A stretch of DNA of 64,000 nucleotides from an uncultured Christensenella sp. (GTDB lineage Bacteria; Bacillota; Clostridia; Christensenellales; UBA1242): the NCBI GenBank assembly GCA_949300385.1, contig CASGDZ010000001.1, forward strand, positions 16,276-80,275. The letters are read 5' to 3'. This document shows, one piece after another, positions 1 through 64,000 of the stretch. A program made the position numbers and the translations under genes. The notes below the pieces were generated by a model that saw only the letters and a list, made by a program, of their open reading frames with translations, had not been told where the DNA came from and made no database searches. The first letter of the stretch is position 1; every line of letters begins with the position of its first letter.

Positions 1-125
1 AGCGCGTAAAGAAAACAATTGATAATTGTTTTTAGCGAGCGAACGGGAGCAATCTATGATTGCGGTCCGGTTCCGACAGGAGATCCCGGTTCCCTGGGAC
101 ACAAATATCTTAATATATCAAACTA
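1..125. other. GC-rich structured segment upstream of tRNA-Lys, unidentified
   Basis: No coding frame is convincing here. Two hairpins are visible: an A/T-rich one at about 13-34 (AAAACAATT pairing with AATTGTTTT) and GCAATC-TAT-GATTGC at 49-63, followed by a GC-rich run (GGTCCGG, then TCCC and GGGA arms at about 84-99). The order 'hairpin then GGTCC' resembles the 3' half of the tRNA-Leu-linked elements at 239-425 and 35297-35484. It could be the tail of a third such element or of another RNA gene that starts before the window. No segment antisense to the following tRNA-Lys was found, so membership is only a guess. Confidence 0.25.
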
Positions 126-129
126 ATAT

Positions 130-205
130 GGTTCATTAGCTCAGTTGGTAGAGCACATGACTTTTAATCATGGTGTCCCGGGTTCAAGTCCCGGATGAGC
201 CACCA
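130..205 (+). tRNA. tRNA-Lys (anticodon TTT)
   Basis: A cloverleaf is readable by eye. The acceptor GGTTCAT pairs with ATGAGCC, the D arm contains AGCTCAGTTGGTAGAGC, and the anticodon stem CATGA/TCATG closes the loop CTTTTAA, giving anticodon TTT. The T arm has GGTTCAAGTC. CCA is encoded at 203-205. It is followed after 33 nt by the partial copy of tRNA-Leu. Confidence 0.97.
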
Positions 206-238
206 TTTTATTTTAAGTGGCATTTAATAATGTCATAT

Positions 239-266
239 GCGGATGTGGCGAAATTGGCAGACGCGC
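239..266 (+). repeat. Partial copy of the first 28 nt of the downstream tRNA-Leu
   Basis: Positions 239-266 are identical to 426-453, the first 28 nt of tRNA-Leu(TAG): acceptor 5' strand, D arm and start of the anticodon arm. After 266 the two sequences diverge completely and no matching 3' half follows, so this is not a tRNA gene. The offset between the two 5' ends is 187 nt. A homologous arrangement exists on the minus strand at 35460-35484 with an offset of 188 nt. Confidence 0.93.
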
Positions 267-425
267 GCGTCATAATGCGCTTTTTAGTCAATTTGCTAAG
301 CGCAAATATAGACCTTTCGGCGATTATTCCTTTCCCCATTAGACTTTTGTCTAACGTGGACCCCGAAAGTCTAGCGCTAATATAGTCCATAGTATAATGA
401 CGATAAACTTATATACAACAAAAAT
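239..425 (+). ncRNA. tRNA-Leu-linked structured element, copy 1
   Basis: After the tRNA 5' copy (239-266) the segment shows ordered pairings. CGTCAT (268-273) pairs with ATGACG (397-402). A hairpin TGCGCTT/AAGCGCA lies at 276-304. A helix joins 309-320 to 363-373 with one bulged C and encloses hairpin TTAGAC/GTCTAA. The stretch 367-377 is an exact 11-nt reverse complement of 450-460, which covers the 5' strand of the tRNA-Leu anticodon stem and part of its loop. That stretch overlaps the 363-373 arm, so pairing inside the element and pairing with the tRNA exclude each other. The order and offsets match the minus-strand element at 35297-35484. Function is unknown; it could be a regulatory leader, a tRNA mimic or a small element inserted at tRNA-Leu genes. 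Confidence 0.6.
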
Positions 426-508
426 GCGGATGTGGCGAAATTGGCAGACGCGCTAGACTTAGGATCTAGTGGGTGACCGTGGGGGTTCAAGTCCCTTCAT
501 CCGCACCA
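426..508 (+). tRNA. tRNA-Leu (anticodon TAG)
   Basis: The acceptor GCGGATG pairs with CATCCGC, the anticodon stem CTAGA/TCTAG closes the loop CTTAGGA, and anticodon TAG reads CUN leucine codons. There is a class II variable arm, a T arm with GGGTTCAAGTCCC, and encoded CCA at 506-508. It is the last gene of a tRNA-Lys/element/tRNA-Leu unit that ends at the terminator just downstream. Confidence 0.97.
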
Positions 509-518
509 TACAAGAATA

Positions 519-552
519 AAACGAACCTTGAGAACTCAAAGTTTGTTTTTTA
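519..552 (+). terminator. Rho-independent terminator of the tRNA-Lys/Leu unit
   Basis: The inverted repeat AACGAAC..TTGAG with CTCAA..GTTTGTT is followed by a run of T, 11 nt after the tRNA-Leu CCA end. Confidence 0.8.
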
Positions 553-627
553 ATATAATTAAATTCGACATATTTTTGTATTTTAGTTGCATCTATTTCA
601 AGTATATTATATTATATTATTATTTAC

Positions 628-1195
628 ATGTATATCACGTCGCAAATTCTAGTTTTTATAGGATTAATCATTGATTTAATAGGTAAGTGCTTAAAAAGGA
701 AAGGTCAAGTTTTAACTTTCAATATTATAGCATCAATTTTTTATACTCTAAGTTATGTATTTTTAATAAGTTGGTTAGGAGTGATTGTAAATTTCCTAAA
801 TCTTGTTAGAAGTTTATGGTTTGTTTATTTGACGAAGAAAGATAGCGGATATAAAAAATACATTTTTTCCAATTTTTTGCATTTTATTCATTTTTATAAT
901 AAATATGTTTATCTTTTGGAATAATGCATTAGATTTAATACTTTTAGCATCAATATCAATATCAACTATTGGTTTTTCTTTAAAAAATATGTTTCATGTT
1001 AGAATTTCAATGCTTATAAATGGATTTTTATTTATTGTCTATAATTTTACATTACAAGGATATGTTAATATGTTCTGTGATTTGACCGGTATAATTATAT
1101 CTATAACATTTATAATTATTTACGATATCATACCTTATATTAAAAATAAAAAATCAATTAAAAACTCTAATAATAAAATGGAAGAAAAAACTTAA
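628..1195 (+). pseudogene. YgjV-like inner membrane protein, split by a frameshift
   Basis: Two overlapping frames, 628-924 (98 aa) and 905-1195 (96 aa), look like the N- and C-terminal halves of one hydrophobic protein of about 180 aa similar to the YgjV family: predicted helices, then SLWFVYL-type text, then a second half with SISTIGFSLKNMFHVRISM. The second frame is open back to about 833, and both frames cross two six-T runs (863-868, 873-878). A one-base slip there would join the halves into a continuous hydrophobic segment. There is no Shine-Dalgarno before 628; a TATTAT box ends 7 nt upstream. It could be a real pseudogene, a phase-variable homopolymer tract, programmed slippage or an assembly error. 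Family assignment is from memory of the sequence pattern. Confidence 0.55.
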
Positions 1196-1243
1196 ATAAT
1201 ATTTAAGATTTTTAAGTTTTTTGATTTTATTTGTTAAAAATAA

Positions 1244-1271
1244 TTGACTTTTTTGTTTTTTATGCTAATAT
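1244..1271 (+). promoter_or_regulatory. Promoter for tRNA-Gln
   Basis: TTGACT (1244-1249), a 16-nt spacer and TAATAT (1266-1271) place the start about 25 nt before tRNA-Gln. Confidence 0.6.
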
Positions 1272-1303
1272 TATCTAGTACACTTTTAAAAATTGTACTT
1301 TAT

Positions 1304-1378
1304 TGGGGTATCGCCAAGCGGTAAGGCACAAGACTTTGACTCTTGCATGCGGTAGTTCGAATCTACCTACCCCAGCCA
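1304..1378 (+). tRNA. tRNA-Gln (anticodon TTG)
   Basis: The acceptor TGGGGTA pairs with TACCCCA, the U1-A72 pair being typical of tRNA-Gln. The anticodon stem CAAGA/TCTTG closes loop CTTTGAC, anticodon TTG. CCA is encoded at 1376-1378. It is followed 81 nt later by tRNA-His, and neither carries the partial-copy element seen before the tRNA-Leu genes. Confidence 0.97.
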
Positions 1379-1459
1379 TATAACATATTCGTAAACTAGT
1401 TAGGTTTTGATTATTCTAATGGTTTAGAGTGTGCTATTTATTCTTATCAAGATTCGTAT

Positions 1460-1536
1460 GGTGGCTATAGTTCAGTTGGTAGAGCGCCAGATTGTGGATC
1501 TGGTTGTCGTGGGTTCGAGTCCCTCTAGCCACCCCA
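1460..1536 (+). tRNA. tRNA-His (anticodon GTG)
   Basis: The acceptor GTGGCTA pairs with TAGCCAC. The extra G(-1) at 1460 faces discriminator C at 1533, the histidine identity pair. The loop ATTGTGGAT contains anticodon GTG. CCA is encoded at 1534-1536. Confidence 0.96.
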
Positions 1537-1541
1537 TTAAG

Positions 1542-1566
1542 TCGTGTTTTATACACGATTTTTTTT
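1542..1566 (+). terminator. Terminator after tRNA-His
   Basis: TCGTGT-TTTAT-ACACGA is followed by a T run. Confidence 0.85.
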
Positions 1567-1630
1567 ATTTATAAGTAAAATTAAAACACAAAAAATTAAA
1601 TTTAATAGAAAATATTTAGGATAAAAATTT

Positions 1631-1678
1631 CTTAAAATGATAAAAAAGATTTTAAGTTTTGTTTATTTATGATATAAT
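1631..1678 (+). promoter_or_regulatory. Inverted repeat and -10 box upstream of phosphoketolase
   Basis: A perfect 8-bp inverted repeat, CTTAAAAT (1631-1638) and ATTTTAAG (1649-1656) with a 10-nt spacer, lies where the -35 region would be for a TATAAT box at 1673-1678. This layout suggests a repressor operator on the xfp promoter. No regulator gene is adjacent. Confidence 0.4.
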
Positions 1679-1703
1679 AAATTTATCAATAAATAGGAAA
1701 TAA

Positions 1704-4079
1704 ATGATAGGGGTATTTATGGATAAATTTTCAACTAATGAATATTTGACAAAACTTGACGGATATTGGCGGGCTACAAATTATCTTTCACTAGCACAAT
1801 TATATTTACTTGATAATCCGCTAATGCGTGATCACGAACTGTGCATGGACGACATTAAGAAAAAACTTGTTGGACATTGGGGAACTGTGCCGGGGCAAAA
1901 TTTTATTTATGCGCATTGCAACAGAGTTATTAACAAGTATAATCTTGATATGATATTATTGTCAGGGCCGGGACATGGTGGCAATTTTTTGACATCTAAC
2001 TGTTATTTGGAAGGAACATATAGCGAGTACTATCCCAATATTTCGCGTGATAAAGAGGGAATGAATCGCTTTTGCAAGCAATTTTCTTTCCCAGGTGGAA
2101 TAGGCTCGCATTGTGTGCCTGAAACGCCAGGCTCTATTCATGAAGGCGGAGAGTTGGGATATGTGTTAGCGCACGCATATGGTGCGATTTTAGATAATCC
2201 AAATTTAATATCAGTTGCGATTGTTGGCGATGGAGAAGCAGAGACAGGTCCGCTGGCGACTTCGTGGCACAGCAACAAGTTCATTAATCCAAAGACGGAT
2301 GGCGCAGTTTTGCCTATACTTCATTTAAATGGATATAAGATAAGCAATCCAACTATTTTGTCGCGTTTAAGCAAAAAAGAATTGACTGACTTATTTAAAG
2401 GATATGGGTACAATCCATATTTTGTTGAGGGGTGTGATCCCATGAAAATGCACGCGCTTATGGCACAAACGATGGATAAATGTATTGAAGAGATTAAGTC
2501 AATACAGACTATCGCGCGTGAAAATAAGGAATATGTGCGCAAACCTTTCCCTATGATAATACTCCGAACACCAAAGGGGTGGACATGTCCAAAAATGTTA
2601 GATGGAAAACAAATAGAAGGAAGTTTCCGCGCACATCAAATCCCGCTAACACAGGACAATAAAGACTTCTTAGCTATATTAAAAAATTGGTTAAATTCAT
2701 ACAAACCAAATGAACTTTTTGACAAAAATTATCGTTTAAAGCGTGAATATTTTAGCATTGTTCCAAAACCTGAAAAACGCATATGCGCTAGTCCATATGC
2801 AAATGGTGGCAGATTATTAAAACCGCTAAAAACACCTAATATTGACGATTATGCTGTTAAATTTAAAGGTCATGGCACGATCAAGGCGCAAGACATGCTT
2901 GAATTAGGTGGATATATTCGCGACATATTTAAATTAAATAAACGCAATAAAAATTATAGGATATTTAGTCCAGATGAGGCGATGAGCAACCGATTGTATA
3001 AAGTTTTTGAAACAGAGAATAGAGACTTTAATGCAACAATTTTACCGACGGACGACAAACTTTCGCCAAATGGCAGAATCATGGATTCATTTTTAAGCGA
3101 ACACGCGTGTGAAGGCTGGTTAGAAGGATATTTGCTTACAGGTAGACATGGAATGTTCAATAGTTATGAGGCGTTTATTCGCGTTGTAGATAGTATGGTT
3201 GCGCAACACGCTAAATGGCTAAAAGTTTGCAACGAAATACCATGGCGCGCGCCAATATCATCGTTAAATTTGATTTTGACTAGCAATGTATGGCAACAAG
3301 ACCACAATGGATTTACTCATCAAGACCCAGGATTTTTGGACCATATGGCAAATAAAAAAGCAGATGTAGTTCGAATATATCTCCCTGCGGATGCAAACTG
3401 CTTGTTGTCCTGCTATGACCATTGCGCAAATAGCAAAAATTATGTCAATTTAATAGTCGCTTCAAAGCACCCGACATATCAATGGCTAAGCATGAAAGAG
3501 GCAAAAGTTCATTGCAAGAAAGGGGCTAGCGAATGGAAATGGGCGTCCGTTGGTGATAGCAAAAATCCTGATGTTGTGATTGCGTCATGCGGAGATACGG
3601 CGACAATTGAAAGTTTAGCTACCATTAGTCTAATCAAAAAATATTTACCTGAATTAAATGTAAAATTTGTCAATGTAGTTGATTTGATGAAATTAGTACC
3701 GAGCGACTCGCACCCACATGGTATGACGGACAAAGAATATGATGAACTTTTCACCACAAATAGTCCTATTCTATTTAATTTCCACGGATATCCTCAACTA
3801 ATTCACATGTTGACATATAAACGCCATAATCATAATAATTTGCATGTCGCTGGATATATGGAAGAAGGCTCAATAACTACTTCATTTGATATGCGCGTTA
3901 GAAATCATATTGATAGATATCATCAAATTTTAAAATTATTGAACTATATAAATGTTGATGAAAGTAAAAAGAAAGAGTTAAAATCGCTTATGGAGCAAAA
4001 GTTAAAAGAACATCATGACTATATTGTTGAATATGGGGTAGATATGCCAGAGGTGGCGGATTGGTATTGGAACAATTAA
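1704..4079 (+). CDS. xfp: Xylulose-5-phosphate/fructose-6-phosphate phosphoketolase
   Basis: This cytosolic thiamine-diphosphate enzyme cleaves xylulose 5-phosphate (and in many members fructose 6-phosphate) with phosphate to acetyl phosphate plus glyceraldehyde 3-phosphate (or erythrose 4-phosphate). The 791-aa length is normal for the family. Visible motifs are GPGHGG at about residues 88-93, GGELGYVLAHAYGA near 148-161, and the TPP-binding motif GDGEAETG (about 175-182) with its partner asparagine in HLNG. The start at 1704 has AGGAAA upstream; an in-frame ATG at 1719 with AGGGG is an equally good alternative. The gene stands alone after a tRNA cluster. Its product acetyl phosphate would feed the AckA and Pta encoded at 41.1 and 39.9 kb. 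Confidence 0.95.
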   Translation: MIGVFMDKFSTNEYLTKLDGYWRATNYLSLAQLYLLDNPLMRDHELCMDDIKKKLVGHWGTVPGQNFIYAHCNRVINKYNLDMILLSGPGHGGNFLTSNCYLEGTYSEYYPNISRDKEGMNRFCKQFSFPGGIGSHCVPETPGSIHEGGELGYVLAHAYGAILDNPNLISVAIVGDGEAETGPLATSWHSNKFINPKTDGAVLPILHLNGYKISNPTILSRLSKKELTDLFKGYGYNPYFVEGCDPMKMHALMAQTMDKCIEEIKSIQTIARENKEYVRKPFPMIILRTPKGWTCPKMLDGKQIEGSFRAHQIPLTQDNKDFLAILKNWLNSYKPNELFDKNYRLKREYFSIVPKPEKRICASPYANGGRLLKPLKTPNIDDYAVKFKGHGTIKAQDMLELGGYIRDIFKLNKRNKNYRIFSPDEAMSNRLYKVFETENRDFNATILPTDDKLSPNGRIMDSFLSEHACEGWLEGYLLTGRHGMFNSYEAFIRVVDSMVAQHAKWLKVCNEIPWRAPISSLNLILTSNVWQQDHNGFTHQDPGFLDHMANKKADVVRIYLPADANCLLSCYDHCANSKNYVNLIVASKHPTYQWLSMKEAKVHCKKGASEWKWASVGDSKNPDVVIASCGDTATIESLATISLIKKYLPELNVKFVNVVDLMKLVPSDSHPHGMTDKEYDELFTTNSPILFNFHGYPQLIHMLTYKRHNHNNLHVAGYMEEGSITTSFDMRVRNHIDRYHQILKLLNYINVDESKKKELKSLMEQKLKEHHDYIVEYGVDMPEVADWYWNN

Positions 4080-4111
4080 TATAAATTATTAATATTTATA
4101 AGGAGGCTGAT

Positions 4112-6718
4112 ATGTTAGAATTAAAATCAATTAGTAAGAACTATGTTTTAAAAGACCAGTCAGTTATGGCGTTAAATCAAGTTAGCGTTTGTTTCCGTCG
4201 AAATGAGTTCGTATCAATTTTAGGACCAAGCGGATGTGGTAAAACTACACTTTTAAACATAATAGGCGGACTAGATAGATATAGCGATGGTGATTTAATT
4301 ATTGACGGAGTTTCAACAAAAAAATACAAAGATAAAGATTGGGATAACTATCGAAATCATAGAGTAGGTTTTGTATTCCAAAACTATAATTTAATTCAGC
4401 ATTTGACAGTGTTGGAGAATGTTGAACTTGCTCTCACTTTGTCTGGCATAAAGCCGAAAGAGAGAAAAGCACGTGCGACAGAAGTTTTGAACCAAGTGGG
4501 ATTGGGAGACAAATTACATTCACGCCCAAATCAGTTGTCTGGTGGTCAAATGCAAAGGGTTGCAATAGCGCGTGCGTTAGTAAATGACCCTGAAATCATT
4601 TTAGCCGATGAACCAACAGGTGCGCTTGATAGTAAAACAAGTGTGCAAATCATGGATCTATTGAAAGAAGTTAGCAATGACCGTCTTGTTATTATGGTAA
4701 CACACAATCCAGACTTAGCAGAAAAGTATTCAACTCGTATTGTGCGCTTGCTAGACGGAGAGTTGATCGCAGATTCTATGCCTTATAGCGAAAAGGAGAG
4801 CAAGAAAGAAGTAAAAAATCATAATAAACAATTAGAAGAAAAACTAAAAAAAGAAGAAAAAATTGCTTCAAAATCACAAGGACGCTTTAAAAAGACAGAG
4901 AAAAAGAAATCCATGTCATTATTTACTGCACTTTCTTTAAGTTTTAAAAACTTATTGACTAAGAAAGGGCGAACAACAATGGTCGCATTTGCAGGAAGCA
5001 TAGGAATTATAGGTATCGCACTTATCCTTGCCGTTAGTGCCGGTATGACCAATTACATAAATAACATGCAAGGGGAGTCGTTAGCCAATTATCCAGTGGC
5101 AGTTTCTACTGTCTCGCTTGACTTGAGTGGAGCAGTAGACTCAATCATGTCATCAGTTGTAGTTGGTGGAGATAGCGACGATGCAATTAATGTTAATGAT
5201 GAGTCTACACAATTAATGCGTTTAGGACGAATTAACTACTTAAATGATGACTTTGTGAGTTATGTTTTAAATTATTATAAAGACGAAGATAACGCAAAAA
5301 ATATTAATGCTTTATCAATTAGTTACGCAACAAACCTTAAATTAATAAGCAAAACGACTAACGCGAACGATTCAGATATATATAAGAAAATTTATAGTGA
5401 ATTAACTTTGGATGCAACATCAGGTGTATATAGTTCATTGTTCTTTGAAGGATTTAGTGAAGAGTATACTGATTATGTGCTATCAATGTACGATGTAGTT
5501 GGAGGAGATGAAGCACATTTTCCTAATAATAAAAATGAAGTTGCATTAGTAGTCAATTCATCATCAATTTCAAAAAAACTACTTGATAATTTAGATATAA
5601 AATACGATGTTGAATATGGTATTGTAAAACCTGTTGAATATTCCAGTATCATTGGGAAAACATATCGTCTGTTATTAAATGATGGTTATTATGATGAAAC
5701 AGGCAAGCCATATTATAATTTTAAAGGAGAAGTAGAGCAAACTGCATTGCAAGATTTGTATAATAATACGAGCGAAGAGAACTATATTGATTTGATCATT
5801 AGTTGTATTTTAATTCAAAAAGAAGATAGTTCGGGAGATTTATTTAATGACGGAATTATGTACACGCACGAGTTGGCAGAATTTTATCATAATAATGCAA
5901 CGCAATCTGATGCAGTCGCAGGGGTAAAATCAAAATATCTTAATGACGGCGTGCTAATAAATAATGGTGATATTTTATTTGATGAACCTTATGTTTTAAA
6001 TATAGGTGAATTATCATTATTGGAATATGACAAAGATATGTTTACTTATGAAACACCTAACGAGATGAAGAGTGCTATATCAAATGATTTGTTTGAATTA
6101 GATTTAACTGATGAAGAATTGATAGATTTCTATTTGCAGATGTATGGAGCTAGTAGTATTCCTATAGGTGTCTATTTATACGCAAAAGACTTTGATTCAA
6201 AAGATAGCATCGTTTCTATGTTAAACGCTTACAATGAAAATCCGGATCATAGAGCGATAACTTATAGTGATAATAGTGCATTTATAACAAGTATTCTCGG
6301 TGATTTGGTTAACATTATTTCATATGTACTTATCGCGTTTGCTGGAATATCGCTAGTAGTATCTAGCATTATGATAGGTATAATAACATATACTTCAGTT
6401 ATTGAAAGAACGAAAGAAATTGGAGTATTACGAAGTATCGGTGCTGCAAAACGCGATGTTTCGCGCGTGTTCAATGCGGAGACTATCATCATTGGATTAT
6501 TTGCTGGAATTATTGGTATTATTATGTCTGGCTTGTTTAGTCTATTGATAAGTTTAATATTGAAATCTTTAACAGGTATAGCATGCTTGGCTACTATGGA
6601 AGTTTGGTCTAGTTTGATATTGATTATCGTAAGCGTCGTTTTAACATTTGTTGCGGGACTAATTCCTGCTCGAATCGCTTCTAAAAAAGACCCTGTTATT
6701 GCACTTCGAAGTGAATAA
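4112..6718 (+). CDS. ABC transporter, ATPase fused to FtsX/MacB-type permease
   Basis: A single 868-aa polypeptide with an N-terminal LolD/MacB-like ATPase (Walker A GPSGCGKT at 38-45, Q-loop FQNY near 90, signature LSGGQ 142-146, Walker B ILADEP near 163-168), a highly charged Lys/Glu linker (about 230-275), a transmembrane helix near 288-312, a large extracytoplasmic domain of about 400 residues, and three C-terminal helices (about 733-760, 790-815, 835-860) with the ERTKEIGVLRSIGA motif of FtsX permeases. Such proteins usually act mechanically as dimers in lipoprotein, peptide or antibiotic export and resistance; the substrate cannot be told here. AAGGAGG lies upstream of the start, 32 nt after xfp. 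No dedicated two-component system or periplasmic partner is adjacent. Confidence 0.9.
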   Translation: MLELKSISKNYVLKDQSVMALNQVSVCFRRNEFVSILGPSGCGKTTLLNIIGGLDRYSDGDLIIDGVSTKKYKDKDWDNYRNHRVGFVFQNYNLIQHLTVLENVELALTLSGIKPKERKARATEVLNQVGLGDKLHSRPNQLSGGQMQRVAIARALVNDPEIILADEPTGALDSKTSVQIMDLLKEVSNDRLVIMVTHNPDLAEKYSTRIVRLLDGELIADSMPYSEKESKKEVKNHNKQLEEKLKKEEKIASKSQGRFKKTEKKKSMSLFTALSLSFKNLLTKKGRTTMVAFAGSIGIIGIALILAVSAGMTNYINNMQGESLANYPVAVSTVSLDLSGAVDSIMSSVVVGGDSDDAINVNDESTQLMRLGRINYLNDDFVSYVLNYYKDEDNAKNINALSISYATNLKLISKTTNANDSDIYKKIYSELTLDATSGVYSSLFFEGFSEEYTDYVLSMYDVVGGDEAHFPNNKNEVALVVNSSSISKKLLDNLDIKYDVEYGIVKPVEYSSIIGKTYRLLLNDGYYDETGKPYYNFKGEVEQTALQDLYNNTSEENYIDLIISCILIQKEDSSGDLFNDGIMYTHELAEFYHNNATQSDAVAGVKSKYLNDGVLINNGDILFDEPYVLNIGELSLLEYDKDMFTYETPNEMKSAISNDLFELDLTDEELIDFYLQMYGASSIPIGVYLYAKDFDSKDSIVSMLNAYNENPDHRAITYSDNSAFITSILGDLVNIISYVLIAFAGISLVVSSIMIGIITYTSVIERTKEIGVLRSIGAAKRDVSRVFNAETIIIGLFAGIIGIIMSGLFSLLISLILKSLTGIACLATMEVWSSLILIIVSVVLTFVAGLIPARIASKKDPVIALRSE

Positions 6719-6748
6719 AAATTAATTAAATAATAAATTGTAAATTCA

Positions 6749-6802
6749 AAAAAAATGATTTTTAATATAAAATTAATACCTTTTGTTAAAAATCATTTTT
6801 TT
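6749..6802 (+). terminator. Terminator after the ABC transporter
   Basis: A long AT-rich inverted repeat (AAAAATGATTTTTAA with TTAAAAATCATTTTT) ends in a T run. Confidence 0.7.
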
Positions 6803-6827
6803 ATTTATATTTTATACATATAAATTT

Positions 6828-6856
6828 TTGACAATATTTTATTTTTAATATAAAAT
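6828..6856 (+). promoter_or_regulatory. Promoter giving a leaderless M16 peptidase mRNA
   Basis: TTGACA (6828-6833), a 17-nt spacer and TAAAAT (6851-6856). The predicted start site falls on the ATG at 6864, and no Shine-Dalgarno precedes that ATG. Confidence 0.75.
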
Positions 6857-6863
6857 TATAAGC

Positions 6864-8171
6864 ATGAGAATTTATAAAAAATATAAGAAAATAAATTTAA
6901 TTAATGGTGGTGTTTTGTACTACACTAAAAATACTATAAGCAAAACTACTAAAGTTAGCCTTGCTTTTGATTGCGGTTCAAGAGTTGAAAAAATACCCGG
7001 ATTAGCGCATTTTACTGAGCATATGTTTTTTGCAGGTACAGACGAGTTACGCACTAAACAAGAGGTGGCGGATAAATATTTCAAATTTATTGGGGCTAAT
7101 GCCTTCACCAACATTTATAAGATTAATTTTGCAGGGAATATATTTACAGAAGAATTAGAGGATTATGTTAAACTTGTATCGCATTTAATTACGCATAGTA
7201 CCTTTAATAAAAAAGCTGTAGAAAGTGAAATAAAGGTTGTCCAACAAGAAATTGCTAATAGTATAGACAATAATAGACAAATGGTTGGATATATTGATGA
7301 TTACAATGTTTTTAAACATGAAACATTTAAAAATACTATTTTGGGTTCAGCAAAATCAGTTGCTACAATTAAAAGTAAAGATGTTAAAGATTATGTTAAA
7401 AAATATTTTGTTGCCAACAATTTAGATGCTTTTGTAGTGTCGCCTTTATCGTTAAAAAAAGTCAAGAAAATTATAGAAAATAATTTATCAAATAATTTGC
7501 CTGTAAATGAAAATTTTGAACGCTTAGATTACAACTTCTTAGATATAAAGGATAATAATTTTTATTCAATTACTACTAAAAAAATTGGTAAAGCGTATGT
7601 TTACATTCATTTTAGTTTAAATAAAACAATGAATGACCGCAAATATATTAATAAATTTTTTCTAGTAATGGATATGATGAATGATTTTTCACACGGAATG
7701 AATAAAGAATTACGCTTAGATAAAAATCTTGTTTATGGTTCTAGTATATCATTCTCTGCATTTAAAAATAGCGGATATTTAACATTCAAAACAGAGTGTG
7801 ATAACGAAAATGTAAATCAAGTTATAACAGCACTATCTAATTATATTAAAAAAGTGCTAACTAATGGATTTAGTCAAGAAGAATTGACTAATGTTAAACG
7901 ATATTTTAGATTTACTGATAAGAATAACGAACCGCGTACAAATAACTTAAATAATAAGTTGTTCTTTTACAAGAGACACGGTTACATTGAGAGATATAAA
8001 GATATTAAAAAATTATGTTTATCGACTACTTTAGATGAATGTAACCGAATGTTTAAAGAAGTATTTACTTCCCCTAAAGTTAGTTTAACATTAGTGAGCG
8101 ATTTGGATAAAAAATCAGTTATGACGAAGAAAGAATTTAATAAATTATTTGACAATACGAATATTGATTAA
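6864..8171 (+). CDS. M16 family zinc metallopeptidase
   Basis: A 435-aa protein with the inverted zinc motif HFTEH (residues 49-53) and the distal glutamate ligand expected about 76 residues later (E129 in VVQQEI). The N-terminal M16 domain is followed by the inactive C-terminal domain (about 190-400). The family includes processing peptidases (PqqL/YmxG/MPP-like) that degrade peptides or process precursors; many firmicutes carry such genes as YmfF/YmfH pairs, but here there is only one gene. It is monocistronic, with a terminator before and after, and appears to be translated from a leaderless message. Confidence 0.88.
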   Translation: MRIYKKYKKINLINGGVLYYTKNTISKTTKVSLAFDCGSRVEKIPGLAHFTEHMFFAGTDELRTKQEVADKYFKFIGANAFTNIYKINFAGNIFTEELEDYVKLVSHLITHSTFNKKAVESEIKVVQQEIANSIDNNRQMVGYIDDYNVFKHETFKNTILGSAKSVATIKSKDVKDYVKKYFVANNLDAFVVSPLSLKKVKKIIENNLSNNLPVNENFERLDYNFLDIKDNNFYSITTKKIGKAYVYIHFSLNKTMNDRKYINKFFLVMDMMNDFSHGMNKELRLDKNLVYGSSISFSAFKNSGYLTFKTECDNENVNQVITALSNYIKKVLTNGFSQEELTNVKRYFRFTDKNNEPRTNNLNNKLFFYKRHGYIERYKDIKKLCLSTTLDECNRMFKEVFTSPKVSLTLVSDLDKKSVMTKKEFNKLFDNTNID

Positions 8172-8252
8172 TGAAAATTTTTTAAATATTGCAATGGAAA
8201 AAATAAAAATTTGAAATTTAATAAAAATTAAATTATCTTTACAAAAAATTAT

Positions 8253-8284
8253 AAAAAATAGAGCAAACAATGCTCTATTTTTTG
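8253..8284 (+). terminator. Terminator after the M16 peptidase
   Basis: ATAGAGCA-AACAA-TGCTCTAT is flanked by A and T runs. It opens the 333-nt gap 8172-8504, which otherwise holds the RNase J promoter and leader. Confidence 0.85.
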
Positions 8285-8319
8285 TATTTTTGTCGAATTG
8301 AAAAATTCTTATTAAATAC

Positions 8320-8504
8320 TTGACTTATCTCTAAATTCATGTATAATAAGAATAAGTTATTAATTAAGTGGCTGTTCACTTACTGATTTCAATGTAGCAA
8401 AGACATATTTGTTTTTGTAACATTTTGTGTATGGGGAAAATACGAAATTTAAGGTTAATGCCTTTTTAATAATTTTCAAATATATTTTAAATTAAGGAGA
8501 AATT
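8320..8504 (+). promoter_or_regulatory. RNase J promoter and ~150-nt leader
   Basis: TTGACT (8320-8325), 16 nt and TATAAT (8342-8347) form a promoter with a start near 8354. The leader contains a hairpin TAAGTG-GCTGTT-CACTTA (8365-8382) and a weak AAGG/CCTT hairpin followed by T residues near 8450-8467, then AAGGAG before the ATG. A leader this long is unusual in this window and may serve autoregulation or attenuation; that is inference. Confidence 0.6.
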
Positions 8505-10361
8505 ATGGATAATTTAATGACGAGTGAAGAATTCGATTCAAGCATTGTAAATAATGCAGATTTAAACACAAATATAAATAATAAAGTTACGAAGCCTAGA
8601 CAAAAATCGGTCAAATTAAAACCTATTGACGCACCTATTGATGCAACAGTTGAAGAAGATTTAAGCAAAAACGAGGTAGTTATTTCAAAGGGTAGGACGC
8701 GAGCAAATAATTTAAAAGTTATGTTTTTAGGCGGTATTGGCGAAATTGGTAAAAACATGACCGTTTTAGAGTATGGCAATGATATTATTGTTATTGATTG
8801 TGGTGTAATGTTCCCATCTGTTGATATGCTAGGTATTGATTTGGTCGTACCTGATATAACTTATTTGGTAGAGAATAAAGATAAGATTCGCGGATTTTTA
8901 ATCACACACGGGCATGAAGATCATATTGGTAGCGTACCATATGTGATGAATGAGATTAAAGCGCCTATATACGCTAGTAAAATGACATGTGGTCTTATAA
9001 AGAAAAAGATGGAAGAGCACAAGAAAATAGAGTATAAGACAATTGCTGTTAAAGCAAAGCAAAAGATTAAATTAGGTTGTTTTGAAATAGAGTTTATACA
9101 TGTCAATCATGCTATACCTGGAGCGTTCGCGCTTGCAATAAAGACACCTGTCGGCATGGTAGTTCATACTGGTGATTTTAAGATTGATTTAACGCCTATC
9201 TATGATGAAAAATTTGATTTCCATACCTTTGCAGAATTAGGTAAGCAAGGCGTTTTGCTATACATGAGTGATTCAACGAATGCGGAGCGTGAGGGATATT
9301 CATTATCTGAGCGCGTTGTTGGCGATACGCTTGAAAAACTATTTATTGAGAATAAGGATAGACGAATAATAGTTGCGGCTTTTGCGTCAAATGTTGACAG
9401 GGTGCAAGAAGTAATGAATTTGGCTGAGAAATATAAGCGTAAAGTTGTATTGACTGGTCGAAGCATGGTTAATGTTACAGATGTAGCATGCGAAATAGGT
9501 GAAATGAAAATTAATCGCGACAATATCATTGAAGTAGAGAAGATGAAGAACTATAACGACAGTGAATTGTTAATTTTGTCTACTGGTAGTCAAGGCGAAC
9601 CACATAGCGCATTATCGCGCATGTCCACTGGCGAATTTAAAGGTATTGAAATAGGAGATAACGACACAGTTATATTCTCAAGTAGTCCAATCCCTGGAAA
9701 TGAAAAATCAGTTAATAACATTATAAATAAACTTATCATACTTGGTGCTAAGGTTATATATAGTCAGTTGGAGCAAGTTCATGCATCTGGTCATGCTTGC
9801 AAGGAAGAGATGAAGATAATGTTAAACCTTGTTCGACCTAAATACTTTATACCAGTACATGGCGAACAAAAACATCTACTTGCACAGCGCGACACTGCTG
9901 TTATGGTCGGTATGGACAAACATAATGTATTGTTACCTACATTGGGTATGCGCGTTGAAGTTAATAAAAATTATTTAAAAGCAACAGGTACAGTTCCGTT
10001 TGGAAGTAGGCTTGTTGACGGTGCAGGGATAGGCGACATTGAGAGCAATGTACAAAAAGAGCGTAAACAACTTAGCGAAGATGGTTTATGCATTGTAATT
10101 TTGAATGTAAATACTAAACGCGGAGAGTTAAATTCGCGACCAGAGATAGTTTCGCGTGGATTTACTTACATGGGAGAAGCACAAACATGGCTTGATGATG
10201 CACGAAATACAATAATTAATAGCATTGACCATGATAGTTTGCGTGCGCGTGATTATGTAAATGTTAAAATTGCATTAAGGAAGGCATTGTCTAACTATTT
10301 AAATAAAAAATTAAAACGCAGACCAATGATAATTCCTATCATAATTGAAAGTAATGATTAA
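8505..10361 (+). CDS. rnj: Ribonuclease J
   Basis: A metallo-beta-lactamase/beta-CASP ribonuclease with 5'-to-3' exonuclease and endonuclease activity in mRNA decay and rRNA maturation. The 618-aa sequence has the zinc motif HGHEDH at 135-140, the family start KVMFLGGIGEIGKNM near 71-85, a beta-CASP region (STGSQGEPHSAL) and the late VHGE motif. It is about 60 residues longer than B. subtilis RNase J1 because of a polar N-terminal extension (1-68). AAGGAGA precedes the start. Only one copy is in the window, so J1 and J2 cannot be told apart. Confidence 0.95.
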   Translation: MDNLMTSEEFDSSIVNNADLNTNINNKVTKPRQKSVKLKPIDAPIDATVEEDLSKNEVVISKGRTRANNLKVMFLGGIGEIGKNMTVLEYGNDIIVIDCGVMFPSVDMLGIDLVVPDITYLVENKDKIRGFLITHGHEDHIGSVPYVMNEIKAPIYASKMTCGLIKKKMEEHKKIEYKTIAVKAKQKIKLGCFEIEFIHVNHAIPGAFALAIKTPVGMVVHTGDFKIDLTPIYDEKFDFHTFAELGKQGVLLYMSDSTNAEREGYSLSERVVGDTLEKLFIENKDRRIIVAAFASNVDRVQEVMNLAEKYKRKVVLTGRSMVNVTDVACEIGEMKINRDNIIEVEKMKNYNDSELLILSTGSQGEPHSALSRMSTGEFKGIEIGDNDTVIFSSSPIPGNEKSVNNIINKLIILGAKVIYSQLEQVHASGHACKEEMKIMLNLVRPKYFIPVHGEQKHLLAQRDTAVMVGMDKHNVLLPTLGMRVEVNKNYLKATGTVPFGSRLVDGAGIGDIESNVQKERKQLSEDGLCIVILNVNTKRGELNSRPEIVSRGFTYMGEAQTWLDDARNTIINSIDHDSLRARDYVNVKIALRKALSNYLNKKLKRRPMIIPIIIESND

Positions 10362-10938
10362 AATTGATGAAAATTTAAAATTATATGGACAAAAAAGTAA
10401 TGTGCCAATAAGTCTTGATGACACATTGGTATTTTTGTGTGATACAATTAATAAAAACAACTGTAAAGAGATTTTAGAGATAGGCACAGCGATAGGTTTT
10501 GGCAGTATAACAATGACAGAGAATACTAATCTATCACATATTGACACAGTCGAGATTGACGAAAATAGGTACAAATTAGCAGTTGAGAATATTTCTAATC
10601 ATGGGCTAAATGATAAAATTTCAATCTTTCACACTGATGCTATGGATTATTTAAAATCTAATACAAAAAAATACGATTTTATTTATCTAGATGGGCCGAA
10701 AGGTCAGTATATAAATTATTTACCCTACATTAAAAAATCATTGAACAAAGGTGGAATAATAGTTGCTGATAATTTATATTTTCATGGTATGGTAACAGGT
10801 AAAATACTTGTTTCTAAAGGTTGTAGGGCTATGATTAAAGGATTAAAAAAATATATTGATGCAATAGTGACTGACGATGAACTAGATAGTAAAATTTTAG
10901 ATATTGGTGATGGATTAGGCATATCTATAAAAAAATGA
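10354..10938 (+). CDS. trmR: SAM-dependent O-methyltransferase, probably tRNA 5-hydroxyuridine methyltransferase TrmR
   Basis: A 194-aa class I methyltransferase: SAM motif EILEIGTAIGFGS near residues 32-44, acidic VEIDENR, then YDFIYLDGPKGQY, then the IIVADNLYFHG signature of the family 3 O-methyltransferases (YrrM type). In Bacillus, YrrM/TrmR methylates 5-hydroxyuridine at tRNA position 34 and is encoded beside the U32 proteins that make that base; a U32 protein (trhP) lies 837 nt downstream. The ATG at 10354 overlaps the end of rnj by 8 nt; an upstream in-frame TTG at 10345 is a less likely start. The TrmR assignment rests on family plus context. Confidence 0.8.
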   Translation: MIKIDENLKLYGQKSNVPISLDDTLVFLCDTINKNNCKEILEIGTAIGFGSITMTENTNLSHIDTVEIDENRYKLAVENISNHGLNDKISIFHTDAMDYLKSNTKKYDFIYLDGPKGQYINYLPYIKKSLNKGGIIVADNLYFHGMVTGKILVSKGCRAMIKGLKKYIDAIVTDDELDSKILDIGDGLGISIKK

Positions 10939-10964
10939 AAAAGTGAGATTATTCTCACTTTTTT
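10938..10964. terminator. Bidirectional terminator between trmR and the convergent orphan
   Basis: AAAAAGTGAGA-TTAT-TCTCACTTTTTT can work on both strands. Confidence 0.85.
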
Positions 10965-10996
10965 ATATTAATAAAGTCACATAATGTTTGGATTTT

Positions 10997-11566
10997 TTAT
11001 GCTTTAATGGTCATATTTGTTTCAAGCGATACATTTTCATCAATGCTTTGGTTAATATTTTTCTCTAACTTTATTATACAAAAATGGTCATTAAATAATT
11101 TGTTTGCATCAAATTCTTTAGTATTGAATTTTTGTAGCGCGATCCATGTAAAATATTGACATTTTATACTTAGTGAGCAAGCGCCTAAATCATGCCTTGT
11201 GTTTGTTTCATCAAATATTTGTTTATGATTAAATTTTACGGACAAAGCATATATTGTTCTTGAATTATGAGGTATACAAATCATGTATTTGTTTTCTTCT
11301 TTAGGTAATTGTATTTTGATATATTCATCATTATTTAAATATTTGTCAATTTGATCAATATTAACTGACTTTATACAGCCATTTTTTATATTTTGTTTAT
11401 CTTTGTCAACATAAAAACTATTGCATTGCGATAATTTTTTCCTATCATCATGTTTGCTATTGTATAAAATTTTGTTTGGTATTGCCCCATAGTTTTCTTG
11501 CAAATCGCTGTCGTATGCATAAAAATTACAAATGTTTTTGTCCGTACTATAAATTATATATTTCAT
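10997..11566 (-). CDS. Hypothetical protein, 189 aa
   Basis: Not recognised. It is a soluble, Asn/Lys/Asp-rich protein with scattered cysteines (including GACSLSIKC and HFCIIKLE) and no signal peptide or membrane segment. An AAAGGAA Shine-Dalgarno precedes the ATG and a promoter (11679-11707) lies about 110 nt upstream, so it looks genuinely expressed. It sits convergent to trmR and divergent to trhP, separating two genes that act in the same tRNA modification. The base composition is more AT-rich than its neighbours, consistent with an accessory or fast-evolving gene. Confidence 0.65.
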   Translation of the reverse strand: MKYIIYSTDKNICNFYAYDSDLQENYGAIPNKILYNSKHDDRKKLSQCNSFYVDKDKQNIKNGCIKSVNIDQIDKYLNNDEYIKIQLPKEENKYMICIPHNSRTIYALSVKFNHKQIFDETNTRHDLGACSLSIKCQYFTWIALQKFNTKEFDANKLFNDHFCIIKLEKNINQSIDENVSLETNMTIKA

Positions 11567-11678
11567 AAATTCCTTTTATTAAATCAATTATATTTTATAT
11601 TCGCACTAATATTATTATACTTTCTAATTATAAGTTTTCTTTAATTAAAATGAGAAAAATTTTTTCAGTGCGATTGTG

Positions 11679-11707
11679 ATTTTATCACAAATTGGTCATT
11701 TTTTCAA
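11679..11707 (-). promoter_or_regulatory. Promoter for the 189-aa orphan
   Basis: On the minus strand: TTGAAA (11707-11702), 17 nt, TAAAAT (11684-11679) with an extended TGTGA. The -10 lies within the palindrome TTGTGAT-TTT-ATCACAA (11674-11690). Confidence 0.6.
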
Positions 11708-11725
11708 GTCTTTTTAACAAAATGG

Positions 11726-11754
11726 TTGAAAAAAAGATTCAATTGTTTTATAAT
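11726..11754 (+). promoter_or_regulatory. Promoter for trhP
   Basis: TTGAAA (11726-11731), 17 nt, TATAAT (11749-11754), then AAAGGAG before the ATG at 11775. Confidence 0.7.
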
Positions 11755-11774
11755 GTGTAAATAAAGGAGAAAGT

Positions 11775-12971
11775 ATGGAGTTACTCGCGCCTGCTGGAGA
11801 TAAAGACAAATTAATAATGGCGATAAATTATGGCGCAGACGCGGTGTATTTAGCATCGACGCGCTTTGGTTTGCGCTCATTCGCAGGCAATTTTGACCTT
11901 GACGGACTGAAATGGGCGGTTGAATATGCACATGCTCACAATGTTAAAGTACATGTTACTGTCAACATTATACCACACGAAAGTGATTTAAGTGACTTGC
12001 CTAGTTATATCGAATATTTATCAAAAATTCATGTTGATGCGATTATATGCGCGGATTTAGGTGTTATAAGTATTGCAAAGCGCGTGGCACCAAACTTGCC
12101 AATACATGTCAGCACACAAGCCAATATTACGAATAGTGAATCAGCGCTTATCTACATCGGATTAGGTGTAAAAAGGCTTATTCTTGCTCGCGAAATGACC
12201 ATTGATGAGATTGCCGAGTTGCGCTCTAAAATACCGAATGATATTGAATTAGAGGCATTTGTACATGGTGCAATGTGTATCAGTTATTCAGGTAGATGTT
12301 TGCTCTCTAACTTTTTTACAGGAAGAGATGCCAATCGTGGGGCGTGCGTGCAGGCGTGCAGATGGAACTATGCAATTCGTGAAATAAACAAAGAACAAGA
12401 ATATCCTATTGAAGAAGATGCACATGGTACATATATATTAAATAGCAAAGATTTATGTATGATTGACCACTTGGATAAACTTGAAAAAGCAGGTGTGAAT
12501 TCTATCAAAATTGAAGGTAGAATGAAAACGGAATATTATGTAGCGAATGTAGTAAATGCCTATCGCTTAGCGCTAGACTACCTTAAAACACATAAAGAAT
12601 ATAATCTTCCTGATTTTATAAGGAACGAAATTTATAAATCTAGTCATAGGGACTATTCATTCGGTTTCTATTTTGGAGATCCAAAAGAAAGTTTAGACTC
12701 TAGTTTGCCTGTTAGTGAATATGAATTTATTGCTGTCGTTTTAGAAGACAGTATAGACGGAAAGACAAAAGTTGAAATGCGCAATAGATTTGCAAGCAAT
12801 ACTGACCTTGAACTCCTATCAAGGTTAAAAAATAATGAAATAGTACATATAGATAGTATAGAAGATGAAGAGGGTAATGTTTTATCAGAATGTAAAATTC
12901 CAAAACAACAAGTTTATATCTATACATCAACACCATTAAAAAAATATGAAATATTAAGAAGGAAAAAGTGA
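11775..12971 (+). CDS. trhP: U32 family protein, probable prephenate-dependent tRNA uridine-34 hydroxylase TrhP
   Basis: A 398-aa U32 protein with N-terminal MELLAPAGDKDKL and the family signature EAFVHGAMCISYSGRC. Four cysteines (168, 175, 191, 195) fit the iron-sulfur ligands of the TrhP/YegQ-YrrO group, and the C-terminal domain is present. In E. coli and Bacillus these proteins hydroxylate tRNA uridine 34 at C5 before methylation or carboxymethylation, which fits the nearby TrmR. AAAGGAG precedes the start. Older annotations call the family 'peptidase U32' or collagenase. The next gene, a lipid kinase, overlaps its stop. Confidence 0.87.
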   Translation: MELLAPAGDKDKLIMAINYGADAVYLASTRFGLRSFAGNFDLDGLKWAVEYAHAHNVKVHVTVNIIPHESDLSDLPSYIEYLSKIHVDAIICADLGVISIAKRVAPNLPIHVSTQANITNSESALIYIGLGVKRLILAREMTIDEIAELRSKIPNDIELEAFVHGAMCISYSGRCLLSNFFTGRDANRGACVQACRWNYAIREINKEQEYPIEEDAHGTYILNSKDLCMIDHLDKLEKAGVNSIKIEGRMKTEYYVANVVNAYRLALDYLKTHKEYNLPDFIRNEIYKSSHRDYSFGFYFGDPKESLDSSLPVSEYEFIAVVLEDSIDGKTKVEMRNRFASNTDLELLSRLKNNEIVHIDSIEDEEGNVLSECKIPKQQVYIYTSTPLKKYEILRRKK

Positions 12972-13858
12972 ATAATCCTAGCAGTTTATTAGTTATATAT
13001 AACCCACAGGCGATGCGCGGTAAAATTGATAAATTTTTACCTATAATTAAGCAGCGCTTATCTTTGCGCTATTCAACTGTGGATTTAATGACGAGTTTAT
13101 CTGATAATGGGGCAGAAGAATTAGCCTACAAATTTGCTAGTAAATACGATATAATTATATCGTGTGGCGGAGATGGAACGCTTCATCAAGTTATAAATGG
13201 TGTGATAAAAAGTGGATCTGACCCTATTGTTGGTATACTTCCTTTTGGCACATGTAACGATGTCTCTCGAACATTAGGTATACATCGCGACCTTAATTTA
13301 GCGATAGATTCAATATTAAGGTTAAACACAACTAAATATGATATTATGACGGACGGAAAAGATTATATATCATATACTTTAGCAACAGGATTTCTTACGA
13401 ATGTATCTTTTGAAACAAGTAGTACAAAAAAAAGAAGATTAGGTAGGTTTGCATATGTAATGTCGGCACTAAAAGGTCTATTTAATTTTAAATCATTACC
13501 TATGACCATTAAACTTAAAGATGAACGGATACATGATAAATTCATATACCTAATGCTATTTAATGGTAAATATGCGGGAGGATTTAAATTAGATTCTAGT
13601 GAGCAAGTGGACAATTCGCATTTTAAGTTTATTGCTATTAAGAAAGGCAAACGATTAAAAAGTTATTTTGATATGTTAAATTTGTTTTTGTATGGGGTAA
13701 AGGCAGTTAGAAAGAGTAAAAATGTAATTATTCGTGATGTAAAATCAATTGAAATAGAGAATCATTCTAATGAACCATTTACAGTAGATGGAGAAAAATA
13801 TGCATTTTTAAAGCAAAAATTTGTAGTTAATAAGCAAATTACAATGATAAAGAATTAA
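12968..13858 (+). CDS. Diacylglycerol kinase family lipid kinase (DagK/YegS type)
   Basis: A 296-aa soluble kinase with the DAGKc nucleotide motif GGDGT at 67-71 (SCGGDGTLHQVINGV) and the later LPFGTCNDVSRTL motif. Firmicute members such as DgkB phosphorylate diacylglycerol to phosphatidic acid, recycling lipid left by teichoic acid synthesis. The GTG start overlaps the trhP stop (GTGA) and is preceded by AGAAGGAAA, so the two are translationally coupled. Confidence 0.88.
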   Translation: MNNPSSLLVIYNPQAMRGKIDKFLPIIKQRLSLRYSTVDLMTSLSDNGAEELAYKFASKYDIIISCGGDGTLHQVINGVIKSGSDPIVGILPFGTCNDVSRTLGIHRDLNLAIDSILRLNTTKYDIMTDGKDYISYTLATGFLTNVSFETSSTKKRRLGRFAYVMSALKGLFNFKSLPMTIKLKDERIHDKFIYLMLFNGKYAGGFKLDSSEQVDNSHFKFIAIKKGKRLKSYFDMLNLFLYGVKAVRKSKNVIIRDVKSIEIENHSNEPFTVDGEKYAFLKQKFVVNKQITMIKN

Positions 13859-13882
13859 TGCTCATATTTGGGCATTTTTTTT
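13858..13882 (+). terminator. Terminator after the lipid kinase
   Basis: ATGCTC..GGGCAT is followed by eight T; the stem begins at the last base of the stop codon. Confidence 0.75.
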
Positions 13883-13905
13883 GTACTAAATTAATAATAT
13901 AATTT

Positions 13906-14130
13906 ATGAGTCTATATGATGTAAAATTAAACACAAAATGTATAGTTAAAGATATTGCAATAGAAGAAAAAACAAAACTTCGACTGATGGAACTCGGAAT
14001 AATTGAGGGTAGTGTGATAATAGTTAAAAGTAAAAGTCTATTAAAACATACGCTTTTAATTTCATTTAATTACTCATGTTTTACAATAAAGGACAACCTT
14101 GCAAAATCTATAGAGGTGAACTATGTATAA
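13906..14130 (+). CDS. feoA: Ferrous iron transport protein A
   Basis: A 74-aa SH3-like FeoA (MSLYDVKLNTKCIVKDI, then LMELGIIEGS), a cytosolic partner that modulates FeoB. It overlaps feoB by 8 nt. No Shine-Dalgarno is visible: TATAAT/TAATAT text ends only 2-5 nt before the ATG, so the message may be leaderless or nearly so. Confidence 0.9.
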   Translation: MSLYDVKLNTKCIVKDIAIEEKTKLRLMELGIIEGSVIIVKSKSLLKHTLLISFNYSCFTIKDNLAKSIEVNYV

Positions 14131-16282
14131 AGTTGCATTAATAGGAAATCCAAATGTGGGGAAATCTACACTATTTAATTCATTAACAAAATCAAGCGAG
14201 CATACAGGAAATTTTCATGGAGTAACAGTTGAAGAAAAAAGGAAAATTATAAATTTCGAAAACGAAAAGTATGAATTTATTGACTTGCCAGGTATGTATT
14301 CATTGAATAGTTATACTTTTGAAGAAGAAGTGTCGCGAGATATAGTTTTAAATGAAGATGCTTATAGACTGATGATAGTGGACGCCAACTCTATTAGAAG
14401 GAATTTATATCTCTGTTTGCAACTAGACGAATTAAATCTTGATTATAAAATTCTAATAAATAATTATGATTATTTTAGTAAAAATAAAAATTCTATAAAT
14501 ATAGAAAAATTATCACAAAAATTAAATAGAGAAGTAGAAATAATAAATGCAAAGAAAATAAAATTAAATAAAAATTTATTAAAAAATGTAAAAAATATTA
14601 AAAATAATAGCAAAAATATAATAAAAAACGATAAAAAAATAAAAAATTATGAAAATTTTAATAATTTTGAAAATAATAATTATATTTTTTATGAAAAACA
14701 AATTAAAAATGATTATAAAAATTTAAATAAAATAAATTCATATTTAATTCCAATTATTAATAAAGTTTTAGCTAAAACAAACATAGATATCGATAAAATA
14801 ATTTATGTATTAAATGGAATAAAAACAGAAATAAAAGATGATGATAAAAAAATAGTTGAAGGGTTTATACAAGAGGCAGTTAAAGCTAGATATGATTATA
14901 TAGATTCGGTATTGCGCGAATGTATAAAGGTAGACAAAAACTATGTATATGGGCAGTCGCGTGCAGACAAAATTTTACTCAATCCATTCGTGATGACTAT
15001 AGGTTTTGTCTCTTGTTTTTTGCTTAGCATATATATAATATTTTTCCTTTTAGGACCCCTTATTAGTGATGGATTAAATTTTGTTATTGATAAATTAATT
15101 TATACTCCCTTTATGAATTTTTTATATCTTAAAACTGAGAACATTTGGCTTATCGAATTTTTTAAAGGAGGATTTTTTTCTGCCTTTTCAATTGTCGTAA
15201 GTTTTTTGCCACAAGTCGTTTTGTTATTCATATTTTTAACACTGATAGAAGACAGCGGAATTATTGCACGCATGGCATATGTGTTCGATGATTTGTTATC
15301 GTATTTTGGCTTAAGTGGGAAAGCGATTTATATAATGCTCTTAGGTATTGGGTGCAACACAATGTCATCTATGGCTAGCAGAAACATGAATAGCAAAAAT
15401 TTAAAAATCAAGACGCTTATTTTAAATCCATTTATCAGTTGTATGGCGAGATTGCCTGTGCTTGTTTTGATTGCATCTGCATTCTTTTCTTCTAAGGCAT
15501 TTTTCGTAATCGCAGGTCTATATCTATTAGGTATTATTCTATTGCTTATAGTTGCTAAAATTTTAAACAAAACAATTTTGCCGACAAGTTCTAGTTCTTT
15601 ACTACTTGAATTTCCGCCACTTCGCGCTCCCGATTTTAAGCATATATTAGTTGTTGCGAAAGTAAATGCAATAGATATGTTAAAAAGAGTATTCTCGATT
15701 GTTTTATCAGTGGGAATCATAGTCTGGATATTAACTCATACAACATTTAATTTTCATTATGCTGACATCATAACTAATAGCATTTTGTTTATAATAGCGG
15801 ACAAAATATCATTCCTTTTTGCGCCTATTGGTTTAAATTCTGCGGGAATCGTATGTGCACTTATAGTTGGTATACTTGCAAAAGAAATGATTTTATCTAC
15901 AATTTCAATTTGCAATAATGTACTAGACAACGCAGGACTTATTGCGTCATTATCGCTTGCTACAAGTGTCATTCATTTCAATAATGCGACTGCTGTTTCG
16001 TTTTTAATCTTTACACTAATTTATGCACCATGTGTGTCCACATTATCGGTCATTAAAGCAGAGGCGGGCAGATTCTATATGTGGCTCGGTTTGCTAATTG
16101 AATTTACTATCGCGTATTTGCTATCTTTCGTTGTATATCAGTCAATTTTAAACGGAATAACATTTGCTTTAATTTGTATAGTAGTTATAGCGCTGATAAT
16201 GCTGGCTATTACTTACATATCAAAGAATATTAAAAATAAAAAATTGGCATGCCTGTTTTGTAACAAGTGTAATAAAAAGTAA
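14123..16282 (+). CDS. feoB: Ferrous iron transporter FeoB
   Basis: A 719-aa inner-membrane Fe(II) importer. The N-terminal G domain has G1 GNPNVGKST (residues 8-16), switch residues NFHGVTVE, G3 DLPGMYSLN and a degenerate G4 (NNYD). The membrane part begins near residue 290 and contains two Gate motifs (GIGCNTMSSMASRNM; ATAVSFLIFTLIYAPC). Residues about 116-212 form an extremely Lys/Asn/Ile-rich linker in place of an ordinary helical GDI-type region. The C-terminus carries CLFCNKCNKK, a possible metal or Fe-S cysteine cluster (CxxCxxC). It is coupled to feoA; no FeoC or Fur box was recognised. Confidence 0.95.
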   Translation: MYKVALIGNPNVGKSTLFNSLTKSSEHTGNFHGVTVEEKRKIINFENEKYEFIDLPGMYSLNSYTFEEEVSRDIVLNEDAYRLMIVDANSIRRNLYLCLQLDELNLDYKILINNYDYFSKNKNSINIEKLSQKLNREVEIINAKKIKLNKNLLKNVKNIKNNSKNIIKNDKKIKNYENFNNFENNNYIFYEKQIKNDYKNLNKINSYLIPIINKVLAKTNIDIDKIIYVLNGIKTEIKDDDKKIVEGFIQEAVKARYDYIDSVLRECIKVDKNYVYGQSRADKILLNPFVMTIGFVSCFLLSIYIIFFLLGPLISDGLNFVIDKLIYTPFMNFLYLKTENIWLIEFFKGGFFSAFSIVVSFLPQVVLLFIFLTLIEDSGIIARMAYVFDDLLSYFGLSGKAIYIMLLGIGCNTMSSMASRNMNSKNLKIKTLILNPFISCMARLPVLVLIASAFFSSKAFFVIAGLYLLGIILLLIVAKILNKTILPTSSSSLLLEFPPLRAPDFKHILVVAKVNAIDMLKRVFSIVLSVGIIVWILTHTTFNFHYADIITNSILFIIADKISFLFAPIGLNSAGIVCALIVGILAKEMILSTISICNNVLDNAGLIASLSLATSVIHFNNATAVSFLIFTLIYAPCVSTLSVIKAEAGRFYMWLGLLIEFTIAYLLSFVVYQSILNGITFALICIVVIALIMLAITYISKNIKNKKLACLFCNKCNKK

Positions 16283-16309
16283 TTAAAACATTTTTAAATG
16301 TAAAAACTA

Positions 16310-16338
16310 TTGAATATTGAAAAAAAATTTGTTATAAT
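16310..16338 (+). promoter_or_regulatory. Promoter giving a leaderless der mRNA
   Basis: TTGAAT (16310-16315), 17 nt, TATAAT (16333-16338). The predicted start coincides with the ATG at 16346, and there is no Shine-Dalgarno. Confidence 0.7.
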
Positions 16339-16345
16339 AAGCATT

Positions 16346-17662
16346 ATGAAGAAACCATTAGTTGCAATAGTAGGCAAACCAAATGTCGGGAAATCGACCT
16401 TTTTCAATAAGATTGCGGGCGAAAAGATTAGTATAGTTGAAGATATCCCAGGGGTTACAAGGGATAGAATTTTTGCCAACGCAGAATGGTGCGGATATTC
16501 ATTTCAAATTGTTGATACGGGCGGATTAGATTTTAATAAGGAAGACGAGATTAATAAACGCATTATAGAACAGGCAAATCTTGCGATTGACTTAGCTGAT
16601 GTCATAGTATTTTTTGTAGACGGGAAAGAGGGATTAACTTCGCAGGATATGGAAGTCGCAAATCATCTGCGTAGAGCAAAAGCGCCCAAGATTGTCGCAG
16701 TAAATAAACTGGATAACTACGAGAGAGAAAAAGCGTACGAGTTTTATGAATTAGGTTTAGGTGAACCTATTCCAATTTCGGCTGAGCAAAGTAAAGGTAT
16801 CGGTGACCTATTAGATGAAATTGTAAAGAACATAAAGAAGATTGAGAAGAATGATGAAACGGAAGATATTAAAATAGCGATAGTCGGTAAACCAAATGCA
16901 GGTAAATCATCTATTACAAATAGACTTTTAGGCGAAGATAGAGTAGTGGTAAGTTCGGTGGCGGGAACTACGCGTGACGCAATAGATAGTCCGTTTAGGT
17001 GGAATAATAAGGATTATTGTCTAATAGATACAGCAGGACTTAGACGAAAATCAAAAATTGAACCTGATAGTATAGAGCGATATAGTGTAATACGAAGTTT
17101 AAATGCTATTGAGCGTTGTGATGTTGCGCTTTTAGTTATAGACGCCGACGCTGGTATAACTGAGCAAGATGTGCGAATCGCAGGACTTATTCACGAACAG
17201 GGCAAGCCGAGCGTCATTGTAGTCAATAAATGGGATTTAATCGAGAATAGCGAAGAGAAGAGAAAGGCGTTTGAAAAGCAATTTGAAATAGACCTTGCTT
17301 TCATGAAATACTATGTAACAATTTATGTTTCTAGTTTAACTGGTCAGCGAGTTAGTAAAATCATGGAAATGGTAGATTATGTTTTATCCAATGCTAAACG
17401 CGAAATACCGATGGCACTATTCAATAATGTACTTACAAATGCAATAAGTGTGACAGAACCGCCGTCTAAAAATGGTAAACGATTAAAAATAATTTTCGGA
17501 AAACAAGTTTCAACCTGTCCTCCAACATTTAATATCTATTGCAACAATTCGGCATTAGTCGAAAATTCGTATATTAGATATATTGAAAATAGTCTTCGTC
17601 GGGCGTTCGATTTTAAAGGAACACCTATTAAAGTACAATTTAAAAATAAAAATGAAGATTAA
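16346..17662 (+). CDS. der: Ribosome-associated GTPase Der (EngA)
   Basis: A 438-aa double-GTPase needed for 50S subunit assembly. Tandem G domains start with GKPNVGKST (residues 10-18) and GKPNAGKSS (about 178-186), each with DTGG/DTAG and NKxD motifs, followed by the KH-like C-terminal domain (TEPPSKNGKRLKI). The start at 16346 (MKKPLVAIVG) is chosen because family members begin there; an upstream in-frame start at 16310 would lie inside the promoter. It is monocistronic. Confidence 0.95.
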   Translation: MKKPLVAIVGKPNVGKSTFFNKIAGEKISIVEDIPGVTRDRIFANAEWCGYSFQIVDTGGLDFNKEDEINKRIIEQANLAIDLADVIVFFVDGKEGLTSQDMEVANHLRRAKAPKIVAVNKLDNYEREKAYEFYELGLGEPIPISAEQSKGIGDLLDEIVKNIKKIEKNDETEDIKIAIVGKPNAGKSSITNRLLGEDRVVVSSVAGTTRDAIDSPFRWNNKDYCLIDTAGLRRKSKIEPDSIERYSVIRSLNAIERCDVALLVIDADAGITEQDVRIAGLIHEQGKPSVIVVNKWDLIENSEEKRKAFEKQFEIDLAFMKYYVTIYVSSLTGQRVSKIMEMVDYVLSNAKREIPMALFNNVLTNAISVTEPPSKNGKRLKIIFGKQVSTCPPTFNIYCNNSALVENSYIRYIENSLRRAFDFKGTPIKVQFKNKNED

Positions 17663-17712
17663 TATGTATAGAATATTTATCTAAAAAATCATCATGTTTT
17701 AAAAAATCCCTA

Positions 17713-17740
17713 TTGACAATTACATTTTTTGTTGTATAAT
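17713..17740 (+). promoter_or_regulatory. Promoter for the sigma-like gene
   Basis: TTGACA (17713-17718), 16 nt, TATAAT (17735-17740); an AAAGGA Shine-Dalgarno follows before the ATG at 17760. Confidence 0.75.
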
Positions 17741-17759
17741 TTTGTCAAAAGGATTAATT

Positions 17760-18509
17760 ATGAATACAAATAAACTTGAAGTTAATAGCAAAGAAATATC
17801 TTTAGTTAAAATGGCAGAATTGATGAGTCAATATTGCAAAATTTATACAAAATATTATCCTTCAATGCGTAAATTGACAAATAAAGAATATAAAGTTTTT
17901 TTAGAAAAAGCAGATTTAAGTGATAAAAATGCTAGAATCAAACTTTTAAATTCAATGATTATAAATATTTATGAAGTCATGGCTAAAATCTATGTAAAAT
18001 ATGATATGGTCATACCTTTTGAAGATAATATGAGTACTATGTATGAAATAGCTTATATATACATTATAAATAAAGATGAACTCCCTAAATATATATCGCA
18101 TTTGTTGGCAGAAGTTATGTGGATTGCGACAAATAAATTAAAAGTTAAAGAAATAAATTATAAATTACATAACATCGATGTTAACTATAGCGATATATCT
18201 AGAGATGTAGATAATATTGCAGTAAATGAAAATAATGAATATTATGATGAAGTATATCAACATGAATTAAATCAAATATTAAAAGACCAAATCCATGAAT
18301 TATGCAAAAGATATAGGCGCAGTGATATTGAAAAAATTATTTTAGATTATTTTGGTTTTCTTGATAGAAATAGTAAGAAATCATATAAAACACTATCAGA
18401 AGAATGTGAAATTTCATCAGAGCGAATTAGGCAAATAATTACAAAATATTTAAGGATTTTAAGACATCCGTACAATTCTATGTATACAAAAGATTTCCTA
18501 TACGAATAA
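17760..18509 (+). CDS. Degenerate sigma-70-like protein
   Basis: A 249-aa protein whose C-terminus (about 176-235) reads like sigma region 4, with a helix-turn-helix at about 209-232 (KTLSEECEISSERIRQII), while residues 57-105 resemble region 2.1-2.2 (ARIKLLNSMIINIYEVMAKIY, IPFEDNMSTMYEIAYIY). The usual DLIQEG and -10-recognition residues are not conserved, so promoter recognition would differ or be lost. It has a strong promoter and Shine-Dalgarno of its own and a terminator, so it is probably functional. It could be an alternative sigma factor, an anti-sigma decoy or a DNA-binding relative. Confidence 0.6.
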   Translation: MNTNKLEVNSKEISLVKMAELMSQYCKIYTKYYPSMRKLTNKEYKVFLEKADLSDKNARIKLLNSMIINIYEVMAKIYVKYDMVIPFEDNMSTMYEIAYIYIINKDELPKYISHLLAEVMWIATNKLKVKEINYKLHNIDVNYSDISRDVDNIAVNENNEYYDEVYQHELNQILKDQIHELCKRYRRSDIEKIILDYFGFLDRNSKKSYKTLSEECEISSERIRQIITKYLRILRHPYNSMYTKDFLYE

Positions 18510-18537
18510 AAAAATCTCGCTATATGCGAGGTTTTTT
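18508..18537 (+). terminator. Terminator after the sigma-like gene
   Basis: AATCTCGC-TATA-TGCGAGGTT is followed by T; it may also serve the convergent small gene. Confidence 0.85.
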
Positions 18538-18549
18538 ATTATTTGTTAT

Positions 18550-18792
18550 TTATATATGAATGCAGTAACTTTTATTTAAATTTTTTGAAAACACAGACCA
18601 TTTTTTAGTTAAAATTTTATCAAATACATCATTAATAAAAATACTATCATTAATTATGTCTAGTTTTATATCACAATCATTCTTCTTGAATTTTACGGAT
18701 ATTAAATCTTTTGTTGAAGAAAATGAGTAAAAGTCAACACCAAATTCTTGAAAAACAAATTTTTGAACATCAATCATACTTATTTCGTTCAT
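18550..18792 (-). CDS. Hypothetical protein, 80 aa
   Basis: Not recognised. A small soluble protein (MNEISMIDVQKFVFQEFGVDF...) without obvious motifs. It is supported by a perfect AAGGAG Shine-Dalgarno 6-7 nt before the ATG and by a promoter at 18810-18837. It is convergent to the sigma-like gene and shares its terminator region. Confidence 0.65.
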   Translation of the reverse strand: MNEISMIDVQKFVFQEFGVDFYSFSSTKDLISVKFKKNDCDIKLDIINDSIFINDVFDKILTKKWSVFSKNLNKSYCIHI

Positions 18793-18809
18793 AATTACTC
18801 CTTTTTATA

Positions 18810-18837
18810 ATTGTATCATATTAATTTTGTTTGTCAA
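18810..18837 (-). promoter_or_regulatory. Promoter for the 80-aa gene
   Basis: On the minus strand: TTGACA (18837-18832), 16 nt, TACAAT (18815-18810). Confidence 0.7.
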
Positions 18838-18858
18838 TACTAACTTTGATAAAATTTG

Positions 18859-18887
18859 TTGATTTATTTTTTATTAAGTGATAAAAT
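18859..18887 (+). promoter_or_regulatory. Promoter giving a leaderless plsY mRNA
   Basis: TTGATT (18859-18864), 17 nt, TAAAAT (18882-18887). The predicted start is at the ATG (18894); no Shine-Dalgarno is visible. Confidence 0.6.
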
Positions 18888-18893
18888 TCTTAA

Positions 18894-19628
18894 ATGCAGT
18901 ATTTATATTATGTGCTTTTAGCAGTAATAAGTTATTTTATTGGCAATGTGAACTTTGCTCGTGTTATTTCACACGCAAAACATGGAGATATTACAAAATC
19001 GGGTAGTGGCAATCCGGGTACGCTCAATATGTGGCGAACATATGGTTTTTGGCCTGGGGTTTTAACTTTTATCTTAGATATGATTAAAGGCATAATACCT
19101 ACACTCATTGCTTATTTGTTGTTTGATTTTATAGGTTGTAATTCTGAAATTGCAGTATATGTTGCAGGATTTAGCGTAATATTAGGTCATGTATTCCCTA
19201 TTGTATCAAAATTTAAAGGTGGTAAAGGTATTGCTACTTCTATTGGCGTATTTTTAGTTGCTAATTGGTGGGTGACATTAATCGTTTTTCTAGTAATGAT
19301 TATAGGAATGATTTTTATAAAATACGCTTCAATTTTGACCATAGGTTTTGTAATTGCAATGTCTATTGTCGAAATGTGTTTAACAAATCCTATTAATTGG
19401 GTTAATTATATATTAATTAGCGGAATATTGTTATTAGTTTTGTACGCTCATAGAAAAAATATATATCGATTATTTACTGGGAAAGAAAATAAGACAGAAT
19501 TACTCGCCATGTTAAAAGGTATAGCAAGCCACAAAACAAAAAATAATAATCAACCCTTAGATAACGCTGATTTAAACAACGAAAAGGATAATCAAAATAA
19601 CGAGAATAAAAGCACAACTCAGGAATAA
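18894..19628 (+). CDS. plsY: Glycerol-3-phosphate acyltransferase PlsY
   Basis: A membrane enzyme moving the acyl group from acyl phosphate (made by PlsX, encoded at 43.5 kb) to glycerol 3-phosphate, the first step of phospholipid synthesis. The 244-aa sequence shows motif 1 SGSGNPGTLN (36-45), GHVFP (98-102) and KGGKG (108-112), with five or more predicted helices. A polar 45-residue C-terminal tail rich in Asn/Asp/Lys exceeds the usual family length. tatD follows after 2 nt. Confidence 0.93.
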   Translation: MQYLYYVLLAVISYFIGNVNFARVISHAKHGDITKSGSGNPGTLNMWRTYGFWPGVLTFILDMIKGIIPTLIAYLLFDFIGCNSEIAVYVAGFSVILGHVFPIVSKFKGGKGIATSIGVFLVANWWVTLIVFLVMIIGMIFIKYASILTIGFVIAMSIVEMCLTNPINWVNYILISGILLLVLYAHRKNIYRLFTGKENKTELLAMLKGIASHKTKNNNQPLDNADLNNEKDNQNNENKSTTQE

Positions 19629-19630
19629 AA

Positions 19631-20404
19631 ATGATTGATTCGCATTGTCATTTAAATGACTTACAATATAAAGACGACTTAAAATTTGTCGTCAATAATT
19701 TTTTATCTTACGGAATAGAAAAAGCAATATGCGTCGGTTGGGATTATGAATTTAGCCTGAAAGCAAAAGAAATTGCCAACACATATCCGTGTGTGTATTA
19801 TTCAATAGGAGTACATCCAGACGATTGTGCGAACTATAACGAAAAAGAGATAGAAGAATTAATAAAGTCTAGCATATTAGATAAAAATTCTAAACTTGTA
19901 GCAATAGGGGAGATAGGACTAGATTATTTTCATAATGAACAGAATAAAGACGAGCAAAAACGCGTATTTATATCGCAAATTGAACTTGCAAAAAAATACA
20001 ATCTACCAATAATTATTCATTGTAGGGACGCATATGGTGACACTTTGGATATTTTAAAGCAATGTTCATCATATCTTACAAAAGTCGTATTCCATTGCTA
20101 TAGTGGAAGCCTAGAATATGCAAAAGTTTTGATAAAAATGGGTATTAAAATTTCTTTTACAGGCACTGTTACATATAAAAATGCAGTAAATATTCAAAAT
20201 GTTGCAAAAAATATACCACTTGATAGCATGTTTTTTGAGACTGATAGTCCATACTTGACTCCTGTTCCTAATCGGGGTAAAAGGAATGAGCCAAAAAATG
20301 TGGCAGATATAATAAAGTTTGTGGCAGATTTACGCGGAATTAGCGCAGATGAATTGATAGCAATAAGCGACAAAAATGCCAAAGAATTTTTTAAACTTGA
20401 TTAA
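19631..20404 (+). CDS. tatD: TatD family metal-dependent deoxyribonuclease
   Basis: A 257-aa TIM-barrel hydrolase: metal ligands in MIDSHCHLND (H5, H7), GEIGLDY, HCRDA, HCYSG and the late ETDSPYLTP motif. TatD proteins act as 3'-5' DNA/RNA exonucleases. The gene is coupled to plsY with AGGAAT upstream of its ATG. Confidence 0.93.
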   Translation: MIDSHCHLNDLQYKDDLKFVVNNFLSYGIEKAICVGWDYEFSLKAKEIANTYPCVYYSIGVHPDDCANYNEKEIEELIKSSILDKNSKLVAIGEIGLDYFHNEQNKDEQKRVFISQIELAKKYNLPIIIHCRDAYGDTLDILKQCSSYLTKVVFHCYSGSLEYAKVLIKMGIKISFTGTVTYKNAVNIQNVAKNIPLDSMFFETDSPYLTPVPNRGKRNEPKNVADIIKFVADLRGISADELIAISDKNAKEFFKLD

Positions 20405-20437
20405 ATGTACATTACAAAAATGCAATATTTAATATAT

Positions 20438-20469
20438 AAAAAATGATACCTAATAATGGTATCTTTTTT
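20438..20469 (+). terminator. Terminator after plsY-tatD
   Basis: GATACC-TAATAAT-GGTATC is followed by six T. Confidence 0.85.
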
Positions 20470-20476
20470 CTGTAAA

Positions 20477-20511
20477 ACAAAAAATGAAGAATGAGTCATA
20501 TCTCATTCTTC
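20477..20511 (-). terminator. Terminator of rnpB
   Basis: On the minus strand GAAGAATGAG pairs with CTCATTCTTC and a T run follows, just past the 3' end of RNase P RNA. Confidence 0.85.
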
Positions 20512-20539
20512 ACCATCCAAAATGGATGAAAGCATTTAG

Positions 20540-20887
20540 GTAGCAGTTTGGTCTATAAGCCGAGTTCTGTATTTGACGGTCATCTATCTAGTACATAGAT
20601 TGCTCTATGTATCAAGCGGTGTTTATGTCCTGGCGAGCAACCGTAACGGACATTTTACCTTGCTTCGGGTGGGGTTTACATGGACCAAGTTTGTCGCCAA
20701 ACTCGCGGTGAGCTCTTGCCTCGCCTTTTCATCCTTACTAACCACTCAGGGGTATAGCGGTTATTTTCTGTTGCACTTTCCTTCTAGTTGCCTAGACTTG
20801 CCGTTAGCAAGCACCCTGCTCTGTGAAGCTCGGACTTTCCTCAAACTGAGTTTGCACTCAACTTGCGACCATCTGACCAAGCTGACA
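20540..20887 (-). ncRNA. rnpB: RNase P catalytic RNA
   Basis: The minus strand carries the hallmark conserved blocks of bacterial RNase P RNA: GAGGAAAGTCCGAGCTTC near the 5' end, then CAGGGTGCT, a P4-region complement, and ACAGAACTCGGCTTATAG near the 3' end. P1 is formed by CAGCTTGGTC (20884-20875) with GACCAAACTG (20553-20544). A promoter (20893-20920) and a terminator (20477-20511) frame it. The ends are estimated to within a few nt. It matures tRNA 5' ends, which makes the duplicated tRNA-Leu 5' halves in this window of special interest. Confidence 0.95.
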
Positions 20888-20892
20888 ATCAT

Positions 20893-20920
20893 ATTGTAGC
20901 ATGTTTTGAAGATTTGTCAA
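20893..20920 (-). promoter_or_regulatory. Promoter for rnpB
   Basis: On the minus strand: TTGACA (20920-20915), 16 nt, TACAAT (20898-20893). Confidence 0.8.
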
Positions 20921-21010
20921 TACCAAAATTAAAATTTTTTTAATTTTTGTCAAACTATTTTACTTTACACCAAAAATAACAAAATCATTACAATTTATTA
21001 TTTTTATAGT

Positions 21011-21715
21011 TTAAGGGTCGATATTAAACTCTTTAAACTCGTTTTTTAATAGTGATATTGCTTTGCCTTCTATTCGTGATATGTAACTTCTGCTTATTTT
21101 CATAATTTTTGCCACTTCTTGTTGAGTATGTTCGACTCCGTCTATCATTCCATAACGCAGTGCTATTATTTTATATTCACGCTCATCAAGAAGTTTTTCC
21201 ATTTTTTCTTTAATTTCTTCCATGTACACCCGTTTTATAACGATTCTATCTGGGTCATCTTCTTCTTTTTGTGGTATAATATCGCGAATTGTTAATTCGC
21301 TTCCGTCTTTGTCTGTTCCTATGCATTCATCAATGCTCATGCAAACCTTATGTTTTTTGTTTGCGCGTAGAAGCATCAATATTTCGTTCTCAATACATCT
21401 GCTTGCATAAGTAGAGAGTTGTGAGCCCTTTTCTGCTTTAAATGAATCGATTGCTTTAATAAGTCCAATTGAACCAACCGAAATTAAATCGTCCGCTTCT
21501 GCTGACTGACTGTACTTTTTTGCTACATGAACAACTAATCTTAAATTGTGGTTAATAAGTTTGTCACGAGCATCTTTATCTCCAGCACGCATTTTTTCAA
21601 CTAAATCCTGTTCTTCATCGCGCTTTAATGGTTTAGGAAAGCATCCTGCTTCATTGACATAACCATGGAAGAACATCAATTTTGACATGAATTGCCCTAA
21701 TGATTCAAATACCAT
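21011..21715 (-). CDS. sigK: RNA polymerase sporulation sigma factor, SigK type
   Basis: A 234-aa sigma-70 factor closely resembling SigK: short hydrophobic pro-region (about 1-20), FPKPLKRDEEQDLVEKM, region 2 (HNLRLVVHVAKKY, DDLISVGSIGLIKAIDSF, LSTYASRCIENEILM) and region 4 with HTH (TQQEVAKIMKISRSYISRIE). The start at 21715 is chosen because GGAGTAAAAAT precedes it and the homology begins there; a longer frame to 21877 is open but has no support. SigK directs late mother-cell sporulation genes, so this points to a spore-forming ancestry. The gene is uninterrupted, with no skin-like element. It is divergent from lepA. Confidence 0.9.
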   Translation of the reverse strand: MVFESLGQFMSKLMFFHGYVNEAGCFPKPLKRDEEQDLVEKMRAGDKDARDKLINHNLRLVVHVAKKYSQSAEADDLISVGSIGLIKAIDSFKAEKGSQLSTYASRCIENEILMLLRANKKHKVCMSIDECIGTDKDGSELTIRDIIPQKEEDDPDRIVIKRVYMEEIKEKMEKLLDEREYKIIALRYGMIDGVEHTQQEVAKIMKISRSYISRIEGKAISLLKNEFKEFNIDP

Positions 21716-21882
21716 ATTTTTACTCCAATAGTTTATATGCTGAAATATGTCGCATTTTGTCTGTCCTATTGAAATAAACACGCGTATAAGATGATAAAAA
21801 TTAAATTTAAAGATTATAGATTTAAAATTTTGATTCTGGATAATACTAAAAATCATGAAATGAGCGATAGTCTTCAATTATT

Positions 21883-21911
21883 TTGACAATATAACTATAG
21901 TTTGATATAAT
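21883..21911 (+). promoter_or_regulatory. Consensus promoter giving a leaderless lepA mRNA
   Basis: TTGACA (21883-21888), 17 nt, TATAAT (21906-21911): a perfect consensus. The predicted start is at or one base before the ATG (21919). Confidence 0.8.
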
Positions 21912-21918
21912 TAACTTT

Positions 21919-23718
21919 ATGGAAAGACAAGACAAGATACGCAATTTTTGTATAGTGGCACATATAGACCATGGCAAGTCAACACTCGCCGACCGAATTA
22001 TGGAATATACTGGGGCGGTTAGTTCGCGTGATATGGAAGATCAGTTGTTAGATAGCATGGATATTGAACGCGAAAGGGGTATTACCATTAAACTTACGCC
22101 TGCTACTATGAAATACAATTATAATGGGGAAGAATATACATTAAATTTGATAGATACACCCGGGCATGTAGATTTTTCGTATGAAGTGAGCAGATCTTTA
22201 GCGGCATGTGAGGGTGCGCTTTTAGTTGTCGACGCCAGTCAAGGCGTACAAGCACAAACCATTGCGAATGTATATTTAGCGCTTGACGCCAATTTAGAGA
22301 TTATACCCGTACTTAATAAAATTGATTTGCCGAGTGCGGATATAGAAGGTACGAAAAAAGAGATTGAAGATATAATTGGAATTCCGTGCGATAATGCGTG
22401 CGAAATCAGTGCTAAGACAGGACTTAATATAGATTCTGTTTTAAAATCAATAGTTGAATATATACCAGCACCAAAAGGCAATATTGATTCTCCGCTTAAA
22501 GCGTTGATATTTGATAGTTTTTATGATTCCTATAAAGGTGCAGTCAGTATGGTGCGTGTATTTGACGGAAGGGTCAAAGCAGGCGACGAAATCTTGTTCA
22601 TGCAGACAAATAAAAGTTTTATTGTCACAGAAGTTGGCATATTCGCACCACAACAGCAACCTATAGATGAATTAAGAGCGGGAGATGTAGGATATATATG
22701 TGCTTCAATCAAGACAGTGAGCGACACAAAGGTAGGAGATACTATCACATTAAAGAATAATCCTGTAGACAAGGCATTAGAAGGTTATAAGGAAGCGACA
22801 AGCGTAGTATTCTGTGGCATATTCCCACTCGATGGCGATAAATATCAAGAACTTAATGATGCACTAGAAAAACTAAAGTTAAATGACGCAAGTCTGCATT
22901 TCACAAAGGAAACTTCGCTGGCGTTAGGCCATGGGTTTAGATGTGGCTTCTTAGGTTTGCTCCATATGGAGATAATAACTGAGCGATTAGAGCGCGAATT
23001 TAATTTGGAGATTATCACTACCGCGCCAAGTGTAGAATATAAAATTTACGACAATAAAGGTAAAGAATATGATGTAACTAATCCAAGTGAAATGCCACCT
23101 ATGGCAACAATCTCTAAAATGGAAGAACCTATTGTAAAAATGGAGATTATTACACCAAAAGATTATTTGGGCGGAATAATGGATTTATGTTCGGATAGAA
23201 GGGGCATATTCCATGATATGCAATACATTGACGCAAATAGAACGCGACTGATTTATACAATGCCACTTAATGAAATCGTCTACGACTTTTTTGACAAAAT
23301 TAAGTCAATAAGTAAGGGTTACGCTAGCATGGACTATGAACTCAATGGATACCAAGAGAGCGACCTTGTAAAATTGGATATTTTGTTAAATGGCGAGATC
23401 TGTGACGCACTATCATTAATTGTCCATAAAGACAAGGCATATAATCGTGGGCGTGCACTATGCGAGAAACTTAAAAAAGTCATTCCGCGTCATTTATTTG
23501 AAATACCTATTCAAGCGGTTATAGGTGGTAAGGTAATAGCGCGTGAGACGATCTCTGCTATGCGAAAAGATGTCCTTGCTAAATGTTATGGCGGAGATGT
23601 TACGCGTAAGCGCAAACTTTTAGAAAAACAGAAAGAAGGGAAAAAACGCATGCGTAGGTTAGGAAGTGTCGAATTGCCTAGTGAAGCATTTGTAACTATA
23701 TTAAAACTTGATGATTAA
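21919..23718 (+). CDS. lepA: Elongation factor 4 (LepA)
   Basis: A 599-aa translational GTPase: AHIDHGKST (14-22), the DTPGHVDF and NKIDLP motifs, EF-G-like domains II, III and V, and the LepA-specific C-terminal domain ending [16 protein letters not shown]. It binds ribosomes and affects elongation and initiation-stage assembly. No Shine-Dalgarno precedes the ATG, and the promoter position implies a leaderless transcript. hemW follows after a terminator, an arrangement common in firmicutes (lepA-hemW-hrcA). Confidence 0.96.
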
Positions 23719-23734
23719 TCAAAATAATTAAAAT

Positions 23735-23774
23735 GTCAAAGTGCGATTAAATCCAATCAGCCCTTTGACTTTTT
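23735..23774 (+). terminator. Terminator after lepA, overlapping the hemW -35
   Basis: GTCAAAG (23735-23741) pairs with CTTTGAC (23763-23769), followed by T. The 3' arm also contains TTGACT, the hemW -35 box. Confidence 0.65.
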
Positions 23775-23792
23775 CAATAATAGAAATATAAT
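23765..23792 (+). promoter_or_regulatory. Promoter giving a leaderless hemW mRNA
   Basis: TTGACT (23765-23770), 16 nt, TATAAT (23787-23792). The start is predicted at the GTG (23800); no Shine-Dalgarno is visible. Confidence 0.7.
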
Positions 23793-23799
23793 AAGAGTA

Positions 23800-24933
23800 G
23801 TGAACAATTTAGGTTTATACATACACATACCATTCTGTTTGTCAAAGTGCGATTATTGCGACTTTGTATCTTTTTGCATGAATGAAAGTGAGCAACGAAA
23901 ATATCTCGACGCGTTAAAGACGGAAGTTGAATTGCGCGCTATTGAATTTAAAGATAAAGTTTTTGATAGTATTTTCATAGGTGGTGGGACGCCTACTGCT
24001 GTATTTAACGGCTTTTTATCTGAATTGATGAATAAAGTTTACGATTGTTTCAATTTTTCTCGTCAAACTGAATTTACTATTGAGGTTAATCCTTCATCCT
24101 TTAATGAAACAAAACTAAATGAATTCAAATCAATAAAAGTTAATCGAATTAGCATGGGCGTGCAATCTTTAGATGATGACCTTTTGAAATTTATTTCTCG
24201 TAAACAATGTAGGAGTGATGTCGAAAAGGCTGTAGATATTTTACAAAAATCAAATTTTGATAACATAAGTGCAGATGTTATGCTTGGTCTACCTAAGCAA
24301 ACCATTAAATCTATAGATGAAACTATTGAATTTTTAATCAACAATAAATTTAAACATTTATCAGTATATACTCTGCAAATCGAAGAGAAAACACCATTAT
24401 TTCAAAAAATGCAATCAGGAACTTTAAAAGCACTAGATGACGATATTATCGCTAACATGTATAATCATGTATATAAAAAGCTAAAGAAATCAGGATATAT
24501 TCGCTATGAACTTTCAAACTTTGCGCTACCAGGATATGAATGTAGGCATAATATTAAATATTGGGACGATACTCAATATTTGGGCTTAGGATTGTCCGCT
24601 CATAGTTATATTGACGGAGTGAGATTTTGGAATACAAGCAATTTTAGTAAATATATTGCACTATTAAATTCACAAAAACTTGCTATTGAAAATAGTGAGA
24701 TACTAGATATGCCCACTAAACGAACAGAAAAAATAATGCTTTCATTACGAAGAGAAGACGGATTAAATTTAAAAAATTTTGAAAAGGAATTCAATGAAAA
24801 TTTGTTAATGAGTCATGCCGATGCTATAAAAAATCTTGAAGAAATGGGATTAATTGAAATAAAAAATGACTATTTAAAAATTAAGGAAGATAAATTCGAG
24901 TTATTAAATTCAATAATATTAGAATTACTATAA
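23800..24933 (+). CDS. hemW: HemW, radical SAM heme-binding protein
   Basis: A 377-aa radical SAM protein with CxxxCxxC at C13, C17 and C20 (PFCLSKCDYC), GGGTPT, NPSS, and a C-terminal HemN-type domain. HemW is a heme chaperone, often misnamed coproporphyrinogen III oxidase. The start is the GTG aligned with the family N-terminus (NNLGLYIHIPFC). Confidence 0.92.
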   Translation: MNNLGLYIHIPFCLSKCDYCDFVSFCMNESEQRKYLDALKTEVELRAIEFKDKVFDSIFIGGGTPTAVFNGFLSELMNKVYDCFNFSRQTEFTIEVNPSSFNETKLNEFKSIKVNRISMGVQSLDDDLLKFISRKQCRSDVEKAVDILQKSNFDNISADVMLGLPKQTIKSIDETIEFLINNKFKHLSVYTLQIEEKTPLFQKMQSGTLKALDDDIIANMYNHVYKKLKKSGYIRYELSNFALPGYECRHNIKYWDDTQYLGLGLSAHSYIDGVRFWNTSNFSKYIALLNSQKLAIENSEILDMPTKRTEKIMLSLRREDGLNLKNFEKEFNENLLMSHADAIKNLEEMGLIEIKNDYLKIKEDKFELLNSIILELL

Positions 24934-24950
24934 AATTTTATAAAAATATA

Positions 24951-25027
24951 TTGACAAAATTAAAATAAGTATTAATATATATTATACGAAATTTTAAATG
25001 ACCGAAAAGAAAATGTATCGGTCATTT
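24951..25027 (+). promoter_or_regulatory. Promoter and leader hairpin for the 136-aa gene
   Basis: TTGACA (24951-24956), 16 nt, TAATAT (24973-24978). The leader then forms a perfect 10-bp hairpin, AAATGACCGA (24996-25005) with TCGGTCATTT (25018-25027), about 30 nt before the start codon. It may be an mRNA stabiliser, an operator or an attenuator. Confidence 0.55.
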
Positions 25028-25056
25028 TATAATCTAAAAATATAAATGGAGGGAAA

Positions 25057-25467
25057 ATGAATATATTTGATAGGATTAGTGCTAAAAATTTTGCCACAGA
25101 GTTAAAAGATAAAGGATTGATAGCAAAGAAAGTTTATAGCAATATATTAAATAGTTTTAATAATTATAAACATCTATCAACATTTTATAGGGACTTAATT
25201 ATCGAAAATAACATTGCATATAAAGATTTGCTAGAATACAACCCTAGATTGTACATTAAATTGGTAAAAGATATTTGTCTTGATCGTAATGAATATTTAA
25301 TTCAAATTCGTGACATCGATTTACAAATGTATTATTCAATTATAAATAATCTAACAACAACAGAAATAGATAATTTGACAGATAAAGTTAGACGAAAAGT
25401 TGTAAAAGATATACGCAAAGTAAATAATTCAAATAGTGAAATGAAATCTACAATTAAAAATACTTAA
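25057..25467 (+). CDS. Hypothetical protein, 136 aa
   Basis: Not recognised. A basic, mostly helical soluble protein with the start MNIFDRISAKNFATELKDKG and a Lys/Arg/Asn-rich C-terminus. It has an excellent GGAGGG Shine-Dalgarno, its own promoter, a leader hairpin and a terminator, so it is very likely a real monocistronic gene. The lysine/arginine content near the C-terminus would allow nucleic-acid binding, but nothing shows it. Confidence 0.7.
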   Translation: MNIFDRISAKNFATELKDKGLIAKKVYSNILNSFNNYKHLSTFYRDLIIENNIAYKDLLEYNPRLYIKLVKDICLDRNEYLIQIRDIDLQMYYSIINNLTTTEIDNLTDKVRRKVVKDIRKVNNSNSEMKSTIKNT

Positions 25468-25499
25468 AATGGCATTTATTAATCAATGTCATTTTTTTA
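25468..25499 (+). terminator. Terminator after the 136-aa gene
   Basis: AATGGCATT pairs with AATGTCATT and seven T follow. The rest of 25500-25766 is AT-rich with no gene seen. Confidence 0.75.
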
Positions 25500-25766
25500 T
25501 TTTAAATTTATAGTTTGAATAATAAATAATCTAACTATTAATCTAATAAGTAAATATATAATCAATTAGATTAAATTATAACATATTTACAATATATTAT
25601 AGTCATTATGTATAATAATATATTTTCTATTGGAGTATATACTTATTTTAAGTGTATATTGATAATAAAAATAGTGCTATTATTTTAAAAATTAAAGTAA
25701 ATAAAGGAATTATCCAGAAATTATTTTTATAAATTTAAAAAAATTAAAAAAAATTTGCAATTTTAG

Positions 25767-25826
25767 TTGACTTTTGTTAGCAGTCTGCATAGAATATAGT
25801 TAGCAATCTAAATAAAAGAGTGCTAA
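25767..25826 (+). promoter_or_regulatory. hrcA operon promoter with CIRCE element
   Basis: The promoter is TTGACT (25767-25772), 17 nt, TAGAAT (25790-25795). CIRCE lies at 25800-25826 as TTAGCAATC-N9-GAGTGCTAA, one base off the consensus TTAGCACTC-N9-GAGTGCTAA, and covers the expected start site. An extra half-site TTAGCAGTC (25777-25785) lies between the -35 and -10 boxes. HrcA, the next gene, is the known CIRCE repressor. Confidence 0.93.
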
Positions 25827-25848
25827 AAATATATTAAAAGGAAGAAAA

Positions 25849-26892
25849 GTGAACATTGACGATAAGAACAAACGCAAGCATGATATTTTAATCTATGCGG
25901 TTGATGAATATATAAAAACTGCGCAACCGGTTACAAGTGGTGGGCTTAATAATCATTTTAAAGATATAAGTTCAGCGACTATTAGAAATGAACTTAATGC
26001 TTTGGAGAGTATGGGATATTTAAAACAACTTCACACTTCAGGCGGGCGAGTTCCGACAGCGCTTGCTTATAAAGAATATGTAAATTCGTTGTTGGCAGAC
26101 GATAAACTAGATTATGAGTCAATCAAGCAAGTGGTAACATCATATGAAGACCGCTCAGTTAGTCTTATAAGTACATTATCAGCATTGGCTAAGCGATTAA
26201 GTCGTGTAACTAATTGTCCAACCGTTCTAGTACAGCATGGCTTGCAAAATTTGACCATCGAAAACATTCAGATTATTCCGCTAATAAACAAAGACGCTTT
26301 ATTATTGGTTGAAACGAATGCGGGGATAATTGACGATAGCATGTCGCTTGATAGCAACATAGATAGGCGCGCGTGCCAAGAAGCGAGCGATTATCTTATA
26401 AAGCACTTTAAAGGTAAAACGATTGAATACATGATAGATAATATCAATTCAGTTTGTTTAAAAGCTGGCGGACAGATAATCAAATTTAAAGAGTTGATAG
26501 ATAGTGTAGCGGGTGCTTTAGTTGAAGTTATTCAAACGAGATGTGATGTATCTAACGAAAATCCTACAAAATTGCTAGCAGGATTGGATAGATCAGATAT
26601 AGACGATGCTAAAAATGTGTTGGAATTTTTAGAGAATGCTGATAATGTAATAGATGTAGTCACTAACGAAAATGAAGGAGAACTCAATTTCACAATCGGA
26701 GAAGCGGGCGAAAATAGCAAACTAAAAGGTGGTATGATGATGAGTGCACCTATCGTTATAAATGGTGTTCCAATAGCAAGTTTAGCCCTTGTAGGTCCTA
26801 AACGAATTGATTATGCCAATGTTGCAGCAGCGCTAAAGTTTATTGTCAATCAAATAGATAATCAGAAAGGAGGCGGAAGTGAAAAAACATAA
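25849..26892 (+). CDS. hrcA: Heat-inducible transcription repressor HrcA
   Basis: A 347-aa repressor with an N-terminal winged helix (DILIYAVDEYIKTAQPVTSGGL, SSATIRNELNALESMGYLKQLHTSGGRVPT) and a GAF-like inserted dimerisation domain, close to the usual 340-350 aa. It represses its own operon at CIRCE. The GTG start is preceded by AAGGAAG, and grpE overlaps its 3' end. Confidence 0.96.
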   Translation: MNIDDKNKRKHDILIYAVDEYIKTAQPVTSGGLNNHFKDISSATIRNELNALESMGYLKQLHTSGGRVPTALAYKEYVNSLLADDKLDYESIKQVVTSYEDRSVSLISTLSALAKRLSRVTNCPTVLVQHGLQNLTIENIQIIPLINKDALLLVETNAGIIDDSMSLDSNIDRRACQEASDYLIKHFKGKTIEYMIDNINSVCLKAGGQIIKFKELIDSVAGALVEVIQTRCDVSNENPTKLLAGLDRSDIDDAKNVLEFLENADNVIDVVTNENEGELNFTIGEAGENSKLKGGMMMSAPIVINGVPIASLALVGPKRIDYANVAAALKFIVNQIDNQKGGGSEKT

Positions 26893-27538
26893 AGATACTG
26901 AGCAAGATTGCAATTGCAAAAACGAATGTGGTTGCAAAGACGAATGCAAATGTGAAAACGAATCTACTTATCAAAGCGAATGTAATTGCGAAAGTGATTG
27001 CCATTGTGGAGGCGATTGCAACTGCGATAATTGTGAATGTGACAAAGACGAACAAAATTGCACATGCCACGAAGATAAAACAAAAGATCATGAGCAATCA
27101 GATAGCGAGAGTCAATCAGACAGCGACGCAAAATCTAATGACTATTTAACAGATTTGATGAGATTGCAAGCCGAATTCGACAATTATCGAAAACGAATGC
27201 AGAGTGCTTTATCCGACTCCCGAACGGACGGATTTATAGACGCGATTGAGCAGTTCCTTCCCGCACTTGATAGTTTCAAAATGGCGACCGATATGATAAC
27301 AGACAAAAATACACTTATGGGTATTAAATTCATAGAGAAAGGTATTTTGGATACATTAAGGAAAATGGGGGTAGAACCTATTGATTGCACTGGAAAGTTC
27401 GATCCAGAATTGCATCAGGCGATAGACACTGATAACTCAGCAGATGTCGAGTTAGGCATGATCGTAAAGGAGGCGTATAAAGGTTTCACATATAAAGGGA
27501 AAGTTATTCGCTACGCACAAGTTATAGTTAAAAAGTAG
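26879..27538 (+). CDS. grpE: GrpE nucleotide exchange factor with a cysteine-rich metallothionein-like N-terminus
   Basis: Residues about 88-219 are an ordinary GrpE (long coiled-coil start LMRLQAEFDNYRKRM, then MGIKFIEKGILDTLRKMGVEPI and the C-terminal beta domain), the exchange factor for DnaK. The first 66 residues are exceptional: sixteen cysteines arranged as eight CxC pairs (11/13, 17/19, 23/25, 35/37, 41/43, 47/49, 52/54, 61/63) in an acidic background, followed by a Ser/Asp/Gln linker. This pattern is like metallothionein and suggests metal binding or redox sensing by the chaperone system; that is inference. The GTG start has AAGGAGG upstream and overlaps hrcA by 14 nt, so the Cys-rich part is truly in frame and coupled. 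Confidence 0.93.
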   Translation: MKKHKDTEQDCNCKNECGCKDECKCENESTYQSECNCESDCHCGGDCNCDNCECDKDEQNCTCHEDKTKDHEQSDSESQSDSDAKSNDYLTDLMRLQAEFDNYRKRMQSALSDSRTDGFIDAIEQFLPALDSFKMATDMITDKNTLMGIKFIEKGILDTLRKMGVEPIDCTGKFDPELHQAIDTDNSADVELGMIVKEAYKGFTYKGKVIRYAQVIVKK

Positions 27539-27544
27539 GTCAAA

Positions 27545-28177
27545 ATGGTAGAGAGCATTAAAACATTTTGGAAATCTAATGAACTAAAACAAAATACGCA
27601 TTTACTGATATTTGAAAATGGCTGTATTGTGATTGACGCAGGGTGTCCAATAAGTGAGATAAAAAGTGTATGCGATAAGCCGATAGTGGCATGTTTCATA
27701 ACACACGGACATTATGACCATATAAAGCATATTGAAGAGTATGACAAATTAAATATTCCGATATATGCAAATAAAAATATAGTCTGTTTGTTAGAATCTC
27801 CATGGCTTAATACAAGTGAGATTTTCGCTAAACCTACGAAATATAATGTTAACAATTTATATTTTGTTGATGACGGCGATGAGATTGATGTATTAGGCAA
27901 GACGATTAAATGTTACTATACACCGGGACATTCATTTGATAGCATGTGCTACTTATGTGATGGCAATTTGTTCTCTGGCGACACACTATTCTCAGTCGCA
28001 ATTGGTAGAGTTGATTTACCAACAGCGAATGTAGAGCAGATGATGACTAGTCTAAGCAAATTAAACAATATAAAATATTCGACGATGTATACGGGACATT
28101 GGCGAACAAGCACAAAACAAGAGCAAAATTCAAATATAGCATACTATAAAAACATATTACAAAAAGAATTAAATTAA
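27545..28177 (+). CDS. MBL-fold hydrolase (glyoxalase II-like)
   Basis: A 210-aa metallo-beta-lactamase-fold protein with THGHYDH (metal motif HxHxDH), TPGHSFDS, SGDTLF and TGHW, the pattern of small YcbL/glyoxalase II-like hydrolases. It lies between grpE and dnaK, 6 nt after grpE and 19 nt before dnaK, an unusual interruption of the heat-shock operon. It may detoxify thioester or methylglyoxal adducts under stress. The substrate is unknown. Confidence 0.85.
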   Translation: MVESIKTFWKSNELKQNTHLLIFENGCIVIDAGCPISEIKSVCDKPIVACFITHGHYDHIKHIEEYDKLNIPIYANKNIVCLLESPWLNTSEIFAKPTKYNVNNLYFVDDGDEIDVLGKTIKCYYTPGHSFDSMCYLCDGNLFSGDTLFSVAIGRVDLPTANVEQMMTSLSKLNNIKYSTMYTGHWRTSTKQEQNSNIAYYKNILQKELN

Positions 28178-28196
28178 ATAAAAAGGAGTAAAAATT

Positions 28197-30014
28197 ATGT
28201 CAAAAATTATTGGTATTGATTTAGGTACAACTAATAGTTGTGTAGCTGTTATGGAAGGTGGTCAACCTACTGTTATCCCTAATAGCGAAGGTGGAAGAAC
28301 TACACCTAGTGTAGTTGGATTTAAAGATGGAGAACGCTTGATAGGTCAAGTGGCTAAGCGTCAAGCAGTCGCTAACCCAGAAAAGACTGTTATATCAATT
28401 AAGCGTGAAATGGGTACTCACTATAAGGTTAATATTGATAGTAAATCATATAGCCCAGAAGAGATCAGTGCTATGATTTTATCAAAATTAAAACAAGACG
28501 CGGAAGCATATCTTGGTCAAAAGGTAACACAAGCAGTTATCACTGTCCCTGCATACTTTAACGATTCACAGCGTCAAGCAACTAAGAATGCAGGTAAAAT
28601 TGCAGGACTTGAGGTTCTTCGTATAATCAACGAACCAACAGCAGCAGCACTTGCATACGGACTTGATAAACAAGATAGAAAAAATCAAAAGATTCTAGTA
28701 TACGATTTGGGTGGCGGCACATTCGATGTATCAATTCTTGAAATAGGTGACGGTGTATTTGAAGTATTGTCTACTAATGGTAATACTCGTCTAGGTGGCG
28801 ATGACTTTGATAATCGTATTATGGACCTTTTAATTTCAGAGTTTAAGAAAGAAACAGGTATTGATTTATCAAATGATAGATTAGCAAAACAGCGTTTAAA
28901 AGAAGCAAGTGAGAAGGCAAAAATCGAATTAAGCACATTATCTCAAACAACAATTAGTTTGCCATTCATCACAGCAGACGCAACTGGTCCTAAACACCTT
29001 GAATATACTTTAACTCGTGCGAAATTTGAGAACATGATTGCCGATCTTGTAGAGCAAACACTTGTATGTACTCGTAATGCATTAAAGGACGCAGGACTTA
29101 GCAAGAATGATATTTCAAATGTAGTATTGGTTGGTGGTTCAACTCGTGTACCATGTGTTGTAGATGCGCTTTCTAAAGAAATCCCTGTTACACCATTTAA
29201 AGGTATCAACCCTGACGAATGCGTTGCAATCGGTGCTGCAATTCAAGCAGGAGTATTAGGCGGAGAAGTTAAAGATGTATTGCTTCTTGATGTAACTCCA
29301 TTGTCATTAGGTATTGAAACTTTGGGTGGAGTATGCACAAAACTTATTCCAAGAAATACTACAATCCCTACTAAGAAATCTCAAATATTTAGTACTGCAC
29401 AAGACAATCAACCAGGTGTTGAAATCAATGTATTACAAGGTGAGCGTGAGTTTGCCGCACAAAATAAATCACTCGGTAGATTCCAACTAACAGGTATTCC
29501 ACCAGCTCCAAGAGGTGTTCCACAAATTGAAGTTACATTTGATATAGACGCAAATGGTATCGTAAATGTTAGCGCTAAAGACTTAGGCACAAATAAAGAG
29601 CAAAAAATCACTATTACTGCTAGCACAAATCTAAGTGAAGATGAAATCAATAAAGCAGTTAAAGAAGCAGAGCAATTTGCAGAAGAAGATAAGAAGAAGC
29701 GTGAAGTAATCGACGCTAGAAATAACCTTGATGGTATGACAATGAATATCGAAAAGGTTATGAAAGAGAATGGCGACAAGTTAAGCGAAGAAGATAAAAA
29801 AGCGCTTACTGACGCTGTTGAAGAGGCTAAAAAGCATATCGCTAGCGAAAGCATGGATGAGATAAAGAAAGCAACAGACGATTTAACAAAAGTTTCTAAC
29901 GAAGTGTTTACTAAGATGTATCAAAACATGTCTAGCCAAGCACAAACTAATGGTCAAAATCCTACAGGCGACAAGCCAAAAGATGACGGCGATCCAGAAG
30001 TTGTAGTTGAATAA
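28197..30014 (+). CDS. dnaK: Chaperone DnaK (Hsp70)
   Basis: A 605-aa Hsp70: phosphate-binding [17 protein letters not shown] at the N-terminus, [21 protein letters not shown], substrate-binding domain from about 360, and helical lid. The length and the absence of the proteobacterial 24-residue insert fit Gram-positive DnaK. AAGGAG lies upstream. It works with GrpE and DnaJ of the same operon, under HrcA/CIRCE control. Confidence 0.98.
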
Positions 30015-30022
30015 AGGTAATT

Positions 30023-31147
30023 ATGGCAAATAACGATTATTATGCAACCTTAGGGGTGAGCAAGTCGGCGACTGATGACGAGATTAAATCGGCATATAGA
30101 AGCCTTGCAAAAAAATATCATCCCGACCTTAATAAAACCCCTGAGGCGGCAGAAAAATTTAAAGAAATAAATGAAGCCTACTCTGTCTTAGGAGATAAGC
30201 AAAAGCGTGCTAACTATGATCAATATGGGAGTGCGGACGGCCCACAAAGTTTTGGCGGAGGTGGCCAAGGTTTTTCAGGCGGTTTTTCTAGCGATGGCTT
30301 TGGCGGATTTGAGGATATATTCAATATATTTTCAAATTTTGGCTCACGCTCAAATGCTCGAGCAAGGGAAGAAGGCGACGATGTAAATATCAACCTTGTA
30401 ATATCTTTTACTGAGGCGGCTTTTGGTTGTGAAAAGGAAGTTACTGTCACACGAAAGGAGCGTTGTCCAGATTGCAATGGCACTGGTGCAAAATCTAGTA
30501 GCGATTATGTAACATGTACTGAGTGTAATGGAACTGGTAGAATGACCTACACTCAACAGACTTTGTTTGGTATGACGCGAACGGTTGGCACATGTAGAAC
30601 ATGTGGCGGTAAAGGTAAAATCGTTAAAAATAAATGTCCTAATTGCCATGGCACAGGACTTAAGACAACTACTAGCAAAATCAAGGTAAAGATCCCTGCA
30701 GGTATTGACAACGAACAAGTCATTCGCCTAAATGGAGAGGGTAACCAAACCGCTTCACCAGATGGAATCGCGGGAGATTTGAGAATCGCAATAACTGTAA
30801 CACCGCATTCATTGTTAGTCAGAAAAGGATTTGATCTATATGTAGATGTGTATGTCCCTATAACTACATTAATGCTAGGTGGCAAAGTTAAAGTTCCTAC
30901 GTTAAAAGGTACTACTACGATCGATGTCGCACCACTTACACAATCTAATACAAAATACACTTTGAAAGGCAAAGGCGTAAAATACCTTAAATCAATTGGA
31001 AGTGGCAATTTGATCGTTACTTTAAAGGGTGAAATGCCTAAAGATATAGATAAAAACACAATAAAATTAATTAAAGAGTTAGAAAGTTCTATTAGTGAAA
31101 AATCTTATCCAAAAACTATTAATTATAACAATAAATTAGACAAATAA
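30023..31147 (+). CDS. dnaJ: Chaperone DnaJ (Hsp40)
   Basis: A 374-aa type I DnaJ: J domain with HPD at 33-35, a Gly/Phe-rich stretch (about 75-100), four zinc-finger repeats ([32 protein letters not shown]) and C-terminal substrate domains. Last gene of the hrcA operon, ending at a terminator. In many clostridia prmA-rsmE-mtaB follow; here those genes are at 51-53 kb and no prmA is seen. Confidence 0.97.
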
Positions 31148-31174
31148 AATGGCAGATATTTCTGCCATTTTTTG
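31146..31174 (+). terminator. Terminator of the hrcA-dnaJ operon
   Basis: AAATGGCAGA-TATT-TCTGCCATTT is followed by T. The rest of the gap to 31467 is AT-rich with no recognised gene or structure. Confidence 0.9.
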
Positions 31175-31467
31175 TATAAAGTAATATCTATACATATAAA
31201 AACAAAAAATAGTTTTAAATATGGTAAACTAAATAAAACATTGGCATATGAAAGATAAGATAGCAACGGCTACTTAAATTTTAAAAGAATGATTTATTAT
31301 TTACTATTTTCCTATATAATAGACACTCTTTTTAAACAATAATTTTATTAACGGAGATAATATCTTAGGCATTTTAAAACAATATATTTTCATATTACAT
31401 TATACTATTATTTAATAAATTTTGTTATTATGCTTACAATTACATTTATAAATTAAATAATTTAGCA

Positions 31468-31497
31468 CAAAAAAAGAGACTATTTAGTCTCTTTTTT
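31468..31497 (-). terminator. Terminator overlapping the end of rpmB
   Basis: On the minus strand GAGAC-TAAATA-GTCTC is followed by T. The 5' arm is made by the last sense codons of rpmB and the loop contains its stop codon. Confidence 0.85.
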
Positions 31498-31665
31498 CAT
31501 AGTTTTTAAACATTTAGCGCAAATATTTTTCTTACCTTTCTTTCCGTCTAATTCAACATTAACTTTTTGTATATTAGGATCGAAAGTAGTTTTAGTATGG
31601 CGCATGCTGTGACTAACATTGTTTCCTGATGTGCGACCTTTACCGCAAATTTCACAAACTTTCAT
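31480..31665 (-). CDS. rpmB: Large ribosomal subunit protein bL28
   Basis: A 61-aa L28 with zinc-type cysteine pairs (MKVCEICGKG and NICAKCLKTM) and the core GNNVSHSMRHTKTTF. ACGGAGG precedes the start. Divergent from the asp23-fakA operon, as in other firmicutes. Confidence 0.96.
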   Translation of the reverse strand: MKVCEICGKGRTSGNNVSHSMRHTKTTFDPNIQKVNVELDGKKGKKNICAKCLKTMKKETK

Positions 31666-31700
31666 GATTTTACCTCCGTTAAAATTTCAATTGCTTGTAA

Positions 31701-31729
31701 ATAATATCATAAATTTAAAGAAAATGCAA
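31701..31729 (-). promoter_or_regulatory. Promoter for rpmB
   Basis: On the minus strand: TTGCAT (31729-31724), 17 nt, TATTAT (31706-31701). Confidence 0.6.
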
Positions 31730-31874
31730 GTATTTTATTAAAATTTACTAAATCATATATTAAACTAAGACAAATAACATACAATACCAATATCGAACCT
31801 TTGTCTAAGTAAAATATTTTCATATAAAATAAAAGTTTGTCATTTTTTATATTTTAAACGCTAAATATGAGAAA

Positions 31875-31928
31875 TTTTAGCAAACTATCAAAAAAACATT
31901 TGCTAAAATATAATTTATGTTATATAAT
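31875..31928 (+). promoter_or_regulatory. Inverted repeat and -10 boxes upstream of asp23
   Basis: A perfect 10-bp inverted repeat TTTTAGCAAA (31875-31884) and TTTGCTAAAA (31899-31908) directly abuts TATAAT (31909-31914); a second TATAAT is at 31923-31928. This is a likely operator or leader hairpin. Confidence 0.45.
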
Positions 31929-31944
31929 AACATAGGAGAGTGAA

Positions 31945-32292
31945 ATGAACTTAACCACTTTTAACTCATTTGGGAAGATAAGCATCAGCAAGCGCGCTAT
32001 CAGCAAGGTCGCTGCTGTTTCTGTTATGGAGTGTGTGGGGGTTGTTGGTTTGGTATCACAACGCAGTTTTTTTAAAGGCAATGCACTAACCACAGCACAT
32101 AAAGGGGTCGTTGTCACTAACCTAGAAAATGATAGTATGAAGATAGATGTCTATGTGATAATGCGTCACTGCGGTGTTTCAGCGTCTGCTGTTGCCGAAT
32201 CTATCAGACAAAGCGTGAAATATTCAGTTGAGCGCTTTGCTGGAATGATAGTTAAAGATGTGACTGTACATATCGTAGACGTGAAGATATAG
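31945..32292 (+). CDS. Asp23/Gls24 family envelope stress response protein (YloU-like)
   Basis: A 115-aa Asp23/Gls24 protein (GKISISKRAISKVAAVSVMECVGVVGL, then a KIDVYVIMRHCGVSASAVAESI-type core). In firmicutes the YloU-type member precedes the fatty-acid kinase FakA (YloV), as here with a 14-nt gap. AGGAGAG lies upstream of the start. Confidence 0.92.
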   Translation: MNLTTFNSFGKISISKRAISKVAAVSVMECVGVVGLVSQRSFFKGNALTTAHKGVVVTNLENDSMKIDVYVIMRHCGVSASAVAESIRQSVKYSVERFAGMIVKDVTVHIVDVKI

Positions 32293-32306
32293 GAGTTTAA
32301 TTTAAT

Positions 32307-33941
32307 ATGATAAAAACAATTAACGGATCTGCGTTGAGGAAGATGTTTTCTAACGCGTTCTCATTGGTTGAAGAGAATAAAAAGACTATTGATGCACTAA
32401 ATGTTTTTCCTGTGCCGGATGGAGATACTGGTACAAATATGAGCCTAACCTTAAAAAGTGCGACTAGCGAAATGAATGCTTGTGAGAGCAATACAATTGA
32501 ATCTATTTGTATAGCATTTAATCGTGGAGCATTGAAGGGTGCAAGAGGCAATAGCGGGGTTATTACATCTCAAATCATTAAAGGTATTTGTACTTGTTTA
32601 ATGAATTGTCAAACAGAGATAACTATCAAAGATTTTGCTAAGGCTATTCAGAATGGTGCTGAGATGGCATATAAAGCCGTTACTGTGCCGAAAGAAGGAA
32701 CAATACTTACTGTTATCAAAGCTATGGCGGACAAGTCTAAACAAGCAGCGAAATCTGCCAAGACCTTTGAAGATTTTTTGAATGAAATCATTACTCATGG
32801 CGAAGCGACTTTACAAATGACACCTGATATGTTGCCAGTTTTGAAGAAAGCAGGAGTTGTTGACGCTGGTGGTCGTGGTCTTATCTTCATTTTTAGCGGT
32901 TTTTATAAGGCTTTAACTGGTGAAATGACCGAGGTTGCTTTTATCGATAATGTAGAGAAAGATATCACGAGCGAGGATTTACATGTAAATTATGAATCGC
33001 TTGCAGATATAAAATATGCATATTGTACAGAATTCTTTGTAATAAACATTTACGAAAAGACGACTGACGCGGATATTAACACCTTGCGCTCAAGACTTAT
33101 GGAGATAGGTGATTGTGTGCTTTGTATAGGTGATTTGCAATTAATTAAGGTGCATGTACATACTAATGAACCAAATCGTGCGCTTGGCTATGCATTGCAA
33201 TTAGGCGAACTTAATGGCGTTAAAATTGAAAATATGTTAGAGCAAAATCGTCAATTAAGGAAACAAAAAGAGAAAGAACCTGAAAAAGAATTCGGAATGA
33301 TAGCAGTTGCAGCGGGAGATGGTCTTAGCAGTGTCTTTAAAGATATTGATGTAGATTATATTATAAGCGGTGGTCAAACAATGAATCCAAGCGCTAATGA
33401 TATAGCCACTGCTGCTGATAAAGTTAATGCAAAGAATATATTTGTATTCCCAAATAACAAAAATATTGTTATGTCTGCTGAGCAAGCTAATGATATAACG
33501 GATAAAAATTTAATCGTTATTCCTACTAGAAGCGTACCAGAGGGTATAAGCGCTGTATTAGCATTCGATTCTACAGCCTCTCTTGATGAAAATAAACAAA
33601 ACATGATGGATATGATTTGTAATGTAAAGTCAGGTTCAGTTACTTATGCTGTAAGGACAACAAATGTAGACGGAATTGATGTTAAAGTCGGCGACATTAT
33701 GGGACTAGATGAACATTCAGTTTTGACAACAGGCAAAGAAGTTTGTGATACTACAATTGAGTTGATAGAAAAATTAATTTCAAATGATAGTAGCAATATT
33801 ACACTTTTCTATGGCGAAGGAGTCACAGAGGAAGATAGTGCTAAACTTCAATCAAAACTTGAAGAGCGTTTCCCTGATATTGATATTTCGATGGTATATG
33901 GAGGTCAACCTGTATACTATTATATAGTTTCAGTTGAGTAA
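32307..33941 (+). CDS. fakA: Fatty acid kinase ATP-binding subunit FakA (DAK1/DegV-like, YloV)
   Basis: A 544-aa protein with an N-terminal DhaL domain (NVFPVPDGDTGTNMSLT at about 27-43; GARGNSGVITSQI), a middle domain and a C-terminal FakA domain. FakA phosphorylates fatty acids held by a FakB (DegV) partner, giving acyl phosphate for PlsX/PlsY. No FakB is in the window. GGAG lies 11 nt before the ATG. Confidence 0.93.
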   Translation: MIKTINGSALRKMFSNAFSLVEENKKTIDALNVFPVPDGDTGTNMSLTLKSATSEMNACESNTIESICIAFNRGALKGARGNSGVITSQIIKGICTCLMNCQTEITIKDFAKAIQNGAEMAYKAVTVPKEGTILTVIKAMADKSKQAAKSAKTFEDFLNEIITHGEATLQMTPDMLPVLKKAGVVDAGGRGLIFIFSGFYKALTGEMTEVAFIDNVEKDITSEDLHVNYESLADIKYAYCTEFFVINIYEKTTDADINTLRSRLMEIGDCVLCIGDLQLIKVHVHTNEPNRALGYALQLGELNGVKIENMLEQNRQLRKQKEKEPEKEFGMIAVAAGDGLSSVFKDIDVDYIISGGQTMNPSANDIATAADKVNAKNIFVFPNNKNIVMSAEQANDITDKNLIVIPTRSVPEGISAVLAFDSTASLDENKQNMMDMICNVKSGSVTYAVRTTNVDGIDVKVGDIMGLDEHSVLTTGKEVCDTTIELIEKLISNDSSNITLFYGEGVTEEDSAKLQSKLEERFPDIDISMVYGGQPVYYYIVSVE

Positions 33942-33954
33942 TCGTATTATTATA

Positions 33955-33989
33955 AAAATAAAGCACACTATAAAAGTGTGCTTTATTTT
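33955..33989 (+). terminator. Terminator after fakA
   Basis: AAATAAAGCACAC-loop-GTGTGCTTTATTT is followed by T. Confidence 0.9.
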
Positions 33990-34099
33990 GTGTGTTATGT
34001 ATTTGTAATACGCTATATGTTGATATTAATAATATAATTTAATAACATAAAAATTGTTTATATCATGAATTAAAATGAAAAAATTTCACATAATAATTG

Positions 34100-34116
34100 T
34101 GTAGTTATAATCTACA
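34100..34116 (+). promoter_or_regulatory. Palindrome around the -10 box of the Cys/Ser-rich peptide gene
   Basis: TGTAG (34100-34104) and CTACA (34112-34116) flank the TATAAT box at 34106-34111. A TTCACA -35-like box is at 34085-34090 with a short 15-nt spacer. Could be an operator. Confidence 0.4.
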
Positions 34117-34130
34117 TAAAAGGAGATATT

Positions 34131-34382
34131 ATGTTTGGAAGAAAGAACAAAGCATCTAGCGTAAGTACAAAAAACTGCTCTAACTCATATGATTCTCAGT
34201 CTATGACAAACGAGTCAACTAAATCATGTGGAGGTAAATGTACTTCAAACTCAACTAGTACAAAGGCATGCAATTCTACAAAAAATTGTGGCTCTAAAAA
34301 TGAGAGTGCAAAGTCTGCGTCTGTTAAGTCTAGTTCAGCAAAAGGATGCGGAGCGTGTGCGAACACTAAGTCATCTAAATAA
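34131..34382 (+). CDS. Small Cys/Ser/Lys-rich protein, 83 aa
   Basis: Not recognised. It has seven cysteines (16, 33, 37, 47, 53, 73, 76) in a Ser/Thr/Asn/Lys-rich background, including CGGKC and CGAC, and no hydrophobic segment. Its own AAGGAGA Shine-Dalgarno and a strong terminator show it is a real gene. It might be a metal-binding protein, a structural protein or a precursor peptide, but no radical SAM maturase lies nearby and it does not match the SCIFF pattern I know. With the GrpE tail it makes two unusual Cys-rich sequences in 8 kb. Confidence 0.7.
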   Translation: MFGRKNKASSVSTKNCSNSYDSQSMTNESTKSCGGKCTSNSTSTKACNSTKNCGSKNESAKSASVKSSSAKGCGACANTKSSK

Positions 34383-34393
34383 AATAATCCGTA

Positions 34394-34423
34394 TAAAAAA
34401 TCTCAGATAAACTGAGATTTTTT
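34394..34423 (+). terminator. Terminator after the Cys/Ser-rich gene
   Basis: AATCTCAG-loop-CTGAGATT is followed by T. From here to 34750 nothing but AT-rich sequence was seen. Confidence 0.85.
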
Positions 34424-34751
34424 ATGTAATCAATTAAATAAAACTTTATTAATGTAAAATTAAGAATTTTTATATAAAATATAATGCTTTTAAAATTTAT
34501 ATTTATAATATTATTCTTGCCAACTTGAAAGATAAATAGAGTAAACATATAAAAATTTTTTATTTTATAACTAAAAATATAAATAAAAATTAATAGATAA
34601 TAAGACAATAATATATACTAATAAAATTCATTATAGAGATTTAACAGAATTAAAAAGATACAATAGACTTCGAGATATAATTGTTATTATAAGATAAAAT
34701 GCTTACAACAATTAATATGTTAGTCAATATAAATATTAAAATGTTTTATAA

Positions 34752-34773
34752 AAATTGTACACAAATTGTACAC
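34752..34773. repeat. Two tandem copies of an 11-bp unit
   Basis: AAATTGTACAC occurs at 34752-34762 and again at 34763-34773, just beyond the terminator of the tRNA cluster. Function unknown. Confidence 0.6.
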
Positions 34774-34826
34774 AATAAAAAAAATGACCCAAAATAACTA
34801 TACAAAATATAGTGTTTAAGTCATTT
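34773..34826 (-). terminator. Terminator of the tRNA-Val/Gly unit
   Basis: On the minus strand AAATGAC (34826-34820) pairs with GTCATTT (34788-34782), with an inner hairpin ACTATA/TATAGT, followed by a T run. Confidence 0.65.
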
Positions 34827-34849
34827 GTTTACTACAAAATGTAGTATTA

Positions 34850-34924
34850 TGGAGCGGAAGACGAGATTCGAACTCGCGACATTTGCCTTGGCAAGGCAAC
34901 GCTCTACCACTGAGCCACTCCCGC
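34850..34924 (-). tRNA. tRNA-Gly (anticodon GCC)
   Basis: Minus strand: acceptor GCGGGAG with CTTCCGC (one G-U pair), anticodon stem TTGCC/GGCAA around TTGCCAA, anticodon GCC, encoded CCA. Confidence 0.96.
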
Positions 34925-34992
34925 AAATTTTAATGAATAATATAATATATTCATTTTTTCATTATCCTGTTATAAAGCAAAATGCAATCTAG

Positions 34993-35068
34993 TGGTGGGA
35001 GATATAGGACTCGAACCTATGACCCTCTGCTTGTAAGGCAGGTACTCTACCAACTGCGCTAATCTCCC
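34993..35068 (-). tRNA. tRNA-Val (anticodon TAC)
   Basis: Minus strand: acceptor GGGAGAT with ATCTCCC, loop CTTACAA with anticodon TAC, encoded CCA. The outer pair of the anticodon stem (CCTGC with GCAGA) is a C-A mismatch. Confidence 0.95.
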
Positions 35069-35086
35069 ATACGCGATTGCACTATA

Positions 35087-35115
35087 AATATATCATATTA
35101 TGAAAATTATGTCAA
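35087..35115 (-). promoter_or_regulatory. Promoter for tRNA-Val/tRNA-Gly
   Basis: On the minus strand: TTGACA (35115-35110), 17 nt, TATATT (35092-35087). Confidence 0.75.
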
Positions 35116-35177
35116 CAATTTTTTTATAGATTTTAAAAAATATTTTTAATGTTTAAAAATGCGAATGAATGATGATA

Positions 35178-35206
35178 AGAAAAAATGAACAAAAATTTGT
35201 TCATTC
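35178..35206 (-). terminator. Terminator of the tRNA-Cys/element/tRNA-Leu unit
   Basis: On the minus strand AATGAACAAA pairs with TTTGTTCATT and T follows, directly after tRNA-Leu. So tRNA-Cys, the element and tRNA-Leu form one short unit. Confidence 0.8.
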
Positions 35207-35208
35207 TC

Positions 35209-35296
35209 TGGTGCCGGTGGTCGGGGTCGAACCGACACGTCCTTTTACGGACCCAGGATTTTAAGTCCTGTGCGTCTGCCATTTCGCCACACCGGC
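35209..35296 (-). tRNA. tRNA-Leu (anticodon TAA)
   Basis: Minus strand: acceptor GCCGGTG pairs with CACCGGC, anticodon stem CAGGA/TCCTG closes loop CTTAAAA, anticodon TAA. There is a long variable arm (GTCCGTAAAAGGAC) and encoded CCA. A partial copy of its 5' end lies 188 nt upstream. Confidence 0.97.
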
Positions 35297-35484
35297 AAAT
35301 TAAGATAGTTAAAATTTATACAATATAAGTCGTAGTGCTAAAGGCGCACAGGACGGGGACCCCGCAAATATTTATATTTGAAGGGGAAGAGGAGTAATCT
35401 TACTATAAATATTATTGCGAGTGTGGCGAGCAATATATAAAGATTGCTGATTACGACGAGCGTCTGCCATTTCGCCACACCGGC
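35297..35484 (-). ncRNA. tRNA-Leu-linked structured element, copy 2
   Basis: Read on the minus strand from 35484: 25 nt identical to the start of tRNA-Leu(TAA), then CGTCGTAAT, whose GTCGTA pairs with TACGAC near the 3' end. A hairpin AGCAAT/ATTGCT follows, then TCGCCACAC (antisense to 9 nt of the tRNA 5' half), CCCC with hairpin CAAATAT/ATATTTG and GGGG, then GTCCTGTGCG (35354-35345), an exact 10-nt antisense of the 5' side of the tRNA anticodon stem (35274-35265). Motif order and offsets parallel the plus-strand element at 239-425 although most bases differ and each copy matches its own tRNA. Function unknown. Confidence 0.6.
35460..35484 (-). repeat. Partial copy of the first 25 nt of tRNA-Leu(TAA)
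   Basis: Identical to 35272-35296 on the minus strand, then diverges. It begins 5 nt after the CCA end of tRNA-Cys. Confidence 0.93.
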
Positions 35485-35489
35485 ATAAT

Positions 35490-35564
35490 TGGAGGCACCA
35501 ACCAGATTTGAACTGGTGAATAAAGGTTTTGCAGACCTTTGCCTTACCACTTGGCGATGGTGCC
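35490..35564 (-). tRNA. tRNA-Cys (anticodon GCA)
   Basis: Minus strand: acceptor GGCACCA with TGGTGCC, discriminator T, anticodon stem AAGGT/ACCTT around CTGCAAA, anticodon GCA, encoded CCA. Confidence 0.96.
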
Positions 35565-35572
35565 ATATTGCG

Positions 35573-35587
35573 CAACATATTATGTTG
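35573..35587. promoter_or_regulatory. Perfect palindrome upstream of tRNA-Cys
   Basis: CAACATA-T-TATGTTG, 15 bp, lies 9 nt upstream of the tRNA-Cys 5' end. The gap 35588-35919 is AT-rich with no gene seen. Confidence 0.4.
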
Positions 35588-35919
35588 TTTAACAATTGAG
35601 TTTTATGGTAGACATATTGCAAAACTTTACAAAAATGCCTTATATGTTAAAACTCTATTATTATATATGAAAATTTTAAAAATTGCAACATATTTTTACT
35701 ATTTTTTTTAATTTTATTTTTTTATGATACAAATATATTATATTTTCATTAATACAAGTAAATTTAATATATATTGATTAATATAATTTTAAGTTTATAA
35801 ATAATGACATATAGATAAATATAAAACTCAAAACTAATTATTAAACTTATTTTACTATTTAAAGAAATGTTAAACGCAATTGGAAATAAAAGGAAATATA
35901 CTGCTTTATTTAATAAGAT

Positions 35920-35942
35920 AAAAAAATACCTAAATAGGCATT
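35920..35942 (-). terminator. Weak terminator of the 229-aa orphan
   Basis: On the minus strand GCCTATTTAGGT is followed by seven T. Confidence 0.5.
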
Positions 35943-36632
35943 TTATTCAAAACATTCTTCTAGTGACATATATGCTGGTTTTGTTTTTTTGTTAATTCTT
36001 GAAAAATAATCAAGTGCAATCATTAATGAATAAACTAATTTTTTGTCATTTTGTTCGCTCGCTAAATATAGAGAGTTGAGTAACATTGTAAATTCTTCTT
36101 TTTCATTCATCTTTAATTTATAATTGTCTATGTTTCTCGCAATTAACTTAACAGTTGTCATAATCTTATTGTAGTAATTTTTCTGATAATCATCTGTTTC
36201 AACAATTATGTGTCGTTTTGAATATATAGAATTTATGGCTTGTTTAAATGGTATTATTATTGCATTAGCAAAATTATAAAATTCTTTACCCGGCAAGTCA
36301 CTATCAACTTTGTAAAATTGAGATATAAAATCGTAAAAATTGATATCTTTATTATCTAATTTATAGAGCAGAGAGAAGGCAAACGCAATAATTTCCTTTT
36401 CATTTGTTGGAACATCTAAAACATAACCATTGCCCTTTGAGTGAATGGAATGAGTAAACTTGTCATTAAAATCGTATGATTCTAAGCATGAAGACACTAT
36501 ATCTTTTAATTTTTCATCTTCAGCAATTATTCTTAGTATAGAAGCAATCTTTATATCCGCTAAAATATATTTGCCTGATATGAACTCGTCACATGCGTTA
36601 TTAAAAGGAATTAATTCTGCAATTTGTGCCAT
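35943..36632 (-). CDS. Hypothetical protein, 229 aa
   Basis: Not recognised. A soluble, mostly helical protein (MAQIAELIPFNNACDEFISGK...) with no membrane segment or clear motif. GAGGAGT lies upstream of its ATG and it has a terminator. It is divergent from the DUF4364 gene. Confidence 0.7.
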   Translation of the reverse strand: MAQIAELIPFNNACDEFISGKYILADIKIASILRIIAEDEKLKDIVSSCLESYDFNDKFTHSIHSKGNGYVLDVPTNEKEIIAFAFSLLYKLDNKDINFYDFISQFYKVDSDLPGKEFYNFANAIIIPFKQAINSIYSKRHIIVETDDYQKNYYNKIMTTVKLIARNIDNYKLKMNEKEEFTMLLNSLYLASEQNDKKLVYSLMIALDYFSRINKKTKPAYMSLEECFE

Positions 36633-36721
36633 AAATACTCCTCATATTAAAAAAAATATACTAAAAATATTATATCAAATAAAAATTTTATTCGCAAGTC
36701 TTTTTATACCTTTTAAAAAAC

Positions 36722-36750
36722 TTGTAATTTTGTCGAAATTGATATATAAT
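36722..36750 (+). promoter_or_regulatory. Promoter for the DUF4364 gene
   Basis: TTGTAA (36722-36727), 17 nt, TATAAT (36745-36750), then GGAG and AGAGGGAA before the ATG. Confidence 0.65.
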
Positions 36751-36775
36751 TATACGGAGTAAGAGGGAAAGATTT

Positions 36776-37312
36776 ATGGATTTTGTACCGGATAACACTA
36801 TTAACAAGTTAATTCTTTTGTATGTATTGGATAAGATGGAAATACCATTGACGGAAAATTCAATTTTGGAAATATGTTCAAGTCAAAATAATTGGGTCAA
36901 CTGGATGGATTGTAAGGATTTGTTATCTCAATTGCTTTCATCAAAATTTGTTTATAAGCCAAACACAGACAACAATGAAAATCGTTACAATATAACGGTT
37001 GCTGGGAGAGAGTGCTTAAGTCAATTTTATACCCGCATTCCTGCAAGTTTGCGTGAGCAAATAGCGACTTTTGCGCAAGATAACAAAATGCAATTTAAGC
37101 GAAATCAAGAATATGTAGCCAAATCGTACAAAAATGAAGATGGCAGTTATACGGTTGAATTAAATATACTTGAACCACTTACAACAGAATCTATATTTTC
37201 GTTATCCATAAAATCAGACACACGCCATAATGCAACAATAGCATGTAAAAGGTGGAGAGAGCTTGCAGCAAATATATATGAATATGTTTATAGCAAAATC
37301 ATTGATAATTAG
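36776..37312 (+). CDS. DUF4364 family winged-helix protein
   Basis: A 178-aa protein matching the firmicute DUF4364 pattern: N-terminal winged helix (INKLILLYVLDKMEIPLTENSI, then RYNITVAGRECLSQF), IPASLREQI, and the C-terminal beta part with SYTVELNILE and ACKRWRELAANIYEYV. Likely a DNA-binding regulator; no target is known to me. AGAGGGAAAG precedes the start. Confidence 0.85.
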   Translation: MDFVPDNTINKLILLYVLDKMEIPLTENSILEICSSQNNWVNWMDCKDLLSQLLSSKFVYKPNTDNNENRYNITVAGRECLSQFYTRIPASLREQIATFAQDNKMQFKRNQEYVAKSYKNEDGSYTVELNILEPLTTESIFSLSIKSDTRHNATIACKRWRELAANIYEYVYSKIIDN

Positions 37313-37401
37313 ATTAAAATTTTAATATACTAAATCTTATGATACAATATAAATAATAAATAAATGAATATAAATATATTTGAAACTAATTAAATAAACA
37401 T

Positions 37402-37436
37402 AAAAGGAACTTTACAGATAGTAAAGTTCCTTTTTT
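37402..37436. terminator. Terminator after the DUF4364 gene
   Basis: AAGGAACTTTAC-AGATA-GTAAAGTTCCTT, flanked by A and T runs; usable from both sides. Confidence 0.9.
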
Positions 37437-37471
37437 ATAACTTTTATTAGATATATATAATAAAAGTATTT

Positions 37472-38020
37472 TTAATATATACTATTAAATTCTTGAACTG
37501 ATTTTACTGTATTTATTTCATTGCTGATGTGATATACGCAATTAAAACCAGTAAGCGATATTACAAATAAAATCGGTAAATAATATGATACATTAGAGTA
37601 GTATATTATTTCTAAAACGAACATAGTGATTCCACACGACAAAACAGCAATCATCGCGATAACTATAATAAAGTTTATGATATAATAAAGCTTAGCAAAA
37701 CTATTTTTTTCAATACCGAATACGGGGGTCAATGGTCGGATTGCTTTTCCTCTTTGTCTAATTTGATTAAGAATTTTTACATCTCTAACCGCAAACAATA
37801 GTGAGATTAGTCCCATTATTAAACTAAATACCATTACAAAGATTGTTGAACCAATTGTTAGAGCGGTAATCTCTTGCTCATTTGCGAACATGAAGAAACA
37901 CATAATCGTCTGCCAAAAAAATACAATAAAGAAGAGTACAGAGAATAAGACTCTAACGGAAGTATCTTTCCTTAAAGTAGGCACATCTTTGTAATGATAT
38001 TCAAATTTTTTAGTTAGCAT
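37472..38020 (-). CDS. Hypothetical membrane protein, 182 aa
   Basis: Four predicted transmembrane helices (about residues 22-46, 53-78, 107-133, 141-162) with a short cytoplasmic loop RQRGKAIRPLTPVFGIEKN. GAGGT precedes its ATG. Downstream of ylbJ on the same strand with a 69-nt gap, possibly co-transcribed. Family unknown. Confidence 0.75.
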   Translation of the reverse strand: MLTKKFEYHYKDVPTLRKDTSVRVLFSVLFFIVFFWQTIMCFFMFANEQEITALTIGSTIFVMVFSLIMGLISLLFAVRDVKILNQIRQRGKAIRPLTPVFGIEKNSFAKLYYIINFIIVIAMIAVLSCGITMFVLEIIYYSNVSYYLPILFVISLTGFNCVYHISNEINTVKSVQEFNSIY

Positions 38021-38089
38021 AAATTACCTCGTTAATATTTTACCTAATAGTCTAGCAAAAAGTCAAATATTTTAGTGAAAATAATAAAT

Positions 38090-39082
38090 TTATAAAAATA
38101 ATGAACTCAATATTATAGCAATTATTAAAGTAAGTATAGATTGCGTAAACTTTTGTTTAAACATGTTTTTTATGGGCAGATTAAGTTTATTTAAAAACGA
38201 TATTGATTGCATCATTACGCTTATTCCACCAAAAGAGATTAGTGCACTTGATATAATTGTCATAATTTGAATTGAGCAATTTGTATGTGATAATTCTAAA
38301 ATACCCCTTGTCATTTCAAAACAACCTATTATAGTTGATTGCACAATATCATGACTATTATTCAAATTAAATACCCAACATATAGTATTAGTTACAAATT
38401 CAAATATTTTAATATTTTTTAGTATGTCAATAAGTAGAAAACTAAGTACAATATATGCCCCAACCATAAGTATTGAGATAAGAGAATCATACACAGAATC
38501 GGATAAGATATTAGTATTTTTTCTTTCAACAAATTTTGGAGTATATATGTTATTATTTGATTTTCCTCTATATAAAAGACCATTTAATAGACTACCAATG
38601 ATATTTGAGATTAGTATAATAATCCCAGCGAAATAATTTTTTAGGAAAGCAACTCCAACTGTTCCAACAATAAACATCGGTCCGCTTACTGAACAAAACG
38701 AAAGCATTCTATTCGCGTCCGTTCTATCTATTGCGTCTGTATCAAATAAAGTGCAAATCAATTTCGCACCCATTGGATATCCAGACAATATGGATAAAAA
38801 ATAGATAAAGAAACTCGGCGATGGGGTATGATATGCTTTACTAAAAAACTTGTCCATACGATTAGGTTTTAGACTAATTAAATTCACAATCAATCTAGTG
38901 AAGATAAAGAAAGGGAACATGACAGGTAAGACATTAAGCACCCAAACGGATATAGCGTTCAAACATGATGACGCATAAAAGCTGGGATTAGTTATAAATA
39001 TTACACAAATTGATAATAATAAAAAAATAGTTATAATGCGACTAAGACTTGTTTTTTTATTTGCTTTATTGCGATTAATCAT
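38090..39082 (-). CDS. ylbJ: YlbJ-like sporulation/nucleoside-recognition membrane protein
   Basis: A 330-aa polytopic membrane protein with VLPVMFPFFIFTRL, then SILSGYPMGAKLICTL and RMLSFCSVSGPMFIVGTVG, the pattern of YlbJ and nucleoside-recognition (gate) domain proteins. YlbJ takes part in spore cortex formation in Bacillus and is often next to a patatin gene (ylbK), as here in divergent orientation. TATAAT lies 5 nt before the ATG with no Shine-Dalgarno, so it may be leaderless. Confidence 0.82.
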   Translation of the reverse strand: MINRNKANKKTSLSRIITIFLLLSICVIFITNPSFYASSCLNAISVWVLNVLPVMFPFFIFTRLIVNLISLKPNRMDKFFSKAYHTPSPSFFIYFLSILSGYPMGAKLICTLFDTDAIDRTDANRMLSFCSVSGPMFIVGTVGVAFLKNYFAGIIILISNIIGSLLNGLLYRGKSNNNIYTPKFVERKNTNILSDSVYDSLISILMVGAYIVLSFLLIDILKNIKIFEFVTNTICWVFNLNNSHDIVQSTIIGCFEMTRGILELSHTNCSIQIMTIISSALISFGGISVMMQSISFLNKLNLPIKNMFKQKFTQSILTLIIAIILSSLFL

Positions 39083-39112
39083 ATATAATTATATTAAATA
39101 TTGAGGGTTATT

Positions 39113-39943
39113 ATGAGGAATAAAAAATTTGTATTAGTTTTAGGTGGAGGTGCATCTAAGGGCTATGCGCATATTGGCGTTCTTCGTGTTTTAGAGTCAC
39201 AAGGAATAATTCCTGACCTTATTGTTGGGACATCAATGGGTGCGCTTGTCGGTGGTTTGTATGCAGTAGGCAAGACTGTAGATGAATTGGAAAAATTGGC
39301 GCTAAATTTTAATTATTTAGGAACTTTTAGTCTTATCAATATGATTTTTAAAGACAACATATTAGACACTAGTCGAGTAAAAAAGATTATCAAACGCGAA
39401 GTAGGTGAAAAGACTTTCGAAGAGACTAAAATTAAATTTATAGCAGTTGCTACTGAAATTGATACTGGTAAAGAAAAACATTTTGATAGTGGGCCGTTGA
39501 TTGATGGTATAACAGCGAGCATATCAGTACCTGGACTATTTGCGCGTGTCAAAATAGGCGAACACTATTATGTAGACGGCGGATTATTAAACAACTTGCC
39601 TGAAGATGTTGCGCGCGAGATAATGCCAGATGCGGTTATTGTATCATTAGATCCAATAGGCGAGTACACTAAACAACTTGACCGCTCACGAAACAAGACA
39701 ATGCAATCGCTAATTAATTCAATCACGCTTATGACGCAAAAAATTGTTGAAGCTAAACCTGTTAATGCTGATTTAAGAATATTGTTAACACAACCGCATG
39801 TCAGTCAAACGGACTTTACGAAGCAAACGGCAATCAAATCAATTAAGCGAGGAGAAAGAGTTGCAAAAACATATTTGCCACAAATAAAAAAATTACTGAG
39901 GATAAAAGATGAAAATAATAAAAGAACTAAAAAGACGGGCTAA
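39113..39943 (+). CDS. Patatin-like phospholipase (YlbK/RssA family)
   Basis: A 276-aa hydrolase with oxyanion loop GGGASKG, nucleophile elbow GTSMG (GxSxG) and catalytic DGG motif (YYVDGGLLNNLP). Start chosen at the ATG 39113 with GAGGG upstream; a TTG at 39101 is in frame. The stop overlaps pta by 35 nt, implying coupling. Confidence 0.9.
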   Translation: MRNKKFVLVLGGGASKGYAHIGVLRVLESQGIIPDLIVGTSMGALVGGLYAVGKTVDELEKLALNFNYLGTFSLINMIFKDNILDTSRVKKIIKREVGEKTFEETKIKFIAVATEIDTGKEKHFDSGPLIDGITASISVPGLFARVKIGEHYYVDGGLLNNLPEDVAREIMPDAVIVSLDPIGEYTKQLDRSRNKTMQSLINSITLMTQKIVEAKPVNADLRILLTQPHVSQTDFTKQTAIKSIKRGERVAKTYLPQIKKLLRIKDENNKRTKKTG

Positions 39944-40874
39944 GGCAATAGATTCAACCATCATATTACCCGAAGCGAATTTGGACGCGCGAGTGATGAA
40001 TGCTTGTGAGATAATAGTTAAGAGAAAATTATCTAAAATTATTGTTTTTGGTAAGTATAGCGACTTTCCTAGTTTACTCAAAAATAGCGATTTATGCACA
40101 ATTATTGATATTGAAAAATATAAAGACATAAATACACTGGCAAAAAGGTTATATCAATTAAGAAAACATAAAGGAATGACTTTAGAACAAGCGCAAGAAT
40201 TGATAAAAGAGCCAGCATATTTAGCATGTATGATGTTAAAATATAATTTAGCAGACGGAATGGTAGCAGGGGCAAAATGGACTACTGCAAACACCCTAAG
40301 ACCGGCATTGCAAATTATAAAAACTAAACCTAATAAGTCCGTAGTAACAGGCATTATGCTTATGTTAAAGCAAAGCAAGGAACCAAGAGTATTTGCAGAT
40401 ATTTCATTAAATGAAAATCCAACGAGTGAAGAGCTCAGTGAAATAGCAATTTCTAGTGCAGAGTTTATGCAAAATGTTGTAGGTATAGAGCCAAAAGTGG
40501 CGATGCTTAGTTATTCTACGCATGGAAGTGCAAAGAGCGATATGGTCGCTAAAGTACAAAATGCTACAAATTTAGCAAAACTTTCAAAATTTAATGTAGA
40601 CGGAGAAATGCAGGCAGATAGTGCATTGAATCCCGCCACCGCAAAGAAGAAGGGAATAACGAGCGTTGTAGGTGGTCATGCAAATGTGCTAGTGTTCCCA
40701 GATTTAAATGCTGGCAATATAGGTTATAAACTTGTATCGTATTTTGGAGAATATCGCGCTATTGGTCCTATTATGCTGAACTTTAATAAACCAGTTAACG
40801 ACCTAAGTCGTGGCTGTACAGTAGATGAAATAATAGATACTGTCTGCATAACCAAGATATTATCAAAAATATAG
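39909..40874 (+). CDS. pta: Phosphate acetyltransferase
   Basis: A 321-aa PTA_PTB enzyme interconverting acetyl-CoA and acetyl phosphate: start of the fold ILPEANLDARVMNA, then LADGMVAGAKWTTANTLRPALQII, ISSAEFM, and the C-terminal VGGHANVLVFPDLNAGNIGYKL. GAGGATAAAAG precedes the ATG. Works with ackA 254 nt downstream and with acetyl phosphate from phosphoketolase. Confidence 0.95.
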   Translation: MKIIKELKRRAKAIDSTIILPEANLDARVMNACEIIVKRKLSKIIVFGKYSDFPSLLKNSDLCTIIDIEKYKDINTLAKRLYQLRKHKGMTLEQAQELIKEPAYLACMMLKYNLADGMVAGAKWTTANTLRPALQIIKTKPNKSVVTGIMLMLKQSKEPRVFADISLNENPTSEELSEIAISSAEFMQNVVGIEPKVAMLSYSTHGSAKSDMVAKVQNATNLAKLSKFNVDGEMQADSALNPATAKKKGITSVVGGHANVLVFPDLNAGNIGYKLVSYFGEYRAIGPIMLNFNKPVNDLSRGCTVDEIIDTVCITKILSKI

Positions 40875-41029
40875 AATATAGAAGGATAATATATTTAATA
40901 TATCGAAAATATAAAAAGTATATAAAAGTGATAATATAAAATATAAAGTTAAAAGTATATTATATTATTTCTATTATTATAAATATTGACGATAGACAAA
41001 AATCTTTACAATCAAATCAATTATAAATT

Positions 41030-41083
41030 TAGCAAAACTAATACAATATAATTAAATTATATTTAAAATTGTTTTGCTTTTTT
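41030..41083 (+). terminator. Terminator between pta and ackA
   Basis: AGCAAAAC (41031-41038) pairs with GTTTTGCT (41071-41078), with an inner palindrome AATATAATT-A-AATTATATT, followed by T. Its 3' arm overlaps the ackA -35. Confidence 0.7.
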
Positions 41084-41101
41084 ATTTAAATATCGTATAA
41101 T
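41074..41101 (+). promoter_or_regulatory. Promoter for ackA
   Basis: TTGCTT (41074-41079), 16 nt, TATAAT (41096-41101), then AGGAGA before the ATG. Confidence 0.6.
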
Positions 41102-41128
41102 ATTCATTATAAATTTATAGGAGAAAAT

Positions 41129-42313
41129 ATGAAAGTTTTAGTAATTAATTCAGGCAGTAGTTCATTAAAAGCACAATTAATGGAAACAGATAATGGCAAA
41201 GTTTTAGCAAAAGCGTATTGCCAGCGAATAGGTTTAGACAAGTCTTTTATGGAATATAAGACAAGTGAAAAACATGTTATCGAACATGATATGCCTAGCC
41301 ATAAACAGGCCTTCCAACTTGTATTAGACACATTGACAGATAAAAAAATCGGTGTCATTTCTTCACTCGATGAGATTAAAGCCATAGGACATAGAATGGT
41401 GAACTTCGGTGAGAAATATAATAAGTCTATTGTTGTTACAAAGGAAGTTTACGAAGATTTAAAAAATTATATTCATTTTGCACCATTGCACAATCCGGCT
41501 GCACTTTTGGGTATCGGAATTTGTATGGAAATTATGCCAAAGATTAAAAATGTGGCAGTTTTTGACACGGCATTCCATTCTACAATGCCAGAAAAAGCAT
41601 ACATGTATGCAATACCTTATGAATTTTATGAGAAAAACAAAATCCGTAGATATGGTGCGCATGGTACAAGTCATAGATATATCGCTTTAAAGTGTGCTGA
41701 ACTATTTGGCGATTTAAAAGGCAAGAAAATCATTTCATGCCATATTGGTAGCGGAAGCAGTGTATGTGCCATTAAAGACGGAAAATGTATAGACACATCT
41801 ATGGGATATACGCCACTAGCAGGTCTTGTTATGGGTACACGCTCAGGAGATATTGACCCTAGCGTATTAAAAGACATTATGGAAATAAAAAATATTGACA
41901 TAAGTCAAGCAATTGACCTTTTGAACAAACAAAGTGGTCTTGCTGGAATTACTGGCGGATTGAGTGATTTAAGAGATATAGATGAAAATCTTGATAAGCC
42001 GAGAGTAAAACTTGCTTTTGATATGTTAGTCTATTCTATTAAAAAATACATCGGATCATATGCCGCTGCAATGAATGGAGTTGATTATATCATATTTACG
42101 GCAGGAGTGGGCGAGAACGACGCTTTAGTAAGAGAAGCAGTATGTAAAGACATGGAATATTTAGGTATTGACTTTGATACAGAATTAAATATGAATGCAC
42201 CTAGAGGAACTATACAAGAATTTACGAAAAAAGATAGTAAAACAAAAGTTTATCGTATTCCAACGGACGAAGAATATATGATAGCAATGGATACTGCTAG
42301 TTTGATTAAATAA
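41129..42313 (+). CDS. ackA: Acetate kinase
   Basis: A 394-aa ASKHA kinase turning acetyl phosphate and ADP into acetate and ATP: NSGSSSLKAQL at the N-terminus, GHRMVNFGEKY, FHSTMPEKAYMY, RRYGAHGTSHRY, HIGSGSSVCAI and a late FTAGVGEN motif. Completes the acetate branch with Pta and phosphoketolase. Confidence 0.97.
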   Translation: MKVLVINSGSSSLKAQLMETDNGKVLAKAYCQRIGLDKSFMEYKTSEKHVIEHDMPSHKQAFQLVLDTLTDKKIGVISSLDEIKAIGHRMVNFGEKYNKSIVVTKEVYEDLKNYIHFAPLHNPAALLGIGICMEIMPKIKNVAVFDTAFHSTMPEKAYMYAIPYEFYEKNKIRRYGAHGTSHRYIALKCAELFGDLKGKKIISCHIGSGSSVCAIKDGKCIDTSMGYTPLAGLVMGTRSGDIDPSVLKDIMEIKNIDISQAIDLLNKQSGLAGITGGLSDLRDIDENLDKPRVKLAFDMLVYSIKKYIGSYAAAMNGVDYIIFTAGVGENDALVREAVCKDMEYLGIDFDTELNMNAPRGTIQEFTKKDSKTKVYRIPTDEEYMIAMDTASLIK

Positions 42314-42341
42314 TAAATATAACAACATTATTAATTTTAAT

Positions 42342-42380
42342 AAAAAAAGAGAGTTAATGGTTTAATCATGCTCTCTTTTT
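42342..42380. terminator. Bidirectional terminator after ackA
   Basis: AAAAAGAGAG pairs with CTCTCTTTTT around a 17-nt loop; it also ends the convergent 126-aa gene. Confidence 0.8.
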
Positions 42381-42387
42381 AAATCAT

Positions 42388-42768
42388 TTAGATTTCACTT
42401 TTTATAAAATTTCGTCTAAATTGATTATCTAATGTATACTTTACAGATAAGCAAGATGCTCTTAAATTAAACAATTTATTTAGACATGAATTAATGCTTG
42501 ATCTATCCTTTAATTCGTTATCGTTGTCAATAATAGCATAATATATGTCGTTATTTTCTTTTCTAATTCGTTTAACAAGCGAAAGAATAGAACTACATTC
42601 TGGGCTTATTACATAGACTGAATCTTTAGCACGCGACAAAATTCCTTCTGCTTCGTCTCGAATTTCTGAATAAACATCGGACAATTCTTGTTCAACATCG
42701 TCTATTTGTATTTTTTCTATTTTTACATCTTTATCTTTTGTAATTAATTTTGAAATTAATGTTTTCAT
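42388..42768 (-). CDS. Hypothetical protein, 126 aa
   Basis: Not recognised. A soluble acidic-basic protein (ISKLITKDKDVKIEKI..., CSSILSLVKRIRKENNDIYYAIIDND). GAGGT precedes its ATG and a promoter lies at 42787-42814. It is divergent from rpmF. Confidence 0.68.
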   Translation of the reverse strand: MKTLISKLITKDKDVKIEKIQIDDVEQELSDVYSEIRDEAEGILSRAKDSVYVISPECSSILSLVKRIRKENNDIYYAIIDNDNELKDRSSINSCLNKLFNLRASCLSVKYTLDNQFRRNFIKSEI

Positions 42769-42786
42769 ATTTTACCTCACACGCGT

Positions 42787-42814
42787 ATTCTATCACAAAT
42801 ATCTAATTTGTCAA
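42787..42814 (-). promoter_or_regulatory. Promoter for the 126-aa gene
   Basis: On the minus strand: TTGACA (42814-42809), 16 nt, TAGAAT (42792-42787). Confidence 0.7.
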
Positions 42815-42833
42815 TACAAATTTTAAAATCTAG

Positions 42834-42941
42834 TTGACAAATAAATTTAATTGTGATAAAATCTTTTCATATTTTGTCGAGTGTTCGTTTGATTTGGTCA
42901 AAAAGACTATTATTTATTACTAAAATTAGAATTACGAGCAC
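42834..42941 (+). promoter_or_regulatory. rpmF promoter and leader hairpin
   Basis: TTGACA (42834-42839), 17 nt, TAAAAT (42857-42862). The leader can pair GTGTTCGT (42881-42888) with ACGAGCAC (42934-42941), 8 bp with one G-U pair, before the GGAGG of rpmF. Confidence 0.6.
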
Positions 42942-42962
42942 GAATAATTATGGAGGTATAAA

Positions 42963-43154
42963 ATGGCAGTTCCAAAAGGTAAAGTGTCAAAATCACGCCG
43001 TGATAAGCGTCGTGCAAACTGGAAAGCATCTGTTCCAACATTAGTTGAATGTCCACATTGCCACGAGAAAAAGGTGGCTCACCAAGTATGTAAGAATTGT
43101 GGTTATTATGATGGAGCAGAAGTTATTTCACAAGAAAAGAAAGAAAATAAATAA
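42963..43154 (+). CDS. rpmF: Large ribosomal subunit protein bL32
   Basis: A 63-aa L32: MAVPKGKVSKSRRDKRRANW, then zinc-type CPHC and CKNC pairs. TGGAGG precedes the start. The usual upstream YceD/DUF177 gene is missing. Confidence 0.97.
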   Translation: MAVPKGKVSKSRRDKRRANWKASVPTLVECPHCHEKKVAHQVCKNCGYYDGAEVISQEKKENK

Positions 43155-43166
43155 TTTAATTAAATT

Positions 43167-43191
43167 GGCGAGTTTAACTCGTCTTTTTTTT
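43167..43191 (+). terminator. Terminator after rpmF
   Basis: GGCGAG-TTTAA-CTCGTC is followed by eight T. The remainder to 43460 is AT-rich with nothing recognised. Confidence 0.85.
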
Positions 43192-43460
43192 ACCAAATCA
43201 TAAAACAATCATTTTATTAATAACAAAATTCGAATAGTTGTTAATATATTTATATATTATAAACATATATAAAATATTACAATTTATATAAACTTATTTA
43301 ATTGAAATAACATTTACATAATATTTGTAAATTATATCAAGTCAATCAAAATTAAAAAATTTATTCAATAAACTGCAAAATATTAAATTAAATATATAAA
43401 TCAATTAATTATGTAAAAATTTTCTAATTTTGTCTTAAATCTTAAATATGCGAAAATCTT

Positions 43461-43489
43461 TTTACATTTTTTTCCTATTATTGTATAAT
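43461..43489 (+). promoter_or_regulatory. Promoter for plsX-rnc
   Basis: TTTACA (43461-43466), 17 nt, TATAAT (43484-43489). Confidence 0.65.
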
Positions 43490-43517
43490 ATTATTATAAA
43501 CTGATAATGGGAGAATT

Positions 43518-44528
43518 ATGATGAAAATAGTAGTAGATGCTTTTGGTGGGGATTATGCACCTAGCGAAATAGTAGCGGGCACAATAAAAGCACTTCAAGC
43601 AAATCAAGATTTAAATATTGTTTTGGTTGGAGATAAGGATAAAATTACGGAGTTATTGCAACAATTAGTCTTTGTCAGTGATAGATTAGAGATAGTGCAC
43701 GCACCTGATGTTATCGGCATGGACGAAGTGCCTACTATCGCGATTAGGACAAAGAAAACTTCAAGTATTGTAGTCGCTTACGATTATTTAAAGCAAAATG
43801 ACGATGCTGTTGCTCTAGTTAGTGCGGGCAGTACAGGTGCTACATTGACAGGTGCGGTACTGAAATTGGGTAGAATACCAAACATTAGCAGACCGGCGCT
43901 CGCTCCAATTTTACCTACAGTTAATGATAGGGGTGTAATGCTTCTAGATTGTGGTGCAAACGCTGATTGTAAATCTGAAAACTTATTAGACTTTGCAATA
44001 ATGGGTGCTGAGTACATGAAAGCCATGGGAGTCAAAAAACCACGAATTGGTTTACTCAATATTGGCACAGAAGAAGAAAAAGGCAACGAAATGGTTAAGC
44101 GCGCACATGAGTTAATTAAATCTTCTAAACTAAATTTTGTTGGAAATATTGAGGCGCGTGATGTATTAAGAGGCAATGTAGATGTTGTTGTATGCGACGG
44201 ATTTTCAGGAAATGTTTGTTTAAAAACTATAGAAGGTACTGCGGAAATTTTGTTTGGGGAATTAAAGGATATTACACATTCTTCTTTAAAAGCAAAATTG
44301 GGCGCATTAATGCTTAAGAAAAATCTATATGGTTTAAAAAAGAAATATGACTATAAAAAAGTTGGTGGAGCGCCACTTCTTGGTGTAAATAAAATTGTTA
44401 TAAAATGCCATGGAAATAGTAAAGCAGATAACATCGCTTCATCAATAGAACAAGCATATACTTTGGCTAAAAACAAACTAGTTGAAAAGGTAAAAAAACA
44501 AGTAGAGAAAGAAGAGAATGAAAAATAA
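43518..44528 (+). CDS. plsX: Phosphate acyltransferase PlsX
   Basis: A 336-aa enzyme making acyl phosphate from acyl-ACP for PlsY: VVDAFGGDYAPSEIV, SAGSTGATLTGAVLKLGRI, LLDCGANADCKSENL, VCDGFSGNVCLKTIEG. GGGAGAA precedes the ATG. In most firmicutes acpP sits between plsX and rnc; here they overlap by 11 nt with no acpP. Confidence 0.96.
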   Translation: MMKIVVDAFGGDYAPSEIVAGTIKALQANQDLNIVLVGDKDKITELLQQLVFVSDRLEIVHAPDVIGMDEVPTIAIRTKKTSSIVVAYDYLKQNDDAVALVSAGSTGATLTGAVLKLGRIPNISRPALAPILPTVNDRGVMLLDCGANADCKSENLLDFAIMGAEYMKAMGVKKPRIGLLNIGTEEEKGNEMVKRAHELIKSSKLNFVGNIEARDVLRGNVDVVVCDGFSGNVCLKTIEGTAEILFGELKDITHSSLKAKLGALMLKKNLYGLKKKYDYKKVGGAPLLGVNKIVIKCHGNSKADNIASSIEQAYTLAKNKLVEKVKKQVEKEENEK

Positions 44529-45174
44529 TTTTATTCAACTTTTTGAAAAATGTGATGATGAATTGAAAGCTTTAGCGTTCACTCATTCTTCATATGCACA
44601 TGACAAAAACATTATGAGCAATGAGAGAATAGAGTTTTTAGGCGATAGTGTATTGTCAACTATTGTCAGCGATTATCTATATAAACATGCGAAAGCACCT
44701 GAAGGGAAAATGAGTAAGATTAGGGCGAGTCTAGTCTGTACTGAAAATTTAAGTGAACTTGCAAAATCACTAAAAATAGAAGATAGAATAAAGTTAGGTA
44801 AAAGTTTTAAATCGCACGATATATCAAACGCAATACTTGCAGATACAATTGAAAGTATGATTGGCGTAATGTATTTATCCTTTGGATTATCTTCAATATC
44901 TAGTGCAGTATTGGACGCATTAGATGTAAAAAACAAACTAAAAGCAGGCTTTAAACCCGCGGACTTTAAAAGTGAACTTCAAGAATTAATACAAGATAAA
45001 AAGCAAAAATTAGTTTATACTACAGAGAAATACGAGACAAAGGGCGGACAAGAAAATTTCCGCGCTACAGTATTTATCAATGGAGAATTTATCGCTTATG
45101 GTCAGGGCTCAACAAAACGCGAAGCAGAGCAAAACGCCGCGCATTTGGCACTTGATAAATTGCAAAATAAATGA
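44518..45174 (+). CDS. rnc: Ribonuclease III
   Basis: A 218-aa double-strand RNA endonuclease: RNase III signature NERIEFLGDSVL (about 35-46), second catalytic region ADTIESMIGVMYLS, and a C-terminal dsRNA-binding domain (about 146-216). Matures rRNA and some mRNAs. Its usual partners smc and ftsY are 13 kb away. Confidence 0.96.
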   Translation: MKNNFIQLFEKCDDELKALAFTHSSYAHDKNIMSNERIEFLGDSVLSTIVSDYLYKHAKAPEGKMSKIRASLVCTENLSELAKSLKIEDRIKLGKSFKSHDISNAILADTIESMIGVMYLSFGLSSISSAVLDALDVKNKLKAGFKPADFKSELQELIQDKKQKLVYTTEKYETKGGQENFRATVFINGEFIAYGQGSTKREAEQNAAHLALDKLQNK

Positions 45175-45232
45175 TATAATTATATTTGACAAAACATATA
45201 AATTTTTATAACATGAAAAAGGGTAGGTAATT

Positions 45233-45766
45233 ATGGAAGATAAAGATCTATTTTCACAGATTCTAGATAGTGATGAACAAATCATAAAAACATTTCGTCC
45301 GCTCAGAAGTAGAGCATATGTTTCAACAATATTTAGTATTTTGTTTATGACAATCATTTTAGTAATATGGTTTGTGGCAGTATTTTATGACACGACGGCT
45401 GGTGTGATTGCTTGGATTGTACCTATATTTATTGAATTGATATATATTATTTTTTCAATAATTTTTATCGAATTATGGTGCAACAAAACTGTGTATGCCG
45501 TTACTAACAAACGCGTTTTAATTAGGACGGGTTATATTGGAGTAGATTATAAAAGCCTCAATTATGATATGTTAGGGGCAATGACTGTAAATGTTAATTG
45601 GATTGATAAATTGACAGGAAAAGATACTGGTACTATCTCATTTGGCAGTATGTCTAGTCCATTAACTTCACAAGGTGTGGCTAAATTTATGTTCCAATAT
45701 ATCAAAGCACCATATGAAATTAATCGCGAAGTAAAAGCGATAATTGACTCAAATAAGAAAAATTAA
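45233..45766 (+). CDS. PH (bPH2)-domain membrane protein
   Basis: A 177-aa protein with two transmembrane helices (about 33-52 and 62-84) and a bacterial PH domain (VYAVTNKRVLIRTGYIGVDYKSLNY). AGGT lies before the ATG. Role unknown. Confidence 0.82.
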   Translation: MEDKDLFSQILDSDEQIIKTFRPLRSRAYVSTIFSILFMTIILVIWFVAVFYDTTAGVIAWIVPIFIELIYIIFSIIFIELWCNKTVYAVTNKRVLIRTGYIGVDYKSLNYDMLGAMTVNVNWIDKLTGKDTGTISFGSMSSPLTSQGVAKFMFQYIKAPYEINREVKAIIDSNKKN

Positions 45767-45767
45767 T

Positions 45768-45796
45768 TTGACATTTTTTACATTTTATTTTATAAT
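45768..45796 (+). promoter_or_regulatory. Promoter for the rpoZ-priA-def-fmt-rlmN operon
   Basis: TTGACA (45768-45773), 17 nt, TATAAT (45791-45796): perfect consensus. Confidence 0.82.
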
Positions 45797-45825
45797 ATAA
45801 CTATAATTTAATTGAAGGAGTAAAT

Positions 45826-46023
45826 ATGCTATTTGAACCACCTATTGATTTATTAGTAAGCATCGCAGGTTGCAGATATGCGGTTGCTGTTATTGTGGGC
45901 GCTCGTGCTAAAGATTTGGAAAATAAAATCCCTGCACTTTTAAACGGAAGTGCTAACCTTGCTATTGATTATGCTGCGGGCGAATTAGTTAGAGGCGAGG
46001 TTATAGGCGTTCAATCTAAATAA
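45826..46023 (+). CDS. rpoZ: RNA polymerase omega subunit
   Basis: A 65-aa omega: MLFEPPIDLLVSIAGCRYAVAVIVGARAK matches the conserved N-terminal part (SRYxLVxxxAKRAR). Position directly before priA supports the call. GAAGGAG precedes the ATG. Confidence 0.85.
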   Translation: MLFEPPIDLLVSIAGCRYAVAVIVGARAKDLENKIPALLNGSANLAIDYAAGELVRGEVIGVQSK

Positions 46024-48197
46024 TGTATGCACAAGTAATTGTCGATATATCAAACGATGCTCTTGATAGAGTGTTTGACTATATCGCGCTACCTGATACA
46101 GAAGTTGGTATGCGAGTGCGTGTGCCATTTGCAAATCGTACGATATTGGGTTATGTTATTAAACTCAGTGAAACGACTGACTTCGATGAGACTAAAATTA
46201 AGCCTATTATTAAAAATCTAGAGAGTGTCCCTAAATTGAAGCCCGAAATTTTAGAGGTTTGTAGATTTTTGTGCGGACGCTTTTTTTTGCGTTTGTCGGA
46301 TGCGATTAAGTTAGTTTTGCCTTCATGCGTTAGATTGGATAAATCTAAGGAGCAATATTCTTCATATGTTCGACCACTTTTAGATATTGATACTGCTATC
46401 AATATAATAGGCAAACGCGCAAAATCTCAATTATCAGTTGTTGCATTTTTATGTGAGCAAGGAGAATCGGATTATACAAAACTATGCGAAATGTTTTCGC
46501 GCTCAAGTGTTAACGCGCTGATAGATAAAGGTATTATAGAACGCACATATACTAGAAAATTGCGTTCGCCAGAGAGTAGCGAAGCGAGTGTAGAGAAAAA
46601 TGTTTTAACCGATTTACAACAAAAAGCGGTTGATACAATTGCAAATAATGATGATATATTTTTATTAAAAGGCGTTACTGGTAGTGGTAAAACTGAAGTA
46701 TATATGACCATTATTGAGAAGGCACTTTTACAAGGTAAAACTGCCATAATGTTAGTACCAGAAATATCGCTTACTCCACAGATGATGTCGCGATTTAATT
46801 CGCGTTTTCCGTCATTGGTTGCAGTTTTACATAGCGGACTAAGTGAGGGAGAAAGGTATGATGAATGGGATAGAATTTTTACAGGTCAAGCACGCGTCGT
46901 TCTAGGCGCAAGATCTGCGATTTTTGCCCCTGTCGAAAACTTAGGTGTTATCGTTATAGATGAAGAGCATGATAGTTCATACACAAGCGAAACAAACCCT
47001 AGATATTTTACACATGATGTCGCTCAGTTTAGAGCAAGGTATAATCATTGTCCGCTGATTTTAGGGAGTGCAACGCCTAGTATTGAAAGTTATAAAAAGG
47101 CAATGGATGGCGTTTATAAATTAGTCGAACTACCCGAGCGTATAAACAATATTGCAATGCCTAAAATCGAAATTGTAGATATGTTGTCCGAATTAATGGA
47201 AGGCAACACATCTCCATATAGTAAAAAACTAATTGCGAAATTAGATGAATGTATTGCAAATAAAAAGCAAGCAATTTTGTTTATAAACAGGCGCGGTTTT
47301 GCTTCGTTTGTACTTTGCCGTGAATGCGGATATAGGGCTAAATGCGACGATTGCGAAGTGAGTTTGGTGTACCATAAAGAAGATAATGAATTAAAATGTC
47401 ATTTTTGTGGTAAGCGTTATCGCGCACTCACAAATTGTCCGAACTGCCATAGCACAAATATAAAATATGGTGCTTTGGGGACAGAACGCGTTTGCGAAGA
47501 TTTAAAAAAGATGTTTAATGTATCAATTTTTAGAATGGATAATGACACGACGCGTGTTAAAAATGGACATAAGCATATATTAGAGCAATTTGCGAATACA
47601 ACACCAAGCATATTAGTAGGAACGCAGATGATAGCAAAAGGTCATGACTATCCAAATGTGGCGTTTGTTGGAATACTCGATGCAGATGTGAGTTTATACA
47701 ATAGCGATTATAAGTCGAACGAACGCACATTCCAACTGGTTACTCAAGTTTCTGGCAGAGCGGGAAGAAAAAATGGCGATGGATCGGTCGTATTACAGAC
47801 ATATGCTCCTAAACATTATGTCTATCGATTTGCAAAAAATTATGATTATAACTCATTCTATGAAAAGGAAATTAATTTGCGCGAGACAACTAAATTTCCA
47901 CCATTTAGTACCATTTTACGAATTTTAATCAGTAGCGTAAGCGATAATAGGGCAAAAGAAGTAACTAAATTACTATATGATAAGGCGCAAACAATAAAAG
48001 AAAAATACGGCAAGGATATTTTCTTCCTACAAGCGATGCCAGCGCCCGTAAAGCGAATACAAACAAAATATCGCTATCAAATCTTGACTAGATATAGTCC
48101 ATGTGATAAAATAACTAGCGATTTCTTTAGTATTTGTGATATAATAGAGAAAGATGTTTCAATTTTTGTTGAAATAAATCCAAATAATTTGAGGTAG
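46023..48197 (+). CDS. priA: Primosomal protein N' (replication restart helicase PriA)
   Basis: A 724-aa helicase: Walker A GVTGSGKTEVYM, DEEHD box, zinc-binding cysteines (CRECGYRAKCDDCEVS... CHFCGKRYRALTNCPNCHS) and QMIAKGHDYPN motif. Restarts stalled forks. The ATG overlaps the rpoZ stop (TAATG). Confidence 0.96.
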   Translation: MYAQVIVDISNDALDRVFDYIALPDTEVGMRVRVPFANRTILGYVIKLSETTDFDETKIKPIIKNLESVPKLKPEILEVCRFLCGRFFLRLSDAIKLVLPSCVRLDKSKEQYSSYVRPLLDIDTAINIIGKRAKSQLSVVAFLCEQGESDYTKLCEMFSRSSVNALIDKGIIERTYTRKLRSPESSEASVEKNVLTDLQQKAVDTIANNDDIFLLKGVTGSGKTEVYMTIIEKALLQGKTAIMLVPEISLTPQMMSRFNSRFPSLVAVLHSGLSEGERYDEWDRIFTGQARVVLGARSAIFAPVENLGVIVIDEEHDSSYTSETNPRYFTHDVAQFRARYNHCPLILGSATPSIESYKKAMDGVYKLVELPERINNIAMPKIEIVDMLSELMEGNTSPYSKKLIAKLDECIANKKQAILFINRRGFASFVLCRECGYRAKCDDCEVSLVYHKEDNELKCHFCGKRYRALTNCPNCHSTNIKYGALGTERVCEDLKKMFNVSIFRMDNDTTRVKNGHKHILEQFANTTPSILVGTQMIAKGHDYPNVAFVGILDADVSLYNSDYKSNERTFQLVTQVSGRAGRKNGDGSVVLQTYAPKHYVYRFAKNYDYNSFYEKEINLRETTKFPPFSTILRILISSVSDNRAKEVTKLLYDKAQTIKEKYGKDIFFLQAMPAPVKRIQTKYRYQILTRYSPCDKITSDFFSICDIIEKDVSIFVEINPNNLR

Positions 48198-48200
48198 AAT

Positions 48201-48671
48201 ATGGCAATAAGAGAAATTGTTAGACATACAGATAGTTTTATTCGAAAAAAGAGCAAACCAGTTAAAGTGTTTGATGAAAAATTGTGGGAACTATTAGACG
48301 ACATGTGGGAGACTATGGAAGAGCGCGCAGGCGCAGGACTTAGTGCAGTACAAGTAGGAGTTTTAAAACGCGCTTTCATAATCAATATAAACAATATGCG
48401 AATCGAATTCATTAATCCGACAATTTTGCATACAAGCGGAAAACAATATAAAAAAGAAGGCTGTTTAAGTGTTACCGACCTTCCATTTGGCTATGTAGAG
48501 CGCCCTAAAAAAGTGACAATATCCGCTTATGATAGGTATGGCAATATGTTTAATCTAACTTGTGAAGATTGGACCGCGGTTTGCGTTTGTCATGAAAATG
48601 ATCATTTAGACGGAATACTCTACATTGATAAATTATGTACTCCACCAAAAGGCATGGAAGAGGACGACTAA
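48201..48671 (+). CDS. def: Peptide deformylase
   Basis: A 156-aa metalloenzyme removing N-formyl groups: motif 1 GAGLSAVQVG, motif 2 EGCLS (86-90), motif 3 HENDH (131-135). GAGGTAGAAT precedes the ATG. Confidence 0.96.
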   Translation: MAIREIVRHTDSFIRKKSKPVKVFDEKLWELLDDMWETMEERAGAGLSAVQVGVLKRAFIININNMRIEFINPTILHTSGKQYKKEGCLSVTDLPFGYVERPKKVTISAYDRYGNMFNLTCEDWTAVCVCHENDHLDGILYIDKLCTPPKGMEEDD

Positions 48672-49591
48672 TGAAAATAATATTTTTCGGCACAAATGAA
48701 TTCAGTACTACCATTTTAAAAGGTCTTATTGATGATAAACATGAAGTTGTAGCGGTCGTTTCGCAACCTGATAAAGTAAATTTAAGAAATAATAAGGTTA
48801 AATTTTCTTGCATTAAAGATTATTGTTTAAAAAATAATATTCCTATTTTACAATTTGAAAAAGTTAGTAGAGACGGGGAAGATATTTTAAAAAATTTGAA
48901 CGCGGACATTTTTGTTACAGCAAGTTATGGTCAAATTTTAAAACAAAATATTTTAGACATTCCAAAATATGGAGTAGTAAATATTCATGCAAGTCTACTG
49001 CCAAAGTATAGAGGTTCGTCGCCAATTCAATGGGCAATTATGAATGGCGAAAAATCTACAGGCATAACAATTATGCGTACAGATATTGGATTAGATACAG
49101 GCGATATATACTTTTCGCGTGCGATTGATATTGAAAGAAACGATACTTCATCTAGTGTATTTAATAAACTTGCAACACTAGGTGTTGAATGCCTTCATGA
49201 GTTTTTTAAAAATTTTGATTATTATAAAGATAATCATTATAAGCAAGATGAAGATAAATCTAGTTATTATCCTATGATAAGGAAAGAAGATTATAAATTA
49301 GATTTTAATCTTGACGCGGAAAGTTTATATAACAAAATTCGCGCATTAGAAAAATGCTATTTTATTTATAACTCAACACGCTATATTGTAGGGTTTGCTG
49401 CCATTGAAGAGCAATCGGGTATGGCAGGCAAAATTTTATCATGCAATGGTAAGTCTGGGCTTATTATAGCATGCAAAGATAAAGCGTTAAAGATTGAGAC
49501 TATTCAACCAGAAGGTAAACAAATGATGCAAGCAAAAGCATACATGAATTCTAATAAATTTAGATGTGGGGATATAATTGAAAATACTTAG
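48671..49591 (+). CDS. fmt: Methionyl-tRNA formyltransferase
   Basis: A 306-aa enzyme; catalytic residues fit N104, H106 (VNIHASLLPKYRGSSPI) and D142 (IGLDTGD). Start at the ATG overlapping the def stop by one base; an in-frame ATG at 48635 lies inside def and is rejected. Confidence 0.96.
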   Translation: MKIIFFGTNEFSTTILKGLIDDKHEVVAVVSQPDKVNLRNNKVKFSCIKDYCLKNNIPILQFEKVSRDGEDILKNLNADIFVTASYGQILKQNILDIPKYGVVNIHASLLPKYRGSSPIQWAIMNGEKSTGITIMRTDIGLDTGDIYFSRAIDIERNDTSSSVFNKLATLGVECLHEFFKNFDYYKDNHYKQDEDKSSYYPMIRKEDYKLDFNLDAESLYNKIRALEKCYFIYNSTRYIVGFAAIEEQSGMAGKILSCNGKSGLIIACKDKALKIETIQPEGKQMMQAKAYMNSNKFRCGDIIENT

Positions 49592-50594
49592 CGATTATTC
49601 ATTAACTGAATTAGAAAATGAGTTGTCAAATTTTCCGCGATATCGTGCGAAACAAATTTTTGACACTATAAAACAAGGTAAAGATTATAAAGATATTGCA
49701 TTACCAAATGGAATGAAAAGCGAGCTAAAGGAAAATTATATTTTAAAACCGCTCGAAATTTTTAAAACCCTAACGGGGAAAGACGGCACAAAAAAATATC
49801 TTTTAAAATTATATGATGACAATCTAATAGAGTGCGTTTTTTTACATCAGTCGTATGGCAATACAATATGTATGTCCACACAAGTCGGTTGCAGAATGGG
49901 ATGTAAATTTTGCGCGTCTACACAAAATGGATTAATTCGAAATTTAACTGCAGGTGAAATGCTATCTACAATAGCAATTGTAAATGCAGATAATGGTCGC
50001 TCAGTTGATAGAAATTTTACGAATATAGTTCTCATGGGTAGTGGTGAGCCATTTGATAATTACGATAATGTAGTAAAGTGGCTTTCTCTAATTACTGACG
50101 CACGCGGATTTAATGTGAGTGAGCGAAACATATCAATTTCAACTTGCGGATTAGTAGATAAAATAATTCAATTTGCTTCATTAAAATATAATATCACGCT
50201 ATGCGTATCATTACATGCAACGACAGATGAGATTAGACGAACAATAATGCCTATAGCTAATAAATATACAATAAAAAAAATTGTTGATGCACTAAAATTA
50301 TATGTACATGAAAATAATAGGCGAGTAGTATTTGAATATTGCTTAATAAAAGATAAAAATGATAGCGATGAAGACATTAAAAGGTTAAAAAATATAACCT
50401 CAAATTTACTATGTCATGTAAATGTTATATGCTTAAATCCTAATGGTGGTAGCTTAAAAGCAACTACGCGTGATGAAGCAAAAATGTTTGTAGAAAAGCT
50501 TAATAAAATTGGTGTTTCTGCGACTCTTAGACGAAGTCAAGGGGAAGATATAGCAGGAGCGTGCGGAATGCTTAGAGCAAAATCTTTAAAATAA
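49578..50594 (+). CDS. rlmN: 23S rRNA/tRNA adenine-C2 methyltransferase RlmN
   Basis: A 338-aa radical SAM methyltransferase with CxxxCxxC at C105, C109, C112 (GCRMGCKFC), GSGEPF, and the C-terminal cysteine in DIAGACGML. TTG start with GGGG upstream, overlapping fmt by 14 nt. rsmB, prpC, prkC and rsgA, often found in this stretch, are absent. Confidence 0.95.
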   Translation: MKILSDYSLTELENELSNFPRYRAKQIFDTIKQGKDYKDIALPNGMKSELKENYILKPLEIFKTLTGKDGTKKYLLKLYDDNLIECVFLHQSYGNTICMSTQVGCRMGCKFCASTQNGLIRNLTAGEMLSTIAIVNADNGRSVDRNFTNIVLMGSGEPFDNYDNVVKWLSLITDARGFNVSERNISISTCGLVDKIIQFASLKYNITLCVSLHATTDEIRRTIMPIANKYTIKKIVDALKLYVHENNRRVVFEYCLIKDKNDSDEDIKRLKNITSNLLCHVNVICLNPNGGSLKATTRDEAKMFVEKLNKIGVSATLRRSQGEDIAGACGMLRAKSLK

Positions 50595-50606
50595 AAAATA
50601 ATTTTA

Positions 50607-50634
50607 AATAAAATTTCGTTTTATTAATTTTTTA
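50607..50634 (+). terminator. AT-rich terminator after rlmN
   Basis: AATAAAA-TTTCG-TTTTATT, then T residues. Confidence 0.55.
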
Positions 50635-50674
50635 TTTTGCTATAATTATGATATAATATTATACGGAGTTAAAT

Positions 50675-51334
50675 ATGAAAAAAGTTGTTGTTAGCGCGTC
50701 TAGTCTACCAGCAGGTAGAAATATGTCGAGCCAAATTGAATATTTATCGAGAGTAACGCAGTATGGTGCAGATATGTATCATCTTGATGTCATGGATGGC
50801 AAATTCGTGAAATCTAAGACTTTAGATTATACATATTTTGAACAACTTAGAGAGAAATCTGCGCTTTTATTTGACGCTCATCTAATGGTCAATAATGTAG
50901 AAAAAGTACTAGATAAATATATTAAATCAAGTGCAAATATCATAACTATTCATTATGAAGTTTTTTCTGATACTGAGGCATTAATCTCAGCATTAAAAAA
51001 GATACGAGCAGGTAAGAAAATGGTTGGTCTTGCTATTGATTCGCCAACCGACATATCTGTAGTCGATAGTTTATTAAAATATGTAGATATGATACTTATT
51101 TTATGCGTTAAAGCGGGCAAAGGTGGCCAAGAATTTTCAAAAGACGCATTAAAGAAAATTAAATATGTTAGAAATCTTAGTCCAGATATATTAATTGAAG
51201 TAGATGGCGGTATAAACGATGTTACTGGTGCGCAGTGTGTGCGTGCTGGTGCAGACATATTAGTTAGCGGTAGTTACATTTACAATAATGATACATATGA
51301 AGCGATCCAAAAGTTGAAGGGTAAAAATGGATAA
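50675..51334 (+). CDS. rpe: Ribulose-phosphate 3-epimerase
   Basis: A 219-aa TIM barrel: YHLDVMDGKFV (metal ligands H, D), FDAHLMV, and late IEVDGGIN. It interconverts ribulose 5-phosphate and xylulose 5-phosphate, the phosphoketolase substrate. GGAG precedes its ATG. Confidence 0.95.
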   Translation: MKKVVVSASSLPAGRNMSSQIEYLSRVTQYGADMYHLDVMDGKFVKSKTLDYTYFEQLREKSALLFDAHLMVNNVEKVLDKYIKSSANIITIHYEVFSDTEALISALKKIRAGKKMVGLAIDSPTDISVVDSLLKYVDMILILCVKAGKGGQEFSKDALKKIKYVRNLSPDILIEVDGGINDVTGAQCVRAGADILVSGSYIYNNDTYEAIQKLKGKNG

Positions 51335-52022
51335 CAGGTACTACTTTGAAGAAAAAGAAAATGACATCGTAACATTTAAAGACAAAGAAGCAAATCATAT
51401 CGCGCGCGTTCGCAGATGTAATGTCGGAGACGATATCACAGCATTTAATGGCGACGGATATGACTATCATTTGCAAATCATAGAGATAACAAAGTCGGTT
51501 GTTAAAGCAAAAATTTTAGATAAAATTTTAAATAGAGCAACTAACGAGCCAAAAATTATCGTGTATTTAGCAATGCTCAAAAACGAAGCATTAACTACTA
51601 CAATTGACCATTTGGCTGAACTAAATGTCTCAGAAGTAAAAATATTTAAATCAGATTTTTCGGTTGCAAACATTGATATGCAAAAAATATCTAAACTTCA
51701 AACTATTGCTACACAGGCGAGCAAACAATGTGAGCGCGCGACAATTATGTCTGTTAGCATTATCAATAAATCGGATATAAAATCTGACATTTCATGGTGC
51801 AAAAATATATTTTTCTCATATGAAGACGCAACGAATAAAGCGAACGAGTTTACAGGAGATTTTGCTGTTATAATAGGACCTGAAGGTGGCTTTTCTAAAG
51901 TAGAAGTCGAGTATTTTTCTTCTTTTGCAAGCACAATTTCGTTAGGAAAGACAATTTTACGCGCAGAAGTTGCCTCATCAGTTGCAGTTGCTATGTTAAA
52001 GGCGGTGAACCATGCGAGCTAG
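51327..52022 (+). CDS. rsmE: 16S rRNA (uracil1498-N3)-methyltransferase RsmE
   Basis: A 231-aa SPOUT methyltransferase: KEANHIARVRRCNVGDDI N-terminal PUA-like part, IGPEGGFSKVEVEYF and LGKTILRAEVASSVAV knot motifs. Overlaps rpe and mtaB by a few bases. Confidence 0.94.
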   Translation: MDNRYYFEEKENDIVTFKDKEANHIARVRRCNVGDDITAFNGDGYDYHLQIIEITKSVVKAKILDKILNRATNEPKIIVYLAMLKNEALTTTIDHLAELNVSEVKIFKSDFSVANIDMQKISKLQTIATQASKQCERATIMSVSIINKSDIKSDISWCKNIFFSYEDATNKANEFTGDFAVIIGPEGGFSKVEVEYFSSFASTISLGKTILRAEVASSVAVAMLKAVNHAS

Positions 52023-53259
52023 TGTGATAACTTTAGGTTGTAAGGTTAATGAATACGAAAGTCAGTCAATGTTGAACCAATTAAAACAGGCAGGGTATGA
52101 TATAAGCGAAGGATTAGAAGTAGCAGACATTTACATTGTGAACACTTGTGCGGTCACAAACATAGCAGAGAGAAAATCACGCCAAATGTTGGCAAAGATT
52201 AAAAAACTCAATCCACAAGCAAAAATAATAGTTTGTGGCTGTGCGTCGCAAAATAATCCCACTCAATTTTCAACTAATAATCAGGTTATAGCGGTAGTAG
52301 GTAATCAAGGTAAAGAAAATATATTTAACTACATTTCAAATCAAAATAAAGTTTTGACACCTATTGATAATACTAATTTTACAGAGATGACTCAACCGAT
52401 TAACACTCGGACTAGACAATATATAAAGATACAAGATGGTTGCAATTATTTTTGTACATATTGTCTTATTCCATATGTTCGTGGTAGGAGTAGAAGCAGA
52501 AATTTAAATTGCATACTACATGAAATAGAGGTGTCAAATGCTAGTGAGATTGTCTTAACTGGCATAAACATGAGTGATTATAGGATAAATGGCGAACTCG
52601 CCCTAAAAAAACTAATTAAGGCGGTTGATTCGCTAAATGTTAGATTCAGAATATCTTCTATTGAATGCAATGTCATAGATGACGAAATGATAGAGATACT
52701 AAAAAACTGTAAAAACTTTTGTCCTCACTTTCATTTGAGTTTGCAATCAGCGTGCAATAGAACGCTAAAGCGCATGAACAGACGCTATACTATTGAGCAA
52801 TTTATCGAGATAACAAAAAAATTAAGAGAAGCATTCCCTTTGGCTTCGATTTCTACCGATATTATAGTTGGATTCAAGGGAGAGACGGACGAAGAGTTCG
52901 AAGAAACTTTAGAAAATATTAAGAAAATACAATTTAGCTTTATGCATATATTCCCGTACAGCGAGCGTAGTGGAACGGCTGCGAATTCGCTAAATAGCAC
53001 TGTCGATTCAAAAACTAAAAAATTGCGTGAAGATAAATTGAAAAAATTAAATTTACAATTTAAACATAAATTTTTTGAAGCAAATTGCGGAACTAAACAT
53101 AAGGTGTTGATAGAAGAAATAGTTGACGAAAAATATTCTTTAGGATATACTGATAATTATATATACACATACATCCCAAACATCTATCCGATTGGTAGTA
53201 TACAGACAGTGGAACTGACGGACGAATATAAAGATGGTATGTTGGGTATTGTTAAATAA
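52012..53259 (+). CDS. mtaB: tRNA methylthiotransferase MtaB
   Basis: A 415-aa radical SAM methylthiotransferase making ms2t6A37: LGCKVNEYESQSM, NTCAVTNIAERKSRQ, radical SAM CxxxCxxC in DGCNYFCTYC, C-terminal TRAM-like domain. Overlaps rsmE by 11 nt. Confidence 0.94.
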   Translation: MRASVITLGCKVNEYESQSMLNQLKQAGYDISEGLEVADIYIVNTCAVTNIAERKSRQMLAKIKKLNPQAKIIVCGCASQNNPTQFSTNNQVIAVVGNQGKENIFNYISNQNKVLTPIDNTNFTEMTQPINTRTRQYIKIQDGCNYFCTYCLIPYVRGRSRSRNLNCILHEIEVSNASEIVLTGINMSDYRINGELALKKLIKAVDSLNVRFRISSIECNVIDDEMIEILKNCKNFCPHFHLSLQSACNRTLKRMNRRYTIEQFIEITKKLREAFPLASISTDIIVGFKGETDEEFEETLENIKKIQFSFMHIFPYSERSGTAANSLNSTVDSKTKKLREDKLKKLNLQFKHKFFEANCGTKHKVLIEEIVDEKYSLGYTDNYIYTYIPNIYPIGSIQTVELTDEYKDGMLGIVK

Positions 53260-53268
53260 GGAGAAATT

Positions 53269-53604
53269 ATGGAAGATTGCATATTTTGTAAGATTAGATT
53301 AGGCGAGATACCGAGCACAAAATTATATGAAGACAATGACTTTATGATAATAAAAGATATAAATCCACAGGCTAAAGTGCATTTAATCGCAATACCAAAA
53401 GAACATGCGCCATACATTGATATGCTTACACAAAAAGGTGCTGAAATGCTTGGTAGAATTATGGGCAAAATCTCGCATATGCAAGAAGAATTAGGCATAA
53501 CCAATGGATATAGATTGATTATAAATCAAGGTCAAGACGCAGGACAAACGGTCGCACATATCCATATTCATATTTTAGGTGGAGAAAAATTAAAAGAATT
53601 ATAA
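53269..53604 (+). CDS. HIT family nucleotide-binding protein
   Basis: A 111-aa histidine-triad hydrolase with HxHxH at 97-101 (VAHIHIHILGG) and CIFC near the N-terminus. Probably an adenosine-nucleotide phosphoramidase (HinT-like). AAGGAG precedes the ATG. Confidence 0.94.
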   Translation: MEDCIFCKIRLGEIPSTKLYEDNDFMIIKDINPQAKVHLIAIPKEHAPYIDMLTQKGAEMLGRIMGKISHMQEELGITNGYRLIINQGQDAGQTVAHIHIHILGGEKLKEL

Positions 53605-53621
53605 AAAATTTACAAAACTTG

Positions 53622-53650
53622 TTGACAATAACACATTTTTATTTTATAAT
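53622..53650 (+). promoter_or_regulatory. Promoter for rpsU
   Basis: TTGACA (53622-53627), 17 nt, TATAAT (53645-53650): perfect consensus. Confidence 0.82.
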
Positions 53651-53674
53651 AAACATATTCTGAAATAAAAGTGG

Positions 53675-53872
53675 GTGAAGAAATTGACAACAGTTCGTTG
53701 CGGAGAGAACGAATCGCTTGAGAGCGCTTTAAAGCGTTTTAAACGCAAGTGCCAAAAAGATGGTATAATCGGCGATTTAAAGAAGAAAACTGAATATGTT
53801 AAACCTAGCGTTCGTCGTAAAGAGAAGAGTAAAGCTGCTCGCAAACGCGCTATGAAGAAAAGTCGTTATTAA
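53675..53872 (+). CDS. rpsU: Small ribosomal subunit protein bS21
   Basis: A 65-aa S21: [20 protein letters not shown] and a basic C-terminus. GTG start with a weak GTGGG upstream. Confidence 0.95.
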
Positions 53873-53878
53873 TAATCA

Positions 53879-53901
53879 CACTAGCTCATGCTAGTGTTTT
53901 T
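53879..53901 (+). terminator. Terminator after rpsU
   Basis: CACTAGC-TCAT-GCTAGTG followed by T. Confidence 0.9.
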
Positions 53902-53958
53902 ATTTTAAATTAAATTTTAGCATATTATACTATTTAATTTTTTTAAAATTAAAAACAC

Positions 53959-53987
53959 TTGCTCTAGATTTTTCAATTTGGTATAAT
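53959..53987 (+). promoter_or_regulatory. Promoter giving a leaderless pcrA mRNA
   Basis: TTGCTC (53959-53964), 17 nt, TATAAT (53982-53987); predicted start exactly at the ATG (53994); no Shine-Dalgarno. Confidence 0.65.
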
Positions 53988-53993
53988 AAGACT

Positions 53994-56288
53994 ATGGATT
54001 ACAAAAGTTTGTTAAATGCAGAACAATATGAGGCAGTTAAATGCACTGAAGGCCCGGTACTTGTTACTGCTGGGGCTGGTAGCGGTAAAACACGCCTTTT
54101 GACATATAGAATAGCATATTTGATTACTGAGAAGAAGGTCCCTGCGCGCAATATTTTAGCGATAACTTTTACTAATAAAGCAGCCGCAGAGATGAAAGAA
54201 AGAATAAGCAAAGTGGCGCAAGACGGTGATATGGTTACTGTATGTACATTTCATAGTTTTTGCGCTAGAATGTTACGAAGTTATGCTAGTTTTTTAGATG
54301 GATATAAAGATAATTTCACAATTTTTAGCGAGACAGATTCGTCTAAAGTCATGAAAGATATATTTAAGTCAATGAACATTCAAGACGAAAATATTAAGCA
54401 AAAATTTAAAAATAATATTTCCACTATTAAAAATGATAATTTAACCATAGAAGAGTTTTTTAATGCCTATCATTACGATAATTCTATAAATGATTTTGTA
54501 AAATTTTTTAATGCCTATCAAGCAGAATTAATGAAAAATAATGCAATGGATTTTGATGATTTATTGATTAATTTTTATAAACTTATTACTACTAATGACG
54601 CCGTGTTAGAAAGTATTCAAAATCATTATACCTATTTTAGCGTAGATGAATTTCAAGATACAAATAAGTTGCAGTACGATATAATTAAGGTCCTTGCTTC
54701 TAAAACGAGAAATTTATTGATAGTCGGCGATGAAGACCAATCAATTTATGGTTGGCGTGGTGCTAATATTGACAATATATTCAATTTTACACGCGATTTT
54801 AAAGATGCAAAAATTTTTAAGTTAGAGCAAAATTATCGCAGTACAAAAAAGATATTGGATAGGGCAAATTTAATTATAAAGAATAATAAAAACCGCTTAG
54901 ATAAAAAATTGTATACAGAGAATGCAGAGGGTAGCGATGTATATTATTATCAAGCAATGAACGAAGCGGACGAAGCAGACTTTGTTGTACAAAATATCGT
55001 TCGTATGCATATGTCGGGCGTTAAATATAGTGAGATTGCAATTCTTATGCGACTAAATTCATTGTCGCGCGCTTTTGAAGAGAAATTATTAGCATATAAT
55101 ATTCCACATGTCATGTATAACGGATTCAAGTTTTTTGAGCGTGCTGAGATAAAAAATGTTTTGGCATACTTAACGGCAATAGTTAATCCAGATGACAATG
55201 TAAGTTTTTCAAGAATAATCAATTTCCCTAAACGCGGAATTGGAGATACTAGCATAGAAAAAATTAACGAAATTGCTATGCGCAACAAGTGCAGTTTAAA
55301 AGCGGTCGTTATGAATTGCGAAAATGAGATACTGCCAAAAGCGTTGATTGATAAATTGAAACCATTGCGCGATATTTTAAATTATTTAGAGCAAAACATA
55401 AATAGTTTAGGCATGTATGATTTTTTCAGCGAACTATTAGACAAAACGGGAATATTAAAGTCGTTTGATTTAGACAATGAACAAGAATACGAACGCTTTT
55501 TAAATGTCAACTCATTATCAAATTCGGTACGAGAATTCGAAGAGAACAATGCGGGTGCGACCATAATTGATTATTTAGAATCTGTAACACTTTCAAGTGC
55601 TATGGATAGCGATGATGGCTCAGGCGTTGTGATCGCAACGATACATTCAGCAAAAGGTCTAGAATTTGACACTGTCTTTGTCGTAGGTTGCGAAGAAAAG
55701 ATTTTTCCGATTTCACGTGATAATAATGACGATTTAGAAGAAGAGCGTAGGCTTATGTATGTGGCGATAACGCGCGCTAAAAAGGACTTGATTTTAACAA
55801 GTAGCAATTCACGATTTTTATATGGCAAGCGTGAATATAGCGTCAAGTCGCGCTTTTTGTACGAGTTAGAACTAGCGCATGAACGACAAATAAATTTAGG
55901 CAACAAATCATATAATAACTATAACAATTATTATGATGATGACCATTCAAACTATAATAACAATTATACAAATAATTATAAATCATACTATAATGAAAAA
56001 TATTCAAACTATGATTACAATAAAAAATATGGAGGAGATATGAACACTTTACAAACAAATTCAAACCAATCTTTCAATTATACATTCAATAAGGATACAG
56101 TTCAAAAGAAATCTGTTGATTTTAGTAAAATAAAATTAGGCGCGAAAGTTATTCATCCAAAATTTGGCGAAGGAGAGATAGTCGAAGTTACGCCAAATAG
56201 CAGTAATCATTGCGTTAAAATTAAGTTTGATGGTGTAGGCGAGAAGATGTTGTCGCTTGATTATGCGCCAATAGAATTTAAGGATTAA
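53994..56288 (+). CDS. pcrA: ATP-dependent DNA helicase PcrA/UvrD
   Basis: A 764-aa superfamily 1A helicase: Walker A GAGSGKT (26-32), VDEFQDTN, GDEDQSIYGWRGA, and TIHSAKGLEFDTVF. Residues about 638-682 are an Asn/Tyr-rich low-complexity stretch before the C-terminal Tudor-like domain (GAKVIHPKFGEGEIVEV). ligA starts 2 nt after its stop. Confidence 0.96.
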   Translation: MDYKSLLNAEQYEAVKCTEGPVLVTAGAGSGKTRLLTYRIAYLITEKKVPARNILAITFTNKAAAEMKERISKVAQDGDMVTVCTFHSFCARMLRSYASFLDGYKDNFTIFSETDSSKVMKDIFKSMNIQDENIKQKFKNNISTIKNDNLTIEEFFNAYHYDNSINDFVKFFNAYQAELMKNNAMDFDDLLINFYKLITTNDAVLESIQNHYTYFSVDEFQDTNKLQYDIIKVLASKTRNLLIVGDEDQSIYGWRGANIDNIFNFTRDFKDAKIFKLEQNYRSTKKILDRANLIIKNNKNRLDKKLYTENAEGSDVYYYQAMNEADEADFVVQNIVRMHMSGVKYSEIAILMRLNSLSRAFEEKLLAYNIPHVMYNGFKFFERAEIKNVLAYLTAIVNPDDNVSFSRIINFPKRGIGDTSIEKINEIAMRNKCSLKAVVMNCENEILPKALIDKLKPLRDILNYLEQNINSLGMYDFFSELLDKTGILKSFDLDNEQEYERFLNVNSLSNSVREFEENNAGATIIDYLESVTLSSAMDSDDGSGVVIATIHSAKGLEFDTVFVVGCEEKIFPISRDNNDDLEEERRLMYVAITRAKKDLILTSSNSRFLYGKREYSVKSRFLYELELAHERQINLGNKSYNNYNNYYDDDHSNYNNNYTNNYKSYYNEKYSNYDYNKKYGGDMNTLQTNSNQSFNYTFNKDTVQKKSVDFSKIKLGAKVIHPKFGEGEIVEVTPNSSNHCVKIKFDGVGEKMLSLDYAPIEFKD

Positions 56289-56289
56289 T

Positions 56290-58257
56290 ATGACAAAAGA
56301 AGAGCGCTTAAAATGGCTGACAGATGAGGTTAATAAGCATAATAAAAACTATTATGTTTATGACAATCCTACAATCTCTGATGCTGAATACGATGCATTG
56401 TATTACGAGTTAGTTGACCTAGAAAAAGAACTAGGTTATTCTTTGCCGAATAGTCCAACATCACGCGTCGGCGATTATGTATTGCCAGAATTTAAGAAGC
56501 GCAAACATAAAATTCCGCTTTATAGCCTTAACAAAGTAAAAGATTTTTTAGATATGGAAAAATGGATGTCAGACATGAGAAAGGCGACAAATAAGTCTGA
56601 TTTAACTTTTTCATTAGAATATAAATATGACGGACTAAAGGTTGTTATTGAATATACAAAAGGTCATTATAAATCTGCGACGACACGCGGAAATGGACTT
56701 GTAGGCGAAGATGTTACTATGCAAGTCCGTACTATAAAGAGCGTGCCATTAACTATTCCTTTTTTAGGTCATTTAATAGTTCAGGGCGAATGTATGATGA
56801 CTAATAGCGCATTTGAAGAATACAACGAAACGGCAGACATACCACTAAAAAATCCGCGCAATGGAGTGGCTGGAGCAGTAAGAAATCTTGATCCGCGTGA
56901 GACGGAAAAACGAAGGCTAGATTTCTTTTGTTATGATGTGCTTGAAGTTGAAAATAAAACAATATCAACTCAAAGCGAAATGCATGAATTTATAATTCAA
57001 CAAGGGTTTTTAACTGGTAATTATTTTAAAATACTTTCAAATATAGATGAGGCAAAATTATATATTAATGAAGTAGATAAGGTAAAATCTTCGCTTGATG
57101 TCATGATTGACGGAATGGTCGTAAAAGTAAATGATACAAGCGTGCGTGAAGAAATAGGCTATACAAACAAATTCCCTAAATGGGCGATGGCATATAAATT
57201 CAAGCCCGTCGAGTTGTCTACTAAACTTGATGATGTAGTATGGCAAGTTGGACGAACGGGGAAAATCACACCTATTGCTATTCTCGATCCTATAGAATTA
57301 AGTGGAGCAACAGTTAGTAGGGCAACATTAAATAATACACAAGATATAGAGAGAAAACAAATAAGCATAAATAGTAGAGTATTCGTCCGTCGTAGCAATG
57401 AAGTTATACCAGAAGTTATGGGATTGGCGGAAAGAGCGGATGATGCTATTGACATAATTCCTCCTAAAATTTGTCCAAGTTGTGGTGAGAATTTAGTTTC
57501 AATTGGCGCAAATTTATTCTGTGTAAATCACAAAGGTTGCTACGAACAAATAATTGACCGATTGACTCATTTTGTTTCGCGCGACGCTTTCAATATTGAA
57601 GGTCTTAGCATAAAGACATTGCAAGCATTGTTTGAAAGTTATAAGATTGCATATCCGTACGAATTGTTTAAACTTAATGCTGAAATGCTCTCTAAATTAG
57701 ACGGCTTTAAAGATAAAAAAATATCTAACCTATTAGATAGTATTGAAAAAAGTAAAAATATAGATTGGCAAAATTTTATTTTTGCATTAGGAATAATGAA
57801 TGTTGGTAAAAAGACAGCATTTACAATAGCACAAAAATTTAAAAATATAGACGAATTAAAGTCGGCAGATTTTTCTTCTCTTATTGAACTTGACGATATA
57901 GGTGAAATTGTTGCAAATAGTATATTAGAATATTTTGCAGATAGTTTAAATATTGAAAATATTGATAAATTATTTGAATTAGGAGTCAAAATTAATGCGC
58001 AGGCAGAAGTGAATACTAATTCATATTTCAGCGGAAAAACTATTGTTTTAACGGGTGCACTAGAGAATTTTTCACGAACAGATTTAACAAAGCAATTAAT
58101 GAATTTAGGAGCAAATGTAACAAGCAGTGTTAGTAAGAAAACTGACTTAGTCATAGTAGGTTCGGACGCTGGCAGTAAGTTAGACAAAGCAAAATCATTA
58201 AATATAAAGACAATTAACGAAAGCGAATTGATTGAACTTTTAAATATAAATAACTAA
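56290..58257 (+). CDS. ligA: NAD-dependent DNA ligase LigA
   Basis: A 655-aa ligase: adenylation lysine K112 in YKYDGLK, OB fold, four-cysteine zinc finger (CPSCGENL...CVNHKGC), HhH repeats and a C-terminal BRCT domain (about 580-655). Coupled to pcrA, a common firmicute pair. Confidence 0.97.
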   Translation: MTKEERLKWLTDEVNKHNKNYYVYDNPTISDAEYDALYYELVDLEKELGYSLPNSPTSRVGDYVLPEFKKRKHKIPLYSLNKVKDFLDMEKWMSDMRKATNKSDLTFSLEYKYDGLKVVIEYTKGHYKSATTRGNGLVGEDVTMQVRTIKSVPLTIPFLGHLIVQGECMMTNSAFEEYNETADIPLKNPRNGVAGAVRNLDPRETEKRRLDFFCYDVLEVENKTISTQSEMHEFIIQQGFLTGNYFKILSNIDEAKLYINEVDKVKSSLDVMIDGMVVKVNDTSVREEIGYTNKFPKWAMAYKFKPVELSTKLDDVVWQVGRTGKITPIAILDPIELSGATVSRATLNNTQDIERKQISINSRVFVRRSNEVIPEVMGLAERADDAIDIIPPKICPSCGENLVSIGANLFCVNHKGCYEQIIDRLTHFVSRDAFNIEGLSIKTLQALFESYKIAYPYELFKLNAEMLSKLDGFKDKKISNLLDSIEKSKNIDWQNFIFALGIMNVGKKTAFTIAQKFKNIDELKSADFSSLIELDDIGEIVANSILEYFADSLNIENIDKLFELGVKINAQAEVNTNSYFSGKTIVLTGALENFSRTDLTKQLMNLGANVTSSVSKKTDLVIVGSDAGSKLDKAKSLNIKTINESELIELLNINN

Positions 58258-58284
58258 TAAGCGATTTCGTTTATTAGTTTTTTC
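58254..58284 (+). terminator. Terminator after pcrA-ligA
   Basis: CTAATAA..TTATTAG around GCGATTTCGT, followed by T; the stem starts inside the last codons. Confidence 0.75.
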
Positions 58285-58351
58285 TTATATTATTAAGCAT
58301 TTTAATGTAAAATTTTAACAATAATTTTCTTGCCGATATTATTAAAATAGT

Positions 58352-58380
58352 TTGAAATTAATATGTCTTTTTGTTATAAT
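58352..58380 (+). promoter_or_regulatory. Promoter for smc-ftsY
   Basis: TTGAAA (58352-58357), 17 nt, TATAAT (58375-58380). Confidence 0.7.
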
Positions 58381-58422
58381 AAATATGTTATTTTTAATTT
58401 ATTTTAAGTCTAGAGGTAACAT

Positions 58423-61400
58423 ATGATAACTTTTAAAGAAATCGAGATGACAGGTTTTAAGTCATTTGCTGACGAAACACACATTAACTTTGATGGTGGT
58501 ATTACTGCTATTGTCGGCCCTAACGGTTGCGGTAAATCAAATGTTAGTGATGCAATTCGTTGGGTGTTGGGTGAGCAATCTAGTAAGGCTTTGCGTGGTA
58601 AGAGCATGCAAGATGTTATTTTTGCCGGCACAGAGAAACGAAAAAAATTAAGTTATTGTGAAGTATCTCTAGTATTTGATAACACAAATAAGTGGTTTAA
58701 TATTGATTATGACGAGGTCGTTATAACGCGTAAATTGTATAGAAATGGAGAAAGCGACTATCTAATTAATCGTAAACCTTGTAGACTTAAAGACATTCGA
58801 GATTTATTATACGATAGCGGTATTGGTAAGGACGGATATTCGATTATAGGTCAGGGTCGAGTTGAAGAGATAATTCAATCAAAACCCGAAGAGCGTCGTG
58901 CTATATTTGAAGAGGCGGCAGGTATATCAAAATATAAAGCGCGCAAGACTGAGACTGAAAATAGGTTAGAGCGCGTGCGCGACAATTTAAGTCGAGCAAG
59001 TGATATTATGGGCGAAGTAGAGCGTAGGTTAGGACCATTAAAACGCCAAAGTGAAGACGCGAAGAAATATCTAGAATATCGCGACAATTTAAAAAATTTA
59101 GAGATAAATGCATACATTTATCAATATGACCATGCCGCGCAAACGAAAGATGAGATTAATACTAAACTGCAAGGTTATCGCGATAACTTGAATGTTTTGA
59201 CTAATAGTTTTGAAACTGAGCAAGCGAAGTATGATAAGGCGCTTAATGAGATTAACCAGTTAGATAAAAAAGCGAGTGAGTTACATGAAAAAGTGCTGGC
59301 TAATTCGGTCGCATTAGAGAAAAAGCAGAGCGATAGTCGCCTACTTAATGAGCAAACACGGTACTTAAAAGAACAAATTGATAGATTAAATTCGCAATTA
59401 GATGGCTTTACAATGGATTTAAATCAGCGTCAGGCATTGGTAAATTCGGCGTCTAGTTTAAAAGAAGAAGAGAGTGAAAATTTACGCACACTTTATGCGC
59501 GTTCGCAAGAGATGAGCAATGAATATTTATCCTTAATTGACGAACTTACTAAGAGCGAAGGCGAGAAAGAGGAAAATCAGCGCGCTATGATAGATAATCT
59601 ATCTAAGATAACTGATATAAAAGCGAATTTGTCAGCATATGTTGCAAAACGCGACACTCTAACTGAAAATGTTAAAGAAGATAGAGAAAAATTATCTCAA
59701 TTGCTAGAACAAAAAGACAATTTAACAAAAGAAAATTCGGACTTATTTAATTTAGTAAACGAATTAAAAGAAAAGCGCGAATTAAGTATTACATCTTTAA
59801 CTAAAATCAATGCAAAATTAGGCGAAATTAATACACAAATTGATAATTTAAGCGAAAATATCTATGCATTAAAAACATCGATATCTAACGACGCTAATAG
59901 AAAAACAATATTGTCTAATCTTCAAGCAGATTTCGAAGGATATCAGTTTGCAGTTAAGCGCTTATTGCAAGAAGGAAAGAAAAATCCGCGCTTAAATAGT
60001 GCAATCAAAGGCGTTGTTGGAAATATTATATCGGTTGATCAAAAGTTCCAAACAGCGATTGAAATCGCGCTAGGTGGAAGTATACAAAACATAGTTACAG
60101 CGGATGAAAATGACGCAAAAACACTTATAAATTATTTGAAAGAGTCTAAATTAGGTCGTGCTACATTCTTGCCTATCTCTGCTGTTAAACCACGCAGTTT
60201 AAGTGCACATGATAGGGGATATTTAACAAGTACGGGGTGCTTTGGAGTTGCAAGTGAAGTTGTAAAAACAGAACCGCAATTTAGGTCAGTTATTGATAGC
60301 CTATTAGGATCAACTGTCGTATGTGACAATCTAGATAATGCTGTTAATTTAGCAAAGAAATCGGGTTATTCATTTAGAATTGTTACACTTGAAGGCGATG
60401 AATTATCTCCACAAGGTAGTATGTCTGGTGGTAGTAAAAAGAGCAACGATAGTTCGCTACTTTCTAAAGAAAACGAAATTAAGGCATTAAGTGAAAACAT
60501 CGCTAAACGCACAATGGAATTATCAGATTTAGAATCTAGATATAAGTCATTATTAGAAGAACAAACAAAATTAAATCAATTAAGAGATAAAGAAATTTTA
60601 TCACAACAATCAATCAATACAGAATTTTATACTAACAACACAAAGTTGGAGAGCGTTAGTAATAGCCTTTCATCGCTTGAAGAAGAAATTTTCTCTATAT
60701 CTAGTCAAATTAAGGTCGCTGAAAATATTGTTAACGAACTGAATACAAAGATTAATTCAATTGATAAAGCCGAACTTGACTATGACGCAACTAAGGCAAA
60801 TTTAGTTGAAAATCATGACAACAATGCATATGAAGAGTTGAAAAAGAAGCGTGAAGAATATCAAGAAGATATTACAGCATCAAAAGTAAAAATTGCTTCA
60901 ACTGAAGAAAAGATTCGTGCGCTTACTAAAGATATTGATACACAGAATCAAGAAATCATATCTATTAAAAAATCTATTGAACAAATTCAAGCAGAACTTG
61001 CTAGTCAACAAAGAGTGTATGATGAAGCAGTGCGCATGAATAATCTTAAAAACGAAGATAGCGATACGATTAGACTAAAAGAAGAATTGGATGGACTAAA
61101 TAATAATCTTGCACAATTCGACGAGTTTAAGCAATCTTTAATGCAAGAATTAAAGACAATTGATGACAAAAAATCAAATTTAACTAATGACATTTCGCGC
61201 CTTAACAATAAAATATATCAAGAAGAGAATAGACTTCAAAAAGTCGACACTGATATTGAGAATATGCAAGAGCGCATTTACGAAGAGTATGAAATGACAT
61301 ATAATGATTGCCTTCCATTTAAAAATCAAGGCGAGGATTTTGATATTAAGGAAACTATGATTCAAATCAACCGCGTTAAGACTCAAATCACAGCGTTGGG

Positions 61401-62019
61401 TTACATCAACATCAACGCTATTGAAGAATACAAGACGGAAGGTGCGCGATATGAAGAAATGAACGCGCAAATCGAAGACTTAAAGAAAGCGGAAGAAGAT
61501 GCGGTAAAGATCATTAAAGACTTATCTAGTGAAATGCTTGAAAAATTCAATACCGAATTCGTTAAGATCCAAGAGAACTTTACTAAAGTATTTAAAGAAT
61601 TGTTTGGTGGCGGTAATGCTAGACTAGAATTGTTGCCAAGTGAAGACCCATTAACCGCAGGTGTTGAAATTATCGCACAACCACCGGGCAAAGTATTGCA
61701 ACAAATTTCGCTATTATCAGGTGGCGAAAAGACAATGACCGCCATTGCAATTTTGTTCGCAATATTAAAATTAAAACCTATGCCATTCTGCTTCTTAGAC
61801 GAAATAGAGGCTGCACTAGACGACGCAAATATCGAGCGATATGCGCGATACTTAAAACGATTTAGTGATGAAACGCAATTCATTGTAATCACACACAGAA
61901 AACCTACTATGGAACTTGCGGACTCATTGTATGGTGTTACTATGGAAGAAAAAGGCGTATCAAAGACTGTATCTGTAAAACTTGATGATGCAGTTAAAGT
62001 CGCAGACCAAGCAAAATAA
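58423..62019 (+). CDS. smc: Chromosome segregation protein SMC
   Basis: A 1198-aa SMC: Walker A GPNGCGKSN (32-40), two long coiled coils, a hinge (about 510-660), signature LLSGGEKTMTAIA and Walker B CFLDEIEAALDD. Condenses DNA with ScpAB (not in the window). AGAGGT precedes the ATG. Confidence 0.97.
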   Translation: MITFKEIEMTGFKSFADETHINFDGGITAIVGPNGCGKSNVSDAIRWVLGEQSSKALRGKSMQDVIFAGTEKRKKLSYCEVSLVFDNTNKWFNIDYDEVVITRKLYRNGESDYLINRKPCRLKDIRDLLYDSGIGKDGYSIIGQGRVEEIIQSKPEERRAIFEEAAGISKYKARKTETENRLERVRDNLSRASDIMGEVERRLGPLKRQSEDAKKYLEYRDNLKNLEINAYIYQYDHAAQTKDEINTKLQGYRDNLNVLTNSFETEQAKYDKALNEINQLDKKASELHEKVLANSVALEKKQSDSRLLNEQTRYLKEQIDRLNSQLDGFTMDLNQRQALVNSASSLKEEESENLRTLYARSQEMSNEYLSLIDELTKSEGEKEENQRAMIDNLSKITDIKANLSAYVAKRDTLTENVKEDREKLSQLLEQKDNLTKENSDLFNLVNELKEKRELSITSLTKINAKLGEINTQIDNLSENIYALKTSISNDANRKTILSNLQADFEGYQFAVKRLLQEGKKNPRLNSAIKGVVGNIISVDQKFQTAIEIALGGSIQNIVTADENDAKTLINYLKESKLGRATFLPISAVKPRSLSAHDRGYLTSTGCFGVASEVVKTEPQFRSVIDSLLGSTVVCDNLDNAVNLAKKSGYSFRIVTLEGDELSPQGSMSGGSKKSNDSSLLSKENEIKALSENIAKRTMELSDLESRYKSLLEEQTKLNQLRDKEILSQQSINTEFYTNNTKLESVSNSLSSLEEEIFSISSQIKVAENIVNELNTKINSIDKAELDYDATKANLVENHDNNAYEELKKKREEYQEDITASKVKIASTEEKIRALTKDIDTQNQEIISIKKSIEQIQAELASQQRVYDEAVRMNNLKNEDSDTIRLKEELDGLNNNLAQFDEFKQSLMQELKTIDDKKSNLTNDISRLNNKIYQEENRLQKVDTDIENMQERIYEEYEMTYNDCLPFKNQGEDFDIKETMIQINRVKTQITALGYININAIEEYKTEGARYEEMNAQIEDLKKAEEDAVKIIKDLSSEMLEKFNTEFVKIQENFTKVFKELFGGGNARLELLPSEDPLTAGVEIIAQPPGKVLQQISLLSGGEKTMTAIAILFAILKLKPMPFCFLDEIEAALDDANIERYARYLKRFSDETQFIVITHRKPTMELADSLYGVTMEEKGVSKTVSVKLDDAVKVADQAK

Positions 62020-62042
62020 CAAAATATATATTTGGAGATTTT

Positions 62043-62906
62043 ATGGGCATTTTTAAAAAATTCTTTGACAAATTAAAATACACTTTTAAACGAACAGAGC
62101 TTAATGATGATTTTTATGACGAACTCGAATCAGTCCTTATTTCAAGTGATATGGGAGTTGATACTGCGCTTGATATTATGGATGAACTTCGCGATATTTG
62201 TAAGAAGAAACTTATAAAAGATATTGAACATGCGCAAATTGAACTTAAAAATTTGCTTATCGAAAAATTGAATGTTCAACCCATAAATTTTGAATATCCA
62301 CTAATTATCACAGTTGTTGGAGTAAATGGCGTAGGGAAAACTACATCAATTGCAAAAATGTCCAAGTATTTTATAAATAAAAAGAAATCAGTGTTACTTG
62401 CGGCGGGAGATACTTTCCGCGCAGGTGCTACTGAACAACTTAATCAGTGGGCAGAGAAATTAAAGACAAAAATAGTAAAACAAGGCGAGGGTGCAGACTC
62501 TGCGTCAGTTGTATTTGACGCAATAACGAGTATGAAGTCAAAGAAAAATGATGTGTTAATCGTTGATACGGCAGGACGACTACAAACTAAGACTAATCTC
62601 ATGAAAGAGTTAGAAAAAATCAATAATATTGTTAACCGCGAATATCCCGAAGCGAAAAAGATGAATTTAATCGTACTTGACGCATCAATCGGTCAAAATT
62701 CTATCGCACAAGTAAAGGCATTTAAAGATAGCGTAAATATAGACGGTATAGTTTTAACTAAACTTGACGGAACAGCAAAAGGCGGAGTGGTTTATCCAAT
62801 AATTAATGAACTTCATGTGCCAATTATCTTTACAGGATTTGGCGAGCAAGTTGACGACCTATCTGTCTTTGACCCTGAAAGTTTTGTAGACAAAATTTTA
62901 ATGTAA
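62043..62906 (+). CDS. ftsY: Signal recognition particle receptor FtsY
   Basis: A 287-aa SRP GTPase with the NG domain only: GVNGVGKTTSIAKM, GDTFRAGATEQL, DTAGRLQTK, TKLDGTAKGGV. It lacks the acidic A domain, as in many firmicutes. TTGGAGA precedes the ATG. No ylxM-ffh follows. Confidence 0.96.
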   Translation: MGIFKKFFDKLKYTFKRTELNDDFYDELESVLISSDMGVDTALDIMDELRDICKKKLIKDIEHAQIELKNLLIEKLNVQPINFEYPLIITVVGVNGVGKTTSIAKMSKYFINKKKSVLLAAGDTFRAGATEQLNQWAEKLKTKIVKQGEGADSASVVFDAITSMKSKKNDVLIVDTAGRLQTKTNLMKELEKINNIVNREYPEAKKMNLIVLDASIGQNSIAQVKAFKDSVNIDGIVLTKLDGTAKGGVVYPIINELHVPIIFTGFGEQVDDLSVFDPESFVDKILM

Positions 62907-63041
62907 TAGATATAAATATCTTATATATAAAATCAAAAATATATTTATAAGAAAAAATTCATAATATTAAATAAACAAAAAATTCATATATCAAACAAAA
63001 GTATATGAATATAAAAATTTATATAAAACAAACTTCTACAA

Positions 63042-63069
63042 ATTCACTATTAATTTAGTGGATTTTTTA
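63042..63069 (+). terminator. Terminator after smc-ftsY
   Basis: ATTCACTA pairs with TAGTGGAT (one G-U), followed by T. Confidence 0.75.
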
Positions 63070-63124
63070 TTTAATTTAATAATAATTCAACGAGATATAC
63101 ATATTTATTTAATAAAATTCAGTA

Positions 63125-63153
63125 TTGACAAGTGTATATTTGTGTGTTAAAAT
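63125..63153 (+). promoter_or_regulatory. Promoter for the repeat-protein gene
   Basis: TTGACA (63125-63130), 17 nt, TAAAAT (63148-63153). Confidence 0.75.
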
Positions 63154-63181
63154 ACAATAAATTCTAGGAGGGAAAATATTA

Positions 63182-64000
63182 ATGTTATTTGAAATTTTTA
63201 AAAGGGACTTTATTAATGAATCATATAAATCTAGTGAGATTGAAGGAGAAGGTAAAGTAAAATATATCCCTACGGAAACATTAAAAAAATACGAAGATGC
63301 ACTATTTGAACAAGGTACACCAGAACAAATATATCAAATAGCTAGATTAAATCTAAATGGTGTTAATATAAAAAAATTAGGACAAAAAATTATTCAATCA
63401 AAAGATGAATGGTATAACTATTTATTTGCAAGAGATGTAGAAGGAGCAGATGTAAATGCTCATGCGCAAATTGTTATAGAGACTAAAGATCGTATGTTAT
63501 GTTATACATTTGCACAAGCTGTTCATGGAGCAGATATTAAAGATCTCGGAAGAGTGATAGTTGATTCTAAAGATCTGCATTATAATTATTTATTTGCTAA
63601 AGACATGGAGGGAGCAGATGTAAAGTCTCATGGACAAGTTATAATCAATAGTAAAGATTTAGGATATAATTATTCTTTTGCTCAAAATGTAGGTGGAGCA
63701 GATGTTAAAGCTCACGGACAAGTTATAGTTGACAGCAAAGATCTAGACTATAATTATAATTTTGCAATGAATATTAAGGGTGCGGACATTAATGCTCATG
63801 CGCAAGTAATTTTAGAAAATAAAGACCCAAAATTCAACTATTTATTTGCTAGAGATATAGAAGGAACAGACACAAAAGCCCACGAAAAAGTAGTTTTAGA
63901 GAGTAAAAATCCAAAATTCTGCTATTATTTTGCTAGAGACATTAAAGGAGCAGATATAAAAGCACTTGAAAAAGTAGTGTTAGAAAGTGAAAATTCAATG
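63182..64000 (+). CDS. Protein of 28-residue Tyr/Phe-Ala-Asp repeats, cut by the window end
   Basis: An open frame of 273 codons with no stop before the end. AGGAGGG precedes the ATG. After about 70 residues it consists of repeats of 28 residues (84 nt) of the form NYLFARDxEGADVKAHxQVV followed by xxSKDxxY; at least seven units are visible. The sequence is hydrophilic with no signal peptide seen. Similar 'YYFARDVKGADIKALE' repeats occur in gut firmicute proteins of unknown role as I recall; I assign no function. Leucine-rich-like solenoid folding is a guess. Confidence 0.8.
   Translation, partial: MLFEIFKRDFINESYKSSEIEGEGKVKYIPTETLKKYEDALFEQGTPEQIYQIARLNLNGVNIKKLGQKIIQSKDEWYNYLFARDVEGADVNAHAQIVIETKDRMLCYTFAQAVHGADIKDLGRVIVDSKDLHYNYLFAKDMEGADVKSHGQVIINSKDLGYNYSFAQNVGGADVKAHGQVIVDSKDLDYNYNFAMNIKGADINAHAQVILENKDPKFNYLFARDIEGTDTKAHEKVVLESKNPKFCYYFARDIKGADIKALEKVVLESENSM

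What the first reader, a model, noticed from the sequence alone, without database searches (positions are those of the whole stretch)
35209..35484. Second, independent tRNA-Leu-linked element with the same geometry but different sequence
On the minus strand the same layout precedes tRNA-Leu(TAA): 25 nt copy, CGTCRTAAT motif, hairpin, CCCC-hairpin-GG(G/A) motif, 10-nt antisense to the 5' anticodon stem, a helix-closing (T)RYGAC and ACTTATAT. The 5'-to-5' offset is 188 nt versus 187 nt. Each copy matches its own tRNA, which differs from the other. Two loci with matched geometry make chance very unlikely and define a family. This copy also has TCGCCACAC, antisense to 9 nt of the tRNA 5' half.
Basis: seen in the sequence. 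Interest (0 to 1): 0.9.

Follow-up and report, generated by a model that had tools for sequence, protein, structure and literature searches.

The report
Mobile repeat with target-matching antisense tail
A short non-coding repeat that appears to spread in the genomes of tiny gut bacteria duplicates part of the gene it lands in and carries a short antisense match to its own landing site; the tRNA-Leu element is one copy of it.

Summary
On the minus strand upstream of tRNA-Leu(TAA) lie a 25-nt copy of the tRNA 5' end (offset 188), a folded body and 10 nt antisense to that tRNA. All four tRNA-Leu genes found in the genome carry it; each tail matches its own tRNA over 10-12 nt and the other three over at most 8.

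The reading changes. The body is a dispersed repeat: 33 of 34 genomes of the genus, 21 of 151 sampled from the order, and other Clostridia. The same layout (target copy, body, antisense tail, target again) occurs at tRNA-Met, tRNA-Asn and 5S rRNA on the opposite strand, at tRNA-Arg and tRNA-Ser, and at the 3' ends of a pyruvate-phosphate-dikinase gene and an MBL-fold gene. At the best-matching tRNA-Leu locus of each relative it is present in 12 of 25 that can be judged. It is most likely a small non-coding mobile element, not a tRNA-processing device. Tail-target matches exceed chance downstream only.

Shown: architecture, patchy dispersal, matching. Inferred: that the tail guides insertion. 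No mobilising enzyme and no Rfam family was found.

The parts
35209..35296 (-). tRNA-Leu(TAA), intact target gene; target of the tail, CGCACAGGAC, at 35274-35265
35460..35484 (-). U': 25-nt direct copy of the tRNA-Leu(TAA) 5' end (left copy of the duplicated target)
35355..35459 (-). element body B, starts (T)CGTC; helix GTAATC 35454-35449 / GATTAC 35399-35394; CCCC 35386-35383 / GGGG 35363-35360
35345..35354 (-). guide-like tail GTCCTGTGCG, reverse complement of tRNA-Leu(TAA) nt 23-32, straddling the insertion junction
35297..35344 (-). AT-rich stretch between tail and tRNA; ACGAC 35333-35329 can pair with GTCGT 35457-35453
239..266 (+). second copy in the window: 28-nt direct copy of the tRNA-Leu(TAG) 5' end
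267..377 (+). second copy: body (CGTC at 268) with tail AAGTCTAGCGC at 367-377 matching tRNA nt 25-35 (450-460)
426..508 (+). tRNA-Leu(TAG), target of the second copy

Best explanation
The element is one copy of a family of short (core about 115 nt), non-coding mobile elements of Clostridia. It inserted between nucleotides 25 and 26 of tRNA-Leu(TAA). Insertion duplicated the left side of the target (at least the first 25 nt of the tRNA), so the tRNA gene to the right stayed whole. The layout is U' - body (CGTC + folded core) - tail - U X; the 9-16 nt tail is the reverse complement of the insertion junction and can pair with the intact target on the same strand about 70-80 nt downstream. Shown: dispersal, patchy presence, target duplication, a tail that matches its own target and differs where targets differ, a core fold with covarying pairs. 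Inferred: that the tail works as a guide, pairing with the target strand as RNA or single-stranded DNA so that an enzyme supplied in trans cuts within the paired stretch and inserts the element there, and that repeated use of the still-intact target makes the tandem arrays.
For: Dispersed: 7 copies in the own genome (E<=0.01); 1-39 copies in 33 of 34 genomes of the genus, own included; 21 of 151 genomes of the order, own included, at E<=0.001. Patchy at tRNA-Leu: 12 of 25; tRNA-Cys and tRNA-Leu lie 9 and 0 nt apart in L036 and L043 but 193 nt apart here. Same layout at other targets: 42 of 134 distinct copies pass a joint test of tail match >=9 nt and direct repeat >=6 nt; in 37 of the 42 the junction lies inside the match, in 30 of 42 the tail ends 72-83 nt before it. 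Tail match >=12 nt: 12 of 31 Leu and 13 of 97 other copies versus 0 of 310 and 1 of 970 shuffles; >=9 nt: 23 of 31 and 28 of 97 versus 3 of 310 and 30 of 970; upstream side at chance (>=9: 8 of 128 versus 10 of 384). Tail follows target: in G025 the CAA and TAA copies are 95.6% identical, and one of their 5 differences is the tail base at which the two tRNAs differ; in G005 the pair is 89.5% identical with the same tail difference. Core tree: target labels 11 changes, the lowest of 100 shuffles 24. Helix 1 covaries over 122 copies. Tandem copies in L041, L042, L117.
Against: 92 of 134 distinct copies fail the joint test. Some copies sit directly at tRNA ends (10 of 105 not upstream of a same-strand tRNA-Leu), and 9 of those 10 have no direct repeat of 10 nt or more. 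Direct-repeat length varies and the left copy often lacks the leader. Genome labels on the core tree need 33 changes, at the low edge of shuffles (lowest five of 100: 32-34), so a weak genome signal is also there. On the seed alignment two of five structure measures do not beat shuffles (pairs changed on both sides 7, reached by 40 of 500; pair types 12, reached by 498 of 500). No candidate enzyme: TnpB zinc ribbon 0 of 34 over cut-off, IS110 PF02371 0 of 34, RT 8 of 34 without correlation (p=0.64), IS200-like Y1 7 of 34; no recurring partner gene among neighbours. No transcript or cutting was observed.
Confidence: 0.5

Rival explanations
1. Mobile repeat whose antisense tail is a by-product of insertion, not a guide: the insertion enzyme or a polymerase copies a few nucleotides of the cut target strand onto the element end, while target choice comes from elsewhere (for example gene ends and hairpins).
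For: Tails match the local target even when cores are closely similar between two tRNA-Leu loci of one genome (G025, 95.6%), as de novo copying would give; 92 of 134 copies fail the joint tail and repeat test; 10 of 105 copies abut tRNA ends, which suggests site choice by tRNA gene structure.
Against: Cores group by target across species, yet pairing is kept where tRNAs differ: tRNA GCACGGGAC with tail GTCCCGTGC in L053, and in L078 the paired stretch has slid off the left side but is still 10 nt. A dead by-product should decay.
Confidence: 0.28
2. Cis-acting RNA that controls folding or 5' processing of the downstream tRNA-Leu: the tail sequesters the 5' half of the nascent tRNA.
For: All four tRNA-Leu genes found in the genome have it, pairing is matched to each isoacceptor, and the element lies between two tRNA genes of one strand, probably one transcript (inferred).
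Against: Same layout with the element antisense to tRNA-Met, tRNA-Asn, 5S rRNA and two protein genes; sense copy absent at 13 of 25 relatives' loci.
Confidence: 0.12
3. REP-like element mobilised by an IS200/RAYT-type HUH (Y1) transposase acting on folded single-stranded DNA.
For: CGTC 5' tag (62 of 65 copies, some of them of the same genus), as in CGTC-tagged REPs (PMC3733652); the 7 genomes with Y1_Tnp carry more copies (two-sided p=0.012, uncorrected).
Against: 27 of 34 genomes lack a Y1_Tnp match, four of them with more than 20 copies; no copy in any of the four Y1 loci scanned; target duplication is not expected from IS200-type insertion (recalled).
Confidence: 0.1

Closest known systems
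CGTC-tagged REPs (Di Nocera et al. 2013, PMC3733652; abstract and passages read)
   Same: Short non-coding dispersed repeat with an unpaired CGTC tag at one end and no dedicated transposase known
   Different: Those are 20-40 bp with a single 8-9 bp stem, 4-5 nt loop and usually a CCA tail; this one has a core of about 115 nt with several helices, duplicates its target and carries an antisense tail
IS110 bridge RNA systems (PMC11208160; seen in the search listing only)
   Same: Works like: a non-coding RNA that specifies the insertion site by complementarity
   Different: IS110 transposase domain PF02371 in 0 of 34 genomes; here a target duplication and a tail at the 3' end; an RNA has not been shown
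TnpB omega-RNA / IS605 (recalled)
   Same: Scaffold followed by a 3' guide-like stretch
   Different: No TnpB zinc ribbon above cut-off in 34 genomes; here the guide-like tail is part of the element and matches the downstream copy of the site
Integrative elements at tRNA genes with an identity block (recalled)
   Same: Insertion inside a tRNA gene with a duplicated tRNA part that keeps the gene whole
   Different: No room for an integrase gene; non-tRNA targets too; antisense tail

Membership tests
CGTC-tagged REP | CGTC (or TGTC, CCTC) tag at one end | tested here: met
   62 of 65 copies of the GTDB scan examined begin CGTC exactly (some are copies or genomes already in the main set); both window copies do
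CGTC-tagged REP | 20-40 bp, single 8-9 bp stem with 4-5 nt loop, mostly CCA tail | tested here: not met
   Core model of 115 positions with three helices named, 17 pairs; no CCA tail in the window copies
IS110 bridge RNA element | IS110 recombinase in the genome | tested here: not met
   PF02371: 0 of 34 genomes; 4 of 14 control genomes ring
TnpB omega-RNA element | TnpB nuclease in the genome | tested here: not met
   PF07282: 0 of 34 above cut-off, 3 weak matches below it
IS200/RAYT-mobilised REP | Y1 transposase gene flanked by the repeat | tested here: not met
   Y1_Tnp in 7 of 34 genomes; no copy in the four Y1 loci scanned; other Y1 matches were not fetched
Known Rfam RNA (4227 families) | covariance-model match | tested here: not met
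   No match to the element at gathering threshold or at permissive thresholds in the loci given
tRNA-targeted integrative element | encodes an integrase | tested here: not met
   The stretch between U' and the tRNA is 163 nt; no recurring partner gene in the neighbourhoods clustered
Guide-RNA system in general | transcribed RNA that pairs with target and directs cutting | not testable with these tools
   Needs RNA and biochemical data

The most novel reading that the evidence does not exclude
A new class of RNA-guided (or ssDNA-guided) mobile element: a non-coding element of about 150 nt whose own tail specifies the insertion site, which duplicates the site so that host gene and target both survive, and which is moved in trans by an enzyme not yet recognised in Clostridia.
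Probability: 0.35. Interest if true: 0.95.

Novelty: new variant of a known kind. Interest (0 to 1): 0.8.

Why it matters
Short non-coding mobile repeats are known, but I know of none that carries an antisense copy of its own insertion junction while duplicating the target so that a tRNA gene stays intact. If the tail guides insertion, this is a further kind of programmable insertion, in reduced-genome gut bacteria in which neither TnpB nor IS110 was found, and the open question of what moves CGTC-tagged repeats becomes testable. If the tail is only a by-product, it is still a readable footprint of an unknown insertion mechanism.

Tried and rejected
Rfam at permissive thresholds gave only tRNA, rRNA and sub-threshold matches. 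RNAalifold on the MAFFT alignment found no useful consensus (5 pairs, none changed on both sides), so the core structure was set by hand from single folds and column pairs and then counted; it leans on the alignment. TCGCCACAC and ACTTATAT were rejected as family features. A split or intron-like tRNA was considered and rejected: the CAG copy has lost the D-loop GG and three relatives carry an extra hairpin in the D-loop of the copy. Neighbour-gene clustering found no partner (the largest shared cluster, 8 loci, looks like an ABC transporter ATP-binding protein by its letters). RT does not correlate with copy number (p=0.64). Paper searches (listings only) showed no description of this element in the held library; led to PMC3733652. 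The Lachnospiraceae pair L225/L201 looks like a filled/empty site without target duplication or matching tail, against a uniform mechanism. Copies outside the main set show the tail match less often: >=10 nt in 7 of 61, versus 3 of 610 mononucleotide shuffles.

Rows dropped or selected: 135 of the 185 rows were analysed (weaker matches and second loci of one copy left out); 134 are distinct; 128 had flanks long enough for the shuffle test. In one search, 65 of the 87 matches were used, and these overlap the main set in part (for example L203, L208, L254). One search was given 71 of the 80 loci. Of the 42 rows, L146 and L159 look like AT-rich chance matches, and L172, L177, L116 have decayed or displaced repeats. 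In one search two rows (L042_1184, L119_445) were labelled LeuAG by my pattern although they lie upstream of tRNA-Leu(TAA); this adds changes and so weakens the target signal. The control mixes loci with the same target, so I rely.

Full report
Setting. The window is G000:C1:16276-80275 of an 838,645-base genome in 8 contigs, about 90% complete. A genome that the tool places in the same genus (G019) has a 235,858-base contig, the length of a contig of Candidatus Onthoplasma faecipullorum. PMC12306168 (passages seen) lists Onthoplasma MAGs under Christensenellales, family UBA1242, among genomes below 1 Mbp. The genus name is therefore an inference.

Observation. The element upstream of tRNA-Leu(TAA) is as described: copy 35484-35460, body, antisense 35354-35345, tRNA from 35296. 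A search for tRNAs in the own genome gave 31 matches, 30 of them fetched; ARAGORN names four tRNA-Leu genes there (TAG, TAA, CAA, CAG). All four have a 5'-end copy and a matched antisense tail; the CAG copy is degenerate in the D-loop. Longest tail matches in nt to the tRNAs TAA, CAA, TAG, CAG are: TAA tail 10, 6, 5, 5; CAA tail 8, 12, 5, 5; TAG tail 6, 5, 11, 8; CAG tail 4, 4, 8, 12.

It is a dispersed repeat. A covariance model R1 was built from 14 bodies. It finds 7 copies in G000 at E<=0.01: the four Leu copies, one by tRNA-Met, one beside a sequence resembling a T-box terminator (my reading), one beside the CAG copy. In the genus 33 of 34 genomes, own included, have 1 to 39 copies; in a sample of the order 21 of 151, own included. 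A pattern scan of GTDB genomes gave 83 stretches, mainly uncultured Clostridia, with Lachnospiraceae and Oscillospiraceae among them; R1 matches 64 of the 71 loci given to it.

Architecture away from tRNA-Leu. In 135 copies (134 distinct) I asked whether the tail region matches the downstream flank in reverse complement and whether the upstream flank is repeated downstream. 42 of 134 pass both. Targets include tRNA-Met read backwards (L068, L112, L114, L124, L174), tRNA-Arg (L113, L099), tRNA-Ser (L096), tRNA-Asn backwards (L104) (ARAGORN), 5S rRNA backwards (L136; Rfam), the 3' end of a pyruvate-phosphate-dikinase gene (L117) and of a gene with an MBL-fold domain (L175). In 37 of the 42 the junction lies inside the tail-target match, mostly with 2-8 nt left of it and 6-10 nt right; in 30 of 42 the tail ends 72-83 nt before the junction, in 4 of 42 39-46 nt, in 3 of 42 more than 100 nt. 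The right copy is the intact gene in the tRNA and 5S cases just named; exceptions are L071, a tRNA-Lys remnant in which ARAGORN finds no tRNA, and L063, where the tail matches a partial tRNA-Leu.

Chance. Matches of 12 nt or more: 12 of 31 Leu-linked and 13 of 97 other copies, against 0 of 310 and 1 of 970 dinucleotide shuffles; 9 nt or more: 23 of 31 and 28 of 97, against 3 of 310 and 30 of 970. On the upstream side 8 of 128 reach 9 nt against 10 of 384 shuffles, little or no signal. The asymmetry is an internal control. In the wider set the signal is weaker but present: 10 nt or more in 7 of 61 against 3 of 610.

Mobility. For 29 relatives I looked at the tRNA-Leu (TAA or CAA) locus that best matched the window's element and tRNA, a choice that favours presence. 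4 are cut by a contig start; of the other 25, 12 have a sense copy upstream and 13 do not; two of the 13 have an antisense copy, ending 3 nt (L056) and 26 nt (L061) from the tRNA. Some loci have tandem copies (L041, L042, L117); the two in L042 are identical. Several contigs begin exactly at such a tRNA-Leu (for example G007:C7, G031:C11, G012:C11, G001:C18), as repeats cause in assembly.

Tail and target differ together. On a tree of 48 cores with the last 12 nt removed, target labels need 11 changes, against 24 or more in 100 shuffles; genome labels need 33, against 32-34 for the five lowest of 100 shuffles, a weak signal at best. So cores group mainly by target across species. In G025 the CAA and TAA copies are 108/113 identical and one of the five differences is the tail base at which the two tRNAs differ; in G005 the pair is 102/114 identical with the same tail difference. 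In L053 the tRNA reads GCACGGGAC and the tail GTCCCGTGC. In L078 the paired stretch has slid to the right of the junction but is still 10 nt.

Structure and strand. One pair of helix 1 shows CG 42, AT 37, TA 31 over 122 copies. Over all pairs G-U cells number 93 and A-C cells 55, of which 24 come from one poorly aligned pair of columns; this favours the strand that bears the tail as the folded one. On the 14 seed bodies 79.9% of cells pair against 74.1% in shuffles (0 of 500 as high) and 32-47% when slid; the covariation score is 0.250 against 0.167 (0 of 500); but the number of pairs changed on both sides (7, reached by 40 of 500) and of pair types (12, reached by 498 of 500) is not above shuffles. 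The alignments lean towards the structure.

Second site class. Of 105 copies not lying upstream of a same-strand tRNA-Leu, 27 have a tRNA within 200 nt and 10 start within 3 nt of a tRNA end, either after CCA or, antisense, at the 5' end; 9 of these 10 have no direct repeat of 10 nt or more. In the partly overlapping set, 11 of 65 start within 4 nt of a tRNA end. Any mechanism must explain both classes.

Enzyme. RT 8 of 34, TnpB zinc ribbon 0 of 34 over cut-off, IS110 PF02371 0 of 34, Y1 7 of 34. Of RT and Y1, only Y1 goes with copy number (p=0.012 uncorrected; RT p=0.64), and no copy lies in the four Y1 or eight RT loci scanned. The mobilising enzyme is unknown.

Verdict. Most likely a mobile non-coding element with a guide-like tail. 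That the tail guides insertion is inference; a templated by-product is the chief rival, and a tRNA-processing role is unlikely as the general explanation.

Noticed in passing
G000:C2:13390 region (L031), tRNA-Leu(CAG) copy: The upstream copy has the GGC of the D-loop changed to TTT (CGGCAG to CTTTAG) while the D-stem is kept; the G028 TAA copy (L045) shows the same GGC to TTT change.
   Followed up: partly
L045, L047, L054: An extra AT-rich hairpin of about 40 nt sits inside the D-loop of the upstream tRNA copy.
   Followed up: no
L036 2805-2929, L037 1710-1828, L040 1319-1414, L044 1132-1253, L048 97-218, L056 992-1103 and 1387-1498: Antisense copies end 1-3 nt before the 5' end of tRNA-Gly, tRNA-Cys or tRNA-Leu; similar placement is seen in Lachnospiraceae records (L225, L277, L239).
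   Followed up: partly
G000:C1:6174-6785 (L187): A reverse transcriptase gene lies about 1.5 kb from a weak copy of the element (L071, G000:C1:8300-8412) that carries the tail layout at a tRNA-Lys remnant.
   Followed up: partly
L069, L102: Copies lie directly beside what look like T-box leader terminators (GGTGGTAYCACG, my reading).
   Followed up: no
L063, L128: A partial tRNA-Leu lies between the element and the intact tRNA-Leu; in L063 the tail matches the partial tRNA.
   Followed up: no
window 20540-20884 (-): RNase P RNA class A gene, ordinary (Rfam).
   Followed up: no
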